A stretch of DNA of 64,000 nt from Polyangiaceae bacterium (GCA_025937895.1 JAICQL010000005.1:1-64000), one strand, 5' to 3'. Counted from the first letter of the stretch, positions 1-64,000 are shown. Notes: generated by a model from the letters alone, not told the origin. A program made the numbers and translations.

Positions 1-438
1 GATCTCCTTGGCAAACATGTTGAAGCGCGTGAGCGCGATCATGAAGGCCGAGAGCGTGGCTGTGGCATAGATGGACAGCAGGTAGAAGCGCGTGCCCACC
101 GCCATGCCGATCGCCATGGCCATAAAAATGAAGCCAACATCGCGCGTCTCTTTCATCGCGTTACGAAAGCGGATGATCGAGAGCGCTCCCACCAGGGCGA
201 AGGCGCGCGCCACGTTGGAGCCGATGATCAGCATGATCAGAGCCACCACGGTGCCCATCAGCACCAGGGTGTGCACGTACTGCTGCGAATAAGAGACGCC
301 CTGGTGAGTGGCGCGGTAAACCCAGGCAATCACCAGAGCCAGGGCAAAGCTGAGGCACAGCGCGCTGGCCACGTCGAAGAAGCTGATGCTCGAGGTCAGA
401 TGGCCGGTGCGCTCGAGCTCTTTGAGTAATTCATCCAT
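1..438 (-). CDS. DUF4956 family membrane protein (3' end outside window)
   Basis: The 146 visible residues begin MDELLKELERTGHL and hold about four hydrophobic segments (roughly residues 25-42, 57-75, 80-90, 105-135). The signature GALSIIRFRNAMKETRD, followed by a Gly-rich hydrophobic stretch, is typical of DUF4956 inner-membrane proteins. The start ATG lies 8 bp inside the end of the VTC-domain gene, so the two are probably translationally coupled. DUF4956 proteins are known to occur beside VTC and CotH genes. Their biochemical role is unknown; a membrane partner of the polymer-forming enzyme is inference. The C-terminus is missing because the window begins here. Confidence 0.85.
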   Translation of the reverse strand, partial: MDELLKELERTGHLTSSISFFDVASALCLSFALALVIAWVYRATHQGVSYSQQYVHTLVLMGTVVALIMLIIGSNVARAFALVGALSIIRFRNAMKETRDVGFIFMAMAIGMAVGTRFYLLSIYATATLSAFMIALTRFNMFAKEI

Positions 439-1198
439 GAGGAGGCTCTGGGATCAGGCCAGACAGGCGCTGCAAGGGAAGTGATTTGAAGGGACCCAGC
501 TGCGCCACGCCGGCGCAATACTTGCTGACCCGGGTGAGCTGGCAATCATGGCGCGCCAGCAAGGAGGCCACCCACTCGGGCACCCGCTCGTCGGCTTTCA
601 CCTCCATGATGCACCAGTCCGCCGGCAAGATGAGGCGGTTGAGCGCGTCGTCCTTCACACGCAGCGCATGCATGCGTGAGGCCACGTGGGTGTCGAACGT
701 GACCCGCAGGCCCGCGTTCTCCACGTGGCCCTCGAAGGCGCGGCGCCAGTACGAGGTGATGGCGGTGGGCCGCAGATCCAGGCAGTGCCGCAGCACTAGC
801 ACCTCCTGCGCCACCTGCGCATCGAGCGGATCGAGCCCTGACGGATCGAAGTTGCCTGCGCACAGCGCCTCGGCCTGCTCCAGCGGCAGCCCCAGCCGGC
901 GCTTCTGCACCGTCTTGTTGATGCGCTGCTTGATCTCCACCGAGCCCTGGCTGACCTGGCGGATATCTCCGTCGGGGTAGATGCGCAGCCGCACCTTGCG
1001 TCGATATTTCACGCCCTCGAGCTTCGCCCAGAAGCACTCGAGATCGGGGCTGTCGTAGTACAGGCTGACCACGGGGTAGCCGTCCGTGCCGCCGTGCCGG
1101 TCGGGAGAGATGTGGTCCAGCAGCTCCTCCGACAGCCGCGCGCAGCGAGCCACCGGCAAGATGTACTTGAGCTCGAAGCGGTTGAAGCGACGGATCAC
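431..1198 (-). CDS. VTC-domain protein (polyphosphate polymerase-like)
   Basis: 255 aa, start GTG, whose GTGA overlaps the stop of the upstream gene. The VTC tunnel-domain signatures are present in order: RFELKYILP near the N-terminus, then SLYYDSPDL, RRKVRLRIY, VEIKQRINKTVQKRRL, YWRRAFEG, WCIMEVKAD and a final SKYCAGV. The alternating basic and acidic residues (R..E.K, R.R, E.K, E.K, SKY) are those that bind nucleotide, metal and the growing polyphosphate in the VTC4 family. There is no signal peptide, so a cytoplasmic or membrane-associated catalytic domain is expected. It is the third gene of the cotH-like/unknown/VTC/DUF4956 operon. Actual polyphosphate synthesis is inferred from the family. 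Confidence 0.85.
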   Translation of the reverse strand: MIRRFNRFELKYILPVARCARLSEELLDHISPDRHGGTDGYPVVSLYYDSPDLECFWAKLEGVKYRRKVRLRIYPDGDIRQVSQGSVEIKQRINKTVQKRRLGLPLEQAEALCAGNFDPSGLDPLDAQVAQEVLVLRHCLDLRPTAITSYWRRAFEGHVENAGLRVTFDTHVASRMHALRVKDDALNRLILPADWCIMEVKADERVPEWVASLLARHDCQLTRVSKYCAGVAQLGPFKSLPLQRLSGLIPEPPHG

Positions 1199-1866
1199 CT
1201 GGCCCCCGCCTCCCCGCCGGGCTCTTTCTCGCCGGGCTCTTTCTCGCCGGGCTCTCGTTCGCCCGCGGTCTCGTGCTCGTCGTCGTCGTCCTCGCCGCCG
1301 CCCTTGCCGGCGGCCTCGCTGGGCTCGAAGGTGATGCGCACCGCGAGCGTGGAGGAATCCGCGCGCAGCCCCGCACCCTCCAGCTTCAAGGTGAGCAGCT
1401 CGGCCGCGGCCGGGGCAGGGGGCAGCTCGATCACCAGCGCGCCGCGTGCGTTCACCTCGAAGGTGCGCTGCCAGTCGCGCGCCAGCACCCGGATGCGGTA
1501 CGGGATGTGCTCGGGTGGGGTCTGGATGTCGAGCACGATGCTCCGGGCCACCGAGCGCGGGGTGCGCACGATGGTGACCTCGGGCGTGTCGATCCAGCCG
1601 TCGCGCTGAGCGCTGATCATGCCCACCTGTCCGGACGGCAGCAACGCCTCGGCCAGCGCAGGGTGGCGCGCCATGCCCGCCGTCAAGAGCTCCCGATCGT
1701 CGGCGGAGAGCGCGTACACGGCGCCCGTCTTCAGCTGATGATGCAGCTGCCAGGCGCGATCGAGCGGCGGCGTGGTCAGCCCCCAGGCAAAGAACGCCAT
1801 CGTGAGCAGGTACGTCAGCACGATCGCGCAGAAGCCCGCGCTCGGTGGGGTGAACCCCTGCTTCAT
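1195..1866 (-). CDS. Membrane-anchored protein of unknown function in the CotH-VTC operon
   Basis: 223 aa. One N-terminal hydrophobic segment (about residues 11-30, AIVLTYLLTMAFFAWGL) probably anchors a beta-rich extracytoplasmic domain. I do not recognise the family. The C-terminal ~40 residues are low complexity: a run of Asp/Glu, then a five-residue EPGEK-type repeat encoded by three 15-bp DNA repeats. The start ATGA overlaps the cotH-like stop, and its own stop overlaps the GTG start of the VTC gene, so it is in the middle of a tightly coupled operon. A structural or partner role for the CotH/VTC proteins is only a guess. Confidence 0.7.
   Translation of the reverse strand: MKQGFTPPSAGFCAIVLTYLLTMAFFAWGLTTPPLDRAWQLHHQLKTGAVYALSADDRELLTAGMARHPALAEALLPSGQVGMISAQRDGWIDTPEVTIVRTPRSVARSIVLDIQTPPEHIPYRIRVLARDWQRTFEVNARGALVIELPPAPAAAELLTLKLEGAGLRADSSTLAVRITFEPSEAAGKGGGEDDDDEHETAGEREPGEKEPGEKEPGGEAGAR
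1216..1260. repeat. 15-bp tandem repeat, 3 copies, near the 3' end of the unknown operon gene
   Basis: Unit GCCGGGCTCTTTCTC occurs at 1216-1230 and 1231-1245, with a diverged third copy at 1246-1260. In frame it encodes the acidic/basic EPGEK repeat close to the C-terminus. Confidence 0.9.
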
Positions 1867-4745
1867 CGAATCCCCTGGCCCGTCTGGTCCGCGATCCAGC
1901 GCGGCAGCTCCTGCCAGTCCGACAGCTCCAGCAAATCTTCCAGCACGTGGTCGAGCGCGCCCCGTTGCGGCAGATCCAGCAGCACTCGTCCCTGATCCAG
2001 GACATCGCGCCCGCGATCGTCGCGCTGCACCGGACGCTCCCCGGAGGCGGCCACGAACAGCACGTTGGCCGTGACCTCGCTGCGCCCCGCATACCGCACC
2101 GTGCGCTGATACGTGCGCACTCCGGTGGCGTTGCGGAACAGCAAGCTCCCCGAGAGCGAGACGTGCGCGGCGTTCTTGGCCAGGATGCCCACCTTGCAGT
2201 CGGCGATCAGGCTGTTGTGCACCATCACCCGGCTCTCCTCGCCGCTGGACACGCCGTTGCCGTTCGCAGCCAGGATCACCGAGTCGCTCAGCTTGATCTC
2301 GCTGCCCATCAGATCCAGGCCATCGTCCCCCACGTTGATCACGCGCACGAGGCGCAGATCCACGCTGGAATGCTCCAGGTCCAGCGCGTCCGCCGGGCTG
2401 CCACGGAAGCTGCTGTCCCGGATCTCCCCGCGGCGCACGTGGGCGAAGTGCAGGGTGTCTGTCTTGCCGCCCTGCGCGCCGAAGCGCACCCCCTCCAGCA
2501 AGATCTCGGACGTGTCATGGATGTCGACGAAGCCGGGGTACTCGGTGGAGCGAAACTGCGGCCGGGTGCCGCCGCTGAGCTCCACGGAGTGCCACTGGGA
2601 GCCGCGTGTGCCCGCCCCCTGCAGCGCCACGCCGCCCCACGGCTGCTCCGATGCACCGCTGATCACGATGGGCGCGTTGCGGTCGCCCATCATGCTCACC
2701 TTGCCCAGAAAGATCAGCGACGCGCCTGGCCCCATGCGCAGCTGAGTGCCGGGCTCCACGATCACCGTCTCGGTCGCCTCGAACACGCGCGTGCTCTCGA
2801 TCTGCACCTCACCCGGCCCCAGGCGGAGCTCGCGCTCGGGGGGCGTGCTCAGCTGCCACGGATGCGGCGCGACCTCGCCCGCGCGGAAGGCGGGCACCTC
2901 ATTCGGCGCCAGCCGTTGCGCTGGCAAGCTTGCCAGCAGCTCGGGAGACGCGGGGCGGCTGACCACGCGCGAGTCGCTGGCGAGGTGACGGCCCCGCGCC
3001 ACCACCTGCAGCGGAGCGCAGCGGCTCACCAGCTCGAGCGGATATTCGATGGCAGACTCTGCCGCTCGGATCGCGCCGCGCCGGGGGCTCGGATCCTCTC
3101 GCGGCACGATGCTCACGCTGGGATACAGCAAGAGCTCGCGCGTCAGCTCCAGCACCCCCGCGCGGCCGCGGGTGGGTAGCTCGGCGCCGGCGCGCAGCAC
3201 GCGCGCGGCCGGCTCGGTACAATCGGCAGCAAAGCTCAGCTCCAGCTGGTTGAGCGCCACCCCGGCATGGCCATCGATGATCAACGACAGCGGGGTAACC
3301 AGCTCCCCCGCGGCAGCGCCGCCTGCAGCGCTCCAGCCAGCGACTCTGCTGGCGCCACCCGGACTGCTCGATTGTCCGGCGTGCAGGTACAGCGGGTTGC
3401 GCTCCAGCTCACGGATCAGCTGCGCGTGACGGTGGCTGTAGGTGGTGAACTCTGATTCAACCACCAGCGCCAGGCGCTGCAAGGTCATCGGCCGCACCAT
3501 CCGGCGATGAAAGGTGTCGATCCGCGGCAGCTGCCGGTAGGCGTCCCAGTGCGGGTCCGCCGCCAGCTCCGGCGCCACGCGCTGCAGCAGCTGGGCCGCG
3601 CGCGAGCGCAGCGCCGCCGGCGCGCCGGGACCGGTCAGAAACTGGTACAGCTGCCGGTCGCGCAGGCTCAGATAACCTGGCGTCATCTTCAGCCGGAGCA
3701 GCACGGGGTTGTCCACCAGGTTGAACGCCGGATCCGCGCGAAAGCCGCGAAATTTCCCGGCCACGGGCTCCCAGGCGCCGCGATAGGGATCGAAGTAGTA
3801 GGTGTGATCCTCGCGGAAATCGCGCTGATCGCCGCCGAAGGCCACGTCCAGCGCATCCAGCTGGGCAAAGGCCTGCAGATTCAGCTCATGCCGGGCAAAG
3901 TCCACGAACTCCTGGCCGGTGCCATCGTGCACGTGCTGCAGAAAGCGCTGCAGATCGGCGCGGTTGGCCTTGTCCGCCTCGGAGTCGGTGCGCGAGGCCA
4001 CCTTCGTCCAGTAGTCGGGCTTGGACCACAGCTCGTCAGTGAGCGCGCGCTCCGGCAGATCGCTGGAGTAGATGCTGCCCGGCGCGCGCCGCGAGTTGCG
4101 CAGCAAGCTCTCGTCGGCGGCCGTCTCGTACTGAAAAACGCCAAAATCCTTGGCGTTGATCTTCAGCCGCACGAAATCCGAGACCGGAGTGAGCAAGCCG
4201 GAGTCCCGCGACAGATCGAGCACCAGTTGCTCGCCCAGCACCAGCGGTGTGGGGTCATTGATCAGGTTGAAGACGCGGTGGCCCTTGATCAGCTCACCCT
4301 TGTCCAGCTTGATCTTCAGGGATTTCTGCGCGCCCTCCACGTGCCAGTGGCGGCCGCCACGGAGCCGCACCTTGGCGTCCAGCACCCGCTCGCCGTGCTC
4401 CAGCTTGGCATCCACGTAGGGGCGCTGCTTGCCGCGCGAGGCGCTCTCCTCCAGGGCCTGGTAGTTCTGTCGCGTGATGTGCAACACGTAGGAGTCGAGC
4501 GGAGACGACGCTGGCGGCGGATCCAGCCACATGCGGCGCAGATCCGCCTGCAGCTGATCGTGCAGCGCGATGTGCAGCGTCTCGAGGCTCAGCGCTCCCC
4601 GGTGATGGACGGCGCGCCGGTAGCGATCGAGCTGCGCGTAAGCGCTCCAGGCGTACCAGAGCGCCAGCAGCACTCCGGGTAGACACATGGCCAGACTCGG
4701 GAGCAAGCTCGCGCGGTAAAGTCGGCGAAGAACGGGGAAGGCCAT
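1863..4745 (-). CDS. CotH-like kinase-fold protein with C-terminal right-handed beta-helix
   Basis: 960 aa. An N-terminal hydrophobic helix (about 14-36) is a signal anchor, so the rest is extracytoplasmic. Residues ~90-450 look like the CotH spore-coat kinase domain: VLDAKVRLRGGRHWH, KSLKIKLDKGE, FNLINDPTPLVL, VFQYETAADESLL, then DFREDHTYYFDPYRGAWEPV. The usual PWDxD metal-site motif after the DP..G turn is not seen (GKFRGFRADP follows), so catalysis may be altered. Residues ~630-880 contain short repeating strands (LEGVRFGAQGG, EIRDSSFRG, DLRLVRVINVGDDGLDL, SLSGSLLFRNATGVRTYQ) typical of parallel beta-helix (pectate-lyase-like) folds. First gene of the operon; it starts 195 bp from the divergent GWD-like lipoprotein gene. 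Confidence 0.8.
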   Translation of the reverse strand: MAFPVLRRLYRASLLPSLAMCLPGVLLALWYAWSAYAQLDRYRRAVHHRGALSLETLHIALHDQLQADLRRMWLDPPPASSPLDSYVLHITRQNYQALEESASRGKQRPYVDAKLEHGERVLDAKVRLRGGRHWHVEGAQKSLKIKLDKGELIKGHRVFNLINDPTPLVLGEQLVLDLSRDSGLLTPVSDFVRLKINAKDFGVFQYETAADESLLRNSRRAPGSIYSSDLPERALTDELWSKPDYWTKVASRTDSEADKANRADLQRFLQHVHDGTGQEFVDFARHELNLQAFAQLDALDVAFGGDQRDFREDHTYYFDPYRGAWEPVAGKFRGFRADPAFNLVDNPVLLRLKMTPGYLSLRDRQLYQFLTGPGAPAALRSRAAQLLQRVAPELAADPHWDAYRQLPRIDTFHRRMVRPMTLQRLALVVESEFTTYSHRHAQLIRELERNPLYLHAGQSSSPGGASRVAGWSAAGGAAAGELVTPLSLIIDGHAGVALNQLELSFAADCTEPAARVLRAGAELPTRGRAGVLELTRELLLYPSVSIVPREDPSPRRGAIRAAESAIEYPLELVSRCAPLQVVARGRHLASDSRVVSRPASPELLASLPAQRLAPNEVPAFRAGEVAPHPWQLSTPPERELRLGPGEVQIESTRVFEATETVIVEPGTQLRMGPGASLIFLGKVSMMGDRNAPIVISGASEQPWGGVALQGAGTRGSQWHSVELSGGTRPQFRSTEYPGFVDIHDTSEILLEGVRFGAQGGKTDTLHFAHVRRGEIRDSSFRGSPADALDLEHSSVDLRLVRVINVGDDGLDLMGSEIKLSDSVILAANGNGVSSGEESRVMVHNSLIADCKVGILAKNAAHVSLSGSLLFRNATGVRTYQRTVRYAGRSEVTANVLFVAASGERPVQRDDRGRDVLDQGRVLLDLPQRGALDHVLEDLLELSDWQELPRWIADQTGQGIR

Positions 4746-4940
4746 GTGCCAGCGGGCGGAAAGCTCACCTTATCGCCGGCCAGCAGCCTTTGCCAGCCGC
4801 GGGCGCCGCTGGCGATTCCAGCCTCGCCACATCACGAAGCAGCCGTCCGGAGAGCAGCGTTTGAGCGACGGGCAACGCGCGCCGCGGGTGATGTGCGACC
4901 TGCGACGGAAAGGCTGCCAGGTGCTACTCTGGCCACGGTT

Positions 4941-6986
4941 GTGCTGCGCTCCCTGTCTCACCGTCTGGCGCTGTTCGGCGGGCTCGCGCTCGCGGGCTGC
5001 GGCGACGGCACGCGCTGGGAGTGCCAGCTCTCGCCGGGCACCCCGCCGGAGGACGCGCCGAGCGCCCTGGCGCAGCTCGGCTGCGAGCAGGATTTTCTCG
5101 CCCTTGCCTCCGAGCCGCTGGCCCCGTCCATCCCCGGCGCACGCTCGGTCAAGACCTCGATCGATCGCGAGCACGAGCTCACGCTCAGCTTTCAGAACAG
5201 CGTGCGCTACCCTGTGCACTGGGACTACCTGAGCGAGCACCGCTCTGTGGCACAGGGCCTCACCCGGGTGCCCCCGCTCGACCAGTTCAACCGCTCCGAA
5301 TATTCGGCGACGGGGCGGCGCTTCCTGCTCGGGGCGCTGACCCACTACGAGGGTCCGGACAAGTGGGCGTATGAGGTGGCCCCGTATGACACCGCCGATG
5401 CGCAGATGCTCCAGAGCGCGTTCGAGCAGATCCGCAGCGCCACGTTCCTGGGTGAGCGTGTGTACTTCCACCCCACCTCACTGAACGTGGAGCAGGCTGC
5501 GGCTGCCCTGGGCCGTGGCGTGCCGCAGCTGAGCACCGATGAGCTGTTCGCCGGCATCGACTACCAGGCGCTGAACGTGGGTGAGAGCATCGGCCAGCTG
5601 CGCTTCGTGCGCGCGTCCGAGCTGGAGCAGAGCTACGTCTCCTATCGCGACATCGTGGTGCTCGATCACGTGCCCAACGACATCTCGGTCACCCAGGGCA
5701 TCATCACGGCGGAGTTCCAGACTCCGTTATCTCACATCAACGTGCTGTCTCAGAACCGCGGCACGCCCAACATGGGCCTGCGCAGCGCGCTCGAGGCGGA
5801 GGAGTTGCGCGCGCTCGAGGGCCAGTGGGTGCGGCTGCGGGTCGAGCCCTCGAGCTACGTGATCGAGCCGGTGGAGCAAGCGGAGGCAGACGCCTGGTGG
5901 GAGGATCACCGCCCCCAGGCCGTGCAGGTGCCGGGCCTGGACGAGAGCAAGACAGAGCTCACTGACATCACCGCCATCGTGCCGGAGAGCGTGCCTGCGG
6001 AAGGGCTGCTGGCAGCCATCAAGCAGGGCACCCGCGCCTTTGGTGGCAAGGCCGCCAACTACTCGGTGCTGGCGCGCGTGCCGGGCCTGCGGGTCCCGCA
6101 GGCATTCGCCGTGCCCGTGTACTACTACCGGCAGTTCATGCGCGAGCACGGGCTGGACGAGCGGGTGCGCCAGTGGCTGGCCGATGACGCCTTCAACAAT
6201 GATGCACCCGAGCGCGACCGCCGCCTGCAGGCGCTGCGGGCGGAGATCGAGAGCCTGCCGCTGAACGCCGAGCTCGAGCGCCGCCTGCTGGACAAGCTGC
6301 AGGCCGACTATCCCGGCGTGCGCATGCGCTTTCGCTCCAGCACGAACGCCGAGGATCTCGACGGCTTCACCGGGGCCGGGCTGTACACCTCCAAGAGCGG
6401 CGACCCAGACGATCCTTCCGATCCGGTGGCGGACGCCGTGCGCCGGGTCTGGGCCAGCGTGTGGTCCTTCCGAGCGTTTGAAGAGCGCGCATATCGCAGC
6501 ATCGATCACCAGGCTGTGGCCATGGCGCTCCTGGTGCATCGCTCATTCCCCGACGAAGAGGCGAACGGCGTGGCGCTCACCAACAACCCTTTCGATCGCA
6601 GAGGGCAGGATCCCGCGTTCTACGTCAACGTACAGATCAATGAGGTCTCGGTGGTGCAGCCTGACCCCGGCATCTCCAGCGAGGAGTTTCTGTACTACTT
6701 CGACTCGGAGAACCAGCCCGTGAGCTACCTGGCTCAGTCCAACCTGATCGCGCGAAATGAGCGCGTGCTCGCGCCGGCCCAGGTGCAGGAGCTGGGCAGC
6801 GCGCTCGATGCCATTCGCCGCTTCTTCGCGCCGGCGTATCAGCCACGTCCCGGGGCCCCTCCGCGCGCGAACAGCTCGTACGCGCCGGACTGGTGGGCGA
6901 TGGACGTCGAGTTCAAGTTCGACGCCGAGGGAGGCGAGGAGCCCTTGCTGTACGTCAAGCAGGCGCGGCCCTTCGGCAACAACTGA
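4941..6986 (+). CDS. Lipoprotein with His-swivel and PPDK/PEP-synthase-type ATP-grasp domains (glucan water dikinase-like order)
   Basis: 681 aa from a GTG start. I chose this start because it gives a clean lipoprotein signal ending LALAGC (Cys20); upstream in-frame sequence looks non-coding. Residues ~225-290 resemble a phosphohistidine swivel domain, with TPLSHINVLSQNRGTPNMG placing a His at 265. Residues ~350-681 are a PPDK_N ATP-grasp domain: FGGKAANYSVLARV (Lys370), GLRVPQAFAVP, RFRSSTNAEDLDGFTGAG (Arg465) and a C-terminal YVKQARPF. His domain before nucleotide domain is the order in alpha-glucan water dikinases, and the LSHxxVxxxN pattern also looks GWD-like. The lipid anchor puts it outside the cytoplasm, where ATP is scarce, so the role is unclear. 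It is divergent from the CotH-VTC operon. Confidence 0.75.
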   Translation: MLRSLSHRLALFGGLALAGCGDGTRWECQLSPGTPPEDAPSALAQLGCEQDFLALASEPLAPSIPGARSVKTSIDREHELTLSFQNSVRYPVHWDYLSEHRSVAQGLTRVPPLDQFNRSEYSATGRRFLLGALTHYEGPDKWAYEVAPYDTADAQMLQSAFEQIRSATFLGERVYFHPTSLNVEQAAAALGRGVPQLSTDELFAGIDYQALNVGESIGQLRFVRASELEQSYVSYRDIVVLDHVPNDISVTQGIITAEFQTPLSHINVLSQNRGTPNMGLRSALEAEELRALEGQWVRLRVEPSSYVIEPVEQAEADAWWEDHRPQAVQVPGLDESKTELTDITAIVPESVPAEGLLAAIKQGTRAFGGKAANYSVLARVPGLRVPQAFAVPVYYYRQFMREHGLDERVRQWLADDAFNNDAPERDRRLQALRAEIESLPLNAELERRLLDKLQADYPGVRMRFRSSTNAEDLDGFTGAGLYTSKSGDPDDPSDPVADAVRRVWASVWSFRAFEERAYRSIDHQAVAMALLVHRSFPDEEANGVALTNNPFDRRGQDPAFYVNVQINEVSVVQPDPGISSEEFLYYFDSENQPVSYLAQSNLIARNERVLAPAQVQELGSALDAIRRFFAPAYQPRPGAPPRANSSYAPDWWAMDVEFKFDAEGGEEPLLYVKQARPFGNN

Positions 6987-7035
6987 CCCCGGTATCGGCC
7001 TTGCGTGTCAGCCGGGCCGGGGCGAAGATGGTCTC

Positions 7036-8073
7036 ATGCCCAGGCCTCGCTGCGGGGGTTGCTCGCGCGTGCTCCGGCCCGGCTCCGGCCGGGTCCGCGC
7101 GAAGTTTTGTCGGGGGGTGAGCGCTCTGTGCGGCGTCGCGTGCGCCGGCCTGTCGAGCAGCGCGTGCAACTCCAGCGGTGATTCACCGGATGAATTCGAC
7201 TGGAGCCCGCCGGCCGCAACCCTCAGCTCCTACGAGCCCTGTAGCGCCGAGCGGCGCGTCGGCGTCTTCGCCATCGAGCTGGGCGACGGCTTCACCAGCG
7301 TGCGAGGGCAGGTCTACGACGCGGTCACCCCGCGAGACGTGCCCGTGCTGGTGGCCAGCGAGGGCGAGTGCCAGCTGTTCACTGCCGCCACCCTGACCTG
7401 CAATCCGGGCTGCGCCGCCGCCAGCGAGGTGTGCGCGCCCGGCAACCTGTGCCAGCCCCGGCCAGAGCCCCACGATCTGGGCCAGGTCACCGTGCGCGGT
7501 CTGCGCGTGCCGCTGCGGATGCAGGCCAACGCGGTTACCAAGGCCTACACCAACCCTGCCTCCGCGGGCCTGCCGCACCCCGGGTTCGAGCCCGGCGTCA
7601 GCCTGGAGCTTGCCACCGGCGGCGGTGACTACGAGCCGCTGGCGCTGCTGGGCTGGGGCGTGACGGAGCTGCAGGGCGTGCCGGAGCAGCTCCCGGTCAG
7701 TGCCGGGCAAGCGGTGGAGCTGAGCTGGGTGCCGCCGGACAGCGCCGGGCCCGCGCGCGTGCACCTGAACCTCAACGTCAACCACCATGGCTCCAGCAAC
7801 AACTGGATCGAATGTGACGTGGCGGACCTCGGCGCCGCGCAGATCCCCGCCGCGCTCATCGATTCACTGCTGGAACGCGGGCGGTCCGGCTACCCCACCT
7901 TGACCGTCACCCGCCGCAGCGTCAGCTCGGCCCTGATCGAGCCGGGCTGTGTGGAGCTGCAGGTGGCCTCGGGCACCGTCAGCGACGTGCTGCTCGAAGG
8001 CCTGCAGTCGTGCAGCAGCGCGGAGGATTGTCATCCGGGGCAGCGCTGCCTGCCGGAGTTCTACTGCGGGTGA
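7036..8073 (+). CDS. Cys-rich exported protein/lipoprotein of unknown function
   Basis: 345 aa from ATG 7036. The hydrophobic stretch SALCGVACAGLSSSAC near residues 28-43 is a likely signal; a GTG at 7117 is an alternative start. The mature part has paired cysteines, including CNPGCAAASEVCAPGNLC in the first third and a terminal CSSAEDCHPGQRCLPEFYC knot of the kind common at the ends of myxobacterial surface proteins. Between them is a beta-rich region (LNLNVNHHGSSNNWIECDV). No enzyme motif seen. It lies 49 bp after the dikinase-like lipoprotein gene and its stop overlaps a possible GTG start of the histidine kinase, so the three genes may form one transcript. Confidence 0.7.
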   Translation: MPRPRCGGCSRVLRPGSGRVRAKFCRGVSALCGVACAGLSSSACNSSGDSPDEFDWSPPAATLSSYEPCSAERRVGVFAIELGDGFTSVRGQVYDAVTPRDVPVLVASEGECQLFTAATLTCNPGCAAASEVCAPGNLCQPRPEPHDLGQVTVRGLRVPLRMQANAVTKAYTNPASAGLPHPGFEPGVSLELATGGGDYEPLALLGWGVTELQGVPEQLPVSAGQAVELSWVPPDSAGPARVHLNLNVNHHGSSNNWIECDVADLGAAQIPAALIDSLLERGRSGYPTLTVTRRSVSSALIEPGCVELQVASGTVSDVLLEGLQSCSSAEDCHPGQRCLPEFYCG

Positions 8074-8093
8074 GGCACGCGTCATGGGTAGAC

Positions 8094-9812
8094 ATGCGTG
8101 AGCCCTCGACGGCCGAGCTCGAGCGGAGCTCCCGGGCAGAGCAGCTGGAGCAGCAGGGCCGGCGCCTGCGCTCGCTCGAGCAGCTGTCGCAGCGCCTGAC
8201 AGCTGCCGCCACGGCGGAGGAGTGCCTGCAACAGCTGGGCGAGCTGATGCGCGCCGCGCTGGGCGGCTGCAGCGCCGAGCTGTGGCGCGACGAGGGCGAG
8301 CCGCCGCACGCCGGAGAGCAGCTGCGGCGCGCGCTGGCCGAGGCGCGCCGCTCGGGCCAGGTCATCAGCTATGCGGAGCCCAGCGCTGCGCCCGCGCGCC
8401 GCTTCGGGCTCGTCGCCCCCATCCCGCTCGGCACCGTCCCGCTCGGCACCGTCCCGCTCCGTCCTGCCCCGCTCGGCTCCGCCAGCAGCCCCGTGCAGGC
8501 CGCGGCGCTGCTGCTCGCGGCGGAGTCACCCTTCGGCGAGCACGACATCACCCTGCTGTCCGTGGCCACGGCGCTCGTGCAGGCCGCGCTGCGTGCGCTC
8601 GTCACCTCTCAGGAGCTGCGCGAGAGCCAGAGCCAGCTGCACCAGCGCGAGCGCCTCACCTCGCTTGGCCAGCTCGCGGGCGGCGTTGCCCACGACTTCA
8701 ACAACACGTTGATGGTGATCAGCGCCGCCGCCGAGGTCATGTCCGATACCTTGACCGAGGAGCACGCCTGCGCGCCGCACCTGGAGCTGATCATCAACAC
8801 CAGCCAGCGCGCCAAGCAGCTCACGCAGAAGCTGCTGGCGTTCTCGCGCAAGTCCCGTCTGGCCACGCAGACCGTGGAGCTGCATGACGTGCTCGGTGCC
8901 GTGCGCGAGCTGCTCTCGCACGCGCTCGATCGCCGCATCACCCTCACGCTCAGCCTCGGCGCCGGCCCGTTCCTGGTGGAGGCAGACGTCAGCCAGCTGC
9001 AGAACGCGCTGCTCAACGTGTGCCTCAACGCGCGCGATGCCATGCCCGAGGGTGGTTCCCTGCGCATCAGCACCGAGCGGATCGAGCTGGACGCTGCCGC
9101 CTGCGAGCGCCTGGTGCCCGAGGGCCAGCCCGGCGCCTACGTGCGGCTCGAGCTGCGCGACACCGGCACCGGCATGGATGCGGCCACCCTGGCGCACGCC
9201 TTCGATCCCTTCTTCACCACCAAGGAGCCCGGGCTCGGCACCGGCCTCGGCCTGTCACTGGTGGCCGGCGCCATCCGCGAGCACCACGGCGCCGTGAGCC
9301 TGCAGAGCCAGCCAGGGCAGGGCACCACGTGCACCATCCTGCTGCCGTTGATCGAGCGCACCCGTCCCCAGTCGCAAGCCCCGCCGCCCGATGCCCGCGC
9401 CAGGAGCGGGCGGCGCATCCTCCTGCTCGATGACGAGCCCGCCGTGTGCCGCACCGCCGCGCAGTTGCTCCGCCACCTCGGCCACAACGTGCAGGCGCTG
9501 CGCAGCGGCGAGCGCGCGCTGACCCACCTGCGTGCCCACCATCACGGCTACGCTCTGCTCGTCCTCGACGTGCTGACGCCGCACCCGACCGGGGTCGACG
9601 TGTATCGAACCCTGCTCGAGCAGGGCATCAGCCTGCCCACCATCTTCGTCTCCGGCTACTCCGAGCAGCCGCTGCTCGAGGGCCTGCTCGACAAGCCCGG
9701 CGTCGTCTTCCTGCAGAAGCCATTCCGCCAGTCCGAGCTGGCCGACGCCATGCGCCGCGCGCTCGAGGCCAGCGAGCGCAGCAGCCGCGCGAGCAGCATC
9801 GGGTCAGAGTGA
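8094..9812 (+). CDS. Hybrid sensor histidine kinase with C-terminal receiver
   Basis: 572 aa, no membrane segment, so cytoplasmic. Residues ~1-50 are helical/coiled coil; ~40-180 resemble a GAF-type sensor, interrupted by a Pro-Leu-Gly repeat near 108-128; the HisKA motif GGVAHDFNNTL has the phospho-His at 200; HATPase boxes are LNVCLNARDAM (N), DTGTGM (G1), FDPFFTTK (F) and GTGLGLSL (G2). The receiver domain (~440-565) has LLDDE, Asp492 in LLVLDVLTP and Lys542 in FLQKPF. The HDFNN-type H-box matches the family of cytoplasmic hybrid kinases with short receivers. An alternative GTG at 8070 would overlap the previous stop. No separate response regulator is adjacent, so the output partner is elsewhere. 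Confidence 0.9.
   Translation: MREPSTAELERSSRAEQLEQQGRRLRSLEQLSQRLTAAATAEECLQQLGELMRAALGGCSAELWRDEGEPPHAGEQLRRALAEARRSGQVISYAEPSAAPARRFGLVAPIPLGTVPLGTVPLRPAPLGSASSPVQAAALLLAAESPFGEHDITLLSVATALVQAALRALVTSQELRESQSQLHQRERLTSLGQLAGGVAHDFNNTLMVISAAAEVMSDTLTEEHACAPHLELIINTSQRAKQLTQKLLAFSRKSRLATQTVELHDVLGAVRELLSHALDRRITLTLSLGAGPFLVEADVSQLQNALLNVCLNARDAMPEGGSLRISTERIELDAAACERLVPEGQPGAYVRLELRDTGTGMDAATLAHAFDPFFTTKEPGLGTGLGLSLVAGAIREHHGAVSLQSQPGQGTTCTILLPLIERTRPQSQAPPPDARARSGRRILLLDDEPAVCRTAAQLLRHLGHNVQALRSGERALTHLRAHHHGYALLVLDVLTPHPTGVDVYRTLLEQGISLPTIFVSGYSEQPLLEGLLDKPGVVFLQKPFRQSELADAMRRALEASERSSRASSIGSE
8423..8482. repeat. 15-bp tandem repeat, 4 copies, inside the histidine kinase
   Basis: Unit CCCGCTCGGCACCGT is exact at 8423-8437 and 8438-8452 and diverged at 8453-8467 and 8468-8482. 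It encodes a five-residue Pro-Leu-Gly-Thr-Val type repeat inside the GAF-like region. Confidence 0.9.
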
Positions 9813-9880
9813 AGGTGCGCGCTCGCCGAGCGGACTCCAAACGAATCCGCCGCGCGCCCCTCAGCGGCAAGGCGCAGCGT

Positions 9881-9916
9881 CGGAGCCGTTCAGCGCCGTA
9901 CGGAGCCGCTCAGAGA
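9881..9916. repeat. 20-bp direct repeat crossing a stop codon
   Basis: CGGAGCCGTTCAGCG at 9881 recurs as CGGAGCCGCTCAGAG at 9901, a 20-bp period. The second copy contains the stop codon (9910-9912, minus strand) of the CGGCH protein gene. Confidence 0.6.
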
Positions 9917-11130
9917 TAGAAGTGCAGCTGCGACTGCAACATCGCGGGCCGCGCCTCGCGCAGCACCAGATCGACGCGCAGATCGAGATGCGGCAGCAGG
10001 AACCAGTTGACAGTGGTCCACAGGCCGTAGCGCGTGTCGCCGCGGCCAGGGCCGCCGGGCTGCCGCGTGGTCTCACCCAGATCCTCTTCGTTCAAGGTGC
10101 CGCGGTTCAACACCTCCCCAGTCAGGGCGAGATGCAGCCCCCGCAAGGGCTCCAGATCCGCCGTGGCAAACCCCACGTAGCCGGCAGAAGACCCGGTGCG
10201 CTTCAGCAGGTCGGCCTCCAGCAGGAGCACCAGCTCCTTGAACGGCACATAGCGCCCGGTGACGCCGTGGGCCTGGCGCAAAACGGAGCGCTGGCCCTCG
10301 ACCACGTCCTCCACGGTGTAGATCTCGCGCCGCGCGTTGAGCAGCAAGCTGCTCACCCCCACGGCCAGGTCGGTATCGATCGAATACTCCAGGTAGCCGC
10401 TATAGCCGTACGTCAGGTACTTCAACGGCAGCTGCAGGTTGCCAGGCGTTCCCAGCAGCTCCCCGCGAAAGCGCCCGCTCGAATAGACGATGGAAAGGCC
10501 GTGTTGCTGATCCGACTCGCGATCCGTCACCGTCTCGGCGCGCGCCCACATCGTGTGATCCGGCGTGCGAATGCCAAAAGGTAGGTTGATGCGCCCGGCG
10601 CGCACCATCAGGTCGTCTGTCAGCTTGTAGCCCAGCCAGTGGTTGCGCGAGACCAGCAGAAACTCGCCATCCTCCACGCTGCCCAGCACCTTGGCCTTGC
10701 TGGAGTGCTCGTACCGTCCCGATGCGCGCGACGCGCCGATGCTGGCGCCCAGCACGAAGTTCCCGGCAGAGACGGCTCCGTAGAAGTCCATCTGCATCGG
10801 GAACACGCGCGGGTTGTTGGTGTTGAAGTCGTAGATGCTGAGCGCGCGGAAGCTGCCGCCCAGACGCACGTTGTCCGGCTCCTTTACCCCGTACAGGAAC
10901 ATGGCGGCGTTGCTCGGCGACTTGCCGCCAAAGTCCGACGCCATCAGGGTCTGCCCCATCACGCGCCCCATGCCCGTCAGCGTCTCCCCGCCCATCGGGT
11001 CCACGTGACAGCCGCCACACTCGGCATAGCCGTGACGGATCATCCAGACGTAGGCATGCGCGCTGCGCGACAACCCATTCAGCGCGCAAAAAGCCGCCAA
11101 ACACAGCAGGGTACGAAGCGCCGCCTTCAT
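9910..11130 (-). CDS. Exported CGGCH-motif protein, probable outer-membrane beta-barrel
   Basis: 406 aa. The start ATG 11130 gives a classical signal peptide (MKAALRTLLCLAAFCALNG..SRSAHA). The mature N-terminus carries one CxxCH haem-attachment motif (CGGCHVDPMGG) within 15 residues. The remaining ~350 residues alternate polar and hydrophobic residues in aromatic-rich strands (FYGAVSAGNFVLGASIG, YLTYGYSGYLEYSIDT, GLWTTVNWFLL) and end LQSQLHFYL, a C-terminal aromatic pattern of outer-membrane barrels. This suggests a mono-haem extension on a barrel. It is divergent from two di-haem-motif lipoproteins 175 bp away, hinting at an outer-membrane electron-transfer or metal-related function (inference). 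Confidence 0.75.
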   Translation of the reverse strand: MKAALRTLLCLAAFCALNGLSRSAHAYVWMIRHGYAECGGCHVDPMGGETLTGMGRVMGQTLMASDFGGKSPSNAAMFLYGVKEPDNVRLGGSFRALSIYDFNTNNPRVFPMQMDFYGAVSAGNFVLGASIGASRASGRYEHSSKAKVLGSVEDGEFLLVSRNHWLGYKLTDDLMVRAGRINLPFGIRTPDHTMWARAETVTDRESDQQHGLSIVYSSGRFRGELLGTPGNLQLPLKYLTYGYSGYLEYSIDTDLAVGVSSLLLNARREIYTVEDVVEGQRSVLRQAHGVTGRYVPFKELVLLLEADLLKRTGSSAGYVGFATADLEPLRGLHLALTGEVLNRGTLNEEDLGETTRQPGGPGRGDTRYGLWTTVNWFLLPHLDLRVDLVLREARPAMLQSQLHFYL

Positions 11131-11305
11131 CCGGGATTGCGAGCGGTCGTTGGTCCCCGGGCGGCAGTTTTTCATCGGCCGCCGTTTTGGCGTATCGAGG
11201 TCAAACCGTCAAATGGCACGCGGATCTACCACCCAACTAGGCCCATCGGCCGGCACCAGTTTTTCGCCCAGCGAAGCAATGCAGCAACAGCGCCCAGGGT
11301 TGCCA

Positions 11306-11998
11306 ATGCCGAACCTTTCGAACAATGTACGCACGATGTCGCGCTCGTGCCCGCTTCTTCCGGCGCTGCTGCTCGCCGCCGCTGCTTTCGCCTGCAATGA
11401 TGAGCTCACACAGGACGTGCCGGAGGACGTTTGCGTCAGCCTCGGCCCGAATGGCTCAATTCTTCCAGGTATCCAGTGGATCGGCGGCAGGCGTGCGAGC
11501 CCCGAGATGTATCCAGGCAGGGACTGCGTGGGTTGTCACCTGGAGAACGATGGTCCTGAGCTCATGTTTGGCGGTACCGTTTATCCCTATGAGCAGCGGT
11601 CCGACTACAGCGCGCGATCAATGCGCACACCGCCTTCGGGAGAGGATTGCTTTGGGCTGGAGGGCGTAACCGTCAGGGTTACGGGCGGCGATGGCCAAGA
11701 GTACGTTACTACCTCGAATCGAGCCGGGAACTTCTTCATCGAGGGCAAGGCGAGTGACCTGAAGAAGCCTTTCAAGGTGCAGCTCATCTACCAGTCAGAC
11801 ACCCAGGACACGCCCATCGAGACTCCCATGTTTGAGGAGCCACATTATGGCGGTTGCGGGCGCTGTCACACACTTGGTGTCGAGACCTTTCCTGACGACA
11901 TCAATGCCCCCCCCCCAGGCTACACCGACGATCAGCGGATCCGTCCAGCCAATACAAAGGTTGGGGTTCCCGGCATCTTCAACTTCGAAATGCAGTAA
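11306..11998 (+). CDS. Lipoprotein with two CxxCH motifs (paralogue 1)
   Basis: 230 aa from ATG 11306, chosen for an AGGG six bases upstream; ATG 11336 is an alternative that keeps the same lipobox (LAAAAFAC). The mature protein has CVGCH near one third and CGRCH near the C-terminus, both usable for covalent haem c. Between them is a CFGLEGVTVRVTGGDGQEY...TSNRAGNFFIEG segment resembling a carboxypeptidase-regulatory/CNA-B-like beta-sandwich. It is a tandem paralogue of the next gene: both have the same order of first haem motif, CFGLEGV, NRAGNFF and second haem motif. Function unknown; cell-surface electron carrier is a hypothesis. Confidence 0.75.
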   Translation: MPNLSNNVRTMSRSCPLLPALLLAAAAFACNDELTQDVPEDVCVSLGPNGSILPGIQWIGGRRASPEMYPGRDCVGCHLENDGPELMFGGTVYPYEQRSDYSARSMRTPPSGEDCFGLEGVTVRVTGGDGQEYVTTSNRAGNFFIEGKASDLKKPFKVQLIYQSDTQDTPIETPMFEEPHYGGCGRCHTLGVETFPDDINAPPPGYTDDQRIRPANTKVGVPGIFNFEMQ

Positions 11999-12022
11999 GG
12001 TCGGCTTGGGCGTACACAGGCT

Positions 12023-12574
12023 ATGTCGGCCGAGCTTCTCAGGGCGCTGCCGCTGCTCGCGCTCTTTGCCTGCAAAGACTCCAGCGAACCCGTCAGCACC
12101 GACATCTGCCTCTCCGGCCGCCGCTGGGTAGGCGGCGCCACCCGTGACGTCGAGATGTCCCCCGGCAGCGACTGCATCGGCTGCCACTTCGAGACCGACG
12201 GGCCTCCGCTCGTAGCGGCCGGCACCGTCTACGCCACCGCCGACAACGCGTCCCAGATCGAAAACGACTGCTTCGGCCTCGAAGGCGTCGAGGTCGAGCT
12301 CGAAGCGGGCGACGGCCGCATCTGGACCACCACCACCAACCGCGCCGGCAACTTCTTCTTCGACGGCGAGCCCTCCTGGCTCGTCAAGCCGTACGTCGCC
12401 ACTCTCCGCTATACCACCCCCGAGGGCAGGCTCATAGAGCCACGCATGGTGATGACCTTGGCCACGTACGGCGGCTGCGCCCGCTGCCACGACCCCCGCG
12501 CCACCGCTACCACCGACGTGCCATCGAGCTACCCGGAGTTCGTGTTGCCCGTGAGCGGGCTGTTCGTCGAGTAG
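12023..12574 (+). CDS. Lipoprotein with two CxxCH motifs (paralogue 2)
   Basis: 183 aa. Short lipoprotein signal MSAELLRALPLLALFAC, then DICLSGRRWVGG, SDCIGCHFETDG (first haem motif), CFGLEGVEVELEAGDG, TTNRAGNFFFDG and YGGCARCHDP (second haem motif). It aligns by eye along its whole length with the preceding gene but is shorter, with a compact insert after the first motif, so the pair arose by tandem duplication. The third codon positions are more GC-rich than in paralogue 1, suggesting the copies have diverged or have different ages. The 24-bp spacing to the preceding stop suggests co-transcription. Confidence 0.75.
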   Translation: MSAELLRALPLLALFACKDSSEPVSTDICLSGRRWVGGATRDVEMSPGSDCIGCHFETDGPPLVAAGTVYATADNASQIENDCFGLEGVEVELEAGDGRIWTTTTNRAGNFFFDGEPSWLVKPYVATLRYTTPEGRLIEPRMVMTLATYGGCARCHDPRATATTDVPSSYPEFVLPVSGLFVE

Positions 12575-12582
12575 TGCGCTCG

Positions 12583-13335
12583 TTACCGCGTCCGCGAGCC
12601 TAGCATCACCGCCGCCAGCTCTCCCCGCGAAGCTACACGTAGCTTGCGAAAGAGCGCGTGTAGTTGATTGGCGACCGTACGGACGGAGACTCTGCGCTGG
12701 AGAGCAATTTGCTGATTGGACTTGCCCAGAATCAGGGTGAGAGCCAGCTCACGCTCCCACTTCGAGAGCCCCGTTACATACAGCTGACTCAACCTGCGCT
12801 CGAATACAAAGCGCTCGCAGCCACCAGCGAGTAGCGGTCTCGAGCTCGGTGATTTGAGTGCAGCCCAGAAAAGTGGCACCAAGCCGGAGTTCTTCAAGCC
12901 CAGCTTCCTGCTTGCGCGCGCGAGGGTGCCGCGCGATGTCTCTGCGCTGACAGAGAGCGCCGTGCCGACTTCCTTGCTCGATAGTCCGCTGGCACTCAGC
13001 TCGAGCACTGCGAACTCCCTCGCCGAGAGGCGCAGGTGCTGTTTGGCGTAGAGCGTTCGCTCAATGACGACCTCGAGGAGTGACTCATCGTCGACGTGAG
13101 TCGCGTGAGTGATATGCGACCAGCCCGCACCCACGAGCAACGTCTGCAGGAAGGCTGCGGAGGCCGTGGTGCCATCGTCGCCCTTCTGAACACGATCGTT
13201 GAAAGCAGGTTTGCCCTCCGGCACCGGCGAGCTGGTGCTGGCTCTCTGATCGTTCTTTGCCGTGTGCGTCTTTCGCGATGGCGCGTAGTTCGTCACCCGA
13301 GTTGGCATCGGCCATCCACGCCAGCAGTTGCGCAT
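12583..13335 (-). CDS. Regulator with two LuxR-type HTH regions
   Basis: About 250 aa; start uncertain (TTG 13377, ATG 13335 and ATG 13308 are in frame and none has a clear ribosome site). Two separate segments look like LuxR/NarL winged-helix recognition units: LSAREFAVLELSASGLSSKEVG followed by VSAETSRGTLARASRKLG at ~100-145, and LSKWERELALTLILGKSNQQIA followed by VSVRTVANQLHALFRKL at ~200-245. No receiver or autoinducer domain is visible; the N-terminal ~75 residues look disordered. The gene is convergent with the second di-haem lipoprotein (8 bp between stops). Two HTH units in one chain could mean a duplicated DNA-binding domain. Confidence 0.65.
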   Translation of the reverse strand: MRNCWRGWPMPTRVTNYAPSRKTHTAKNDQRASTSSPVPEGKPAFNDRVQKGDDGTTASAAFLQTLLVGAGWSHITHATHVDDESLLEVVIERTLYAKQHLRLSAREFAVLELSASGLSSKEVGTALSVSAETSRGTLARASRKLGLKNSGLVPLFWAALKSPSSRPLLAGGCERFVFERRLSQLYVTGLSKWERELALTLILGKSNQQIALQRRVSVRTVANQLHALFRKLRVASRGELAAVMLGSRTR

Positions 13336-13584
13336 GCATGTCGGGCAGGCTTGCACGCGCGGTCTAGCGCTCTTCAAACGAACTTACCATTGCTCGGGTG
13401 GACGATAGCCCCTAGAGAATCATCAGCGGGCGCATCCCTCCAGCGCGGAATGCTGCAGAGTTTCTCGCGGCTCGGTTTGCGAGCCCATCGCGGGTGATTT
13501 CTGTGAGGACTCCTGCGTGATCCATTCTCAGCGAATGGGGAACGAGGAGGGTGATGCCCTTTTTCTGATGAAAGGACGGCAACT

Positions 13585-14007
13585 ATGAGGACCTGGCAGT
13601 TGGGTTGTTCGCTTACAATGGCTTGTGTCCTGTCTTTGGAGGCTCCCGTGGCGCATGCCGGTGTTTGCTATGGACCAAGGGTGACGACGTCGCGAGAGAT
13701 CGGCTTTCTTCGTACCAGTGAATGTACCGACTCTGAGTCTAACGGCACGGTCAGAGCGGCAGTGGCGCTGTACCATGGTGACGCGCCGCAAGGTCTAACG
13801 GCGCTCCTCGTGGACTACCCCGACACCGACAGGTGGATGGTTTTCGCATACGCGTTCGATGTTGAGGGTGCTCTGGTCGATGGCTGCTACGCGCACTTTG
13901 ACGAGACATGGCCAGATCCGTTCTATCGAACTGACTTCGAGCAGGGGCCGCTGGCTGAGTGCGCTGCGGCAGCCACGATTCAAGTGGTTGGAGTGTTTCT
14001 CGAGTAG
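13585..14007 (+). CDS. Small exported protein of unknown function
   Basis: 140 aa with a clear Sec signal peptide (MRTWQLGCSLTMACVLSLEAPVAHA). The mature ~115 residues contain four cysteines (Cys at GVCYGP, SECTDS, DGCYAH and AECAAA), probably two disulfides, and aromatic beta-strands (WMVFAYAFDVEGALVDGCYAH). A GGA lies about 10 bases before the ATG. I do not recognise the family. Codon use is less GC-biased than in the neighbours, as it is for the next gene, so this small region may be horizontally acquired. Confidence 0.65.
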   Translation: MRTWQLGCSLTMACVLSLEAPVAHAGVCYGPRVTTSREIGFLRTSECTDSESNGTVRAAVALYHGDAPQGLTALLVDYPDTDRWMVFAYAFDVEGALVDGCYAHFDETWPDPFYRTDFEQGPLAECAAAATIQVVGVFLE

Positions 14008-14017
14008 AAGGACCTGA

Positions 14018-14051
14018 GCGGAGTGGTCGCATTCTTGCGGCCACTCTCCGC
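14018..14051 (+). terminator. Possible hairpin terminator after the small exported protein
   Basis: GCGGAGTGG at 14018-14026 can pair imperfectly with CCACTCTCCGC at 14041-14051 (two bulged bases). It lies 11 bases after the stop and has no T-tract, so assignment is weak. Confidence 0.35.
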
Positions 14052-14141
14052 TTGGCCTTGGTGAACCACAGCAGGTCGGGGCCGTTTCCGCCCGAGGGAG
14101 CATGCGGATGCGTTTGCGCTCCAGGTAATGAGGACTCGAGA

Positions 14142-15407
14142 ATGAAGACGAGTAAAGAGAGCAATTTTGCCAGATGCATGCATTGGTCGGGGCTGCTCGT
14201 TTCCCTGATGCTGGCTTGTCGGCGAGAGCCCGTGGAAGGCAATCTCCCCGCGACATCCGGGCAATGGGCAACTGGGGAGCGCGCAGCCACCGCTGCGCTT
14301 TCGACAAACAGTGCACCAGTCCGCCTCTGGTGCAGTCACATCCTGATTCGGTATGAGGGAGCGTCCGAAGCCGTGCCTTTTGGTCCCGATCTTTGGCAGT
14401 TTCCGGAGCCCGAGAGTGCACGAACGCACGTTGAAGCTCGGCAGCTTGCCGAAGAAGTAGCGGCCATGGCGCAGCGTGACCCACTTCAATTTGCCGAGCT
14501 GGCTCGACGGTATTCGGATGATGTCGCCACGCGTGACTCCGGTGGCTCGCTTGGGGGAGGGCTCAGCTCCAGGTTTCGCCCGTGGCCCCATGTTGCACGA
14601 GCGCTGCAGGCCTTGAAGGAGGGAGCAGTGTCAGGTGTCGTCGAGACCGCGGCGGGCTATCATGTCCTCCAGCGTCGTCCGCCACCCCTGGATGAGCAGG
14701 TGAGTCGTGCCCGGATCGTGATCGGTCATGACCGTGCTCCGTGGCTCGCCAGGTTTGTTGGGCGCGATGACAAGCCGACCGTTTCGCGCTCACGCGCTGC
14801 CGCGTTGGAGCTAGCGCGGTCCGTGTATGCAGAGGCAGTTCGGGAGCCAGGCCGCTTCGACGTGCTGGCGAAGCAGTACTCGGAGCATCGCGATGCAGAA
14901 CGTGGAGGTGACTTGGGCCAGTGGTCTACACACGAGTCGGGCGCGCTCGCTCGTGAGCTCGAGCTCCTGCAACAATTGAGAGTGGGGGAGCTCCACCCTC
15001 CCATCGACACCTTGCTCGGCTTTGAAGTCCTGATCCGCACGCCACTCCGACCAAGGCAACGTTATGCGATGTCCGCCATCCGCTTGCGCTTCAACCCGGA
15101 TGCGCCTGCAGCGGCAATGGATGGCAGGGACACTGTCGCGACGTTAGCCTCCAAATTGGCGCGAGAGGTGGCAGCAGAGCCGGAGAGTCTGAGCGCACTG
15201 CAACGGCGGTTCTGCTGTACGGAGCCGCTGGAGTGGGTGGAGGGGCGGCGAGCGCCGGCTCTGGAGCGTGCGCTGGACCGGCTAGCCGTAGGTGAAGTCG
15301 CACGTGAGCCGGTCCTCGCTGATCTCTGGTACTTCGTTCCCAAGCGGCTCGCGCCATCTGAGCCGCTCGGGACGCTGGAGCCGCCGCTCGGCGAGTCAGT
15401 ACGCTAA
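14142..15407 (+). CDS. Parvulin-type peptidyl-prolyl isomerase lipoprotein with two domains
   Basis: 421 aa, ATG preceded by a GAGG about 8 bases upstream. The signal ends in SLMLAC, a lipobox. Two parvulin (PpiC/SurA-like) domains can be seen. The first (~60-185) has SHILIRY, FAELARRYSDD, DSGGSLGGGLSSRF and VVETAAGYHVLQRR. The second (~185-305) has FDVLAKQYSEH, ERGGDLGQW, VGELHPPIDTLLGFEVL. The last ~100 residues repeat a weaker parvulin-like pattern (LSALQRRFCC..LAVGEVAREPV). Such proteins act as periplasmic folding helpers for outer-membrane and secreted proteins. No cognate substrate gene is obvious next to it. Confidence 0.8.
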   Translation: MKTSKESNFARCMHWSGLLVSLMLACRREPVEGNLPATSGQWATGERAATAALSTNSAPVRLWCSHILIRYEGASEAVPFGPDLWQFPEPESARTHVEARQLAEEVAAMAQRDPLQFAELARRYSDDVATRDSGGSLGGGLSSRFRPWPHVARALQALKEGAVSGVVETAAGYHVLQRRPPPLDEQVSRARIVIGHDRAPWLARFVGRDDKPTVSRSRAAALELARSVYAEAVREPGRFDVLAKQYSEHRDAERGGDLGQWSTHESGALARELELLQQLRVGELHPPIDTLLGFEVLIRTPLRPRQRYAMSAIRLRFNPDAPAAAMDGRDTVATLASKLAREVAAEPESLSALQRRFCCTEPLEWVEGRRAPALERALDRLAVGEVAREPVLADLWYFVPKRLAPSEPLGTLEPPLGESVR

Positions 15408-15566
15408 GAGCGCATCTCCACAAGCGCGGGCACTCGTTCACGCCCCTCTGTCACGACCTTTGCCTCTCACCACCGATGTTCCGGCGAGTTTCCCCCGAAG
15501 TTCGGACCCATGAACGGGCTCTACGCGAATGGCGTTGCTCAGCGAAGCAGAGCGCCCGCGTTGCGC

Positions 15567-15962
15567 TCAGGCCAGCATCGTCATTCCGGCGTGTTTTGCG
15601 GCGGCTCTGTCGAACGTCATCGTCCGCTCGCATCCGGCGGCGTGGGCCGAGCGCTCGATGATGCAGTCAGCGAACTCGGCAGCTCCGCCCCGGAAGAGGC
15701 GGAGTGCCTGCCAGACGCGGTCGGAGCTCTCCACGACCAGCTCCCTGGCGCGCAGCAAGCCCTCGAGGGCACGAGCGAGCTCCTCACGACCCAGGTCGAA
15801 GCAGGAGGACAGCACCCAGACCAGCTCCACCAGCGCCACGATGGGGACAAAACCCGGAGCCTCCGGCGTGAGTGACTCGATGAGGTGGGTGGCGAGCGCG
15901 GCCTGCTTTGGATCGTCCTGCATGATGTACCGGACGAGCACGTTGGTATCGAGCCCCGTCAT
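15567..15962 (-). CDS. vapC: PIN-domain toxin of a VapBC pair
   Basis: 131 aa PIN nuclease. The acidic active-site positions are visible: Asp5 in LDTNVLVRYIMQDD, the Glu in PIVALVELVWVL, the Asp in FADCIIERSAHAAGC, and TFDRAA near the C-terminus. Family members cut tRNA or other RNA when free of antitoxin. Its ATG overlaps the antitoxin stop by ATGA, the usual coupling. Length is normal for the family and no frameshift is seen, so the toxin appears intact. Confidence 0.9.
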   Translation of the reverse strand: MTGLDTNVLVRYIMQDDPKQAALATHLIESLTPEAPGFVPIVALVELVWVLSSCFDLGREELARALEGLLRARELVVESSDRVWQALRLFRGGAAEFADCIIERSAHAAGCERTMTFDRAAAKHAGMTMLA

Positions 15963-16201
15963 CGCGCCGCCGAGCCACGCGCGGCGATGGCCGCGTTCAT
16001 CTCATCGATGCTGACCCGCTTGCGAGCCTTCCCAAACATCCCTTTCAGCTCGGTCACGGATCGTGTCGCCGGAATCAGCTCGTACCGTCGCGGTGCGACC
16101 TCCACGAACTCGACGCGATCCCCCGCGCTCAGGTCCAGCGCCTCGCGCACGGACGCCGGGATGGTGATCTGACCCTTGCTGGTAAGGGTGGCGGTGCTCA
16201 T
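15959..16201 (-). CDS. vapB: AbrB/MazE-type antitoxin of the VapBC pair
   Basis: 80 aa. The N-terminal swapped-hairpin DNA-binding domain is clear: TLTSKGQITIPASVREALDL, then AGDRVEFVEV. The C-terminal ~35 residues (ELKGMFGKARKRVSIDEMNAAIAARG) form the toxin-wrapping tail. AAGGAA lies just upstream of the ATG and overlaps an inverted repeat that is the likely autoregulatory operator. Confidence 0.9.
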   Translation of the reverse strand: MSTATLTSKGQITIPASVREALDLSAGDRVEFVEVAPRRYELIPATRSVTELKGMFGKARKRVSIDEMNAAIAARGSAAR

Positions 16202-16205
16202 GGTT

Positions 16206-16223
16206 CCTTACTTTAGCGTAAGG
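16206..16223. promoter_or_regulatory. Inverted repeat, probable VapB operator
   Basis: CCTTAC (16206-16211) and GTAAGG (16218-16223) are perfectly complementary with six bases between. The element sits immediately upstream of vapB and overlaps its ribosome-binding site, as expected for an autoregulated toxin-antitoxin operator. Confidence 0.6.
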
Positions 16224-16318
16224 GGCGCTTCCAGGCAACGAACGCAGCAGTGATACCGGCTCGCTGGTGGCACACAATCCCCTTGCTTCCCCCCATCAGT
16301 CAGAGTTAGCGACCAGCC

Positions 16319-17491
16319 ATGCTGCAGTCCTGGCGCTGGTTTGGCCCGCGCGACCCGATTTCCCTCACCAAGATCCGGCAGGCGGGGGCCACCGGCATCG
16401 TGACGGCGTTGCACGACATTCCGGCGGGCGAGGTGTGGCCGAAGGCAGCCATTGCCGAGCGCAAGGCGCTGATCGAGGCGCACGGCTTGCGCTGGAGCGT
16501 GGTGGAGAGCTTGCCGGTGCCGAGCGCCGTGCGGCTGGCGGAGCCGGGGCACGAGCGCTACGTCGAGCGCTACCAGGAGTCGCTGGCCAACCTCGGTGAG
16601 CTGGGGGTAAAGGCCATCTGCTACAACTTCATGCCGGTCATCGACTGGACGCGCACGGAGCTCGAGTGGCGCGCGCCAGACGGCAGCATCGCGCTGCGCT
16701 TCGAGAGCGCGGCCTGGGTGGCCTTTGACGTGTTCCTGCTGCAGCGGCCCGGGGCCGAGGCAGAGTACGATCAGCGGCAGCTGGCGGCCGGGCTCAGGTA
16801 CTTCGAGGCGCTGGACGCGGCAGGGCGGGAGCGCTTGATCCGTACTGTGGCGGCGGGGCTGCCCGGGGCCAACGAGAAGGGTTACTCGCTAGAGGGGCTG
16901 CGCAATGAGCTGGAGCGCTGGCAGAGCGTGACGCCGGAGGTGCTGCGCAGCCGGCTGGTGGCGTTCCTGAAGGCGATCGTGCCGGTGTGCGAGCGCCATG
17001 GGCTGCGCATGTGCATCCATCCCGATGATCCGCCGCGGCCACTGCTCGGCCTGCCGCGCATCGCCAGCTGTCAGATGGATTTTGATGCCTTGTTCGAGGC
17101 GGTGCCGAGCGAGGTGAACGGCTTGACCCTGTGCGTGGGGTCCCTCACCGCGGGCCGTCACAATGACGCCTCGGCGCTGGTACGGCACTTCGCTCCGCGC
17201 ATCCACTTCGCTCACCTGCGCACGGTGTTGCTCGAGGACGATGACTCGTTCGTCGAGGCGGATCATCTCGCGGGGGACGCCAACCTGATCGACATCGGTC
17301 GGGTGCTGATCGCGGAGGAGCGCCGGCGGCGCGCCGCCGGGCTGGAGCACGCGGAGATCGCCATGCGCCCGGATCACGGTCGGGTGCTGGAGGGGGACAT
17401 CGCCGACATGCCGGGCTACCCGTGGCTGGGCCGCCTGAAGGCACTCTCGGAGCTGCGCGGCATGCTGGCCGCGATCGAGCAGCTGACGTGA
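16319..17491 (+). CDS. uxuA: Mannonate dehydratase
   Basis: 390 aa, close to the ~394 aa of UxuA. It begins MLQSWRWFGPRDPISL, the characteristic opening, followed by GATGIVTALHDIPAGEVW, YNFMPVIDWTRT, MCIHPDDPP, GLTLCVGSLTAG, IHFAHLR and MRPDHGR. These include the metal-binding His/Cys/Asp residues of the xylose-isomerase-like barrel. It dehydrates D-mannonate to 2-keto-3-deoxygluconate in glucuronate catabolism. No other uronate genes are adjacent. Its TGA overlaps the GTG of the methyltransferase gene. Confidence 0.9.
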   Translation: MLQSWRWFGPRDPISLTKIRQAGATGIVTALHDIPAGEVWPKAAIAERKALIEAHGLRWSVVESLPVPSAVRLAEPGHERYVERYQESLANLGELGVKAICYNFMPVIDWTRTELEWRAPDGSIALRFESAAWVAFDVFLLQRPGAEAEYDQRQLAAGLRYFEALDAAGRERLIRTVAAGLPGANEKGYSLEGLRNELERWQSVTPEVLRSRLVAFLKAIVPVCERHGLRMCIHPDDPPRPLLGLPRIASCQMDFDALFEAVPSEVNGLTLCVGSLTAGRHNDASALVRHFAPRIHFAHLRTVLLEDDDSFVEADHLAGDANLIDIGRVLIAEERRRRAAGLEHAEIAMRPDHGRVLEGDIADMPGYPWLGRLKALSELRGMLAAIEQLT

Positions 17492-18960
17492 GCGTTCGCC
17501 GTCGTCCCAGCAGTGAGCGGGAAGCGCTGCGCACACGCCGGCGTCCCGGCGCTGCTGCCGAGCAGGGCAGCGAGCGCCAGCGGTCTCGTCCGGGCGGGCC
17601 TTCCAGGCCGTCCGGCGGCGCGCGCCGTTATCCCCCGCGTGGCCAGGCGCCCGAGGAGCTGGCTCAGTCGGGGCAGCGGCGGCCGCTGTCTCATGTGGGC
17701 GGGCGCATCGAGCGCCTGAGCGGGCCCGAGGAGCTCACGGCGGCCATCCGGCGTAGCCTGAGCGTGCACCCGGAGCGCGGCGTGCGTGACCATGTGCACG
17801 GCTTCCACAGCTACCCGGCGCGCCTGCATCCCGGCACGGCGGCTCGGCTGATCGAGGATCTGACCCCGCAAACCGGCACCGTTGCGGATCCTTTTTGTGG
17901 CTGCGGCACCGTGCTCGTCGAGGCGCGGCGCCTGGGCCGCACTGCGCTGGGGCTCGATCTCAATCCGCTCGCGGTGCGGCTCACTCGCTTCAAGGCTCAG
18001 CCGCTGAGCGCCGCGCAGCGCGATGACTTGCTCGAGGCGGCGCTGCGCGTGGCGGAGAGCGCGGAGGAGCGGCGGGTGGACGCAGCAGGCCCCACCCGCA
18101 AGTACGAAGCTCACGAGCGCGAGGAGTTTGACGTGCACGTGCTGCTGGAGCTGGACGGCCTGGCATACGCCATTCGCCAGGAGCGGCCGGGTGCGCTGCG
18201 TCAGGCGCTGCTGCTGGCGCTGTCCTCCATCTTCAGCAAGGTGGCGCGGCAGCCCAGCGCAGAGCCCGCCGGCAAGCGCGCACCCCGGGCAGAGCCCGCC
18301 GGCAAGCGCGCACCCCGGGCAGAGCCCGCGGGCAAGCGGCAGCCCGCGGCCGAGCCCGCTCGCAAGCGCTTGCCGAGTGGCTTTGCGATCCGCTTCTTCG
18401 TGCGGCGGGTGGAAGAGCTGGTGAATCAGCTCACGGAGTATGAGGCTCTGTTGCCTGCTGGTGCGCGGCCCGTGCAGTGCAAGGAGGGGGACGCGCGCCA
18501 GCTCGATCAGCTGGGCTGGCGTAAGGTCGACCTGATCGTGAGCTCGCCGCCGTACCCGGGGGTGCTCGATTACGCCGACTACCATCGCACCCGCCTGCAC
18601 TGGCTGGGCCTCGACGCCACGGAGTTTCAGCAGCGCGAGCTGGGCGCCAGGCGCTCACTGCAGCGGCTGGATCATGCGGCGGCGGCAGCGCGCTGGGAGC
18701 AGGATTTCACGCGCGTGCTGAGCGCCATGCGGCACACGCTCGCCCCGACGGGGCGCATCGCGTTGATCCTGGCGGACTCCATGCTCGCCGGAGAGCCGTA
18801 CCCCGCGGACGTGGTGGTGGAGCGCTGCGGCGCGCACGCGGGGCTGCGAGTTCTGGCGCGCGGTAGCCAGCGGCGGCCGCATTTCCACGCGGACAGCGCG
18901 GCCGCGTTCGGGCGCCGGCCGCGCTACGAGCACTTGCTGGTGCTGGGCGCGGGGGCCTAG
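17488..18960 (+). CDS. Orphan DNA methyltransferase (N4-cytosine/N6-adenine type)
   Basis: 490 aa from GTG 17488 (GTGA overlap with uxuA). The first ~65 residues are Arg/Pro/Ser-rich and probably disordered. HGFHSYPARLHPG and DPFCGCGTVLVEARRLGR..GLDLNPLAV form the SAM-binding half; VSSPPYPGVLDYADYHR is the catalytic SPPY motif, so the order is that of the beta-like class in which the SAM motif precedes the catalytic motif. Between them (residues ~258-298) a ten-residue repeat (AEPAGKRAPR) is inserted. No restriction endonuclease or specificity gene is nearby, so this is probably a solitary methylase. RNA modification cannot be excluded. Confidence 0.8.
   Translation: MSVRRRPSSEREALRTRRRPGAAAEQGSERQRSRPGGPSRPSGGARRYPPRGQAPEELAQSGQRRPLSHVGGRIERLSGPEELTAAIRRSLSVHPERGVRDHVHGFHSYPARLHPGTAARLIEDLTPQTGTVADPFCGCGTVLVEARRLGRTALGLDLNPLAVRLTRFKAQPLSAAQRDDLLEAALRVAESAEERRVDAAGPTRKYEAHEREEFDVHVLLELDGLAYAIRQERPGALRQALLLALSSIFSKVARQPSAEPAGKRAPRAEPAGKRAPRAEPAGKRQPAAEPARKRLPSGFAIRFFVRRVEELVNQLTEYEALLPAGARPVQCKEGDARQLDQLGWRKVDLIVSSPPYPGVLDYADYHRTRLHWLGLDATEFQQRELGARRSLQRLDHAAAAARWEQDFTRVLSAMRHTLAPTGRIALILADSMLAGEPYPADVVVERCGAHAGLRVLARGSQRRPHFHADSAAAFGRRPRYEHLLVLGAGA
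18261..18380. repeat. 30-bp tandem repeat, 4 copies, inside the methyltransferase gene
   Basis: Units at 18261-18290 and 18291-18320 are identical; 18321-18350 and 18351-18380 are progressively diverged. In frame they encode a basic Ala-Glu-Pro-Ala-Gly-Lys-Arg repeat between the SAM-binding and catalytic motifs. Confidence 0.95.
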
Positions 18961-18978
18961 CGCGGCGCCAGCGCTGCC

Positions 18979-19881
18979 TCAGCGGGCAGCGGCAGCCTGC
19001 TGCAACAGATAGCTCAGGTGGGCGGTGATGTGCTCGGCAGAGCCAAATTCCAGCCCGAAATGCTCGCGAATCTTGGCCAGATCGAACAGGCAGGGCGTGC
19101 CCGGCTCGCCCTCGGCGACGACCTTGCTGCGCGAGCCGCTGAGGCGCACCGCCTCCTCCGCTACGGCCTGCCAGGTCACGAACGGGGTAGCCAGGCCGAA
19201 GTAGACCTCGCGCGAGCGCGTGGAGTCGAGCACCGCCTGGTACAGCCTGGCCAGATCACCTGCCCACACGAACTGCGTGCCGTCGCTCTTCTTCACGCGG
19301 ATCTCCTGCCCCGCCAGAGCGCTGGCCACGATCTCGTGGAAACGCCGGTCCGGCTGCGTCGGCGCGCCCGCGGCGACCGGGTTGCCGAAGGTGTAGCCCG
19401 GGCGAATCACGTTGCAGCGCATCTCCGTCCTGGCGCCCACGGCCATCACGTACGCCTCCGACGCGGCCTTCGTCGCGCCGTAGTAGTCGCTGGGGCGTGT
19501 GGGATCGGCCTCGCTCATGCGCGACCAGAAGCCGCCCAGCGCCGCAGTGGAGGAGGTGTAGATGAAGTGCTTCACCCCGCAGCGAGCGCTCGTCTCCAGC
19601 AGGTAGACAGTGGCCTCGGTGTCGCGCTCCAGCATCGCCAGCGGCGTGTCTCCCCAGCCCAGCGCCACGTGCACGCAAGCGTCACAGCCCTGTAGTTGCT
19701 GCGCGATGAGCTCGCGATCGTAGAGCGTGGCGCTCACGCGGCGCACCCGCGCGTGCTGCGAGAGCGAAGGCGTCTTGTCCGGGTTGCGGGCGATCACCAC
19801 CAGGTCATGCCCGGCGGCGAGCAGGCGATGGGCAACGTGGGAGCCGATGAAACCGGTCGCGCCGGTCATGAAGATGCGCAT
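18979..19881 (-). CDS. NAD(P)-dependent epimerase/dehydratase (extended SDR)
   Basis: 300 aa. Rossmann motif MTGATGFIGSHVAHRLL at the N-terminus, active-site Ser in FIYTSSTAALGG and catalytic YYGATKAASE (YxxxK). These place it among extended short-chain dehydrogenases that act on nucleotide sugars or hydroxyketones. The family includes dihydroflavonol-reductase-like members and the substrate cannot be read from sequence. It is convergent with the methyltransferase gene (18 bp between). Confidence 0.85.
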   Translation of the reverse strand: MRIFMTGATGFIGSHVAHRLLAAGHDLVVIARNPDKTPSLSQHARVRRVSATLYDRELIAQQLQGCDACVHVALGWGDTPLAMLERDTEATVYLLETSARCGVKHFIYTSSTAALGGFWSRMSEADPTRPSDYYGATKAASEAYVMAVGARTEMRCNVIRPGYTFGNPVAAGAPTQPDRRFHEIVASALAGQEIRVKKSDGTQFVWAGDLARLYQAVLDSTRSREVYFGLATPFVTWQAVAEEAVRLSGSRSKVVAEGEPGTPCLFDLAKIREHFGLEFGSAEHITAHLSYLLQQAAAAR

Positions 19882-20209
19882 GGGGCGCGCAGCCTAGTCA
19901 GCCGGTGGCTACTGGGGCAAGAGCCAGCAGGGCTTCTCCGGGCGAACAAAATATCCTGTATTATCAGTGAGATGGACGTTCGGCTGGGCGCCCCGCCTGG
20001 CGTCACGCCAGCGCGGGCTTGGCGGTCGGCCGCTGTTGGCGAGAGCTGCCGCAGGCAGGTGAGGGGAGCCGGAGACCTGCTGGTCTGCCCGGCTCGCTCT
20101 CGTACGAGCCGCGACGACCGGCGGCGTGGGAACCGGAAGGCGTGCAGCGCACGACGCGCAGTGGCGCAGCGCCGCGACACTCGCGCGCCTGTCGACTATC
20201 GTCGCGCGC
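19882..20209. other. Intergenic region between epimerase and quinone reductase genes
   Basis: 328 bp between divergent starts. A short AT-rich patch around 19948-19965 (AAATATCCTGTATTATC) stands out in the high-GC background and could be a promoter for either gene. Beyond that I see no convincing gene or structure. Confidence 0.4.
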
Positions 20210-21199
20210 ATGACAACCAGCGAGGTCGTGATCATTCGTGCGCCCGGCGCTCCCGAAGCCATGGAGCTCAGCACCGTCACCATCGAGCCACCGGGCCCGC
20301 TCGAGGTGCTGGTGCGGCACACCGCGATCGGGCTCAACTACATCGACACCTATCACCGCAGCGGGCTCTATCCGCTGCCCGCACTGCCGCACGGCCTGGG
20401 CGTTGAAGCGGCAGGCGTCGTGGAAGCGCTGGGCGCGAACGTCATCGGGCTGGAGCTGGGGCAGCGCGTGGCGTACGCGACGGCGGGGCCAGGGGCATAC
20501 GCAACCCGCCGCGTGGTGAAGGCGGAGCAGCTCGTGCCCATTCCGGAGCGTGTCTCGGATGAGGTCGCTGCGGCGGCGCTGCTGAAGGGTATGACGGTGG
20601 AGTATCTGGTCCGACGCACCTATCCGGTACGTGCCGGAGAGACGGTGCTGTGGCACGCCGCGGCCGGGGGGGTCGGCTTGCTCGCTTGCCAGTGGCTGCG
20701 CCACCTCGGCGTGCGCGTGATTGGAACGGTGGGCAGCCGTGAGAAAGCGGAGCTGGCGCAACAGCACGGCTGCGACGTGCCGATCCTGTACAAGGAGGTG
20801 GGGGATCTCAGCGAAAAAGTGCGCTCACTGACCGCGGGCGCCGGCGTTTCGGTCGTCTATGATTCAGTGGGGCGTGCCACTTTCCAGAGCTCCCTGCGCT
20901 CGCTCTCGCCGCGCGGCCTCCTGGTGAGCTTCGGCAACGCATCCGGCAAGCCTGATCCGGTGGACGTGCTGGCCCTGGCTGCTCACGGATCGTTGTTTCT
21001 CACGCGCCCCACGCTCGCTCACTATACGCGCGACCGCGCCGAGCTCACGAGCAGCGCAGCGGCCGTCTTCGAGCTGGTGGCGCAGGGCGTGTTGCAGCCG
21101 CTCATCGGTCAGCGCTTCAACCTGCGTGACGTCCGCCGCGCTCATCGCGAGCTGGAGGGGCGGCAGACGGTGGGCTCCAGCGTAATCTTGCTCGACTGA
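20210..21199 (+). CDS. NADPH:quinone oxidoreductase (zinc-free MDR family)
   Basis: 329 aa, the usual QOR length. GLNYIDTYHRSGLYP, GLGVEAAGVVEALG, GQRVAYATAGPGAYA, LLKGMTVEYLVRR and the nucleotide-binding HAAAGGVGLLACQWL are all standard for QorA-type enzymes. No structural or catalytic zinc cysteines are present. It probably reduces quinones or enones with NADPH in the cytoplasm. The gene stands alone. A second, only distantly similar MDR enzyme lies at 42957-43967. Confidence 0.9.
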   Translation: MTTSEVVIIRAPGAPEAMELSTVTIEPPGPLEVLVRHTAIGLNYIDTYHRSGLYPLPALPHGLGVEAAGVVEALGANVIGLELGQRVAYATAGPGAYATRRVVKAEQLVPIPERVSDEVAAAALLKGMTVEYLVRRTYPVRAGETVLWHAAAGGVGLLACQWLRHLGVRVIGTVGSREKAELAQQHGCDVPILYKEVGDLSEKVRSLTAGAGVSVVYDSVGRATFQSSLRSLSPRGLLVSFGNASGKPDPVDVLALAAHGSLFLTRPTLAHYTRDRAELTSSAAAVFELVAQGVLQPLIGQRFNLRDVRRAHRELEGRQTVGSSVILLD

Positions 21200-21580
21200 A
21201 GTTTTGGCGCCCCACCGCGTGTTTTGCGCTGCAGTACGCGATCGGCAGGATCCTTCGCTGCGAAAGCGACGCGATCCCGCTGATCGCTACGCGAAAAGAT
21301 CGCGGTTGCAGAGCGCGGATCGCGCCGAAATTCTGAGTGTCAGCGCTGCTTTCCGCTAGAGCCCAGCATGCGAAGTTGTGTTAAACCAAGACTCGCTGGC
21401 TCGACGGATTTTCGATCAATCGTAAGCTGATCTGTCGAGCCTTTCGCCACCGCATCTCTCGTCACCGCGTTTCTCGTAACCGCGTCTCGCTGTCTCTCTC
21501 TCCCGTAGTCGCCCGCGCCTCGGTATCCGACGCGAGCGGGAACGAGCTCAGCGGTCACCAGCCCACCAAGGTATTTGAGA
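21200..21580. other. Intergenic region with GATCGC repeats and a 15-bp tandem repeat
   Basis: 381 bp upstream of the DUF1592 gene. It holds GCGATC at 21238 and 21271 and its reverse complement GATCGC at 21282, 21298 and 21318. Further on are three 15-bp units at 21448-21492 (CACCGCATCTCTCGT and variants). No coding potential is evident; it is presumably the leader/promoter region of the DUF1592-DUF1552 genes. AAGG about nine bases before ATG 21581 is the likely ribosome-binding site. Confidence 0.5.
21448..21492. repeat. 15-bp intergenic tandem repeat, 3 imperfect copies
   Basis: CACCGCATCTCTCGT (21448-21462), CACCGCGTTTCTCGT (21463-21477) and AACCGCGTCTCGCTG (21478-21492). Confidence 0.75.
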
Positions 21581-23530
21581 ATGATCGGACTCAGCAGCAC
21601 CCTCCGCGCGTCCTCCAAAGGGTCTCCCGCAGCCCCGTCCCTCGCCGCCGCATCCCTTGCAGCCCAGCCGCGCACTGGTCTCGCGCTGGCGCTGTCCGTG
21701 GCCGGCCTCGCTCTCGCCTTGGGTAGCGGTTGCGAATCGGCGCTGAGCGACGGCACCCCGGGAATGAATCCGTTCGGACCGGGAAATTTCGGTCCTGCTA
21801 ATCCGAACGATCCGCTGAATCCGAACAACCCGAGCAACCCCAATGCTCCGAACGTGAGCGGGGTGCCCGGCCCTGGTGAGGCGCGTAACCCCACGCTGTC
21901 GACCATTCAGAACAACGGTCCGACGACGGACGCCAACGGTGCGCCGCTCCCGACCGAGATGCTGATGCCGCTGTCGCAATGCGACACGCCCGGCCCGCGG
22001 CAGATTCGCCGCCTGACCTCGCGGCAGTACCGTAACTCGCTGGTCGCGGTCTTCGGTGACCAGGCGGTGCCGGATGCCCCGGTGCTGAATGACCCGAGCA
22101 CGCTCGGCTACGGCGTGGACGCGGACGACTCGCTGGTGCAGGACCTGGGCGCCGACGCGCTGATGGGCTTGGCGGAGGACATCGCGGTGTGGGCCCGCGA
22201 GAACGGCAAGATCAACCAGTTCGCCAACGGCTGTAACCAGAACCAGCAGAACTGCCAGGACGGCTTCATCCGCGCCTTCGGCCAGCGCGTTGCGCGCGAG
22301 CCGCTGTCGCAGCAGCAGGTGGATCGCTACCGCGCGCTGTTCAGCGCCCCGGGCGTGGACGCTGGCTCCTTCGATGCCGGCGCAGAGGCGGTGATGGCTG
22401 CCATGCTGCAGTCGCCGTACATCCTGTACCGCCGCGAGCTGGGTCCGCTCGATCGCAACAGCCAGCAGTACCAGCTCACCGACTACGAGGTCGCGAGCGA
22501 GCTGTCGTACTTCCTGACCAACAACCCGCCGGACGCCACGCTGATGCAGGCAGCCGCCGATGGCCGGCTGAAGACGCCGGAGCAGATCGATGCCGAGGCG
22601 GCTCGTTTGCTCGCCACGCCGGAGGCCTCGCAGGTGATGGGTCAGTTCGTCCGCGCCTGGGTGGACGTGGATCGCCTGCTGATCAAGGCCAAAGAGGGTG
22701 CGGATCTCACGCCGGAGCTGAAGAACGCGATGCTCGCCGAGACCGAGCTGTTCTTCAACGACGTGCTCGGCCGCCCCGACGGCACCATCGGTGAGCTGTT
22801 CGGCGCCCCGTACACGTTCCTCAACAAGTCGCTCAGCGACTTCTACGGCATCCCGGGTGCCGCGGGCGACGCGATGGAGCGAGTGGATATCAGCGACGGC
22901 CGCCGTGTGCCTGGTCTGCTCGGCCACGGCTCGTACCTGACGGCGCACGCCCTCGCGGACAACTCCTCGCCGGTGCAGCGCGCATTCGTCGTGCGCGAGC
23001 GCTTCCTTTGCAACGACCTGCCGGAGGTGCCCACGAACCTGGACACCAACCTGAAGCCGCAGATCTCGGGCAACACCAGCCGCGAGCGCTATGCCCTGCA
23101 CAGCAGCATGGAGCCGTGCATGTCCTGCCACAAGCTGATGGATCCGATCGGCTTCACCTTCGAGAACTACGACGGCTTCGGGCGCTACCGCGACACCGAG
23201 GCGGGCAAGCCGGTGGACTCGTCCGGCGGCGTGCCGCTGATGAGCGGCCGCCAGCTGGCGCAGCCGGAGGTCACCTACCCGATCAGCGGTCTGGATGAGC
23301 TCGCCATCTACCTGTCGGAGCTCGAGGACGTGCGTGCCTGCATGATCAACAACCTGTCGTACTTCGGCTACGGCATCGCAAACCCCGCCAAGTGGCCCAA
23401 CGACGCGAAGGTGTGCACCGACAACTTCATCCGGCAAGAGGCGCGTGACTCCGGCAACACGCTGAAGAGCGCACTGATGGCCGTGTTGCACGCACCCCAC
23501 TTCACCAGCCGAGTCCGGGACATCGACTGA
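21581..23530 (+). CDS. DUF1587/DUF1592/DUF1588/DUF1585 lipoprotein with one haem motif
   Basis: 649 aa. A long signal ends in a lipobox-like ALGSGC, followed by an Asn-Pro-rich linker. The conserved series is then present: PRQIRRLTSRQYRNSLVAVFG (DUF1587-like), LTDYEVASELSYFLTNNPPD (DUF1592), YGVPG-type FYGIPGAAG and RVPGLLGHGSYLTAHA, then MEPCMSCHKLMDPIGFTFENYDGFGRYRD (DUF1588, with CMSCH) and a C-terminal DUF1585. This architecture is abundant in Planctomycetes and Myxococcota and nearly always precedes a DUF1552 gene, as here. Function is not known; an exported cytochrome-like polymer-processing role has been suggested only from context. Confidence 0.85.
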   Translation: MIGLSSTLRASSKGSPAAPSLAAASLAAQPRTGLALALSVAGLALALGSGCESALSDGTPGMNPFGPGNFGPANPNDPLNPNNPSNPNAPNVSGVPGPGEARNPTLSTIQNNGPTTDANGAPLPTEMLMPLSQCDTPGPRQIRRLTSRQYRNSLVAVFGDQAVPDAPVLNDPSTLGYGVDADDSLVQDLGADALMGLAEDIAVWARENGKINQFANGCNQNQQNCQDGFIRAFGQRVAREPLSQQQVDRYRALFSAPGVDAGSFDAGAEAVMAAMLQSPYILYRRELGPLDRNSQQYQLTDYEVASELSYFLTNNPPDATLMQAAADGRLKTPEQIDAEAARLLATPEASQVMGQFVRAWVDVDRLLIKAKEGADLTPELKNAMLAETELFFNDVLGRPDGTIGELFGAPYTFLNKSLSDFYGIPGAAGDAMERVDISDGRRVPGLLGHGSYLTAHALADNSSPVQRAFVVRERFLCNDLPEVPTNLDTNLKPQISGNTSRERYALHSSMEPCMSCHKLMDPIGFTFENYDGFGRYRDTEAGKPVDSSGGVPLMSGRQLAQPEVTYPISGLDELAIYLSELEDVRACMINNLSYFGYGIANPAKWPNDAKVCTDNFIRQEARDSGNTLKSALMAVLHAPHFTSRVRDID

Positions 23531-23572
23531 GCTGAGCGCACGTTAGACCCCTCGGAGATTTATTCGGAGACC

Positions 23573-24952
23573 ATGATGCGTAACTGGAACCGACGAGAGT
23601 TCACCCGCAACGGCCTGATGCTGACGCTCTTCACGCCCTTCATGTCGTTGCTCGAGCCGAAGCTGGCTCGTGCGCAGGCCAGGCCTGGCAACGCCAAGTA
23701 CCTGCTGATCATCGTATCGAACGGAACGGAGCCTGGTGCGTGGAACCCGGCGGGCTCGAGCCCGGGCAGCATCACCTTCAGCGACATGACGCAGCCGCTC
23801 AGCGCCATTCGCAACGACGTCATCCTGGCCAATCGTTTCGACAGCCAGGGCAGCGCGGGCAACCACGGCTCGATCGGTGCCATCACCGGCAACGGGCAGT
23901 ACAGCATGCAGACGCTCTCGCTCGACGAGTGGGTCTCGCGTGATCTGCGCTCCCGCGGCATCCTCACCCAGGTGCCCTCCGTGCACCTGGGTGGCGTGTC
24001 GGGGCAGTCAGGCGTGCGCTTCGTGAACAACGCCCTGCAGGTGCCCACGTTCTCGCTCACCCAGGCCTTCAGCAGCATCTTTGACGGCGCTGCTCCGCCG
24101 CCCCCGCCGCCCCCCACTGGTGGTGGTGAGGCTCCGGCGCCCACGGGTCCGTCTCCGGCAGAGACGCGCTTGCTCCGCCGCCAGAGCATCCTGGATGCGG
24201 TCACCGGTGACATTCGCCAGCTGCAGACCAGCCTCGGTGGTTTCGAGAAGCAGAAGCTGGAGCTGCACATCGAGTCGATTCGCCAGCTCGAGCAGCGCAT
24301 CGAGCAGCAGCTGGCTCAGGCGACCGGCACCGTCACGGAGGCGCCGCCCGGGCAGCCCGCGCCGACCTTCATCCAGCCAGTGTCCTGTAACCAGCCGGGC
24401 AATCTCCCGGGCGGGCTGCAGCCGATCGAGAACAGCGCCACCCACCTCAGCATGGCGATCACGGCGTTCTCCTGCGACATCACCCGCGTGGCGCTGGTGG
24501 AGTTCGGTCATCACCAGAGCTGCCCGGTCAACATTCCGGGTGCCAACGGTGACTGGCACAACGACTTCATGCACGCCCAGGGCTCGCCTCGCACACGCCT
24601 CATCGCCACCGAGCAGTGGATGTGTGATCGCCTGGTCGATGCCGTGGGTCAGCTGAAGGCGACCCAGGCTCCGGATGGCCAGGGCACGTTGTTCGACCAA
24701 ACCTATGTGCTCTGGGCGCGCGAGATGGGCGACGCGGTGGTGCACGCCGGCAACGACATGCCGTTCGTGATCACCGGGCGGGCCGGTGGCTACCTGCGCA
24801 ACGGCAACGGCTACATCAACGGCGGCGGCGCGGCGCACCTCCAGGTGCTCGCCAGCGCGGCCGAGGCGATGGGCGCCACCGACCTGAGCAGCATCGGTGG
24901 CCCGGGTAAGTCCGCAGGCGACCGCACGCCGTTCGGCGGTCTGCGCGCATAA
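23573..24952 (+). CDS. DUF1552 exported protein
   Basis: 459 aa, start ATGATG preceded by GGAG. The N-terminus MRNWNRREFTRNGLMLTLFTPFMSLLEPKLARA looks like a signal of Tat type (RREF) ending ARA-QA. The domain begins KYLLIIVSNGTEPGAWNP and contains GNHGSIGAITGNGQYSM, a Pro/Gly linker near residues 170-195, a helical QKLELHIESIRQLEQRIEQQL segment, ITRVALVEFGHHQSCP and DQTYVLWAREMGDAVVH. These match DUF1552, related in fold to DUF1501/alkaline-phosphatase-like proteins. It follows the DUF1592 gene by 42 bp and almost certainly shares its transcript and pathway. Confidence 0.85.
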   Translation: MMRNWNRREFTRNGLMLTLFTPFMSLLEPKLARAQARPGNAKYLLIIVSNGTEPGAWNPAGSSPGSITFSDMTQPLSAIRNDVILANRFDSQGSAGNHGSIGAITGNGQYSMQTLSLDEWVSRDLRSRGILTQVPSVHLGGVSGQSGVRFVNNALQVPTFSLTQAFSSIFDGAAPPPPPPPTGGGEAPAPTGPSPAETRLLRRQSILDAVTGDIRQLQTSLGGFEKQKLELHIESIRQLEQRIEQQLAQATGTVTEAPPGQPAPTFIQPVSCNQPGNLPGGLQPIENSATHLSMAITAFSCDITRVALVEFGHHQSCPVNIPGANGDWHNDFMHAQGSPRTRLIATEQWMCDRLVDAVGQLKATQAPDGQGTLFDQTYVLWAREMGDAVVHAGNDMPFVITGRAGGYLRNGNGYINGGGAAHLQVLASAAEAMGATDLSSIGGPGKSAGDRTPFGGLRA

Positions 24953-24987
24953 GCTCGCACTGCTTCCAGACAGAGCGAGAGCAAAGC

Positions 24988-25026
24988 TTCAGGCGCTCGG
25001 GTTTCTCCCGGGCGCCTGAACGCTTT
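24988..25026 (+). terminator. Rho-independent terminator after DUF1552
   Basis: TTCAGGCGCTCGGG (24988-25001) pairs with CCCGGGCGCCTGAA (25007-25020), with one G-U pair and a five-base loop. It is followed by CGCTTTT. A 14-bp stem plus T-run 36 bases after the stop is a textbook intrinsic terminator. Confidence 0.85.
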
Positions 25027-25172
25027 TGTGGTCGCAGCGCCGCGGAGAGCGGGCAGCCCGCGCGCCCGCACGTCCAGCGAGCGCCGGGGCAAGATGCCGC
25101 TCGGTGGCGTGGAGCGGACCGCGAGGGCCGCAGCGGTGGCAGTGCGATGAACCCGCCGGGTACACTCCACCG

Positions 25173-26621
25173 GTGACCCAGCGCAAATCCAGCCCCGAGC
25201 CAGAGCTGCGTTCTCCCATCCCGTTTGCGCCCCCCTCCAACGGGGAGTTCTGCCCGCGGCCCATGACAGCGCGGGCGCGCCGTGCGGAGGCGCTCTGGCG
25301 CCGCCTGGTGGAAGACAAGCATCGCCGGTTGGGCCTCAGCCGCCGGCAGTTCGTGGAGAGCGCGTGCGGCGTGGCCGCAGCCCTCTGGGCCATCAATCAG
25401 GCTGGCTGCGCCGACGGGGACGAGCGAAGCCGAGGCTCGGGCTACGCCGTCGACGACGGCATGCTGGAGGATCCGGAGCGCGCGCGCGTGGCGCTCTCGG
25501 GGGACGAGTTCATCTTCGACGTGCAGACGCATGTCTCGGAGCCGCTGACCCCGTTTGAGACGGACGATCCGCCCGAGCGAGCGCTCGACTTTATCAAGCA
25601 GATCTTCGTGCAGAGCGACACCACGGTGGCCTGCGTGACGGGCACGCCCGCGGTGCGCGGGCTGGGTGAGGGGGGCATCCAGGGCAATCGGCTGCTCAGC
25701 GAGCTGATCGACAGGTTGGCTGGGCCGCGCTTGATCCTGCACGCCAACGCCAACCCGGAGAACGGCGCTGCCGAGCTGGACTATCTCTCCGCGGTGGCAG
25801 CCGAATATCCCGTGTCCGCGTGGAAGATCTATCCACACGCGGGCCCGCTGCTGTTCGACAGCGAGGAGCTGGGCGGGCCCTTCGTGGAGCGAGCGCGCGC
25901 TCTCGGCGTGCGGCTCATAGCAGCCCATCGCGGCATCTCCAACGGTGGCGGCTACGCCAGCGCGGGCTCGCCGCGCGACATCGTGCGTGCCGCGAGCGCG
26001 GCGCCGGACGTGAATTTTCTGGTCTATCACTCGGGCTGGGAGAGCAGTGATGACGAGAACCACGCCTACGATCCCGAGCAGCTCGATCCGCGGGGTGTGG
26101 ACCGCCTCATCCGCGCGCTGGAGGAGAGCCAGCTCGGGCCCTCGAGCAACGTGTACGCGGAGCTGGGCTCGACCTGGTTCAACTTGATGGGTGAGCCCGA
26201 GCAGGCGGCGCACGTGCTGGGCAAGCTGCTGCGCTGGCTGGGGCCCGAGCGTGTCGTCTGGGGTACGGACTGCGTGTTCAACGGAGCTCCCCAGAGCCAG
26301 CTTGAAGCTTTTCGCGCCTTCCAGATCTCGGAGCAGATGCAGGCCGAGTTTGGCTATCCAGCGCTCACTGCCGAGATCAAGGCGCGCATCCTGGGCCTGA
26401 ACGGCGCCGCTGTATATGGTGTGGACCCAGCTCTGGTGCGCTTCGGCATCGCCAGCGACGACGTGGAGCGGCTGCGCAGCGCGCGCCGGGAGGATCCGCG
26501 CGCGGTGCCGCTGCCGGATCCAGCGCGCTACGAGGGCCCGCGCATGCGCGCCCAGTTCCTTGCGCTGCTACGTCGCGAGCAGCGCGCGGAGCAGCTGGCG
26601 CGCAGCCCGCGGCGCGGCTGA
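25173..26621 (+). CDS. Tat-exported amidohydrolase (Amidohydro_2 family)
   Basis: 482 aa from GTG 25173, chosen because RSPIPFAPPSNGEFCPRP is the kind of conserved N-terminal extension seen in this subfamily; ATG 25263 is the alternative. Residues ~50-80 (LSRRQFVESACGVAAALWAINQAGC) form a twin-arginine signal. The barrel domain has FIFDVQTHV (QxH metal site), VSAWKIYPHAG, LIAAHRGISN, FLVYHSGWE and WGTDCVF (GTD metal ligand). These are ligands of the ACMSD-like decarboxylase/hydrolase branch. Substrate unknown. A terminator separates it from the DUF1552 gene, so it is transcribed independently. Confidence 0.8.
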   Translation: MTQRKSSPEPELRSPIPFAPPSNGEFCPRPMTARARRAEALWRRLVEDKHRRLGLSRRQFVESACGVAAALWAINQAGCADGDERSRGSGYAVDDGMLEDPERARVALSGDEFIFDVQTHVSEPLTPFETDDPPERALDFIKQIFVQSDTTVACVTGTPAVRGLGEGGIQGNRLLSELIDRLAGPRLILHANANPENGAAELDYLSAVAAEYPVSAWKIYPHAGPLLFDSEELGGPFVERARALGVRLIAAHRGISNGGGYASAGSPRDIVRAASAAPDVNFLVYHSGWESSDDENHAYDPEQLDPRGVDRLIRALEESQLGPSSNVYAELGSTWFNLMGEPEQAAHVLGKLLRWLGPERVVWGTDCVFNGAPQSQLEAFRAFQISEQMQAEFGYPALTAEIKARILGLNGAAVYGVDPALVRFGIASDDVERLRSARREDPRAVPLPDPARYEGPRMRAQFLALLRREQRAEQLARSPRRG

Positions 26622-26637
26622 GCCGCCAAGCGTACGC

Positions 26638-27309
26638 TCAGGTGAGCAGCGCTTGCTCGGCCAGGTGCTCGCGCATCTGGCCGACGGTGTCACCGCTGTG
26701 GTCGATCTGAAACGCCGTCCAGCCTCGCGCGCGGGCAGCGGCCACGTTCTCTGCCAGATCATCGAAGAAGATGATCTGCGCCGGCGCCGGCGCCGCGCCC
26801 CCGAAGAATTGGCGCTCGGCGCGCTCGTAGATCTCCAGATCCGGCTTCGCGCAGCCCAGCAGGTGTGAGGCCAGCTGGTGGCGCAGCTCCCGCACGCACG
26901 GGTAGTCGCCCCGGCCATCTTCACCGATCAATCGCCGCCAATGGGCGGCGTTCGTGTTGCTCAGGCAAGCCGTGGTGACGGACGGCATGCGGTTGAGGGC
27001 CTGCACCAGCTCCAGCGCACCCGGATACTCCTGCAAGGTCCAGACGGCGTGGATGAGCTCCACCTCTTCAGTGCTGTAAGCGCCGCCGACCGCGTCCGCC
27101 AGCTCGGCGTAGTAGGCCTCACAGAGCAGCGCGCCGCGCTGGTAGCGCTCCACCACGTCGCGCCGGCGGGTGCGATACGCCTCGCTACCCAGCAGCTCGG
27201 GCGAGCGGTACGGCAGCTGCGCCTGGGTGCACGCCTCGTCCCAGCTGCGGCAGATGCGCACCAGCACTCCGCCAAGGTCAAAGCAGACGACACGCTCTGG
27301 AGCTTGCAT
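26638..27309 (-). CDS. HAD-superfamily hydrolase
   Basis: 223 aa. FDLGGVLVRI is motif I (usually DxGGVL; Asp11 nucleophile, with Gly in place of the usual second Asp), CLSNTNAAHW motif II, CAKPDLEIYERA motif III (Lys) and IIFFDDLAENV motif IV. This is the subfamily of YihX-like/epoxide-hydrolase-N-like HAD proteins. It most likely dephosphorylates a small molecule such as a sugar phosphate. The stop lies 16 bp from the convergent amidohydrolase stop. Confidence 0.85.
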   Translation of the reverse strand: MQAPERVVCFDLGGVLVRICRSWDEACTQAQLPYRSPELLGSEAYRTRRRDVVERYQRGALLCEAYYAELADAVGGAYSTEEVELIHAVWTLQEYPGALELVQALNRMPSVTTACLSNTNAAHWRRLIGEDGRGDYPCVRELRHQLASHLLGCAKPDLEIYERAERQFFGGAAPAPAQIIFFDDLAENVAAARARGWTAFQIDHSGDTVGQMREHLAEQALLT

Positions 27310-27395
27310 ATTTCGGCCTGAGCTTAGTCGACTCCGCCGCGCTCGCCAGTCACCCGGCGGTGGCCGTGGGCTCGTTGCGGCTCTAGAGTACGGGC

Positions 27396-28001
27396 ATGGC
27401 CATACGCAAGATCGCCCAGCTGGGCGAGCCCGTGCTCCGGCTGGAGGCGCGAGCCGTGAGCAGAGAGGAGTTGCTGTCAGCCGACAGGCAACGTTTCATC
27501 GACGACATGATCGACACCATGCGCGACGCGGACGGCGCCGGACTGGCGGCGCCCCAGGTGTACGAGTCCGTGCAGCTGGTGGTGATCGAGCTGGCCACCG
27601 CGCGCCGCTATCCCGGCGTGGAGCGTATCCCGCTGCTGGTGCTGGCCAACCCTGTCGTCACGCCGCTGGTCGGGCAGGGCGGCGTGCTCGCCGATGAGGA
27701 CGCGATCACCGTATACGAGGGCTGCCTCTCCGTGACCGGCATGCGCGGCCGCGTGCGCAGACCGCGCAAGGTTCGGGTCCAGGCGCTCGATCGCGAGGGC
27801 AACCCGCTGGACTTCGTCTGGGAGGGCTTTCGCGCCGCCGTCGTGCAACACGAGGTGGACCACCTGCAGGGCACCCTCTTCATCGATCGCGCCCTGCCCA
27901 GGAGCTTGATCTTCCTGCGCGAATACGAGCGCTATGTGCCGCCCGAGCAGCGGGTGCTGGATGGCGCTCACGTGGCCCCCGTCGCGCCTGCCGTGTCGTG
28001 A
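27396..28001 (+). CDS. def: Peptide deformylase
   Basis: 201 aa. All three catalytic boxes are present: GAGLAAPQV (box 1), EGCLSV with the metal Cys (box 2) and QHEVDHLQG with HExxH (box 3). It removes the N-formyl group from nascent proteins using a divalent metal, normally iron. The C-terminal ~25 residues extend slightly beyond the minimal enzyme. No fmt or other translation gene is adjacent. Confidence 0.95.
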   Translation: MAIRKIAQLGEPVLRLEARAVSREELLSADRQRFIDDMIDTMRDADGAGLAAPQVYESVQLVVIELATARRYPGVERIPLLVLANPVVTPLVGQGGVLADEDAITVYEGCLSVTGMRGRVRRPRKVRVQALDREGNPLDFVWEGFRAAVVQHEVDHLQGTLFIDRALPRSLIFLREYERYVPPEQRVLDGAHVAPVAPAVS

Positions 28002-28030
28002 GCCGCCCTTTGGTTGCGCGGGGCCGCTGG

Positions 28031-28058
28031 CAGGGCACCGCGCGGCTGCGGTGCCCTG
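28031..28058. terminator. Bidirectional hairpin between convergent def and peroxiredoxin genes
   Basis: CAGGGCACCGC (28031-28041) and GCGGTGCCCTG (28048-28058) form a perfect 11-bp stem with a six-base loop. It lies 29 bases after the def stop and 13 bases before the convergent stop. Confidence 0.7.
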
Positions 28059-28071
28059 GGCCGCTGCGGGC

Positions 28072-28776
28072 TCAGCCGGCCTTGGGCGCAGCGGGCTCCG
28101 TGGCACCGGACGGGACCGGGCTGGCGTTCGCCGCTTCCAGCACCTGCCGCGCGTGCTCTGCCGGAGTCACCTCACGCCAGATCTGCTTGATGTTGCCATC
28201 CGTGCCGATCAGGAAGGTCTGGCGCGCCGCAAACTCCCCACCGCGAACGGGCACGCCAAAGGCCTCGGTGACCTTCTTGTCCGAGTCCACGACCAGGTTG
28301 AACGGTAGCTGGTGTTTCTCGATGAAAGCCGTGTGCGAAGCGGCGTCCTGAAGCGACACCCCGAACACCTCGATGCCCGCCTTCTGGAAGGCCTCCCACT
28401 GATCGCGGATGCCCTGCGCCTCCACGGTGCACCCGGGGGTGTCGTCCTTCGGGTAGAAGTACAGTACCACCTGTTTCCCCTTCAGGCTGGCGAGGTCCAC
28501 GGAGTCTCCGTTCTGCAGGGCGAGCTTCACGGCGGGGGCGGGCTCGCCTTCCTTCAGCCCGGCGGTCTCCTGGGAGCCCGTGCTGCCGGGCGCAGTGCTA
28601 CCGGGCGCGGTGCTACCGGGCGCGGTGCTACCGGGAGTGGGGGCCGCCGCCGCCTCCGGCTGGGCACTCTGGGTCACCGTCTGCGTGGTGGACGGCGCCG
28701 GGGCCTCCGCCTTCTGACACGCCGCGGAGCCGAGGACTACGATCGCAACGAAACCAGAAATCCATTTGTCGTGCAT
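28072..28776 (-). CDS. Lipoprotein peroxiredoxin (Bcp/PrxQ family)
   Basis: 234 aa from ATG 28776, which gives a lipoprotein signal ending VLGSAAC (Cys20). Residues ~22-75 are a low-complexity linker with four PGSTA units. The peroxiredoxin domain follows: LKEGEPAPAVKL, VVLYFYPKDDTPGCTVEAQ with the peroxidatic Cys, FGVSLQDAASH, LPFNLVVDSDKKVTEAFGV and RQTFLIGTDG. The position five residues after the peroxidatic Cys, often the resolving Cys in Bcp, is Gln here, so it probably works as a 1-Cys enzyme. Lipidation places it in the periplasm. Confidence 0.85.
   Translation of the reverse strand: MHDKWISGFVAIVVLGSAACQKAEAPAPSTTQTVTQSAQPEAAAAPTPGSTAPGSTAPGSTAPGSTGSQETAGLKEGEPAPAVKLALQNGDSVDLASLKGKQVVLYFYPKDDTPGCTVEAQGIRDQWEAFQKAGIEVFGVSLQDAASHTAFIEKHQLPFNLVVDSDKKVTEAFGVPVRGGEFAARQTFLIGTDGNIKQIWREVTPAEHARQVLEAANASPVPSGATEPAAPKAG
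28580..28639. repeat. 15-bp tandem repeat, 4 copies, in the peroxiredoxin linker
   Basis: Unit GTGCTACCGGGCGCG, copies at 28580, 28595, 28610 and 28625; the two central copies are identical. It encodes the PGSTA linker repeat. Confidence 0.95.
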
Positions 28777-28925
28777 CTTTGCCCCATGCCCCTGGCCTCG
28801 CGGGGCGTCAAGCGGGACGATCGCCCGGCGCGCCTCGTTCACGGCGGGCCACGAAAAGTCTGCGCGGCCCTGGTCCGCTGGGCTACGACCTCCGCCCGCC
28901 AGTTCAGGCTGCTACCCAAGAGCAC

Positions 28926-29669
28926 ATGACAAAGCCCGATGCACTGTGCGAGGTGAGCCGCCGCCTCTCGGCGCGAGTGTCGCGCCTGCGCTTTGGCGAG
29001 CCCGTCGCGTACACGTACAATCCGCTCGCGTACGCGCGGGAGCCGCACGAGGCGTATCTCACGCGCTACGGCCAGGGCCCCAAGCGCTTCGTGCTGCTGG
29101 GCATGAATCCGGGGCCGTTCGGCATGGCGCAGACGGGCGTGCCCTTCGGGGATGTCGGCATGGTGCGCGACTGGCTGCGCATCTCCGGCAAGGTGCAGCG
29201 GCCCAGGTCGGAGCATCCGCGGCGGCCCGTGCTGGGCTTCGAGTGTCCCCGCTGCGAGGTGAGCGGCACCCGCCTGTGGGGCTGGGTCAAGCAGCGCTTC
29301 GAGACGCCGGAGCGCTTCTTCGCCGACTTCTTCGTGGTCAACTACTGCCCGCTGGTGTTCGTGGAGGAGAGCGGGCGAAACCGCACCCCCGACCGCCTGC
29401 CACCGGCGGAGCGCGACGCGCTCTTGCAGGCCTGCGACCTCGCGCTGACTGAAGTCGCCGCCCTGCTGAAGCCGGAGCGCGTGATCGGCGTGGGTGGCTT
29501 CGCGGAGCGGCGCGCTCGCGAGGTGCTGGGCCCCAGTGGTGTGACCGTCTCCAGCATCCTGCACCCGAGCCCGGCGAGCCCGCTGGCAAACAAGGACTGG
29601 GCCGGCTCCATCGAAGCGCAGCTGCGCGAAGCGGGGATCCCCCTGCCGGAAGCGGCGCATCCCCGCTAG
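28926..29669 (+). CDS. SMUG1-type single-strand-selective uracil-DNA glycosylase
   Basis: 247 aa. The active-site motifs are those of family 3 uracil-DNA glycosylases: GMNPGPFGMAQTGVPFG (motif 1), NYCPLVF with the pyrimidine-binding Asn, and HPSPASP (motif 2). It removes uracil and related oxidised pyrimidines from DNA. The length is close to animal SMUG1. Bacterial SMUG1-like proteins are patchily distributed. The gene stands alone, about 150 bp from the divergent peroxiredoxin gene, and is convergent with fur. Confidence 0.9.
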   Translation: MTKPDALCEVSRRLSARVSRLRFGEPVAYTYNPLAYAREPHEAYLTRYGQGPKRFVLLGMNPGPFGMAQTGVPFGDVGMVRDWLRISGKVQRPRSEHPRRPVLGFECPRCEVSGTRLWGWVKQRFETPERFFADFFVVNYCPLVFVEESGRNRTPDRLPPAERDALLQACDLALTEVAALLKPERVIGVGGFAERRAREVLGPSGVTVSSILHPSPASPLANKDWAGSIEAQLREAGIPLPEAAHPR

Positions 29670-29689
29670 CGCCAGTCTCTCCTCCCCCG

Positions 29690-29717
29690 CGTGCGCTCTT
29701 GGGCTGGCGAGCGCACG
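29690..29717. terminator. Hairpin between convergent SMUG1 and fur genes
   Basis: CGTGCGCTC (29690-29698) and GAGCGCACG (29709-29717) are perfectly complementary with a ten-base loop, in the 97-bp gap between the two stop codons. It has no clear T-tract. Confidence 0.6.
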
Positions 29718-29766
29718 ACCAGCCCGAGCGCGCCCGAAAACCAGCGCGGCGCGCCGGGACGAGCAG

Positions 29767-30249
29767 TCAGCCCCTCGAGCTGCGTGACTTGCTGGGCGCG
29801 GGCGTGCAGTCCGAACAGTAGCCGTAGAGCTGATGAGTATGGGACTGCAGCTTGAAGCCCAGCTGCTCCGCCACCCGCTCCTGCAGTTGCTCGATCAGGG
29901 GCTCCTCGAACTCGCGGATCTTGCCGCAGGTCATGCAGATGATGTGATCGTGGTGCTTGTCGCCCACGTGCAGCTCGAAGCGCGTGCCCTCGTGATCGGC
30001 GAAGCGGTGCTCCTGCAGCAGGCCCGACTCCACGAGCATGCGCAGGGTGCGATACACCGTCGCCGAGCCGACGGTGGAGTCAGCCTGCCGCACGTCGGCG
30101 ATCAGGTCGTCGGCGGTGAAGTGCTCGCCGATCTCGAACAGGCGATCGAGGATGAGCCGCCGCTGGCTCGTCGAACGCAGGCCCTTGCGGCCCATGACGG
30201 ATTCGAGTTCGGCCCTCAGACGCTTTCGCTCTCTCAACTCCGCTGCCAT
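29767..30249 (-). CDS. fur: Fur-family metal-dependent transcriptional regulator
   Basis: 160 aa from ATG 30249. Winged helix RSTSQRRLILDRLFEIGEHFTADDL..VGSATVYRTLRMLVESGLL, then HVGDKHHDHIICMTCGKIREFEEPLIEQL (regulatory metal site plus first zinc CxxC) and SHTHQLYGYCSDC (second CxxC). This pattern is classical Fur; PerR-type function cannot be excluded, especially since a peroxiredoxin gene lies 256 bp upstream on the same strand. No clear Fur box was recognised in the region before the gene. Confidence 0.85.
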   Translation of the reverse strand: MAAELRERKRLRAELESVMGRKGLRSTSQRRLILDRLFEIGEHFTADDLIADVRQADSTVGSATVYRTLRMLVESGLLQEHRFADHEGTRFELHVGDKHHDHIICMTCGKIREFEEPLIEQLQERVAEQLGFKLQSHTHQLYGYCSDCTPAPSKSRSSRG

Positions 30250-30505
30250 CGCTGACTCCGTCTCCTTCCCCCGAGGTCGCGGCGCGCCCGGCGTTCGGGA
30301 AGACAACACATTACAGCACATCCTCGCTTCAGTGGCGGGATATTGGGCAGAGTTGACGCTGGTGTGCCGTTCCGGCGCTGGTTGCGCACCGTCGGGCTGC
30401 CGGTTCAGCGGCAAAGGGGATGCTGGATCTCCGAGCCACTCCAGGCCGGTAGGACCTGTCCCATCGACCCGGAATGACCGCGGCGCAGCCCCGATGGGCT
30501 CGGCT

Positions 30506-31141
30506 CTATTTGTTGGGCTGCGGCGTGATGCGCAGATACGGCTTCACGGTGCGGAAGCCTTTGGGGAACTTCTGGCGCGCCTGCTCGTCCGAGAGCGAGG
30601 GGACGACGATCACGTCGTCGCCGTCTTTCCAGTTTACCGGTGTGGCGACGCTGTGACTTGCGGTGAGCTGCAGCGAGTCCAGCACTCGTAAGATCTCGGC
30701 GAAGTTGCGGCCCGTGCTCGCGGGGTAGGTCAATGTAAGCTTGATCTTCTTGTCGGGCCCGATGATGTACACCGCGCGAACGGTCAGCGTGTCGCTCGCG
30801 TTCGGATGGATCATGTCGTAGAGCTGCGAGATCTTGCGCTCCGGATCTGCGATCAGGGGATAGTCGGGCCGGCACCCCTGCGTCTCCTCGATGTCTCCCG
30901 ACCAGCGGCGGTGGTCATCCACCGAGTCCACGCTCAGCGCGAGCACCTTGGTGTTACGCCTGGCAAACTCCGCCTTGAGCCGCGCCACCTCGCCCAGCTC
31001 GGTCGTGCAAACGGGCGTGAAATCCTTCGGGTGGGAGAACAAGATGCCCCAGCTGTTGCCGAGCCACTCGTGAAAGCGGATGGTGCCTTCGGTCGTCTGC
31101 GCCTCGAAGTCGGGCGCAATGTCGCCCAGTCGAATTGCCAT
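30506..31141 (-). CDS. Prx6-like 1-Cys peroxiredoxin
   Basis: 211 aa. Peroxidatic-Cys motif SHPKDFTPVCTTELGEVARL, then ALSVDSVDDHRRWSGDIEE, IADPERKISQLYDMIHPN and VRAVYIIGPDKKIKLTLTYPASTGRNF..VLDSLQLTA. The C-terminal VATPVNWKDGDDVIVVPSLSDEQA is the Prx6 arm. It reduces peroxides in the cytoplasm. An AGGA eight bases before the ATG is a good ribosome-binding site. The fur gene lies downstream in the same orientation. Confidence 0.92.
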   Translation of the reverse strand: MAIRLGDIAPDFEAQTTEGTIRFHEWLGNSWGILFSHPKDFTPVCTTELGEVARLKAEFARRNTKVLALSVDSVDDHRRWSGDIEETQGCRPDYPLIADPERKISQLYDMIHPNASDTLTVRAVYIIGPDKKIKLTLTYPASTGRNFAEILRVLDSLQLTASHSVATPVNWKDGDDVIVVPSLSDEQARQKFPKGFRTVKPYLRITPQPNK

Positions 31142-31290
31142 GTGAGATCGTCCTTTCTACAAAGCCACGGGGCCGCCGGTCCGCGCCGTACCCCCCAGGC
31201 GGGCTCCGAGCCTGTTATAAGCCATCGAATCGAGCGCCGCACAGCGCCGCCGGCAGGTTTTTCGGCGGCCGCCCATGGTCGGCGGGCCGA

Positions 31291-31300
31291 CACTATAGTG
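31291..31300. promoter_or_regulatory. Perfect palindrome upstream of the maleylacetate-reductase-like gene
   Basis: CACTATAGTG is a 10-bp perfect palindrome 36 bases before the start codon and contains a TATAGT that could act as a -10 element. It is AT-rich relative to its surroundings. An operator/promoter role is inference. Confidence 0.3.
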
Positions 31301-31335
31301 GACCTGAATGGTATGATTGTGGACAAGGTTCGGGC

Positions 31336-32355
31336 ATGACGAGCCCCACATCTCCTCCCCTTGCCGAGGCGCGCGAGCCCCACATCGATCACGCCGGACT
31401 CGCCGCTCTGCGGCCCACGCTGCGCGCAGCCGAGCGCTGTCGCATCTTCGTCATCCAGGGCGAGAGCGGGCGCCACACCGCGCGCCTGCAGGCCGAGCTC
31501 GGCGGGCTGGAGCTACAGTGGTTCAGCGAGGCACGGCGCCACGTACCGCGTGAGCTCGTGGAGCGAGCGTCACGCGCGCTCGCCGCGTTCCGCGCCGACA
31601 CGGTGCTGTGCATCGGCGGCGGGTCCACCACCGGACTGGGCAAGGCGCTGCGCCTGGCGCACGCCTTCTACTTCGTCGTGGTCCCCACCACGTATGCGGG
31701 CTCCGAGCTGACCAACCTGTATGGCGTCACCTCGGCTGCTGGCAAGCAGACGGGGCGGGACTGGCGGGTGGTGCCCGACGTGGTGCTCTATGACGTGGAG
31801 CTCACCCTGGGCATGCCGGCGCGGCTGGCCGTGACCAGTCTGCTCAACGCGCTGGCACATCCGGTGAGTGTGCTCTCCACGGGCGCGCTCGATGCAGAAG
31901 GGCAGCGTATGGCGCTGAGGGCAGCAGGGGCTGTCCAGCGGGCGCTGGCTGCGCTGCTCAGCCAGCCCGCGGAGCGCGCCAGCCGCCGCGCGGCGTTCGA
32001 GGCCACGGTGCTGGCGGGGCGAGTCCTGGCGAGCTTCCCCGTGGGGCTGCATCACCGCCTGGCGCACCTGCTGGGCGGGCAATTCGATCTCGATCACGCC
32101 GGATTGCACAGCGTGCTGCTGGCGTACTCCCTGGCGGAGCTGCGAGGGCGCTTGCCCGGCGTGTTTGCGGCGCTGTGCGCGGAGCTCGGAACTGACGATC
32201 TGGCAGCGTTCTGCCGGCAGGCGCTGCTGACGGCGGGGGCGAGCACCTCGCTGGAGCAGCTGGGCGTCCGCTGGGAGCCGCTCGAGCGGCTGCTCGCGGC
32301 GCACCCCGAGCTGCCGCGCCCGTTGCTGGAGGCGGCTTATCGCGGAGCGCCTTAG
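31336..32355 (+). CDS. Iron-containing alcohol dehydrogenase, maleylacetate reductase-like
   Basis: 339 aa. The dinucleotide-binding CIGGGSTTGLGKALRL, then VPTTYAGSELTNLYGVTS, VLYDVELTLGMP, NALAHPVSVL and FPVGLHHRLAHLLGGQFDLDHAGLHSVLLAY carry the His residues expected for this family. The pattern fits maleylacetate reductase (MacA/TftE type), which funnels hydroxyquinol or chlorocatechol products into 3-oxoadipate. An eight-codon reading frame at 31313-31339 overlaps the start by ATGA and could couple translation. It overlaps the end of the convergent VOC gene by 4 bp. Confidence 0.8.
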   Translation: MTSPTSPPLAEAREPHIDHAGLAALRPTLRAAERCRIFVIQGESGRHTARLQAELGGLELQWFSEARRHVPRELVERASRALAAFRADTVLCIGGGSTTGLGKALRLAHAFYFVVVPTTYAGSELTNLYGVTSAAGKQTGRDWRVVPDVVLYDVELTLGMPARLAVTSLLNALAHPVSVLSTGALDAEGQRMALRAAGAVQRALAALLSQPAERASRRAAFEATVLAGRVLASFPVGLHHRLAHLLGGQFDLDHAGLHSVLLAYSLAELRGRLPGVFAALCAELGTDDLAAFCRQALLTAGASTSLEQLGVRWEPLERLLAAHPELPRPLLEAAYRGAP

Positions 32356-32897
32356 CGCGCCCCGGAGCTCTCTGCCGTGGCGTTGCCGGGCGCGGGCGGC
32401 ACGGTGGTGACCGCCAACCTGCTCTTGCGCGACTGCCAGCGATCGAGCTTGCCCCGCGCATCATTCTTGCGCGGGTCAGTGGCGTCGGTGTGGTTTGGGA
32501 GCTTGGCCGTCAGCTCGATCACGTAGCCGTTGGGATCGCGGAAGTAGATCGAGTGAATGAAGTGATGATCGGAGATGCCGCGCGTCTGCACGCCACGCCT
32601 CGGCCCCTCCTCGAACATTCGCTGCAGGTCCGCGTAGTCCACCTCGAGGGCGATGTGCAGATCATAGTCGGACTGCGCCTTGAACTCGAACGGCTCACTC
32701 GGCACCTCGAAGAAGGCGAGGTGTGAGCCGTCGTCCAGGCGATAGAAGGTGTGCAGCGCCTCGGTGGTGCGGCCCGTCTTCGTCTCCTTGATCTCCAAGG
32801 TGGTCACCAGAGGTAGCCCGAGGAAGTCCTCGTAGAAGCGCCGTGTCTCTTCCGAGTCGCGGCAGCGGTAGGCGTTGTGATGCAGTCCTTTGATCAT
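32352..32897 (-). CDS. VOC-family protein (glyoxalase/extradiol dioxygenase-like)
   Basis: 181 aa, a single vicinal-oxygen-chelate domain pair. LHHNAYRCRDSEETRRFYEDFLGLPLV is the first half, and DYDLHIALEV..HFIHSIYFRDPNGYVIELTAKL the second. The His near the N-terminus, the His in DLHIALEV and the Glu in VIELTA are candidate metal ligands. The last ~45 residues are basic and low complexity. Ring cleavage or lactone/thiol chemistry are both possible. Its neighbours (maleylacetate reductase, GST, acyl-CoA ligase) favour an aromatic-compound role, but this is inference. Confidence 0.8.
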   Translation of the reverse strand: MIKGLHHNAYRCRDSEETRRFYEDFLGLPLVTTLEIKETKTGRTTEALHTFYRLDDGSHLAFFEVPSEPFEFKAQSDYDLHIALEVDYADLQRMFEEGPRRGVQTRGISDHHFIHSIYFRDPNGYVIELTAKLPNHTDATDPRKNDARGKLDRWQSRKSRLAVTTVPPAPGNATAESSGAR

Positions 32898-32981
32898 GTG
32901 AAACTCGACGGTGGCAGGAGCGGAGGAGGGCAGGGGCGCGGCCCGGCAGGCGCCCCTTCGGCTCCTCGGACGTAGGTCAGC

Positions 32982-33653
32982 TCAGATGGTGACGAAGGGC
33001 GTGTCCTTCACATAGCTGGCAAAGCCATACAGCGCCTCGTTCACCTTACCCCAGCTCTTCAGCTGCTTCATGGTTCCGACCCAGCGGTGGACGTTTGGAT
33101 ACTTGGAGAAGTCGCAGCGGGTGAGCTCACCCAAGGTGACCAGACAGACACCAAAGTAGTCCGCGATGGTGATGGAATCACCGACGACGTAGTTGCGCTT
33201 GCCGATGATGTCATCGTTCAGGATCTTGAACCAGTTCTGGGTCCGCTGCAGGGCCCATTCAATCACCTGCTTTTGCGCCTCATCCGTGGCCCGCTTGTGA
33301 TTGGGGAACACCTGCGGGTAGCAGAGCCCGTACGCGAAATCGCGGTAGAAGTTGGTGTTGAACCAGTCCATCGCCTCGTTGACCTTGGCGCGCTTCTTCA
33401 GATCTTTCGGGTAGGTGGGGGAGTCGATCTTGTCGGCCAGGTACTTCAAAATGGCCGAGCTCTCGCTCAGGCGCAGGTCACCGTCCTCCAGCACCGGCAC
33501 CATCTTGCTCGGATTCACCGCGGCGAAGGCAGCCTGCATGTGCTCCCCCTTCATCAGATCGACCAGCTGCTCATCGACCTGGATGCCGTTCTCGGCGATG
33601 AACAGTCGAACAGGCCGACTCGTCATGGACACCGGATGCATGTAAAGTTTCAT
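32982..33653 (-). CDS. Glutathione S-transferase
   Basis: 223 aa. N-terminal thioredoxin-fold KLYMHPVSMTSRPVRLFIAENGI (Ser at the catalytic position, as in theta/zeta classes), NPSKMVPVLEDGDLRLSESSAILKYLADK with the cis-Pro and SES glutathione contacts, then a helical domain with VVGDSITIADYFGVCLV. GGGAAGAG lies upstream of the ATG. A zeta-type isomerase for maleylpyruvate or maleylacetoacetate would suit the neighbourhood, but the SSxxSxRxR signature is not present, so class is uncertain. Confidence 0.88.
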   Translation of the reverse strand: MKLYMHPVSMTSRPVRLFIAENGIQVDEQLVDLMKGEHMQAAFAAVNPSKMVPVLEDGDLRLSESSAILKYLADKIDSPTYPKDLKKRAKVNEAMDWFNTNFYRDFAYGLCYPQVFPNHKRATDEAQKQVIEWALQRTQNWFKILNDDIIGKRNYVVGDSITIADYFGVCLVTLGELTRCDFSKYPNVHRWVGTMKQLKSWGKVNEALYGFASYVKDTPFVTI

Positions 33654-33909
33654 TGGTTACTCTTCCCTCGGGTAGGCTGATGTGCGTCGCTCCGAATTTC
33701 GGTGAGACGAAGGCGAGGTTATCCGAAATCCGGGAACGCCACGCAACTGTCCGGCCAGCACCGCCCGGGCGGGACCGGGTGAGCGTCCGAAGCAAGGGCT
33801 CTAGCTGAGCGCAAAGACGGGCAAGAGTTGTCCCCGCTGGTACCAACGTCGTCCGGGGGTGCGCGGGTGTAAGTCGGCGGTGGCCGTACGCAGCGGCGGA
33901 GCCGTCCGC

Positions 33910-35490
33910 TCAGGGAAGGTTCGCCGCGGGCGCGCCCGCCAGCCGCTTCTCCAGTTCGTGCCGCTGGATCTTGCCCGAGGCACTGCGCGGTAGCTCGTGT
34001 GCGGCGACGAAGTAGATTTCCTTCGGTTGCTTGTAGCCCGCCAGCTCCCGCCGGCAGCGCCGGTAGAGATCCGCTGCCTGCAATTGGTCGGTGCTGCGGG
34101 CCACGAACGCCACCGGCACCTCACCCCACTTGGGATCGGCCTTGCGCACCACCGCTGCGTCGAGCACCCGCTCATCCTGGAGCAGCACGCGCTCGATCTC
34201 GGCCGGGTAGATATTCTCCCCTCCGGACTTGATCAGGTATTTGACCCGATCGACGAAGTCGAGCGTGCCGTCCGCGTTGCGCAAGAACACGTCGCCCATG
34301 TGGAACCAGCCGTCGCGGAACTCCTGCGCGTTGGCCTCGTCGTTGCGATAGTAGCCGCTGAACAGTGTGGGCCCGCGGATGCAGAGCTCGCCGGGCGCGC
34401 CCTCGGCTACCTCGCGGTCGTCGGCGTCCACCAGCTTGACCTCGCAGAAGGGGCTCTGCTGCTTGGACAGGCGGGTGGGGCTCACGCCGATGGGGATGCG
34501 ATTGGAAGAGCACGGCGGGCAGCCCGTCTCCGTCGCACCGAAGGTGTTGGCGTAGGGAGCGCCCAGGAGGCGCGTGATGCGCGCTATCTCTGCGGGCGGC
34601 ACCAGATCTGCCATCACGCCGCACAGCTTGACCCCGCGCGGCTGGAGCGCACGCCGCTCCAGCTCCTCTGCAAGCGTGCCGACCATGCCGGGCATCAGCA
34701 GCAACCAGCCCAGCTGCTCCTGCTCCACCACGTCAGCCAGGCGCGGGGCATCAAAGCCGTCCAGCGTGATCACCTTGCCGCCCGACATCAGCGCGCCCAG
34801 CGAGCACTCGGCGGCCCCCATGTGATAGAGCGGTGACCAGGCTGCAAAGGTGTCCTCGGGCGCGATGCCGAACTCTGCGCGCACCACCAGGTTGCGCACG
34901 ATCTCTGCGCGGTGGCTGAGCACGGCTCCCTTGGGTAAGCCGGTGGTGCCGCTGGTGTACAGGATGAGCAAGGCCGCCTCAGCGTCGGCGGGCTGCGCCT
35001 CGAGCGCGGCCAGGGAAGCGGGCGCCGCCTGCTCGAGCAGCGCCTCGTAGGCGGGCCCGAAGGTAATGGCCTCTGGAGCGTCGGCGGGCATGCGCTCCGC
35101 ATGGCGCGGCGACACGAACGAGAGGCGCGGCTCCACCAGGCGCAGGCAGTGCGAGAGCTCCAGCGGAGAGAGGCGCCAGTTCTGGCACGCCACGCTGGCG
35201 CCCAGACAGCCCGCTGCGAGGAAGACCTCCAGGTACTCCGCGCGATTCTCCGAGAGCAGCGCCACGCGATCTCCACGCGATACGCCGCGCGCGGCGAGCG
35301 CCGCAGCCAGGCGCAGCATGCGCTGCTCCAGCTCACGATAGCTGTAGCGGCGTGGCGGCTCCGGCGCGCCGCCTCGCGAGCTACCCCAGTCCTCCAGTGC
35401 GATGCGCTCCGGGTGCTGGCGCGCCTGCGAGATGAACAGGCCAGTGACCGTGCTGATCGAGGCGCGTGCCACGCGCTCGCGAGCTACCAT
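33910..35490 (-). CDS. AMP-forming acyl-CoA ligase
   Basis: 526 aa. ANL-superfamily motifs: ILYTSGTTGLPKGAVLSH (P-loop), YANTFGATETG (A5), GWFHMGDVFLRN (A7/A8), DRVKYLIKSGGENIYPAEIE (hinge) and PRSASGKIQRHELEKRL with the catalytic Lys (A10). It adenylates a carboxylic acid and transfers it to CoA; fatty acid or aromatic acid substrates are both possible. A 16-bp tandem repeat lies 50-130 bp upstream, in its probable promoter region. Confidence 0.9.
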   Translation of the reverse strand: MVARERVARASISTVTGLFISQARQHPERIALEDWGSSRGGAPEPPRRYSYRELEQRMLRLAAALAARGVSRGDRVALLSENRAEYLEVFLAAGCLGASVACQNWRLSPLELSHCLRLVEPRLSFVSPRHAERMPADAPEAITFGPAYEALLEQAAPASLAALEAQPADAEAALLILYTSGTTGLPKGAVLSHRAEIVRNLVVRAEFGIAPEDTFAAWSPLYHMGAAECSLGALMSGGKVITLDGFDAPRLADVVEQEQLGWLLLMPGMVGTLAEELERRALQPRGVKLCGVMADLVPPAEIARITRLLGAPYANTFGATETGCPPCSSNRIPIGVSPTRLSKQQSPFCEVKLVDADDREVAEGAPGELCIRGPTLFSGYYRNDEANAQEFRDGWFHMGDVFLRNADGTLDFVDRVKYLIKSGGENIYPAEIERVLLQDERVLDAAVVRKADPKWGEVPVAFVARSTDQLQAADLYRRCRRELAGYKQPKEIYFVAAHELPRSASGKIQRHELEKRLAGAPAANLP

Positions 35491-35540
35491 GGCGGCAAGC
35501 TACCAGATTTCGCCCCGCCTTGCTCTTGCGGGCGCCAGCT

Positions 35541-35620
35541 GGGCAGCCCTGCCTCTGGGCAGCCCTGCCTCTGGGCAGCCCTGCCTCTGGGCAGCCCTGC
35601 CTCTGGGCAGCCCTGCCTTT
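35541..35620. repeat. 16-bp tandem repeat, 5 copies, ending on a stop codon
   Basis: Unit GGGCAGCCCTGCCTCT repeated at 35541, 35557, 35573, 35589 and 35605 (last copy ends CCTTT). The array runs into the TAA stop (35619-35621, minus strand) of the HAD gene. Each unit holds GGCAG and CTGCC, so the transcript could fold into short hairpins. There are no spacers, so it is not CRISPR. Confidence 0.97.
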
Positions 35621-36242
35621 AAACGGTGGCGTCGTCTTCTTCTGCCAGCACCTCGGCCAGCGCTTCCACGCGCACCCAGTCCATGCCCGCTCGGCGCGCC
35701 GCCTCGATGCCCAGCTCGCCGTCCTCAATCACCAGGCACTGGTCCGGCGGCAGCCGCAAGCCATCGGCACAGCGCAGCAAGATCTCCGGATCGGGCTTGC
35801 CCCGCAGCACCTCGCTGCCGGTGACCACGCAGGAGAACAGCTCCGCGATGCCGACGTTGCGCAGCGAGGCCTCGACCTCTTCCCGATGCCCGCCCGAAGC
35901 CACGGCCAGCGGCGCTCGCGCCGCCACCCGGCGTGCAAACTCCACCACTGGCGCTATCGCCTGAACGCCGGGCAGCAGGCTGCGGTACAGGGCCCGCTGC
36001 GCAGCCACGATCGGCGCAGGGTCCAGCTGCGTGCCGAACTGTGCGTTCAGCTCCAGCACGGTCGTCTCCAGCGGCATGCCGGCGCGGCTCACGAACAGCT
36101 GCCAGCTGAACTCGAAGCTGGCACCGTGCGCCCGCAGAGCGTGCCGCCAGGCACGGAAGTGCAGCGGCATCGACTCGACCAGGGTGCCGTCGCAGTCAAA
36201 GATGTAGCCAGCGTATTCGCTGGTGGGAGCGATGAACCTCAC
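35619..36242 (-). CDS. HAD phosphatase (beta-phosphoglucomutase-like)
   Basis: 207 aa from GTG 36242, which overlaps the expansin stop as GTGA. YIFDCDGTLVESMPLHFRAW is motif I with DxD, PLAVASGGHREEVEASL motif II, GKPDPEILLRCADGL motif III and CLVIEDGELGIEAARRAGM motif IV. The alpha-helical cap after motif I fits the phosphoglucomutase/phosphatase subfamily. It is translationally coupled to the expansin gene. A link between a sugar-phosphate enzyme and wall loosening is plausible but not shown. Confidence 0.88.
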   Translation of the reverse strand: MRFIAPTSEYAGYIFDCDGTLVESMPLHFRAWRHALRAHGASFEFSWQLFVSRAGMPLETTVLELNAQFGTQLDPAPIVAAQRALYRSLLPGVQAIAPVVEFARRVAARAPLAVASGGHREEVEASLRNVGIAELFSCVVTGSEVLRGKPDPEILLRCADGLRLPPDQCLVIEDGELGIEAARRAGMDWVRVEALAEVLAEEDDATV

Positions 36243-37447
36243 TGGCAGGCAAACTGCGAGTTGCCACCCTGGGCGCCCGGAGCCAGCTCCAGCTGCTCCT
36301 CGATCACGCCGCCGTTCACGTCGGTCACGCGCACCCGGTAGGTGCCCATGATGCCCTCGGGCGGCTCGAAGAAGTTGTAGTTGGTGCGCGCCGCCTCCAC
36401 CCACGTGCCATTGGCCAGCTCCACCTCGGCCTTGGCCACCGGGAACCGGTGGTTCCGCACCAGGAACTGGTTCCAGTACTGGTTGTTCGGCTCCTTCAGC
36501 TCGATGGTCACATTTTCGGCCGTGTTGCACGGCACGAAGCGCCAGTTCACTCCCGAGATCTCGGTGCCCGGAGCGTTGTTCGTCAGCGCGTTCCAGGCGC
36601 CCCGGCTCAGATCCAGGTGCCCCGGCGTGCATGTCGGGTTGGAGCCGATCGGACACTCGTCCACGACGGTGGCGGTGACGTTGCGCCCCTGGTAGCTCAT
36701 CTCCACGCACGCGCCACACGAGGCCGAGCCGCGGTAGTTGCTGGTGTTGATGGCCACGAACAGCTGCGGATCGGGAATGCCCGTCACCGAGTCTCCCTGG
36801 CCGTTGCCGAGGTTGCCGGGCTGGATGCCGAAGCCGCAGGCGATGTCGCCGAAGTTGATCGTGCCCTGACCAAACCAGTAGACGGTGGCCTGCCCGCCAT
36901 TGAAGCTGGTCAAGCCTTGTGCGTTGCAAGTGACGGGGCTGCACACGCCAGCGCCGCTGCACACCGTGCCATCCGCACAGCGCGTGATGCTGACATCGAG
37001 GCCGTCGGCGCTGCAGGTTGCGATGGTGTTGGCGCCGTCGCAAGTGACCTGTCCGGCGGTACAGGTAGGGGTGGGCGCTGCCGGAGTCGTGGGCGCGGCC
37101 TGCATTGGATTGGTGACCTGGGGCGGGGGCATGTTCGGCGTGGCGGGGCCTGGTACCAGGGGTCCGCCGGGCATCATCGCCTCCGGGGTGGTCGGCACGC
37201 TGCCGGTGACGCCCGTCGCGCCGGCGCTGCCGCTCATGTTCGGACTGCTCGGACCAGCGCTGCCGAAGGGCAGAAGCGCCTGCGCGTCCGTGTCTTCGTC
37301 GCCCGAGCTACCACAGCCCGCGAGCACGCCTGACAGTGACGACAGCCCCAGCATGCCGGCAAACGAGAGCCCGGTGAGCGCCCGGTGCGAGCCTGACGAG
37401 CGCGCAGCGCGCACTGCCGGAGATGGTGCTGAAGGAGTTGCAATCAT
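36239..37447 (-). CDS. Expansin-like lipoprotein
   Basis: 402 aa from ATG 37447, preceded by GAGAGG. The signal ends LSGVLAGC. A long Pro/Ala/Met linker is followed by a small Cys-rich module (CTAGQVTCDGANTIATC..CSGAGVC). Residues ~185-300 are the double-psi barrel domain of bacterial expansins: FGIQPGNLG, SASCGACVEMSYQGRNVTATVVDECP and CTPGHLDLSRGAW with the essential Asp. The final ~95 residues are the CBM63-like wall-binding domain (NWRFVPC, NQYWNQFLVRNHRFP, NYNFFEPPEGIMG). Such proteins loosen plant or microbial wall polymers without hydrolysis. A surface lipid anchor is likely. Confidence 0.88.
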   Translation of the reverse strand: MIATPSAPSPAVRAARSSGSHRALTGLSFAGMLGLSSLSGVLAGCGSSGDEDTDAQALLPFGSAGPSSPNMSGSAGATGVTGSVPTTPEAMMPGGPLVPGPATPNMPPPQVTNPMQAAPTTPAAPTPTCTAGQVTCDGANTIATCSADGLDVSITRCADGTVCSGAGVCSPVTCNAQGLTSFNGGQATVYWFGQGTINFGDIACGFGIQPGNLGNGQGDSVTGIPDPQLFVAINTSNYRGSASCGACVEMSYQGRNVTATVVDECPIGSNPTCTPGHLDLSRGAWNALTNNAPGTEISGVNWRFVPCNTAENVTIELKEPNNQYWNQFLVRNHRFPVAKAEVELANGTWVEAARTNYNFFEPPEGIMGTYRVRVTDVNGGVIEEQLELAPGAQGGNSQFACQ

Positions 37448-37651
37448 GAAAAGAAGCCTCTCGTCTCGAGCTGAGCCGGGCGAGCTTAGAGTGATTCGCT
37501 GCGCGCCGCAACGCTGCGGCCGGCGCGTCGCCGCTGCGGAATTCAGCGCCGCCGAGCGATTGCCATCGAGCCCGCAATTGCTGGCGAGCCTGTAATCAGC
37601 GGCAACGACTGCTCGGATCGGACCATGCGATCTCTGCCAAACGAAGTGCGA

Positions 37652-37665
37652 CGCGATAGATCGCG
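37652..37665. promoter_or_regulatory. Palindrome upstream of the radical SAM gene
   Basis: CGCGAT-AG-ATCGCG, perfect six-base arms, 53 bases before the start codon. The same GATCGC core is clustered at 21238-21323. Binding function is not known. Confidence 0.35.
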
Positions 37666-37717
37666 CCGGGATGCGTGGTGAATGGTCCTCGAGCCGCTTT
37701 GGCTCTACAATCGAGCG

Positions 37718-39529
37718 ATGAGGGTCGCGCTCCTGTATCCACCGCCCTGGAAGCTGGCGCCCCCTGGCGCGCTGGAGTACGCGGACGGACACGGTCCGCC
37801 GCGCGACTATCGCCCTGGCGATCTGGATCCCGACTTTCACCAGATCCCCTATGGTCTGCTGTCACTGGGCGCGCAGGCCGTGCGCGCGGGGCATCAGGTG
37901 AAGGTGCTCAACCTGTCTGCGTTTGACTGGCCGCAGGTCGAGCAAATCGTGCGCGAGCTCTCCGCTGACGTGTACGGAATGTCCTGCTGGACGGCCAATC
38001 GACGCGGGGTGCAGCTCGTCGCGGACGCCATTCGCCAGGCGCATCCGCGTGCTCACATCGTCGTCGGCGGCCCGCACGCCACCCCGCTCGCGCGTGAGCT
38101 GCTGCAACACTACGGCGCTGTCGACACGGTGGCGGTCGGCGAGAGTGAGGCCATGTTCCTGGAGCTGCTCGAGCGCCTGCAGGCGGGCTTGCCCGCAGTG
38201 GGCCTGGCCGGCACCTGGTACCGCGAGCACGGCGAGATCAAGGCGGGGCCGGAGCGCCCGTCGATCGCCGATCTGGATCTGCTCGCCTCGCCGCACGACT
38301 ACTTCGGCACGCACATCGTCATGACCTCGCGCGGCTGCCCCTGGCAGTGCACGTTCTGCGGCGCGGAGACGACCTGGGGCCGCGGCTTCCGCGGGCGCTC
38401 CGTGCCCAAGGTGCTGGATGATCTGAGCCACGCGCTCGCGCGGCTGCCGGTGAAGATGCTGCAGATCAAGGACGACACCTTCACCGCCAATCGCAAGCGC
38501 GCGCTGGAGATCTGCAACGGCATCATCGAGCGCAAGCTCAACTTCCTGTGGAGCTGTGACACGCGCGTGGACGTGCTCAGCGAGGAGCTGCTGCGCGCGA
38601 TGCGCCTGGCCGGGTGCCAGCGCCTGAGCCTGGGCGTGGAGTCCGGCTCGAAGCAGATTCTAAAAAACATCAACAAGAAGATCACGGTCGAGCAGATCCT
38701 GCGCTCCACCGCCCTGGCCAAGAGCTACGGCATCCAGGTGCGCTACTACATGATGCTGGGCAACCGCGGCGAGACGCTGGAGACCTTCCAGGAGACGCTG
38801 GCGTTCCTCGAGCGCGCCCAGCCGCATCAATACATCTTCTCCTGTCTGTCCATCTACCCGGGCACGCTCGACTTTCAGGATGCGGAGCGCAGCGGCGCGC
38901 TGCAGCGCGAGGTGTACTTCAGCGAAGACTTTCAGGAGCTCAAGACGCCTTTCGACGCGGATGAGGCCTGTACGCGCGCGATTAGCGAGTGGTTCGAGGC
39001 CAACAAGGGGCTGCGCGATGGCTACGTGGCGAGCGTCAGCGACGCGCAGGGCATCCTGCAGCGAGTCGGAGACTATCACGCGGCACATCTGGATCTGGCG
39101 GGCGCGTATTTTCGCGCGGGGCAGCTGGAGGCCGCGGAGCGGCATGCGCGCCGAGCGCTGGAGCTGGGCTATCCAGCGCCAGGGGTGGTGTACAACTACC
39201 TGGCGTGCATCGCGGCGCGGCGCTTCGACATCAAGGGCATGCAGGATCACTTCCTGGCCGGGGCCAAGGTGGATCCGCAGCACCACATCCTGATCAGCAA
39301 CGTGGAGCGTGCGCGCGCGTGGTTCCGGCAGAACGGACCCGAGCGGGGGGTGCCGCTGGAGCTGCGAGCGGAGCATGACTTTCGGGTGCTCGAGCGCACC
39401 CAGCAGCCCACCTTGCCGGGGCCATTGCCCTCGGATTACGCGCTCTGGAGCGAGCCCGCCCTGGCCGCCCTCGCTCCGGGGGCGCCGCAGCCCGAGCAGC
39501 GCACCGGCCGCAGGCTACCTCTGGTGTAG
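37718..39529 (+). CDS. B12-binding radical SAM enzyme with C-terminal TPR
   Basis: 603 aa (ATG 37682 is a possible upstream start). Residues ~1-150 are a cobalamin-binding-like fold: VALLYPPPW, IPYGLLSLGAQAVRAGHQVKVLN, IVVGGPHATPL. Residues ~195-420 are the radical SAM core, with TSRGCPWQCTFCGAETTWG (CxxxCxxC cluster), MLQIKDDTFTANRKRALE and LSLGVESGSKQILKNINK. Residues ~440-540 contain TPR-like helices (AAHLDLAGAYFRAGQLEAAERHARRALELGY). Family members methylate or rearrange lipids, phosphonates and natural products. No biosynthetic partner genes are adjacent, so the substrate is unknown. Confidence 0.88.
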   Translation: MRVALLYPPPWKLAPPGALEYADGHGPPRDYRPGDLDPDFHQIPYGLLSLGAQAVRAGHQVKVLNLSAFDWPQVEQIVRELSADVYGMSCWTANRRGVQLVADAIRQAHPRAHIVVGGPHATPLARELLQHYGAVDTVAVGESEAMFLELLERLQAGLPAVGLAGTWYREHGEIKAGPERPSIADLDLLASPHDYFGTHIVMTSRGCPWQCTFCGAETTWGRGFRGRSVPKVLDDLSHALARLPVKMLQIKDDTFTANRKRALEICNGIIERKLNFLWSCDTRVDVLSEELLRAMRLAGCQRLSLGVESGSKQILKNINKKITVEQILRSTALAKSYGIQVRYYMMLGNRGETLETFQETLAFLERAQPHQYIFSCLSIYPGTLDFQDAERSGALQREVYFSEDFQELKTPFDADEACTRAISEWFEANKGLRDGYVASVSDAQGILQRVGDYHAAHLDLAGAYFRAGQLEAAERHARRALELGYPAPGVVYNYLACIAARRFDIKGMQDHFLAGAKVDPQHHILISNVERARAWFRQNGPERGVPLELRAEHDFRVLERTQQPTLPGPLPSDYALWSEPALAALAPGAPQPEQRTGRRLPLV

Positions 39530-39580
39530 CCCGCAGGCGCCGCCAGCGGCCGTACTTGGCGAAGCTGCCGTGTGCCCTCA

Positions 39581-39622
39581 GCCGCGTGCTCTCGGCCGTG
39601 TGCTCTCGGCCGTGTGCTCAGC
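39581..39622. repeat. 14-bp tandem repeat, 3 copies, crossing the RimK-like stop
   Basis: GCCGCGTGCTCTCG (39581-39594), GCCGTGTGCTCTCG (39595-39608), GCCGTGTGCTCAGC (39609-39622). The third copy contains the stop codon (39618-39620, minus strand). Confidence 0.9.
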
Positions 39623-40826
39623 GGTGTGACGGCGGAGGCGTGCTGCCGCCATCGGGCCGTGGCTGCAGCTTGCGCCGCCGCTGCAGCTGCACCTCTTCGG
39701 GCAGGAGATCCTTCATGTTGGCGTATTTGCCAAAGCAGAGCAGCCGATCTCCCAGGTGGAGCTCGCGGTTGCCGCGTGGATTGGGGATGACCTTGCCCTC
39801 GCGATGCAGGCTCAACACCACGATGTCGCGCTCGCGCAGGCCGGAGTCCTCCAGAGTGCGCCCAGCCATGCCGGTCTGCTCGCCCACGTACACCTCCACC
39901 ACCCCGTAGCCGCGGCTCACCGTCAGGCGCTGCCGGATGTCGAGCTCCGGATACTTCACGTTGTCCGCCACGTAGTCCACGATCGCGCCGGCCACGTCGC
40001 GCAACGTCGCTGCCTCGATGCCCTCCAGCCCGGGCGAGGAGTTCACCTCCATCACGCTCGGCCCGCACTTCGTCTCCAGCATGTCAACGCCGGCGATGCG
40101 CAGGCCGATGATCTGTGCGGCGCGCACCGCCGTCTCTTCATACAGCGGGTCGAGTTGCGTGGGCTCTGGCTTGCCGCCACGATGCACGTTGCTTCGAAAC
40201 TCATCGCCCGTGGCCACGCGCCGCATGGCTGCCACCACGCGATCGCCGATCACGAAGGCGCGGATGTCACGCCCGCGGCTCTCGTTGACGAACTTCTGCA
40301 CCAGGACGTTCTGCTTGGTGCTGTGCAGCGTCTCGATGATCGCCTGCGCCACCTTGGCCGACTCGGCCAGGATCACACCCACTCCCTGCGTTCCCTCCAG
40401 CAGCTTGATGATCACCGGCGCGCCACCGACCCGCTCGATGGCGGGCAAAACGTCGTCCTTGTCGCGCACGAACTCCGTGGGCGGGATGCCGATGTCGTAG
40501 CGGCTCAGGATCTGCGTCGCGCGCAGCTTGTCGCGGGCGTTGGCGATGCCGGTCGCGCTGTTGGCGCAGAACACATCCATCTGCTCGAACTGCCGCACCA
40601 CGCTGGTGCCATAAAAGGTGATGGACGCACCGATGCGCGGGATCACCCCGTCGACGTGCGCGAGCGCCTCGTTCTTGTAATAGAGCTCGGGGCTGGCCTT
40701 GTCGCAGGAGATGGCGAACTTGAGCGTGTCCAGCACGACTGCCTCATGGCCGCGCGACTCGGCGGCCTGCACCAGGCGACGCGTGCTGTAGCACTCGCGA
40801 TTTCGCGAAAGTATGGCGAATTTCAT
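39618..40826 (-). CDS. RimK-type ATP-grasp ligase fused to a TrkA-C (RCK_C)-like domain
   Basis: 402 aa. Residues 1-300 match RimK throughout: MKFAILSRNRECYSTRRLVQAAESRG opening, DGVIPRIGASITFYGTSVVRQFE, NARDKLRATQILSRYDIGIPPTEF, VIIKLLEGTQGVGVILAES, VQKFVNESRGRDIRAFVIGDRVVAAMRR and VMEVNSSPGLEGIE. RimK adds glutamates to the C-terminus of ribosomal protein S6. Residues ~305-380 (YGVVEVYVGEQTGMAGRTL..IVVLSLHREGKVIPNP..LHLGDRLLCFGKYANM) resemble a TrkA-C domain, a small-ligand-binding domain usually found on K+ channels and transporters. Such a fusion suggests ligand-regulated ligation. A RimB-type gene lies 1.6 kb away on the other strand. Confidence 0.88.
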   Translation of the reverse strand: MKFAILSRNRECYSTRRLVQAAESRGHEAVVLDTLKFAISCDKASPELYYKNEALAHVDGVIPRIGASITFYGTSVVRQFEQMDVFCANSATGIANARDKLRATQILSRYDIGIPPTEFVRDKDDVLPAIERVGGAPVIIKLLEGTQGVGVILAESAKVAQAIIETLHSTKQNVLVQKFVNESRGRDIRAFVIGDRVVAAMRRVATGDEFRSNVHRGGKPEPTQLDPLYEETAVRAAQIIGLRIAGVDMLETKCGPSVMEVNSSPGLEGIEAATLRDVAGAIVDYVADNVKYPELDIRQRLTVSRGYGVVEVYVGEQTGMAGRTLEDSGLRERDIVVLSLHREGKVIPNPRGNRELHLGDRLLCFGKYANMKDLLPEEVQLQRRRKLQPRPDGGSTPPPSHR

Positions 40827-41069
40827 GCAGTTGGCCTCAGGCAGCGACTCGGGAGAGAGAAAGCGGCGGCTCGGGCAGGGGCAGCAGGACGGGCGTAGAG
40901 GTTACGCGCTGGTGCGTGGAAACCGTAGCAAACCCGGTTGCGCCCGGCGCACTAAAGCGGCGCGAAAGTGTTGCCAGGTTGACAGCAGGATCAGCCGGGT
41001 GTCAGAGTCACATACGCAAATGATTCTCGAGCGCCTGTCACCTGTATCTCAGCTGACGCTGCAGATTAT

Positions 41070-41084
41070 TGGCACCTTGGCTGC
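41070..41084 (+). promoter_or_regulatory. Sigma-54-like promoter element
   Basis: TGGCAC-CTTGG-CTGC matches the -24/-12 consensus TGGCAC-N5-TTGC at all but one base, with correct GG to GC spacing (41071 and 41083). It is 138 bp before the start codon at 41222. A chance match is possible in GC-rich DNA. Confidence 0.4.
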
Positions 41085-41143
41085 GGCCAGGGTGCGGCGA
41101 ACACAGGTCTGTTAACAGCAGCAGGACAGTGCTCGATGCCACC

Positions 41144-41167
41144 AGAGGCCGCGGTAACGCGGCCTCT
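41144..41167 (+). promoter_or_regulatory. Leader hairpin with GNRA-type tetraloop
   Basis: AGAGGCCGCG (41144-41153), loop GTAA, CGCGGCCTCT (41158-41167): a perfect 10-bp stem. It is followed by CCTGCATTT rather than a clear T-run, 54 bp before the start of the isopropylmalate-synthase-like gene. It could be an attenuator or an upstream terminator. Confidence 0.5.
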
Positions 41168-41221
41168 CCTGCATTTAGGGGTCGCGCTGCCAGAGCCTCC
41201 AGAAACCAACTGGAGCCCCCA

Positions 41222-42529
41222 ATGCCAACTCACCGACACCCTCGTACCGTACAGCTGCTGGACACCACGCTGCGCGATGGCGAGCAGACGCCTGACGTAG
41301 CCTTCAGCGCCGAAGATAAGCTGCAGATTGCATCACACTTGCTGGAGCGTGCGGGGGTGGACCGGGTCGAGGTCTGCTCGGCGCTGGTCTCGCCCGGCGA
41401 GCAGGCGACGGCCGCGCGGCTGGCACGCTGGGCACGGGAGCGCGGGCGGCTCGAGCAGCTGGAGGCGCTCGGCTATGCCGATGGTGGCCGCTCGGCGGAG
41501 TGGCTGCGCGCTGCCGGGCTGCTGCGCATGAACCTGCTGGTCAAGGGCTCCGAGCAACACTGCCGCTTGCAGCTGCGCATGACTCCGGAGGAGCACCTGA
41601 GCCGGATCGAGGTCACGCTCCAGGCAACAGCCGCTCTCGAGCTGCAGCTCTCGGGCGTGTACCTGGAGGACTGGTCGCGAGGCTGCCAGGAGAGCCCGGG
41701 CTACGTCGCCGGGCTGCTCGGTGCGCTGCGCGACTGGGGCGTGAAGCGGGTCTACCTGGCCGATACCCTGGGCGTGCTGGAGCCGGGCCAGGTGCTGCGC
41801 CACGTGCGCCAGGTGCGGCGCGCGTTTCCGGAGCTGGAGCTGGAGTTTCACGCTCATGATGACTACGGGCTCGCCACCGCCAACTGCCTCGCTGCCGTGC
41901 GCGCGGGCGCAAGCGGCTTGCACACCACTGTCAACGGCCTGGGCGAGCGCGCGGGCAACGCGTGCCTGGCGCAGGTGGTGGTGGCTCTGCGCGATCATGC
42001 GCGCGTCCACACGAGAGTGGACGAGGCGCAGCTGTACGAGCTGAGCCAGAGGGTCGCCGCTGCGAGCGGGCGGGCGGTGGCACACAACGCGCCGTTGCTG
42101 GGAGCGAGCGTGTTCACGCAGACTGCCGGCATCCATGCCGACGGCGACGCCAAGGCGGCGCTGTACTGCTCGGCGCTTACACCGGAGCGCTTTTCCCGAC
42201 GCCGTGAGTATGCGCTGGGCAAGCTCTCCGGGCGGGCATCTCTCGCCCACCACCTGCGGGAGCTGGGCATCACCCTCGCTCCGAAGCGGGAGCGCGAGCT
42301 CCTGGACCAGCTGCTCTCGCGAGTGGTCGAGCTGGGCGATCGCAAGCAGCGCGTTAGCCCCGCAGATTTGCGGCGCTGGCTCGAGCCCGCGCATGTTACG
42401 CTGGATAGCTCGGGGCGCGCCTGGCAGGGCCCCGAGCTGGGCGCTGATGAAGAACCTGATCGCGATGGGCTGGAGGGAGTGGCTACAGTTGCCCGAGCTC
42501 GGCATCAAGCGCGTGAAGGCCAAGGTTGA
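41222..42529 (+). CDS. Isopropylmalate/homocitrate synthase-family enzyme
   Basis: 435 aa. VQLLDTTLRDGEQTPDVAFSAEDKLQIA is the HMGL-like barrel opening, with DRVEVCSALVSPGE; VYLADTLGVLEPG and LEFHAHDDYGLATANCLAA give the metal-binding HxH. TTVNGLGERAGNACL and TQTAGIHADGDAKA complete the LeuA-type signature. The internal YLEDWSRG..SPGYV and ALGKLSGRASL resemble a Bacteroidetes-type branch rather than proteobacterial LeuA. No C-terminal leucine-binding regulatory domain is present. The product (2-isopropylmalate, citramalate or homocitrate) cannot be decided by eye. Its last 83 bp overlap the RimB-like gene in another frame. Confidence 0.82.
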   Translation: MPTHRHPRTVQLLDTTLRDGEQTPDVAFSAEDKLQIASHLLERAGVDRVEVCSALVSPGEQATAARLARWARERGRLEQLEALGYADGGRSAEWLRAAGLLRMNLLVKGSEQHCRLQLRMTPEEHLSRIEVTLQATAALELQLSGVYLEDWSRGCQESPGYVAGLLGALRDWGVKRVYLADTLGVLEPGQVLRHVRQVRRAFPELELEFHAHDDYGLATANCLAAVRAGASGLHTTVNGLGERAGNACLAQVVVALRDHARVHTRVDEAQLYELSQRVAAASGRAVAHNAPLLGASVFTQTAGIHADGDAKAALYCSALTPERFSRRREYALGKLSGRASLAHHLRELGITLAPKRERELLDQLLSRVVELGDRKQRVSPADLRRWLEPAHVTLDSSGRAWQGPELGADEEPDRDGLEGVATVARARHQAREGQG

Positions 42530-42908
42530 CTCCGGGGCGCGCAGCTCCTCCCTGCATGCGGAGCAGATCGAGCTGTTCGAAGCGCGCGAGCAGATGGGGG
42601 TGCGCTTCTTGGTGTTGCCCCTGCAGCGCAGCCGGCTGCGCGCCGTGCTGTGCCAGGCGCCGCTGCACGACGAGCGCTACGTGAAGAGCTCCAACGGCTC
42701 GCGCGAGCTGAGGCCCGTGATCCGCACGTCCGTCTCCTGGGGGGGCCAGGTCTGGGAGATCGATCTGACGCTCACCTCGCGCGACCTGATGGGCTTCCGC
42801 ATGCTGCTGGGTCGCGAGGCGATACGCCGCCGCTATCTGATCGATCCGGGCAGGTCGTATCTGGGGGGGCGCCCCTTGCCGAGCAAGCGCGAGCGCCAGC
42901 GGAAGTAA
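42447..42908 (+). CDS. RimB/ATP-dependent zinc protease-family protein (retropepsin-like)
   Basis: 153 aa from ATG 42447. [31 protein letters not shown] is the family's opening, with the catalytic-type Asp in VDSGA. [40 protein letters not shown] and [10 protein letters not shown] follow, as in RimB. RimB proteins have an aspartic-protease-like fold and in Pseudomonas modulate RimK and shorten poly-glutamate tails. The gene begins 83 bp before the end of the synthase gene, so the two are co-transcribed. Together with the divergent RimK-like gene this suggests a glutamate-tagging/untagging module. Confidence 0.85.
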   Translation: [153 protein letters not shown]

Positions 42909-42952
42909 ACCCAGCGGCAGCGGAAGTAAACAGAGCGCCAGCGGAAGTAGGC
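42892..42952. repeat. 21-bp repeat, 3 copies, spanning the RimB-like stop
   Basis: AGCGCCAGCGGAAGTAAAC (42892), AGCGGCAGCGGAAGTAAAC (42913) and AGCGCCAGCGGAAGTAGGC (42934) with exact 21-bp spacing. The stop codon TAA (42906-42908) is inside the first copy and is duplicated in frame in the second. Confidence 0.92.
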
Positions 42953-42956
42953 AGGC

Positions 42957-43967
42957 TCACACCACCTCCAGCACGATCTTGCCGATGTTCTCGTTGCGCT
43001 CCATCCGCTCGTGAGCCTCGCGCACGGCCGTCCACGGATACACCCGATCGATGCAGGGCTGCAGCCGGCCGCTCGCGAGCTCGGGCCAGAAGCGCTCGCG
43101 AAAGCGCTGCACGATCTGGGCCTTATCCCCTGGCGAGCGCGAGCGCATCACCAGACCCAGCAGCTGCCAGCGCCGCCGCAGCACGGCCCCCAGATCCAGG
43201 TTGGCGCGCGCGCCGCCGAGCAGGCCGATCACCACCCAGCGCCCCGCCTCTGCCAGGCAGGTCTGATGGCGCTCGGCGTAGGAGCCGCCGATGAAGTCCA
43301 GGATCACGTCGGCGCCTCGCCCCGCGGTGTGCTCGCGCACCACCGCAGCGAAGTCCTCCAGCTTGTGATTGAGCACGACGTCGGCGCCGAGCTGGCGCAC
43401 GAACTCGAGCTTCTCCGCGCTGCCCGCGCAGGCGATGACCCGCGCGCCCGCCAGCTTGGCCAGCTGCAGCGCGGCAGAGCCCACGCCGCTCGCCGCCGCG
43501 TGCAGCAGCACCACCTGCCCGGCGCCCAGCGCGCCAAGCGTGAAGCAGGCCTCGCTGGCGGTCAGGAATGCCTCCGGGATGGCGGCAGCCTGTACGAAGG
43601 AGAGACCGGGCGGAATGGGCAGGACGTGCTCCGCCGGGACCACGGTGCGCTCCGCGTAGCCGCCGCCCGCCAGCAGCGCCATCACGGGGCTGCCGATCTC
43701 CACGCCGGTCACCCCCGCACCGAGCGCGCGCACCACCCCCGCGCACTCCAGCCCCAGGATGTCGGGTGCGCCAGCCGGGGGCGGGTACGCTCCGCGGCGC
43801 TGCAGCAGGTCCGCCCGGTTGAGGGCGAAGGCCTTGATCTCGATCTCCAGCGAGTCGGGCACCAGCGACGGCGCGGGAGCTCGCCCGAGCTCGAGCTCAC
43901 CGGGGGCGCCCGGTGCTCGCAGCAGGACGGCGCGCATCGAAGGGGATTCTCTGGGGGCAAGACTCAT
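42957..43967 (-). CDS. NAD(P)H quinone oxidoreductase (PIG3/TP53I3-like MDR)
   Basis: 336 aa from ATG 43967; ATG 43937 (MRAVLLRAPG) is equally possible. ALNRADLLQRRGAYPPPAGAPDILGLECAGVV, GSPVMALLAGGGYAE, AAIPEAFLTASEACF and HAAASGVGSAALQLAKLAG are diagnostic of PIG3-type quinone oxidoreductases. HKLEDFAAVV and DFIGGSY follow in the nucleotide domain. It reduces quinones using NADPH. It is divergent from the rRNA/tRNA methyltransferase gene with only 18 bp between starts, so their promoters must overlap the coding ends. Confidence 0.92.
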   Translation of the reverse strand: MSLAPRESPSMRAVLLRAPGAPGELELGRAPAPSLVPDSLEIEIKAFALNRADLLQRRGAYPPPAGAPDILGLECAGVVRALGAGVTGVEIGSPVMALLAGGGYAERTVVPAEHVLPIPPGLSFVQAAAIPEAFLTASEACFTLGALGAGQVVLLHAAASGVGSAALQLAKLAGARVIACAGSAEKLEFVRQLGADVVLNHKLEDFAAVVREHTAGRGADVILDFIGGSYAERHQTCLAEAGRWVVIGLLGGARANLDLGAVLRRRWQLLGLVMRSRSPGDKAQIVQRFRERFWPELASGRLQPCIDRVYPWTAVREAHERMERNENIGKIVLEVV

Positions 43968-43985
43968 GGGATGTAGCTTAGCCGC

Positions 43986-44849
43986 ATGCGCACGCCGCCT
44001 CCGAGGGACTTTGCGCACCTGTTCGAGCAGGTGCGGCGTACGGCCACCGCCAGGGGTCGAGCCGACATGGGGCTGTTCGCGGCCGAGGGGCGCCGCTTGC
44101 TGGAGCGTGCGCTGCGCGCCGGCTGGTTGCCACGAGCCGTGTTGCTGGGTGAGGGGGCTGCGCGGGAGCCAGAGCTGGTGGCGCTGCTCGGGCAATGGCC
44201 CGCGCTGGCTCAGACCACTCGGCTCGTGCCCGATCGAGCGTTGCTGGAGCTGGCTGAAGGGCGCCAGGCAGGACTCGTGACGGCGCTGTTCGAGCTGCCT
44301 CCGGGCAAGGCCCTGGCAGAGCTGCTGGCTCGGCCGGCGCCCGCGCTGTTTCTGGTGCTCGTCGACGTCACGGAGCCGGGCAATGTCGGGGCGCTGATCC
44401 GCACCGCGCTGGCCTGCGGCGCTGCCGGCGCCATCTGCGTCGGCGCCAGCGATCCGTTTCACCCCAAGGCCGTGCGTACCAGCCTGGGCAGCACGTTCAA
44501 GCTGCCGCTGGCGCGTGCGCTGCCCGATGAGCTGTTGCCGCAGCTGCGCGCCGCGGGCGTGCACACGCTCGCGGCCGTCGCGCGCGAGGGAGTCGCGCTG
44601 CAGGAGGCAGTGTGGCCGAGCGGAAGCACCGCGGTGCTCGTGGGCAACGAGTCGCGCGGTCTGGAGGCGCGCTGGCGCGAGAGCGCCGACGTGAGGGTCA
44701 GCATCGATCTGTCGCGCGCGGCGGACTCGTTCTGTGTCAACGCCGCGGCGGCGATCTGCCTGTATGAGGTGCAGCGCCGGCTGGCTGTAGCTGCGGGTCA
44801 CCCCCAGTCCGGCGGGGATTCGGCCCGGGGTTCCCCAATCGCTCCTTGA
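43986..44849 (+). CDS. TrmH/SpoU-family RNA 2'-O-methyltransferase
   Basis: 287 aa. An N-terminal substrate-binding part (residues ~1-125, FAAEGRRLLERALRAGWLPRAVLLG) precedes the SPOUT knot: LVLVDVTEPGNVGALIRTALACG (motif 1), AVLVGNESRGLEARW (motif 2) and ISIDLSRAADSFCVNAAAAICLYE-like motif 3 (visible as VSIDLSRAADSFCVNAAA). These are the RlmB/TrmH SAM-binding loops. Target nucleotide unknown. Confidence 0.9.
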   Translation: MRTPPPRDFAHLFEQVRRTATARGRADMGLFAAEGRRLLERALRAGWLPRAVLLGEGAAREPELVALLGQWPALAQTTRLVPDRALLELAEGRQAGLVTALFELPPGKALAELLARPAPALFLVLVDVTEPGNVGALIRTALACGAAGAICVGASDPFHPKAVRTSLGSTFKLPLARALPDELLPQLRAAGVHTLAAVAREGVALQEAVWPSGSTAVLVGNESRGLEARWRESADVRVSIDLSRAADSFCVNAAAAICLYEVQRRLAVAAGHPQSGGDSARGSPIAP

Positions 44850-44880
44850 CTTTGAGGGCGTAGGCAAGGACACCAGTGCC

Positions 44881-45192
44881 ATGAAGCATTCGGTTCCGCA
44901 CGACCTGGGGCGCGAAAAGGCCAAGCGCGTCGCCGAAGCAGCGATTGGCAGCTACAGCCAGCGCTTCTCAAAATATGAGCCCAGCTGTGACTGGCAGAAC
45001 CCCTACGCTGCGAACATCGGCTTCAAGGTGAAGGGAATGTCGTTGAAGGGCTCGATCGAGGTGGCCGAGAAGGAGATCCTCCTGGATCTGGACGTGCCAT
45101 TCCTGATGCGCCCCTTCAAGGGCCAGGCCCTGCAGGTGATCGAAGAAGAGATCCGCGGCTGGATCAGCAAGAGCAAGGCCGGCGAGATCTGA
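44881..45192 (+). CDS. Polyhydroxyalkanoic acid system family protein
   Basis: 103 aa. HDLGREKAKRVAEAAIGSYSQRF, followed by KVKGMSLKGSIEVAEKEILLDLDVPFLMRPFKGQALQVIEEEI, matches the PHA_gran_rgn family. Members are small cytoplasmic proteins linked to PHA granule systems, but many genomes carry them without PHA genes. No PHA synthase is nearby, so the role here is open. Confidence 0.85.
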   Translation: MKHSVPHDLGREKAKRVAEAAIGSYSQRFSKYEPSCDWQNPYAANIGFKVKGMSLKGSIEVAEKEILLDLDVPFLMRPFKGQALQVIEEEIRGWISKSKAGEI

Positions 45193-45230
45193 GCCGCGGC
45201 CCGCTCGGGTGAGCGGGCAACCCCGGCTCA
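45190..45230. terminator. Bidirectional terminator hairpin between convergent genes
   Basis: GCCCGCTC (45199-45206) pairs with GAGCGGGC (45211-45218) around a four-base loop, extended by TGAGCCG (45190-45196) with CGGCTCA (45224-45230). The outer arms include both convergent stop codons. Confidence 0.75.
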
Positions 45231-45872
45231 GTTCGTGACCTGAGCAGCCGTACCTCGAGCACCCGGAACATGTGCACCCACAACAAGGGCACGGTGGCTC
45301 AGGTGCGCTTCGCCGCCGTCACCGCTGCCCGTCAGATCCAGATCGATCGTCAGTAGCGCGAGCTCACGCCGGCATGCGGCCTCGTTGCCCTCCGTGCACC
45401 AGTAATACGAGAGCTCGACCTGCGCCGGGCCGGTCGCGCCATCTTCGACCTCGACGGGCAGCCGCAGCGGCATGCCTTGCTTGCCGAGCGGCCCGGTCAG
45501 CCGCTGGGGAAAGCCGAGCCCAATGCCGCCGCTGCCGCGCGCGGACATCGGCGCGTCCAGGGTGAGCTTGGCGCCCTCGGGCGCGGCCAGATCGATCAAG
45601 ATCACGCCGCTGCCCGGCCCCAGCTGACCTTGTGCGCGTACGTGGGAGGCGATGGGCTCATCTGCCGCTCCCCCCTGGGGGGCATTTGTCGCTGCCCCCT
45701 GGGGGGCATCTGCCGCTGGCGCCTGGGGCGCAGCCGCCGCCATCTTTGCTGACCGCTCGGCGGGCGGCGTGGCCGCTTGGCTCCGACAGCCGAGCTGCGC
45801 GGCGAAGGGGCCGGACAGCAGCGCCAGGAGCAGGGGGTACCGGACGAAGGAGAGGGTGGGGAAGCGCTTCAC
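45228..45872 (-). CDS. Lipoprotein of unknown function
   Basis: 214 aa from a GTG start. The signal ends FAAQLGC. Residues ~30-75 are an Ala/Pro/Gln/Gly linker with an eight-residue repeat, followed by a beta-rich domain (GVILIDLAAPEGAKLTLDAPMS, GLGFPQRLTGPLG, PAQVELSYYWCTEGNEAACRRELALLTIDLDL) with two cysteines. No family recognised. It precedes nothing on its strand and is convergent with the PHA-system gene. Confidence 0.7.
   Translation of the reverse strand: MKRFPTLSFVRYPLLLALLSGPFAAQLGCRSQAATPPAERSAKMAAAAPQAPAADAPQGAATNAPQGGAADEPIASHVRAQGQLGPGSGVILIDLAAPEGAKLTLDAPMSARGSGGIGLGFPQRLTGPLGKQGMPLRLPVEVEDGATGPAQVELSYYWCTEGNEAACRRELALLTIDLDLTGSGDGGEAHLSHRALVVGAHVPGARGTAAQVTN
45671..45742. repeat. 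24-bp tandem repeat, 3 copies, in the lipoprotein linker
   Basis: Units at 45671-45694 and 45695-45718 are nearly identical (CCCCCTGGGGGGCAT core); 45719-45742 is diverged. It encodes the APQGAATN-type eight-residue linker repeat. Confidence 0.9.
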
Positions 45873-45924
45873 GTGCCCTCTCAGCGTACACCGGGATCGG
45901 GCTCGCCGCGAGGGCGGACCACCC

Positions 45925-48882
45925 TCAGATGCTGTCGCGTCGCCGTAACAGCACCAAAATCGTCGCCAAAACTACCACCAGCATGGCCCCGAGCACACCG
46001 ATGGGCAGAAAGGTCGACTCGAACGCGGTGAAGCCCCAGGCGCCGTTCAGGCTGTCGCTGGCGATCTGCGCCGGTGCGCAGTGAAACTTCCCCCCGGTAA
46101 TGAAGTTGTCCAGGCTGTTCAGCTCCGGGCGCTGCAGATCGATGATCCACGAGGGATCGTTCTGCACGGCGAGCCGCTCCTGCGCCACCAAGCCCTGAAA
46201 GCCCCAGCGCGCCGGCATCACCAGCATCGGAATTTCGAGCAGCTGGTTGGTGGTCATCGGCACCATCAGCCCGCCCAGCACGACCTGTGGGATCAGCGCG
46301 ATCGGAGTGAGCGCCATGGCCGCCTCGCTGCTCACGACGATGGTGCTGAGCAGGAGCCCGATCGCCACCGAGTTCATGCCCGTGGCGATCAGGGTGACGA
46401 GCCCGATGCCGAACGCCTCCATGCCGCCGCTGAAGCCCAGGCCGAAGAACAGGATGCTGAGCAGCACCGTGCACTGCACCACGGTGATCAGGCTCAGCAG
46501 CAGGAACTTGGAGACCACGTAGTTGAACAAGCCCAGGTTCACCATGCGCTCGCGCACATAGATGGCCCGCTCGCTCACGATCTCGCGCGCGGCGTTGCTG
46601 GTGCCAAACCACACCGCGGTGACGGCGATGAAGAAGATCGCCACCGTGTTGTCCTGGGTGGGCTGCATGCCCTTCAGCAGGCCGCTCGAGGCGCTCTCCA
46701 GCTCCCCCGAGCGTGCCGCCAGCTCCTGGATCGCGCCCAGGCACCAGTACGGGATGGCATTCTCCTGCGCGCCGAACACCAGCGCCAGCAGCCCTCCGAT
46801 CACGGGCGCCTGCAGCAGCATGATGGCCATGCCGCCCACGTCGCGCCGCTTGATCTTGAAGTAGCGGCTGAGCAGCTGCCGGAACTGCCCCTGCGTGTTG
46901 GGCCGCCGCATCGGCACGGCGGCGCTGCTGCTGCCGGCCCCGACCTGGCGCCGGCCGCTGAACATGCTCCGGAACGTGGAGTTGTTGTCGTTGAAGAACT
47001 CGGCGTGCCACTGGCGGGCCGCCGCCGCGCGCGCCTCCTGTCGGGTGGCGGCGGGGTTCTGCCGGCGCAGCTCGTCGAACAGGGGCTGCTCGCGCCGCTG
47101 CAGCATGTCGAACATGTCGCGCGGGTTGTCGACCGAGTTGGGCTTGCCCTGCCGCTCCAGCCAGCTGCCGAAGAAGCGGTAAGCGTCCGGGTGAGTGGGC
47201 CCAAAGAAGATGGGCACCCCGCCCAGGCCCATGATCAGCGCCAGGTTGAACTTCTCGAACTCGTCCTTGGCGGGCTGGTGGATGGTGGTGATGATGGTCT
47301 TGCCCGTCTGCCGCGCGAGATCTGCCAGCAAGGTGACCAGCGCGGTGGTGTCGTCCGCCGCCAGGCCGCTGGTGGGCTCGTCCAGGAACATGATCACCGG
47401 GTCGGTCACCAGCTCCATGGCGATGTTCACGCGCTTGCGCTGGCCGCCGCTCAGCACCTTCTTCTCGGGCTTGCCGATCTGCAGGTCCTTCACGTTCTCC
47501 AGGCCTAGCTGCTGGAGCGTGGTGGCCACGCGCCGCTCGATCTCCTCCTCCGAGTAGTCGGGCGGCAGCCGGAACTTGGCGCTGTAGCGCACCGCCTCCC
47601 AGACCGTCAGCTCGGGGTGCACGATGTCATCTTGAGGCACGTAGCCGATCGAGCCGCGCAGGGCGTCGTAGATGCTGTGCAGATCCTCGCCGTTGATGCG
47701 CACCTGCCCCGCCGTGGGCCGCAGGTAGCCGTTGAGGGTGAGCATCAAGGTGGTCTTGCCCGAGCCGCTCGGGCCCATCAGCGCGATGAAATCACCCGGC
47801 AGCGCCTTGAAGCTCACGTGATCGAGCAGCACCTTCTGCTGCCCGGGGCGATCGCGATCGGGCACCTCGAGCACCAGGTCCCAGGCCTCGATCTCGTACA
47901 GCGGCCGCCCCTCCCAGGACGCCGCGTCGTCGATGACGACGGCCACTTCCTGCGCCTCGGACTGGATGCGCAGCGGCATCGGTCCGATGAACACCTTCTC
48001 CCCCGGCTTGACCGCCACCCGCTGGTTTGCCGGGATGCGCTGGCCGCGCACGAAGGTGCCGTTGGCGCTGGCCTTGTCCTCGATGAACAGCCCCTCGGGC
48101 AGCTGGTGCAGCAGCGCATGCCGGCTGGACACCTGCGGGTGGGAGATCTGGATGTCGTTGTCCGCGGTTCGACCGATGGTCTTCGTCTGCGGGCCCGCGC
48201 TGCCGCCCATCGCGAACTGCCCGACGACGGTTTTGTGCCGCACCGGCGCGGCGGCGAGCTCGGGCCGCGCCTGCGTGCCCTCCAGCCGCGCTGCGCCGGG
48301 GGTGGCCGCTGCCGCGGGCATGCCCGGCAGAGCTCGCCGCAGCTCGTCCAGCAGCGCCACCGAGAAGGGCACGGGCCCGAGGCGCACGATGGCGCTTGCG
48401 GGCAGCGCGCGCGAGCCACCGCTCGGCAGGCGCTCCGAGTCGATGAACGTGCCGCTGCTCGAGCCGCGATCCGTGATGGTGAGCGGGGTGCCGGTCAGGC
48501 TGGCGTGCTGCCCCGACACGATCGGGTTCTGCACGACGATGTCGTTGCGCGCCGGATCCCGCCCGAGCCGCACTTCACCCGGGCTCTCCGCGGCTTGACC
48601 GCGGCTCAGCAGCATCAACGTGATGGCGGGGTGGGTCAGCGGCAAGGCCGCGGCCTCACCGAGGGTGAAGCTGGTGCGGAAATCGAAGGCGCGCTCCTCC
48701 TCCGCTCCGAGCGCATCACTGCCGGCGCGCGTGCTGCCGCTGGCGTTGATGAACATCAGCGCGCCATTGGCTCTGCGCTCGATGCGTGCGTGTACCGGCA
48801 GTACGCCAGGGCCGCCCAGTCGAATGTCCGAGCTCGGGCTGGAGCCGATGCTGATGCTTTGCTTACCGAAGCCTGAAATCAT
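45925..48882 (-). CDS. Triple-FHA, ABCG-type half transporter (ATPase plus permease)
   Basis: 985 aa, GAGG six bases before the ATG. Three FHA-like modules come first. The first is partial (SIGSSPSSDIRLGGPGVLPVHARI). The second, at ~100-175, has VRLGRDPARNDIVVQNPIVSGQHASL and SSGTFIDSERL. The third, at ~230-310, has TIGRTADNDIQISHPQVSSRHALLH and NGTFVRGQRI. The ABC ATPase (~345-580) has MGPSGSGKTTLM (Walker A), VLSGGQRKRVNIAMELV (signature), PVIMFLDEPTSGLAADD (Walker B) and the H-loop TTIHQP. The C-terminal ~300 residues hold about six membrane segments of the ABC2 type. FHA domains bind phosphothreonine, so transport is probably phospho-regulated. Last gene of a four-gene operon. Confidence 0.92.
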   Translation of the reverse strand: MISGFGKQSISIGSSPSSDIRLGGPGVLPVHARIERRANGALMFINASGSTRAGSDALGAEEERAFDFRTSFTLGEAAALPLTHPAITLMLLSRGQAAESPGEVRLGRDPARNDIVVQNPIVSGQHASLTGTPLTITDRGSSSGTFIDSERLPSGGSRALPASAIVRLGPVPFSVALLDELRRALPGMPAAAATPGAARLEGTQARPELAAAPVRHKTVVGQFAMGGSAGPQTKTIGRTADNDIQISHPQVSSRHALLHQLPEGLFIEDKASANGTFVRGQRIPANQRVAVKPGEKVFIGPMPLRIQSEAQEVAVVIDDAASWEGRPLYEIEAWDLVLEVPDRDRPGQQKVLLDHVSFKALPGDFIALMGPSGSGKTTLMLTLNGYLRPTAGQVRINGEDLHSIYDALRGSIGYVPQDDIVHPELTVWEAVRYSAKFRLPPDYSEEEIERRVATTLQQLGLENVKDLQIGKPEKKVLSGGQRKRVNIAMELVTDPVIMFLDEPTSGLAADDTTALVTLLADLARQTGKTIITTIHQPAKDEFEKFNLALIMGLGGVPIFFGPTHPDAYRFFGSWLERQGKPNSVDNPRDMFDMLQRREQPLFDELRRQNPAATRQEARAAAARQWHAEFFNDNNSTFRSMFSGRRQVGAGSSSAAVPMRRPNTQGQFRQLLSRYFKIKRRDVGGMAIMLLQAPVIGGLLALVFGAQENAIPYWCLGAIQELAARSGELESASSGLLKGMQPTQDNTVAIFFIAVTAVWFGTSNAAREIVSERAIYVRERMVNLGLFNYVVSKFLLLSLITVVQCTVLLSILFFGLGFSGGMEAFGIGLVTLIATGMNSVAIGLLLSTIVVSSEAAMALTPIALIPQVVLGGLMVPMTTNQLLEIPMLVMPARWGFQGLVAQERLAVQNDPSWIIDLQRPELNSLDNFITGGKFHCAPAQIASDSLNGAWGFTAFESTFLPIGVLGAMLVVVLATILVLLRRRDSI

Positions 48883-48898
48883 GGACGCCTCATCACGC

Positions 48899-51388
48899 TT
48901 ATACCGCCCCCCGGTACCGGAGCACCACCAGGGTCAGATCATCGCGCTGCTGCGTGGTCCACGCATTCAGGTCGCTCATGATGTGATCGCGGATGACGGC
49001 CACAGGGTGCTGGGCGACGCTCTCCAGCCCGTTGCACAGCCGATCGATGCCGTATTGCCCGAGCTCGCTGTTGCGCGCCTCGATCAGCCCATCGGTGTAC
49101 AGCAGCAAGATGTCCCCGGGCTCCAGCTGGCAAGAGCCCTCCTGGATGGTGTTGGGCGCGGGCTGTGCCAGGATGCCAGCCCACAGGCCCGGAGTGGGCA
49201 GCCGCTCGCACACGCCCAGCCGCGCGCGATACAGCACCAGGTCCTCGTGTGCACCCGCGAAGTCCAGGCGTCCATCCTGATGGTAGCGCAGCAAGGTCAA
49301 GGTGGCGTGCTCGTCGCGCTCCAGGCGCTTGCGCACGTTCTCGTGTAACACGGTGTTCAGCACCATCCAGGCCTGACTGGGGGTGACGTCGGGATTGACG
49401 TGGGTGGTGGCCGCCACGATGCTCTGAATCATCAGCATCACCAGCCCGGTGTGCAGCCCGTGCCCCGCCACGTCGCCGATGCCCAGCCAGCAGCCGTCCG
49501 GGCAGGGTAAGATGTCGAAGTAGTCGCCGCCCACCTCTGTGGCGGGCCGCATGCCCGTGGCTATCTCCAGGCCGGGAGCGCTGGGCTGCCGGGGCAAGAT
49601 CCCGGTCTGGATGCGCGCGGCGATCTCCAGCTCCTGCGACATGCGCGCCTGCTCTGCCCGCTGCCGGCGAGTGGCCTCCTCCACGATGGCGCCGGCCAGC
49701 TCGATCGCCTTGAGCGCCGTGCTTACCAGCTCCGGGATGGTCTGGAAGACAAAGCCGTCGCGCGCGCCCAGCTCGATCACGCAAAAGCCCAGGGGCTGCT
49801 CGTTGAAGAAGAGCGGCAGCACCATCATGCTGTGGCGCCAGTGGGGCCGCAGGTGCGAGGGCACCACGTCGCCCGTGCGAAAGGGCAGGTCGTTGCCCTC
49901 GCTGCGCAGCTCGTTCTCGTCGTCGTAGGCCAGCACCAGCTCGGAGAAATCTTCCGGCCCGGGGCTGCCGGCGTAGCGCGCCACGTACAGGCTGGAGATG
50001 CGCAACGCGGGGAGATGGATGGCCAGGGCCGTGCGCAGCGCCTCCACGTCCAGCGCCGTGCGCACCGCGACGCTCATCTCCTCCATGCTGCGCATCAGTG
50101 CGTCCTTCTCCAGACGCCGCCGGGCCTGCTCCTGCTCGGCCAGGCCGCTGATCAGGATGTGCGCGCGCTCGAACACGGTCTCCGCGCGCAGCCACGCCCG
50201 CACCGAGCCGGCGAGCGAGCTCACGCTCTCGCAGCGCAACTCCGCCACCGTGTGATGCCACGCGGCAATGTGGCTCAGGTGCGCGGCCTGGCGCACCACT
50301 CCGTCCACTGCCATTACGAACTCGCGCTCGCTGCCGCGCTGCAGGTCGCTGAGCAGCGCGTCCACCAGTCGCTCGGCATAGGCCGGGTCGATGTCATCCT
50401 CGGCGGCGGCCTGCTCCAGGGCGGGGGTGGCCCGCTTGACCGCATGGATCCAGGCCTCGCGGCGGTGGCCGAGTGAGCTCAGCAGTGACTGATCGGAGAC
50501 CACGGCCTCGAAGGCCAGCTCCGGGCTGGGCCCCGCGCAGCCGCACGACTCGCGCATCATGATGGTCGTGCCCAAGAACACGTGATCCATGTCGACGGCC
50601 CCGTTCAGCATCGCCAGCACCCGGCGCACCGCCAGGATGCCCAGCTGCCGCGGGGGCTGCCTCACTGTCGTCAGCGCCGGCGTGGCGAAGCGCGCGGCCT
50701 CGATGTCGTCAAAGCCCACCAGCCCCACGTCCTCGGGCACGCGCAGACCGCGGCTGGTCAGCGCCTCCAGCGCGCCCAGCGCCATCCAGTCGTTGCCGGC
50801 GACGATGGCATCGCAGCCGCCGCGATCGCGCGAGAGCAGCGCGGCCACCGCGCGCGCCCCGGACGGCGGCGTGAAGTCACCGGCCACCACCAGCCGTTCG
50901 TCGTAGGCCACCCCGCACTCGCGCAGCGCCTGGCGGTAGCCCTCGAAGCGCTGCTGCGCCTCGTTGTTGGGTCCGGAGATGAAGGCCACGCGCCGCCGGC
51001 CATGCTTCTCGAGCAGGTGGCGGGTGAGCTCATACACGCCCTTGGTGTTGTCCACGCTGAGCGAGGCGACGTTGGGCCGCGGCGTTCCAATCGTGCAGAT
51101 GGGCAGGGAGGCGAAGCGCCGGAACAGCACCTCGACCTCGGCGCTGTCCTCGATGGCCATGGTGCCCGGCACGAGGATCACGGCGTCCAGGTCACTCGGG
51201 GCCACCAGGTTGTAGACCAGGTTGCGGGGGTCGGGAGCGTTCGCCAGGCCACCGGCGAAGCAGTACATGTCCACGCCGTGCTCCTGGCACTCGTCGTGGG
51301 CCCCCAGCAGGATCTCGTTCTGGTAGTTGTAGTCGCCGCCCCTCAGGAAAATACCGAGCCGCGGTTTTTGTCTCAGCTGCCGCGACAT
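48899..51388 (-). CDS. LacI-type ligand-binding sensor fused to a SpoIIE/PP2C phosphatase
   Basis: 829 aa. Residues ~10-275 match the periplasmic-binding/LacI regulatory fold (RLGIFLRGGDYNYQNEILLGAHDE, SVDNTKGVYELTRHLLEKHGRRRVAFISGP, CDAIVAGNDWMALGALEAL, GLVGFDDIEAARFATPALTTVRQP) but no HTH precedes it. No signal peptide or membrane helix is seen, so sensing is cytoplasmic. Residues ~285-430 are helical; ~440-580 look GAF-like; ~590-829 are a SpoIIE PP2C phosphatase with the metal aspartates in GGDYFDIL, GIGDVAGHGL, LLYTDGLIEARN and RDDLTLVVLR. A ligand-gated Ser/Thr phosphatase fits a locus full of FHA readers. It lies 16 bp before the FHA-ABC gene. Confidence 0.9.
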   Translation of the reverse strand: MSRQLRQKPRLGIFLRGGDYNYQNEILLGAHDECQEHGVDMYCFAGGLANAPDPRNLVYNLVAPSDLDAVILVPGTMAIEDSAEVEVLFRRFASLPICTIGTPRPNVASLSVDNTKGVYELTRHLLEKHGRRRVAFISGPNNEAQQRFEGYRQALRECGVAYDERLVVAGDFTPPSGARAVAALLSRDRGGCDAIVAGNDWMALGALEALTSRGLRVPEDVGLVGFDDIEAARFATPALTTVRQPPRQLGILAVRRVLAMLNGAVDMDHVFLGTTIMMRESCGCAGPSPELAFEAVVSDQSLLSSLGHRREAWIHAVKRATPALEQAAAEDDIDPAYAERLVDALLSDLQRGSEREFVMAVDGVVRQAAHLSHIAAWHHTVAELRCESVSSLAGSVRAWLRAETVFERAHILISGLAEQEQARRRLEKDALMRSMEEMSVAVRTALDVEALRTALAIHLPALRISSLYVARYAGSPGPEDFSELVLAYDDENELRSEGNDLPFRTGDVVPSHLRPHWRHSMMVLPLFFNEQPLGFCVIELGARDGFVFQTIPELVSTALKAIELAGAIVEEATRRQRAEQARMSQELEIAARIQTGILPRQPSAPGLEIATGMRPATEVGGDYFDILPCPDGCWLGIGDVAGHGLHTGLVMLMIQSIVAATTHVNPDVTPSQAWMVLNTVLHENVRKRLERDEHATLTLLRYHQDGRLDFAGAHEDLVLYRARLGVCERLPTPGLWAGILAQPAPNTIQEGSCQLEPGDILLLYTDGLIEARNSELGQYGIDRLCNGLESVAQHPVAVIRDHIMSDLNAWTTQQRDDLTLVVLRYRGAV

Positions 51389-51489
51389 CCGCCCCGATAC
51401 GACGACCGGGTTTCCGTACTGCTTTAGCGCAGTTGCCGGTTATTGCACGCCGGCTGATGGCCGTTCAGGCGAGGTGCAGCTCGATAGGC

Positions 51490-53601
51490 TCAGTCCAGAC
51501 GGATGTTGAAGTCCACGGGACCAAAGCGCAGCTTGCCGCCGGGGCCGAGCGCCGTCCACGTGCCCGCAGGGATGCGGGAGTCATTGACGAACGTGCCGTT
51601 GTTGCTGCGCTCGTCGCGGATCCAGAGCTGACCCCCCTCCACCTTGAGCGTGGCGTGCACGCCCGAGACTCCGGGATCCGTCAGCAGCACGACGCACTTG
51701 CTGTCGTCGCGACCCGCGCGCACCTCACCCCCGGCCGGTACGGTGAACACGCCGGCCGCCCCCTGCAGGGTAGCCTGTGAGGCCGTGGGGCGGCGCGCCG
51801 GAGCGGCGCCGGGCATGGGGGCCGCGGGTTGTGCGCGGACCGGCGCCCTGCGCCCGCCGCCGCGCAGCACCACCACCACTAGCAGCGCCACCACGGTCGC
51901 AGCGAACAGCCCGCCCAGCGCCCACACCAGCGGGAAGGGTGCCGTCGTCGCCTTCAGCTCCAGGATGGTGTCTGCCGTGACGCCGCTGGTGCGCGCGGCC
52001 TTGTTGTCCACGATCACCAGGCGCGCCACCGCGCGCGAGCCAGAGCCGTGGATCAGCTTGTCAGAGTCCGGCGCCTCGAACTCCACGAAGGCATCGGCGG
52101 CCTCCACCGAGGTGCCGCGCATGCCCTGAGCCACCAGCTGCTTCTGCGCGCGGCGTGCCGACTCCAGATCCGCAGTCTTCAGATCGGCGGGCGGGGCGCT
52201 GCCGGCCGGCAAGAAGTAGACCTCGGCGCGCGACTTGTCGCCTCCCCAGCAGAAGTCGCCGAACACCTTGAAGCGACCCCCGGGGTACACGCCGTCACCC
52301 ACCTGCGCCTTGGTCTGCGCGGCGTCCACGTCCAGCGGCCAGCTCGAAGGATCGATGCCGATGGGCACGTCCTCGAAGGTGGTGTCACCCAGGATCGGCG
52401 GGTTGACGTTGTGGAAGACCAGCTTGAACGACTGCGTGATCTTGGGCGCGATGCAGCTCATCTTCCACTTCACCACGTGCATGGTGGCGAAGCGGCTGCG
52501 CACCGCGTTCACGATCTGGTCCGAGCGCTTGCCCTCGCCCTTGCGCACCACGCTGAAGAAGCCGCCAATCTGCGGATTGGCCAGGTTCTGCATGAAGTCG
52601 AAGGCGTTGTTCCGGAACTCGTCGTACGTGGAGTGCGGAAAGTAGATGCTGATGACCGGCACTGGCGTCTTGGGCAGCGCCGTGTTCTCGGGCGGGAAGC
52701 GCCCGGTGGTCATGTACCTGGAGAGCTCCAGCGCGCCGGGGCCGCTGGTGGATGGATCGGTGCCGCCGAAGCCGCTCGACAGCACCACCATGGCCTGGTG
52801 CATCGGCACGTTCACGCCGCCGACGTTGCCCAGCGCCTTGAAGGCGTCCGTGGCCGCCGTCTTGATGATGGTCAAGAGCGCCCGGTTGCGGCCCTGGCTC
52901 GGGTAGGGATCCTTGAGCGAGTCGATCAGCTTGGTGGCCTGAGACTGCTTTGCCGTGGGCAGCCACTGCGAGTCGCGCACGACCTGGCGGTCGTTGAAGA
53001 ACATCACGTTGACGATGTCATTGGGCCCCATCGCCGCGACGAAGCGCGAGGCCAAGGTGCGTGCGTCCTGAAAGCCGGCGCCCATGCGCGAGTCAGCGTC
53101 CACCAGGATCAGCCAGGCCGTACCCACCCCGGGCTCACGCCCGCTCTCGCCCCACTTGGCGTGGCTGATGTACTTGGCCGGCCGATCCATGTCGTCCACG
53201 CTGACGGCGAAGATGGCGTTCTTCGCCGGGAAGGGGAACGACTGGTACAGGGCGTTGGGGCGCTCCAGCGCCTCGCTCATGCAGCCCAGCTGCGCGTCAC
53301 CGGTGAGGCGCGCGCAATCGGCCACTGCCTCGCTGATGCGCTTGCTCTGCGAGACCTCGATCACGGTGGTGATGATCGGGTCGCCGCTGTCCAGGCTGGC
53401 GCGCGGATCCACGCGCAGCAGCTTGGCCTCGGGCGCGGCCAGCGCCGGCACCGTGCCCAGCAAGACGAGCAGCGCCGTGCACACGCCGAGCGCCCGGGAG
53501 AAGCCGGCGCGGCGCTGCGCTGCTCCAGCGAGCGGGCTCAGCGCAGCTGCGATGAGGGCGTGCAACGGCGTAGCGACGAAGTGCAGGGTCAATGAACGCA
53601 T
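51490..53601 (-). CDS. VWA-like domain, transmembrane and FHA protein
   Basis: 703 aa. An N-terminal signal (~35-58, ALGVCTALLVLLGTVPALAA) precedes a long extracytoplasmic region with a VWA-like fold (~150-370: AWLILVDADSRMGAGFQDAR, DIVNVMFFNDRQVV, QAMVVLSSGFGGTDP). The usual DxSxS metal motif is altered (DADSR). A membrane helix near 565-590 (LVWALGGLFAATVVALLVVVV) leads to a basic linker and a C-terminal FHA domain (~615-703: VRAGRDDSKCVVLLTDPGVSGVHATL, SNNGTFVNDSRIP). The FHA part is therefore cytoplasmic, making a membrane-spanning link between an outside adhesion-like domain and inside phosphothreonine reading. Confidence 0.85.
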   Translation of the reverse strand: MRSLTLHFVATPLHALIAAALSPLAGAAQRRAGFSRALGVCTALLVLLGTVPALAAPEAKLLRVDPRASLDSGDPIITTVIEVSQSKRISEAVADCARLTGDAQLGCMSEALERPNALYQSFPFPAKNAIFAVSVDDMDRPAKYISHAKWGESGREPGVGTAWLILVDADSRMGAGFQDARTLASRFVAAMGPNDIVNVMFFNDRQVVRDSQWLPTAKQSQATKLIDSLKDPYPSQGRNRALLTIIKTAATDAFKALGNVGGVNVPMHQAMVVLSSGFGGTDPSTSGPGALELSRYMTTGRFPPENTALPKTPVPVISIYFPHSTYDEFRNNAFDFMQNLANPQIGGFFSVVRKGEGKRSDQIVNAVRSRFATMHVVKWKMSCIAPKITQSFKLVFHNVNPPILGDTTFEDVPIGIDPSSWPLDVDAAQTKAQVGDGVYPGGRFKVFGDFCWGGDKSRAEVYFLPAGSAPPADLKTADLESARRAQKQLVAQGMRGTSVEAADAFVEFEAPDSDKLIHGSGSRAVARLVIVDNKAARTSGVTADTILELKATTAPFPLVWALGGLFAATVVALLVVVVLRGGGRRAPVRAQPAAPMPGAAPARRPTASQATLQGAAGVFTVPAGGEVRAGRDDSKCVVLLTDPGVSGVHATLKVEGGQLWIRDERSNNGTFVNDSRIPAGTWTALGPGGKLRFGPVDFNIRLD

Positions 53602-53625
53602 CACGCTATCCTGATGTGTGTGGTC

Positions 53626-54312
53626 TCAGCCGGGTCCGGCAGGCGCGCCCGGGATCGGGTAGTTGGACTCGATCACCTTGATCACGGTGTTGAACAGTCC
53701 AAAGCGAACACGGTCGCCGTCGCGCAGCTCCCAGCGCTGCCCTGCGGCGAGCGGGTTGTCGTTGACGAAGGTGCCGTTGGTGCTGTGGTTGTCTTCCACC
53801 ACGACCCGGCCCGGGCGGGCCAGCGCGAGCAGCACGGCGTGCAACGAGGAGGTGGTGGGGTGAGCGATCTCGATCTGAACGCTGCTGGCTGCGCCCTGAC
53901 GGCCCACGATGTTGCGCCCCTGATGGATGGGCCAGTACTGGCCGAGCTCCAGATTATCGAAGCTCACCAGAAAGCCGACCAGCACGCGCGGTGCATCGGC
54001 TGGCACCTCCAGCAGGCGCACGCCACCCACGGGCTCGTGGCTGCCCGATGGCGGACGATTGATCGGCAACCTTGCCCCCGGTGGCACCGCGGGAGGCGGA
54101 GGTAGACCTGCGCCGCCCACGGGCGGGGGCGGCAGGCCGCTAGCCACGGGCGGAAATTGGGCTGCTGCGGGCGGTGGCGCCAGCGGCGCTCGCGCCTCTC
54201 CCGAGGGCCATCCCACGGCTGGCGGCGCGCCAACCAGGGGAGCGCCACAGACCACGCAAAACCTCGCGCTGGGCTGGTTGGGCTCGCCGCACTGGTGGCA
54301 GTCACGCATCAT
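53626..54312 (-). CDS. Zinc-ribbon and FHA domain protein
   Basis: 228 aa. Residues ~4-25 form a double zinc ribbon (DCHQCGEPNQPSARFCVVCGAPL). A Pro-rich linker with repeated GLPPPP units runs to ~90. The FHA domain (~110-215) has GRNIVGRQGAASSVQIEIAHPTTSSLHAVLLAL and STNGTFVNDNPL. No catalytic motif: it is a likely phosphothreonine adaptor. First gene of the operon; 24 bp to the VWA-FHA gene. It starts ATGATG, and the second Met could also be used. Confidence 0.88.
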   Translation of the reverse strand: MMRDCHQCGEPNQPSARFCVVCGAPLVGAPPAVGWPSGEARAPLAPPPAAAQFPPVASGLPPPPVGGAGLPPPPAVPPGARLPINRPPSGSHEPVGGVRLLEVPADAPRVLVGFLVSFDNLELGQYWPIHQGRNIVGRQGAASSVQIEIAHPTTSSLHAVLLALARPGRVVVEDNHSTNGTFVNDNPLAAGQRWELRDGDRVRFGLFNTVIKVIESNYPIPGAPAGPG

Positions 54313-54566
54313 TAAGCAACCCGCCCGGACGCTTCAACTGTACGGTGGATTGCCAGAGAGCATAACCGCGAGACCCTGGCCGCGGCCAGCATCCATCACG
54401 CTTCTTCGCGGTTGCTGCGTTCCCCCCTGTGTCCCGCGAAGGCTGTCGTCAGCGCGGGCTGCTACCGCGGCTCAGCCTTCGCGAGTATCACGCTCGCGAG
54501 TGGGGCCCTCGCGAGCATGGACGACGGCGAATGATAGACGAGGCGAATATAAAACGACGCGAAGGC
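54313..54566. other. Structured spacer between rplS and the FHA operon
   Basis: 254 bp. It contains CGCGAAGGCT at 54435-54444 and 54558-54567 and its reverse complement at 54474-54483, giving two mutually exclusive hairpins. CTCGCGAG, itself palindromic, occurs at 54493-54500 and 54508-54515. AT-rich GAATATAAAACG lies near 54545. It probably carries the rplS terminator and the FHA operon promoter on the minus strand. Confidence 0.5.
54435..54483 (-). terminator. Long hairpin downstream of rplS
   Basis: CGCGAAGGCTG (54435-54445) is perfectly complementary to CAGCCTTCGCG (54473-54483), and the interior (AGCGCGG with CCGCGGCT) can also pair imperfectly. No T-tract on either strand, so termination is inferred from position. 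Confidence 0.45.
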
Positions 54567-54920
54567 TCAGCGGTCGTTCAAGTCGCGCACGCGCGAGGCC
54601 TTGCCCCGCAGATCGCGCAAGTAGAACAGACGCGCGCGCCGCACCACACCGCGCGAGACCAGCTCGATCTTGTCGAGGCGGGGCGTGTGCAGCATGAAGG
54701 TGCGCTCCACGCCGACGCCGAAGCTGGTCTTGCGCACGGTCACGGTGCTGCGGGCACCGGCGCGATGGCGCTTCACGACCACGCCCTTGAACACCTGCAC
54801 GCGCAGCTTGTCGCCCTCGACGATGCGGTAGTGCACGGCAACGGTGTCACCCACCCGGAACTCCGGGTGATCGGTACGCAGGTTGGCGGCCTCGAGCTGG
54901 GCAATTTTGCTTGTAATCAT
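54567..54920 (-). CDS. rplS: 50S ribosomal protein L19
   Basis: 117 aa, normal length. [60 protein letters not shown] and [18 protein letters not shown] are the L19 signatures. It sits at the 30S-50S interface. The usual rpsP-rimM-trmD neighbours are absent in this window; instead it is divergent from rplC. Confidence 0.97.
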
Positions 54921-55386
54921 GGTCTTTTACCGAAAGAAGCCGAGGGCGTGAGCCAGGGTGCTCACGCGCGCGGTTGCTCCGGAGAATCCGTCCGGAGCCG
55001 ACGGTCGAGGGCCGGGGCCGAGCTTTCCGAGGAGGCTTCCAGGGAGAATGGCTGGCCACCCGCGTCCCGAGCGAGCGGGGCGTGCATTATGCAGGCAGAC
55101 CAACGGCAGTCAACGCATTCCGCTTTGCTGGGGCCGTTATCTGCGGCAGTCATCGGAGGCCTCTATCCAACCTCGTAGGTGGCAGGCGGCCCCCCGGCCA
55201 GGCCGAGCTCTAGTAATGATCGGCCGCTTGGCTGGTGACGCGGCACCCGGCGCCAGTCAAACCAGGGATACAAACGGTGCATGGAGTTGCTTGACGATCC
55301 CGGGGCAGGGCGTTAAACGACGCGCCCGCCTCGGTAAGGGCTGCAGTTTAGCCCAGGGCCGAGCCCATACGTGGAGCGCACGAACG
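54921..55386. other. Intergenic region between divergent rplS and rplC
   Basis: 466 bp with no convincing gene. A possible promoter for rplC is TTGACG (55291-55296) and TTAAAC (55313-55318) with a 16-base spacer. Long leader regions are common for ribosomal protein genes and could bind L3 or L19, but I recognise no known motif. Confidence 0.45.
55291..55318 (+). promoter_or_regulatory. Possible rplC promoter
   Basis: TTGACG, 16-base spacer, TTAAAC; the -35 matches consensus at five of six bases, the -10 is poor. It is about 70 bp before the rplC ATG. Confidence 0.35.
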
Positions 55387-56055
55387 ATGAACCAGTATCC
55401 CGGCGTAGTTGGCCGCAAGCTTGGCATGACTCAGCTGATTGCGGAGGACGGGACGGTAGCCTCTTGCACCGTGATCGAGGCGCGCGCCGTCGTCGTGGGC
55501 AAGCGCACCGCCGAGAAAGACGGCTATGACGCCCTGATCCTGGGCATCGACGACGTGAAGGAGAAGCACCTGAGCAAGGCAGTGCTCGGTAGCTTCAAGG
55601 CCAAGAACATCGAGCCCAAGCGCATTCAGCGCGAGTTCCGCTGCACCGCCGAGTACGCGGCCACGGTGGAGGTCGGGCAGGCCCTGGCGCTCGATCAGCT
55701 GTTCGAGGCGGGTCAGTTTCTGGACGTGGCGGGTATCTCGCGCGGCCGCGGGTTTCAGGGCGTGGTGCGCCGGCACAAGTTCGCTGGTGCCGTGCAGACG
55801 CACGGTACGCACGAGTATCGCCGGCACGGCGGCTCGATCGGTACGAATATGACCCCCGGTCGCACCAAGCTCGGCATGAAGATGCCGGGGCAGATGGGCA
55901 ACGTGCGCGTCAGCGTGCTGAACCAGAAGGTGGCCAAGGTCATCCCGGAGCAGCACCTGGTGCTGATCTACGGCGGTGTGCCGGGCGCAAAGGGCACCGT
56001 GGTCGAGCTGCGTGGCGCCATCAAGCGCCGTGGCGGCCGCGTCGCCGCCAAGTAA
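55387..56055 (+). CDS. rplC: 50S ribosomal protein L3, outside the S10 operon
   Basis: 222 aa. GVVGRKLGMTQLIAEDGTV, then DVAGISRGRGFQGVVRRHKF, THGTHEYRRHGGSIGTNMTPGRT and GMKMPGQMGNVRVSVLNQKV with the Gln that PrmB methylates in L3. L3 is normally second in the S10 operon (rpsJ-rplC-rplD); here no rplD or other ribosomal gene follows. It is therefore either a relocated single copy or a second L3 gene. The next genes are RNA methyltransferases. Confidence 0.95.
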   Translation: MNQYPGVVGRKLGMTQLIAEDGTVASCTVIEARAVVVGKRTAEKDGYDALILGIDDVKEKHLSKAVLGSFKAKNIEPKRIQREFRCTAEYAATVEVGQALALDQLFEAGQFLDVAGISRGRGFQGVVRRHKFAGAVQTHGTHEYRRHGGSIGTNMTPGRTKLGMKMPGQMGNVRVSVLNQKVAKVIPEQHLVLIYGGVPGAKGTVVELRGAIKRRGGRVAAK

Positions 56056-56149
56056 GCGCGCCAGGTCACGGGCGCTCGCGCAGCCCGTCTCTCGCAGCCC
56101 GGTGCGCCCATGCTGACGAACGCCCGAACGCCGTGCCCGGTGAGCCGGC

Positions 56150-57739
56150 ATGGCGTTTGACGCGCTTCGACGCCCGTGGTCCGATCGTCGTACCCTGTAT
56201 CGCGACGAGCGCGGCGTCTTCGTAGACAAGCCGGCGGGTGTTGCTTGCTCGGCGGTTGCTTGCTCTGCGCAGCCTGGTTCCACCGATGTCGCGGCTGCCG
56301 CGGAGCACACGGGCTGGGATCTGGCGGCGCGCCTGCGTGCGCACGGGTTGCCGGAGCTCGTTCCCGCGGCGCCCCTGCCGCTGCCCGCGTCCGGGGTTAC
56401 CCTGCTGGTGCCGTCGGGCGCACCGCTGCCCAGGGCGGGTGAGCTGCCGCCAGCGCTCTCCCGGCTGAGCTACGTGCTGGGCGTGGAGGACTGCTCGCTG
56501 CTGCCGCAGGGGCTGCTCCCCGCGGGGCCCACCGGCAACATCGAATACCAGGTCTGGCGGCGGCGCGGCCGTCGCGCTCTGCTGCGCGCGCAGGCTGCTC
56601 TGACGGCGGAGCGTGTTGTCGCCGCTTTCGCCAACGCCGGCGCGCCAGTGATCGGCAGTGAGCCGGAGCCCACGGCCACGCGCTGGCTATTGCACGTCGA
56701 GCGTGCGGAAGGAGCAGGCTGCGATGTTCGCGCAGCGCTGCCGGCGGAGCTCGAGAGCTGGCTGGCGGGGGAGCCCCAGGGCGCGCCACGGCGGCTGGAG
56801 CAGGCGCTCGAGCTGGCCGCTCCGGTGCGAGCGCGCTTGCTCGCCGGGCAGGATGCTCAGCGCCTGCTGGCAGAGGGCGCGGGGGAGATCGCGGGGGTCA
56901 ACGTCGACCGCTACGGTGACTACGCGGTGCTGGAGCTGTCGAGCGAGGAGGCCTGGGCCGAGCGCGAGCGCATGGCGGAGTGTCTGCTGGCTCACGGCGC
57001 CAGGGGCGTGTACCTGAAGCGCCGCTTGCGAGTCGATCTGCGCAAGCAAGAGCGCACGGAGCTCGCGCCCTCCTTGCCGGTGCGCGGCAGCGCGGCGCCA
57101 GAGGCGCTGCTGGTGAGGAACGGCGCGCTGGCCTTCTGGGTGCGGCTGGGTGAAGGGCTGGGGACCGGGCTCTTCCTCGATCAGCGCCAGAACTGGGAGC
57201 GCGTGCAGCGCCGGGTACGGGGGGCCACCGTGCTCAACCTGTTCAGTCACACCGGCGCCTTCAGCGTGGCCGCTGGCGCGGGCGGCGCTGCTGCTTGCAC
57301 GAGCGTCGATCTATCCAAGCGCGCGCTGACCCGCCTGGCGGCAAACCTGGAGCTGAACGGGCTATCCGGGCCGAGCCAGCGCCTGCTGCCTGCCGATGTG
57401 TTGCAGTGGCTTGGACGGGCGCGCCGCGGCCAGCAGCGCTTCGACTGGATCGTGCTGGATCCGCCCAGCTTTGGCACACGCCGCCGCGGCGTGTTGCAGG
57501 CGGAACACGACTACCAGGGGCTGGTGGCGAGCTGCCTGGAGCTGCTGGCACCCGGCGGGGCGCTGCTCTGTGTATCGCACCAGCGCGGCCTCTCCGCTGC
57601 GGACTTGAGCCAGCTGGTGCGAACGGCGTTGGTGGCGCGCGGGCGCTCTGGCCGTGTAACGAGCTGGCTGGGGGGCTGGGACGACGCGACGCTGCCGGGT
57701 GTCAGCGGTACCAAGAGCGTGCTAGCCCAGCTGGCATGA
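56150..57739 (+). CDS. RlmI-like RNA methyltransferase with a pseudouridine-synthase-like N-terminal region
   Basis: 529 aa. The N-terminal ~190 residues open YRDERGVFVDKPAGVACS, like the start of RluA-family pseudouridine synthases, but the HRLDxxTSG catalytic-Asp motif is absent, so this part is probably a binding domain or degenerate. The C-terminal ~300 residues are RlmI/RlmK-like: VNVDRYGDYAVLELS (PUA-side), VRLGEGLGTGLFLDQRQNW, VLNLFSHTGAFSVAAGAGGA, SVDLSKRALTRLAANLELNG and VLDPPSFGTRRRG with the catalytic loop. The product is probably m5C in 23S rRNA. It is followed by rlmE with an ATGA overlap. Confidence 0.85.
   Translation: MAFDALRRPWSDRRTLYRDERGVFVDKPAGVACSAVACSAQPGSTDVAAAAEHTGWDLAARLRAHGLPELVPAAPLPLPASGVTLLVPSGAPLPRAGELPPALSRLSYVLGVEDCSLLPQGLLPAGPTGNIEYQVWRRRGRRALLRAQAALTAERVVAAFANAGAPVIGSEPEPTATRWLLHVERAEGAGCDVRAALPAELESWLAGEPQGAPRRLEQALELAAPVRARLLAGQDAQRLLAEGAGEIAGVNVDRYGDYAVLELSSEEAWAERERMAECLLAHGARGVYLKRRLRVDLRKQERTELAPSLPVRGSAAPEALLVRNGALAFWVRLGEGLGTGLFLDQRQNWERVQRRVRGATVLNLFSHTGAFSVAAGAGGAAACTSVDLSKRALTRLAANLELNGLSGPSQRLLPADVLQWLGRARRGQQRFDWIVLDPPSFGTRRRGVLQAEHDYQGLVASCLELLAPGGALLCVSHQRGLSAADLSQLVRTALVARGRSGRVTSWLGGWDDATLPGVSGTKSVLAQLA
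56240..56269. repeat. 15-bp repeat, 2 copies, in the methyltransferase N-terminus
   Basis: GTTGCTTGCTCGGCG and GTTGCTTGCTCTGCG in tandem, encoding a duplicated Val-Ala-Cys-Ser-Ala. Confidence 0.8.
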
Positions 57740-58389
57740 GCCGCAAGCCCAACGACTACGCCCAGCCGGATCGCTTCACGCGTGCGGCCAAGGCCGCCGG
57801 TTACCCGGCGCGCAGCGTGTTCAAGCTGGAGGAGATCCAGAAGCGCTTCCGCCTGTTTCGCGCGGGGCAGAAGGTGCTGGATCTGGGCGCGGCCCCCGGA
57901 TCATGGACGTTGTACGCCAGCCGCGAGGTGGGGCCAGCGGGGCGCGTGCTCGCCGTCGATCTGTCCGAGATGGGCGCTGGGATGCCGGCGAACGTCAGCG
58001 CGCGCCAGCTGGACGTGATGCAAGCGGGCCGCGCCGAGCTCGGTGATCTGGCGCCGTACCAGGTGGTGCTGAGTGACATGGCGCCGCGCACCAGCGGCTC
58101 GAAGACGCGCGACCAGGCGCTCAGCTACGAGCTCTGCCAGCGCGCGGTTGCCGTGGCGGACGAGCTGGCTGGGAAGGACTCGCACATCGTGCTCAAGCTG
58201 TTCATGAGCCCGGACTTCAAGGCGCTCGAGCAGGCGCTGCGTGCTCGCTATGCGGAGTGCCGCACGGTGCGCCCCGCCGCCACTCGCAGCCAGAGCAGCG
58301 AGGTTTTTCTGGTGGGGCTGCGTCGCCTGGAGGCCTCGGCACCGTCGCCCGCCGCTGGCGGTGCGCCTGCCGAGCCAGACGTGCGCTGA
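57736..58389 (+). CDS. rlmE: 23S rRNA 2'-O-uridine methyltransferase (FtsJ)
   Basis: 217 aa. RFTRAAKAAGYPARSVFKLEEIQKRF with the catalytic Lys, KVLDLGAAPGSWT (SAM loop), VVLSDMAPRTSG (catalytic Asp), HIVLKLFMSPDF (catalytic Lys) and SQSSEVFLVG (catalytic Glu): the full K-D-K-E set. It methylates U2552 of 23S rRNA (E. coli numbering) late in 50S assembly. The last ~20 residues are a low-complexity extension. Translation is coupled to the upstream methyltransferase. Confidence 0.95.
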   Translation: MSRKPNDYAQPDRFTRAAKAAGYPARSVFKLEEIQKRFRLFRAGQKVLDLGAAPGSWTLYASREVGPAGRVLAVDLSEMGAGMPANVSARQLDVMQAGRAELGDLAPYQVVLSDMAPRTSGSKTRDQALSYELCQRAVAVADELAGKDSHIVLKLFMSPDFKALEQALRARYAECRTVRPAATRSQSSEVFLVGLRRLEASAPSPAAGGAPAEPDVR

Positions 58390-58970
58390 ATCCGGTAACG
58401 TTTCCAGGTCTGCGAACACCCGTAGCGCTCCTGGTGCAACACACGTGAGACACGCCAGGGCACTGTAGGTCCAGGTGTGAGCCGCGCTGCGGCAGTTCGT
58501 CGAGGCTACGCAAGCCGTATCAGCTCGGAAAAAATCGTGATCGCTCGGGCAAGTTGTTGCATGCGCCGCGCGCGCCTTCGGCAGCAGGGCTCGAAGATTC
58601 GCGCCAGGGAGGTGAAGGCGGCCGGCAACTTTCTCTGGCACCCGAATAGTTCATGTCGAGTGAGCGCGCTGCGCGTCAGCGCGGCGCACCAAGTCGCCAT
58701 TCTCGCAGGGCGCGCTTCATCGGCGCAGCGCGCCGTGCGAGCACAGTGCTCCGGTGCCGTGCAACAGCCGCGCTGCAGCAGCGTGGAAGGGCCGAAAAAT
58801 CCGCCGATCCGGCGCCAGACAACGAGCCTGCGTCGCCGGCCAGCAGCGCGCGAAAGCGGCACTACCAGTGGGCTCGCCGCCAGCAGCCTTGCTCACTGCG
58901 GTCTCCGTTGTTACCGTTATGACGTTCGTCCTGGCTTCCCGCTGGCTCGCGGCTGATGGAGGAAGGCACG
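58390..58970. other. Long intergenic region before the Ig-like lipoprotein gene
   Basis: 581 bp without a convincing gene; short open frames here have off-frame codon composition. A hairpin CGCGCTG-CGCGT-CAGCGCG lies at 58665-58683. The ribosome-binding site GGAGGAAGG is at its right end (58957-58967). It may hold the rlmE terminator and a promoter, which I cannot locate. Confidence 0.45.
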
Positions 58971-60122
58971 ATGCAAAGGAAACCAGTAGTGCGCAGTCTG
59001 GCGATCACCGCGTGCTTTTGTCTCGTTGCCTGTGGACCGGACAACGCTGACTTTTTCTCCGGAGTGATCACCGCGGCCACGGAGGAGCCCACGCCCGAGC
59101 CCTCGGGAGATGGCCCACCCGCGGCAGAGCCGCCGCCCGTGATGAGTGAGACACCGCCCTCATTCAGTGAGACCACGAATGGAGAGGTGCCGCTCGATCC
59201 GCCTGTGCCGCCGCCGGTGATGCAGCCGCCCGCGCCGCCGGCTCCGGAGGGGCCGCGGGTCATCAGCGTGTCCCCCGAAAATGGCGCGCGAGGCGTGGCC
59301 AACGACGTGAGCATCGTGCTCACGTTCGACGTGCCGATGGACCGGGAGCAGACGCAGGCCGCCTATCAGTCGGAGGGGGTGCCCTCGCGTGAGGTCACGT
59401 TCTCCTGGAACGATGAGGGCACTCAGCTCACCATCACGCCCATTGCTCCGCTCGAGTATCCGGAGGGCAGTGATCCAGCCGCCGTGCAGGCGCGCCAAAT
59501 CAACTTCTTCCTGTCGACCGTGGCAGTGGATCTGGAGGGCCAGCATCTCTCCGCTCCGGCGGAGTTCTCGTTCGTGCTGCTCCGGCAGATCAACGTGACC
59601 TTGCCAGCGCAGCGCGATCGCGATCTGACGGGCAGCTGGCGCAGCAATGACACGTACGGGCAGGGCGACTGCAGTCGCAATCAGGACACCATCTGCGTGG
59701 GTGACACCGGCAACAGCGGCGACCAGTACAAGGGCTTCATGAGCTTCGATGTCTCGGCCTTGCCGGGCGACATGGCTCGCCTGGCCGCCGCGCGCCTGAG
59801 CTTCCAGATCACGGAGCGCGCGGGCAACCCGTTCGGCGGCCTGGGCCCATTGTTTCTCGACCATGCCGCCTTCGAGGTGATCGGCTCGGAGGCGTTCCAG
59901 GCAGATCCGCTGGCCTCCCTGGGGGAGATCGCCACGAGCGGCGCAGCCGGCACCGTTGTCGAGGTGGATGTGGCCGAGGCACTGGCGCAGGACATCGGCG
60001 CGCGCGGGCTCAGTCAGTTTCGGCTCGCATTCGAGCAGACCACCGACGACGACAACAATGCGGATACCCTCATCTCTGTCTGGGACACCCAGAGCATCGA
60101 CGTGAGCTATCTGATCCCGTGA
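58971..60122 (+). CDS. Lipoprotein with Ig-like (Big_5-type) domain
   Basis: 383 aa from ATG 58971, set by GGAGGAAGG just upstream. The lipobox is CLVAC. A Pro/Glu-rich linker (~30-95) is followed by RVISVSPENGARGVANDVSIVLTFDVPMDREQTQ, the typical start of a bacterial Ig-like Big_5 domain. A second beta-rich domain (~210-383; SWRSNDTYGQGDC, QYKGFMSFDVSALP, AARLSFQIT, VVEVDVAEALAQDIG) resembles DNRLRE/TGF-propeptide-like surface domains. Adhesive or structural surface function is likely. Confidence 0.75.
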   Translation: MQRKPVVRSLAITACFCLVACGPDNADFFSGVITAATEEPTPEPSGDGPPAAEPPPVMSETPPSFSETTNGEVPLDPPVPPPVMQPPAPPAPEGPRVISVSPENGARGVANDVSIVLTFDVPMDREQTQAAYQSEGVPSREVTFSWNDEGTQLTITPIAPLEYPEGSDPAAVQARQINFFLSTVAVDLEGQHLSAPAEFSFVLLRQINVTLPAQRDRDLTGSWRSNDTYGQGDCSRNQDTICVGDTGNSGDQYKGFMSFDVSALPGDMARLAAARLSFQITERAGNPFGGLGPLFLDHAAFEVIGSEAFQADPLASLGEIATSGAAGTVVEVDVAEALAQDIGARGLSQFRLAFEQTTDDDNNADTLISVWDTQSIDVSYLIP

Positions 60123-60148
60123 CGTCAGGTGCTCCAGCACCCTGACGT
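60122..60148. terminator. Bidirectional hairpin between convergent lipoprotein genes
   Basis: ACGTCAGGTGCT (60122-60133) pairs with AGCACCCTGACGT (60136-60148) with one bulged base, in the 34-bp gap between the two stops; the left arm starts at the last base of the TGA. Confidence 0.7.
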
Positions 60149-60156
60149 GGCTCCCG

Positions 60157-61059
60157 TCAGAACGGTGTTTGCCCGATGTAGTTGCCCGGCGGGTCGTAGT
60201 TGCAGACCCAGACCTCGGTGGTCCAGCCCTGTGATTCGCAGGTGGCGTAGCCGCAGCCCACGGCACGCGTGTTGCGCCAGGCAATCTGGGTGAAGTGCCC
60301 GCAGCCGGTGCTGTTCAAGTCGCTGATGCAGGCCGCCTCGCAGCTCTCGGTGCCGCGGATCGTGCCGTACTCCCAGCAGTCGATCTCGGAGAACCAGCTC
60401 TCCACCGCCTCCTCCGGGGAATATTCGACCCGGAAGGGCATGGTCCCGCGCGAGGCGATGTTCTCACCGTACATGTTCTGCATGCGGTGGAAGATCGTCC
60501 CGCAGTTGTCGTCATTGACCAGCGTCTCCGCCCACTCCTGGGCAAAGTCTGCCAGCTCCTCGGACCAGACCAGATCGGGCAGGGGCGGATCGAGGTCGAG
60601 CGAGCGCCGCGCGGCGTTGTGCGCCGCCGTCATGCCGACGAAGATACCGGTCTCTCCGGGAGCGGCGTCGGACACGCTCATGTTGTCCATGCCGGCAAGC
60701 GACTGGCTGGAGCCCCCCGTCGCGCTCGAGCTACCCGTGCGCGAGCCGCCCGTGCCGGTCGATGTGCCGCCACTGCCCTGAGCCATGGAGCCGCCAGCGC
60801 CAGCGATTGCCGAGCTCTGACCAACGGCGCCGTTCTCCTCCAGCGCCGGGTCGCCCGTATCCTCTTCGCTCAGGCAGCCGGCGCCGATCAGCAGCCACGG
60901 CAACAGCGAGAGCGATGCGCGCAGCGCGGCTCGCCCGGCGCGGCGGCGCCGCGACGAGTGGGACGCGGCGCCGGGGACGGGCAGGGCAGCAGACGAGAGG
61001 GCGGAAGAAGAGGGGGAGGAGGAGCGCGGCGCATCCGCCGCGGTGCGAAGCTCGGACAT
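60157..61059 (-). CDS. CAP-domain (SCP/PR-1) lipoprotein
   Basis: 300 aa. An unusually long basic/Ser-rich N-region (~1-48) precedes a hydrophobic core LSLLPWLLIGAGC with a lipobox. A Gly/Ser/Thr linker reaches ~115. The CAP domain contains MTAAHNAARRSLDLDPPLPDLVWSEELADFAQEWA, MYGENIASRG, ESWFSEIDCWEY, TGCGHFTQIAWRNTRAVGCGYATC and WVCNYDPPGNYIGQTPF. The His and Glu of the CAP cavity are retained, and extra cysteines suggest disulfides as in eukaryotic members. Possible roles are lipid binding or interaction with prey or host; unproven. Confidence 0.88.
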   Translation of the reverse strand: MSELRTAADAPRSSSPSSSALSSAALPVPGAASHSSRRRRAGRAALRASLSLLPWLLIGAGCLSEEDTGDPALEENGAVGQSSAIAGAGGSMAQGSGGTSTGTGGSRTGSSSATGGSSQSLAGMDNMSVSDAAPGETGIFVGMTAAHNAARRSLDLDPPLPDLVWSEELADFAQEWAETLVNDDNCGTIFHRMQNMYGENIASRGTMPFRVEYSPEEAVESWFSEIDCWEYGTIRGTESCEAACISDLNSTGCGHFTQIAWRNTRAVGCGYATCESQGWTTEVWVCNYDPPGNYIGQTPF

Positions 61060-61236
61060 ATTTCAGATAGATAGCGCGAAACCGCGCGCCGGGGGTTCCC
61101 GCACCCCGCAGTGCTGCACGGCGTACCACCGAACCAAGATTTTCCGGCCACGGGGTATGACTTCCGTATCTCCTGGCCCCGACTCTCCTCCGGTACGTGC
61201 TGGCGACGACCCTTGCAAGATCTGTATACAAGCCAA

Positions 61237-63210
61237 ATGGAGCAGCGTCGGACGGGCTGGCGATTCGTGGGGAGCGCCGTCGTCGTGGGATTATTGGCGG
61301 CCTCGGCCCTACAACTGCACGCCGTCGAGTCGCGGCTGGTCACGCAGTCACAGCAGCTGCGCGCACTGGGCGAGTCGACGGAGCGCATGGCGGCGGAGCT
61401 GTCGCGCCTGCGTGGCACCGCCCCTGCCGCAGGCAGTGGTCACAGCGGTCTTGATCCGAGCGCGGGCGCCACGCTCCGACACCCGGACGTGAAGGACTTC
61501 TTGAGCCCGAAGGCCACGCACTGGCCACCCGCCGGCGCCAGGACGAACGGGAGCATCGCGGTGGACTGGCCCAGCGGTGATCCCAAGGGCTTCAACCCGC
61601 TGATCGAAAACGCGGCGGATCTGCGCGAGAAGCTGCTCACGTACGTGGAGTCCTGGGCGGCGCGCCGCAACGGCTGGACGAACCCGGACGAGTACTACGG
61701 CGACCTCGCCTGGCGGGTCGAGGCCACGGAAGAGGGTAAGGTGTTCACCATCTACCTGCGGCCCGGCGTGCGCTGGCACCGGGTGAGCGGGGTAGACCTG
61801 TCCAATCCTCGCTACGCCTGGCTCGACAAGGAGCACATCGTCACTGCGCATGACTTCGTGTTCATGTTCGACATGCTGCAGCACCCGCAGGTGCAGAACG
61901 GCTTCGTAAAATCGTACTACCAGGAGCTGGAGAGCTGGAAGGCGCTCGACGACTACACGCTCGAGCTGCGCTGGAAGAAGACGCAGGCGCTGAACGAGGA
62001 GCTATCGCTGGAGATCCAGCCCTTGCCGCGCTTCCTGTACGCCTATTCGGAGGATGGCTCTCCGATCCCGGAGGCGGCCCTGGGGCTGCAGTTCAACAAC
62101 CACTGGTACAACAACAAGGGCATCGTCGGCACCGGGCCGTATCGCTTTGCGAAGTACACCCCCGGGGTGGAGATCGTGCTCGAGCGCAACGAGGACTACT
62201 ACGGTGAGCTGCCGGCGCTGGCGAGCATCAAGTACGCCATCTACACGGACCCGATGCAGACGGTGCTGCGGCTCAAGAGCGGCGCGCTAGCGTTTGGCGC
62301 GCTCCGGCAGGGCCAGTATCGCGAGGAGGTGCTGCAGTACAAAGACGTGCCCGAGGCGCAGCGGCCGGCAAACAATCCCTTTGCCAACGGGCTCATCACC
62401 TGTGACGTGGTGGACGCGCCGCGCTACAGCTACATCGGCTGGAACGGAGACAAGCCGATCTTCTCCGACAAGCGCGTGCGCCGGGCCATGACCCTCGCGC
62501 TGAACCGAGAGGGCATCATCCAGAAGGTGTACGCAGGTCTCGGCCAGGTCTCGCGTGGCCCCTACCTGGAGAGCACGCCCTATTCAGCGCCCGAGATCAA
62601 GCCGCTGCCCTTTGACCTGAAGGCAGCGGCCAAGCTCCTCGCCGAAGCCGGCTGGGTGGACACCAACGGCGATGGCCTGCTGGACCGCGCGGGGCCAGAT
62701 GGCAAGCGCGTGCCCTTCGAGTTCACCCTGCTGATTGTGGCCTCTTCGCCCGAGCTCAGCTCCGCCGCCAACATCTTCAAGGAGGATCTGCTGAGCGTGG
62801 GTGTGAAGATGAACATCGACTCGGCCGAGTGGAGCCTGATGCAGAAGCGCATGGAGGAGAAGAAGTTCGACGCCTTCACCGGCGGCTGGGCGCTGCCGTG
62901 GTCCGTCGACCTGTTCCAGCTATGGCACTCCTCCCAGGCGGACGTGCCCAAGGGCTCCAACCGCGTGGGCTTCCGCAGCAAGGAGGCCGACAAGTTGATC
63001 GAGGAGCTGCGCGTCACCCTCGACACCGCCGAGCGGGTCAAGCTGCTGCAGGCGTTTCATCGCATCTTGCACGACGAGCAGCCGTATTCGTTCATGTTCA
63101 TTCCGCAATCCGTGTATTGCCACCGCAAGGGCGTCGAGAACATCGTGTACGCGAAGATACGCCCGCTCGCCAATGTGCTGCCCTGGTGGAGCTCGATCAG
63201 CGACGGCTAG
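61237..63210 (+). CDS. Oligopeptide-type ABC transporter substrate-binding protein, membrane-anchored
   Basis: 657 aa. Residues ~9-33 (FVGSAVVVGLLAASALQLHAV) act as an uncleaved anchor, followed by a short helical SQQLRALGESTERMAAELSRL segment. The SBP_bac_5 domain has DPKGFNPLIENAADLRE, RPGVRWHRVSG, ITAHDFVF-like HIVTAHDFVFMFDML, GTGPYRFAKYTPGVEIVLERNEDYYG, SDKRVRRAMTLALNREGIIQKVYAG and DLKAAAKLLAEAGW. It is longer than typical OppA (~540) because of the anchor and linker. The permease gene follows immediately. Confidence 0.9.
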   Translation: MEQRRTGWRFVGSAVVVGLLAASALQLHAVESRLVTQSQQLRALGESTERMAAELSRLRGTAPAAGSGHSGLDPSAGATLRHPDVKDFLSPKATHWPPAGARTNGSIAVDWPSGDPKGFNPLIENAADLREKLLTYVESWAARRNGWTNPDEYYGDLAWRVEATEEGKVFTIYLRPGVRWHRVSGVDLSNPRYAWLDKEHIVTAHDFVFMFDMLQHPQVQNGFVKSYYQELESWKALDDYTLELRWKKTQALNEELSLEIQPLPRFLYAYSEDGSPIPEAALGLQFNNHWYNNKGIVGTGPYRFAKYTPGVEIVLERNEDYYGELPALASIKYAIYTDPMQTVLRLKSGALAFGALRQGQYREEVLQYKDVPEAQRPANNPFANGLITCDVVDAPRYSYIGWNGDKPIFSDKRVRRAMTLALNREGIIQKVYAGLGQVSRGPYLESTPYSAPEIKPLPFDLKAAAKLLAEAGWVDTNGDGLLDRAGPDGKRVPFEFTLLIVASSPELSSAANIFKEDLLSVGVKMNIDSAEWSLMQKRMEEKKFDAFTGGWALPWSVDLFQLWHSSQADVPKGSNRVGFRSKEADKLIEELRVTLDTAERVKLLQAFHRILHDEQPYSFMFIPQSVYCHRKGVENIVYAKIRPLANVLPWWSSISDG

Positions 63211-64000
63211 ATGCGTACCTACATCCTTCGCCGCCTGCTGCTGATGATTCCGACCTTCTTCGGAATCAGTCTGCTCATCTTTCTCGTGCTCAACCTCGCC
63301 CCGGGCCGCCCGGGCAAGCAGACCGAGACGGGTGATGTCGCGACCAACGCGCGTGGCGAGGCCACGGCGGAGTCCTATCGACTGTTTCGCGAGCAGTTCA
63401 ATCTGGACAAGCCCATCCTGTTCAACACGCGCTTCACGCTCACCGCAGCAGAGCTGCGGCGGCAGCTGGAGATCGCCGCGCAGCTCGCGCCCGCCAGCAT
63501 CACCGAGAGGGTGCAGTTGCAGGAGCAGCTGGAGGATCTGGGCAACTATGCGGTGCCGGGCCTGCTGCAGGTGATGCTGGAGGCGGACGCGCGCAAGGAG
63601 CTCGAGCTGCGCGACACCGCGGCCTACTACCTGCGGGTCAATGCGCCGCGGCGCCTGGTCCGTCCTTACGATCCTGCTCCTCCTCCGGAGATCCGGGCCT
63701 ACAACGACGAGGTTGCGTCGGAGCGGGCGCACCTGATGGAGCTGCGCTACGCCTTCGAGGCGCCCGAACAGGAGAAGCGCGAAGTGCTGCTCGGCTGGCA
63801 ACGCTGGTACGAGGGCGCGCGCGACAGGTTTCAGTACACGTTGCCGGAGAAGCTGCGGATCCTGTTTCTGGACACGCGCTTCGCCACCTACTGGGGCAAC
63901 CTGCTGCGACTGGACTTTGGCGTGTCGCTGGCCACGCGCGAGCCGGTGCTGAGCACCCTGGTCTCCAAGCTGCGCTACTCGCTCTCGCTCTCGGTGCTGT
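63211..64000 (+). CDS. Oligopeptide ABC transporter permease, OppB/DppB-type (3' end outside window)
   Basis: The 263 visible residues start MRTYILRRLLLMIPTFFGISLLIFLVLNLAPGRPG, the classic DppB first helix. Normally the next motif follows after ~60-90 residues; here more than 170 residues come between, with helical repeats (LQEQLEDLGNYAVPGLLQVMLEADARKELELR) that look HEAT-like. The family motif returns as FATYWGNLLRLDFGVSLATREPVLSTLVSKLRYSLSLSVL, the GxS...PV..li..r...tl.l segment. So this is a permease with a large periplasmic insertion. It starts directly after the stop of the binding-protein gene. Confidence 0.88.
   Translation, partial: MRTYILRRLLLMIPTFFGISLLIFLVLNLAPGRPGKQTETGDVATNARGEATAESYRLFREQFNLDKPILFNTRFTLTAAELRRQLEIAAQLAPASITERVQLQEQLEDLGNYAVPGLLQVMLEADARKELELRDTAAYYLRVNAPRRLVRPYDPAPPPEIRAYNDEVASERAHLMELRYAFEAPEQEKREVLLGWQRWYEGARDRFQYTLPEKLRILFLDTRFATYWGNLLRLDFGVSLATREPVLSTLVSKLRYSLSLSVL

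Follow-up and report, generated by a model that had tools for sequence, protein, structure and literature searches.

In Mycobacterium tuberculosis, the FHA domains of the ABC exporter Rv1747 are required for its interaction with the kinase PknF (PMC3908365, PMC5549992). In Sulfolobus, the ArnA-ArnB system pairs a zinc finger-FHA protein with a VWA plus beta-sandwich protein (PMC6509490; PDB 5A8J, 8S05). The substrates of SpoIIE/RsbU phosphatases are folded STAS proteins, which are recognised via three variable loops (PMC11418112), and the sensor domains of such phosphatases act via a dimerising helical linker that works as a general switch (PMC12143880). A 2010 paper reports the PBD/LacI plus SpoIIE architecture as an expanded group in Sorangium, and it describes the kinases and phosphatases of myxobacteria as little co-organised (PMC2887360).

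We analysed an operon in a stretch of 64,000 nucleotides from a Polyangiaceae bacterium (GCA_025937895.1, JAICQL010000005.1:1-64000; hereafter the window). It encodes a zinc ribbon-FHA (ZnR-FHA) protein, a VWA-TM-FHA protein, a LacI-SpoIIE phosphatase and an ABC exporter with three FHA domains.

Organisation of the operon

Four ORFs occupy positions 45925-54312 on the minus strand, in the order P0004, P0003, P0002 and P0001. The genes, their domains and the gaps next to P0002 are as follows.

53626-54312, minus strand: P0004, 228 aa; zinc ribbon, proline-rich linker and FHA; predicted cytoplasmic adaptor
about 54235-54300, minus strand: zinc ribbon of P0004 (C-x2-C ... C-x2-C; Pfam Zn_Ribbon_1)
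53698-53910, minus strand: FHA domain of P0004 (Pfam FHA)
51490-53604, minus strand: P0003, 704 aa; signal peptide, VWA fold, TM and FHA
about 52477-53148, minus strand: VWA fold of P0003 (AlphaFold2 model and PDB comparison; no Pfam match)
about 51850-51945, minus strand: TM segment of P0003 (residues 554-585)
51520-51720, minus strand: FHA domain of P0003 (Pfam FHA, 1.5e-13)
51389-51489, minus strand: P0003-P0002 gap, 101 bp; first junction of the inserted LacI-SpoIIE gene
48899-51388, minus strand: P0002, 829 aa; LacI/Peripla_BP_3 sensor and SpoIIE-type PPM phosphatase
about 50543-51358, minus strand: LacI/Peripla_BP_3 sensor of P0002 (Pfam Peripla_BP_3, PF13377, E 2e-33)
48914-49495, minus strand: SpoIIE domain of P0002 (Pfam SpoIIE, PF07228, E 3.2e-36)
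48883-48898, minus strand: P0002-P0001 gap, 16 bp; LacI-SpoIIE stop to ABC gene ATG
45925-48882, minus strand: P0001, 985 aa; three FHA domains, ABCG-type nucleotide-binding domain and ABC-2 membrane domain
48751-48855, minus strand: FHA1 of P0001, degenerate
48376-48573, minus strand: FHA2 of P0001, variant (N to S)
47983-48180, minus strand: FHA3 of P0001, canonical
about 47368-47826, minus strand: ABCG-type nucleotide-binding domain of P0001 (Pfam ABC_tran)
about 46183-46887, minus strand: ABC-2 membrane domain of P0001 (Pfam ABC2_membrane)

The first-pass annotation had described four same-strand genes separated by 24, 101 and 16 bp, with no Ser/Thr kinase among them. This layout was borne out; the first gap is 21 bp with the GTG start of P0003 and 24 bp if the protein begins at the following ATG. 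The domain make-up was also confirmed, with all five FHA domains found by Pfam and the VWA domain recognised by its fold. We infer from the spacing that the four genes are transcribed as one unit. No promoter- or terminator-like site was called inside the 101-bp gap. Because only 16 bp separate the last two genes, the ribosome site of the ABC gene abuts the P0002 stop codon, and the P0002 gene is probably co-transcribed with the exporter gene. A lipoprotein-like gene 52 bp downstream (P0005, 45228-45872) was considered as a fifth member and rejected, as no homologue was present in 20 relative loci.

The FHA proteins

The FHA domain of P0004 keeps all of the phosphate-binding residues (R/S/H/N/G), as does that of P0003. 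P0003 starts with a signal peptide, and a single TM segment lies ahead of its FHA domain; therefore, the VWA domain is probably periplasmic and the FHA domain cytoplasmic. Pfam gave no match to the VWA domain, and its assignment rests on the fold. The extracytoplasmic region was modelled by AlphaFold2 from 25 sequences (pLDDT 86), and the model matched VWA/I-domains with a Foldseek probability of 1.00 and Z scores of 17-18.5 over about residues 153-376 (best Z 18.5, for 181 residues). The Foldseek matches include ArnB and vWA2, its paralogue. The MIDAS of P0003 is degenerate (DADSR); of 12 aligned homologues, only 4 have Ser at its third position.

P0001 carries its three FHA domains N-terminal to ABC_tran and ABC2_membrane in a single chain. 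The nearest NCBIfam entry is an ABCG-type pigment permease family, and the closest structures in the PDB are CDR1 and ABCG proteins. Among 13 orthologues, the R/S/H/N/G residues of FHA3 are invariant, and so is Thr218, located just ahead of this domain. The Asn of FHA2 is replaced by Ser or Ala in all 13. In FHA1 of the window protein, Arg, Ser and Asn are gone, and none of the 13 orthologues has the Arg. Of the 'three FHA-like modules' of the earlier description, one is thus canonical (FHA3), one a variant (FHA2) and one degenerate (FHA1). Across the operon, the phosphothreonine-binding residues on which that description depended are kept in three of the five FHA domains (those of P0004 and P0003, and FHA3), while FHA1 and FHA2 of P0001 do not have the full set.

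Conservation of the module

With a loose cut-off, P0003 homologues were present in 53 of 59 relatives. Full-length homologues (42-63% identity) lie within Polyangiaceae, myxobacteria of soil and water, and the family is kept in about 36 genomes of this group. A scan of named genomes gave 69 loci, nearly all from Polyangiaceae and Labilithrix; Minicystis rosea DSM 24000 and Polyangium fumosum DSM 14668 are culturable carriers. The recurring order is ZnR-FHA, VWA-TM-FHA, a slot, and 3xFHA-ABC, adjoining rplS and often rplC or yidC. In 51 of 61 testable relative loci, the ZnR-FHA gene immediately precedes the VWA gene, and P0001 orthologues, 55-67% identical, occupy the same place in relatives. 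The ZnR-FHA, VWA-TM-FHA and 3xFHA-ABC genes are a conserved Polyangiaceae module, inherited together. We found no description of it in the open-access literature for these domain combinations, and it is apparently undescribed.

Some loci depart from this order. L039 has a histidine-kinase-like and an oxidoreductase-like gene inside the module, and L050 has two kinases and a transporter-like gene. At a strict cut-off, the ABC family reaches family f6, where it is found without PP2C or VWA.

The slot between the VWA and ABC genes

The gene that usually fills the slot in relatives encodes a canonical PP2C (Pfam PF00481/PF13672) with a C-terminal TM segment. Named loci with both neighbouring genes on the same contig number 44: 36 contain PP2C, 8 are empty and none has SpoIIE. 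A wider count of 58 classifiable relatives adds 13 loci in which PP2C follows the VWA gene and the ABC gene is cut off, together with G003, whose slot is covered by two contigs overlapping by about 110 bp; it gives 49 with PP2C, 9 empty and none with LacI-SpoIIE. The LacI-SpoIIE gene was seen in the slot in this genome only. Its proposed role as a conserved fourth member was consequently rejected: none of the relatives examined has it in the module (0 of 44 complete slots), and in all eight genomes checked its homologues are elsewhere, on different contigs from the FHA module or far apart from it. Of the four-gene order proposed by the first-pass annotation, the three FHA genes are conserved but the LacI-SpoIIE gene is not. 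That annotation had found a real module and placed its sole non-conserved gene at the centre of the mechanism.

The slot is empty in the same-genus genome G001 and in G008. In the tree, the window locus groups with two empty-slot loci, L092 and L093 (support 92/48 and 99/78). The deepest branches have PP2C and the losses are scattered; the PP2C label changes 4 times on the tree, compared with a mean of 9.4 after shuffling. These patterns suggest that PP2C is ancestral and disappeared on several occasions, one of them in the clade of the window. Relocation of the PP2C gene was rejected, as no close orthologue was found elsewhere in the window genome, G001 or G008; the best PP2C matches there have 33-39% identity, and an orthologue has 47% (E 4e-79). 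Since the nearest tree neighbours have an empty slot and no close PP2C orthologue was found elsewhere in them, the LacI-SpoIIE gene most simply entered a slot that had already been emptied. A linker motif of P0003 (xFMYGxxPPxYGLTxxQP) was considered as co-lost with PP2C; the association is not strict, since G019, G032 and G014 bear PP2C and also lack the motif.

Candidate docking sites and kinases

The tails of the PP2C proteins are rich in T-hydrophobic-x-D motifs. They contain 77 T..D patterns, a number reached in 0 of 500 shuffles, compared with an expected 24.4 +/- 4.6, and 60 compared with 18.7 +/- 4.0 after removal of similar tails. The tail sequences are related, and the shuffles therefore overstate the significance; the specificity of the spacing is still informative, with no excess for the control spacings T.D, T...D, D..T and S..D. 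The narrower pattern T[VILM][VILMF]D was found 21 times against an expected 1.1. In the linkers of P0003, T-x-x-D occurs in 0 of 15. As pT-x-x-D is a recognised FHA target pattern among the pT+3 motifs (PMC5549992), the PP2C tails look like FHA docking sites, for which they are candidates. The family-wide module accordingly looks like a phosphothreonine writer/reader/eraser circuit predicted around an exporter.

The window genome has 142 kinase-domain matches and 54 FHA matches. The nearest kinase on the contig is about 6 kb outside the window. A Hanks-type kinase near the module, for which the first-pass annotation had proposed a search, is not general: the module flanks of relatives hold 13 kinases in 592 kb, where about 10 are expected. 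A conserved neighbouring kinase was thus rejected as a rule, although kinases do lie within or next to the module in a small number of relatives. The exceptions are L126/L050, with two kinases inside and one just upstream, L144, with a downstream kinase, and L155/L157, with a divergent kinase.

The LacI-SpoIIE phosphatase and its relatives

P0002 begins straight in its sensor domain, which has the periplasmic-binding-protein fold and no HTH. The middle region, to which no domain is assigned, contains an alpha-helical linker, and the catalytic motifs GGDYFD, GDVAGHG, TDG and RDD are intact. P0002 has neither a TM segment nor a T-x-x-D tail. Its closest homologue is L195 (50% identity), and the searched genomes contain no LacI-SpoIIE homologue more than 50% identical to it. 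STAS-like and/or HATPase-like neighbours stand beside 11 of 19 homologues (L078, L080 with three, L081, L083, L085, L087, L197, L199 and L200), by matches below the curated Pfam cut-offs (STAS_2 2e-4, HATPase_c_2 0.02). The pattern of STAS-like neighbours recurs across loci, with a conserved STAS serine motif. L078 is a paralogue of P0002 in the same genome (48% identity), whereas L195 and several others are orphans without STAS neighbours. In sequence, the SpoIIE domain of P0002 is closely similar to that of the STAS-linked paralogues. No STAS or HATPase model matched in the window, the next 20 kb or L086. Elsewhere, the window genome has one pair of STAS and HATPase (RsbW-like) genes with no SpoIIE phosphatase gene next to it (L202, contig C305). 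The position of many homologues beside STAS and RsbW-like genes favours partner switching over phosphothreonine read by FHA domains.

Proposed mechanism

The earlier interpretation held that a ligand-gated phosphatase sets a phospho-state read by an adaptor, a membrane VWA protein and an exporter. Its FHA readers stand and are conserved, mostly with a canonical Ser/Thr PP2C; the LacI-SpoIIE gene as a standing part of it is not supported, since the homologues of P0002 lie away from the module and many of them sit with STAS and RsbW-like genes. With confidence evenly balanced, we favour an FHA-gated exporter module that has received a guest LacI-SpoIIE phosphatase, more likely acting on a STAS protein than as a replacement eraser.

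Hanks kinases encoded elsewhere would phosphorylate threonines, for which the T-x-x-D-rich PP2C tails are the best candidates, and the FHA domains of the adaptor, the VWA protein and the exporter would dock on the phosphothreonine and gate the exporter. In the family-wide module, PP2C may be both docking platform and eraser. The window lineage would have lost PP2C, and in this genome the LacI-SpoIIE gene would have settled in the vacated slot. A sugar- or nucleoside-like ligand on the LacI domain of P0002 may alter the dimeric helical linker, and this change would switch phosphatase activity towards a STAS partner whose gene lies elsewhere in the genome, possibly in the C305 pair. The operon would then tie exporter production to that circuit instead of providing erasure of an FHA ligand. 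The STAS-directed role is favoured because the relatives of P0002 lie beside STAS and RsbW-like genes and because P0002 lacks the anchor and tail of PP2C. It is weakened by the orphan position of L195 and several other homologues and by the sub-cut-off scores of the STAS and HATPase matches. It also leaves a notable coincidence, namely a Ser/Thr phosphatase in the exact slot of a lost Ser/Thr phosphatase.

This coincidence is the starting point of a non-orthologous replacement, in which P0002 took over the job of the lost PP2C and its ligand controls the erasure of FHA-read phosphothreonine. Roughly a dozen Ser/Thr phosphatase genes were detected in the 8.6-Mb window genome, a tiny share of its genes, and one of them lies in the exact ancestral slot, on the same strand and with 16 bp between it and the start codon of the exporter gene. 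Its active-site motifs are intact, and the window clade is without a close orthologue of the lost PP2C. However, a protein without a TM segment and T-x-x-D tail cannot fill the docking role, the catalytic domain resembles in sequence those of the STAS-linked paralogues, nine relatives retain the FHA module although its slot is empty, and the arrangement occurs in one genome only. We consider replacement a real possibility but a doubtful one. In its stronger form, a ligand-gated SpoIIE-type phosphatase from STAS partner switching displaced PP2C as eraser of an FHA-read exporter circuit, which we regard as rather unlikely; if true, it would be a swap between two phospho-signalling worlds that are usually considered separate.

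The gene might also have landed by chance in a permissive intergenic gap and be functionally unrelated to the exporter module. Unrelated genes do lie inside the module in other relatives (e.g., L039 and L050), and the arrangement was observed once; however, the same-strand insertion with its 16-bp gap ties exporter expression to the P0002 gene, and we judge mere co-location improbable. A misjoin of the gene into the contig is conceivable in an assembly of 425 contigs with 7.7% estimated contamination. Both junctions are, however, intergenic with all flanking reading frames intact, composition is even along the region, and the searched genomes offer no LacI-SpoIIE homologue above 50% identity, so that a chimera appears very improbable.

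Myxobacteria have many Hanks kinases and few assigned circuits. The family-wide module, exposed here in this group, combines in one operon the reader proteins, the exporter as their output and, in the T-x-x-D tail of the membrane-bound PP2C, a candidate ligand, which makes the wiring from kinase to output testable. The window variant, in which PP2C is gone and a ligand-sensing phosphatase stands instead, offers a natural way to ask whether SpoIIE-type phosphatases can move to non-STAS substrates.

Comparison with known systems

P0002 resembles the phosphatases of the RsbU/SpoIIE-STAS-RsbW switches in its SpoIIE-type catalytic domain, N-terminal sensor and helical linker (PMC11418112, PMC12143880), and several of its paralogues are flanked by STAS and RsbW-like genes. 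It differs in that the window and the next 20 kb provide it with no STAS or RsbW-like gene. The PBD/LacI-SpoIIE phosphatases of Sorangium cellulosum have the same architecture as P0002; for the terms searched, the paper describes none inside an FHA/ABC operon (PMC2887360).

Like Rv1747, P0001 is a one-polypeptide ABC exporter with FHA domains, and in both cases the operon also includes Ser/Thr phospho-signalling genes. However, Rv1747 has two FHA domains, whereas P0001 has three, one of them degenerate, and P0001 is accompanied by a ZnR-FHA adaptor, a VWA-TM-FHA protein and, as a rule in the family, a PP2C. The cognate kinase gene is adjacent in the Rv1747/PknF system, whereas the module is usually without an adjacent kinase and has none in the operon. 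As in ArnA-ArnB, a zinc-binding FHA protein (P0004) is encoded together with a protein of VWA fold (P0003). Compared with the archaeal system, the VWA domain of P0003 has a degenerate MIDAS, is probably periplasmic, and is followed by a TM segment and an FHA domain of its own. The archaeal pair controls archaellum expression (PMC6509490), whereas the P0004 and P0003 genes adjoin an exporter gene.

Genes flanking the module and variation among its copies

The FHA/exporter module is flanked in the window by the following features.

54958-56055, + strand: rplC (ribosomal protein L3), an isolated gene beside rplS, divergent from the module
45228-45872, - strand: lipoprotein-like ORF, oriented like the ABC gene, which lies 52 bp upstream of it

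The lipoprotein-like ORF has no homologue adjoining the module in relatives. The rplC gene is followed by a methyltransferase-like gene and is the sole L3 match in the window genome; a single match was also found in the same-genus genome G001 and in a further relative, G021. Because each of these genomes has one L3 match and rplC stands alone, the gene seems to have departed from the S10 operon in the window's lineage.

In one branch, the VWA-TM-FHA protein contains an additional zinc-ribbon-like CPxC...CFSCG motif within the TM-FHA linker, in the following loci.

L050:10766-13222
L059:5360-7906
L063:4913-7795

One genome possesses two copies of the VWA/FHA-ABC module (L117 and L153), and PP2C is present in one copy and absent from the other.

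Relatives of the LacI sensor and its phosphatase

LacI sensor and partner-switching genes were located as follows.

L202:5711-6582 (window genome, contig C305): STAS and RsbW-like HATPase pair
L080:4436-14900 (relative genome G019): HATPase/STAS/LacI-SpoIIE operon, three copies in tandem
L079:5717-11513 and L088:4072-8116: LacI sensor module fused to histidine-kinase-like outputs

No SpoIIE phosphatase gene adjoins the pair in L202, which is a candidate in-trans partner of an orphan LacI-SpoIIE protein. The triple array is a ligand-sensing partner switch that has been expanded locally. Response-regulator-like proteins are encoded adjacent to the histidine-kinase-like fusions, and the presence of the same sensor module on these outputs indicates that a single sensor serves more than one output type.
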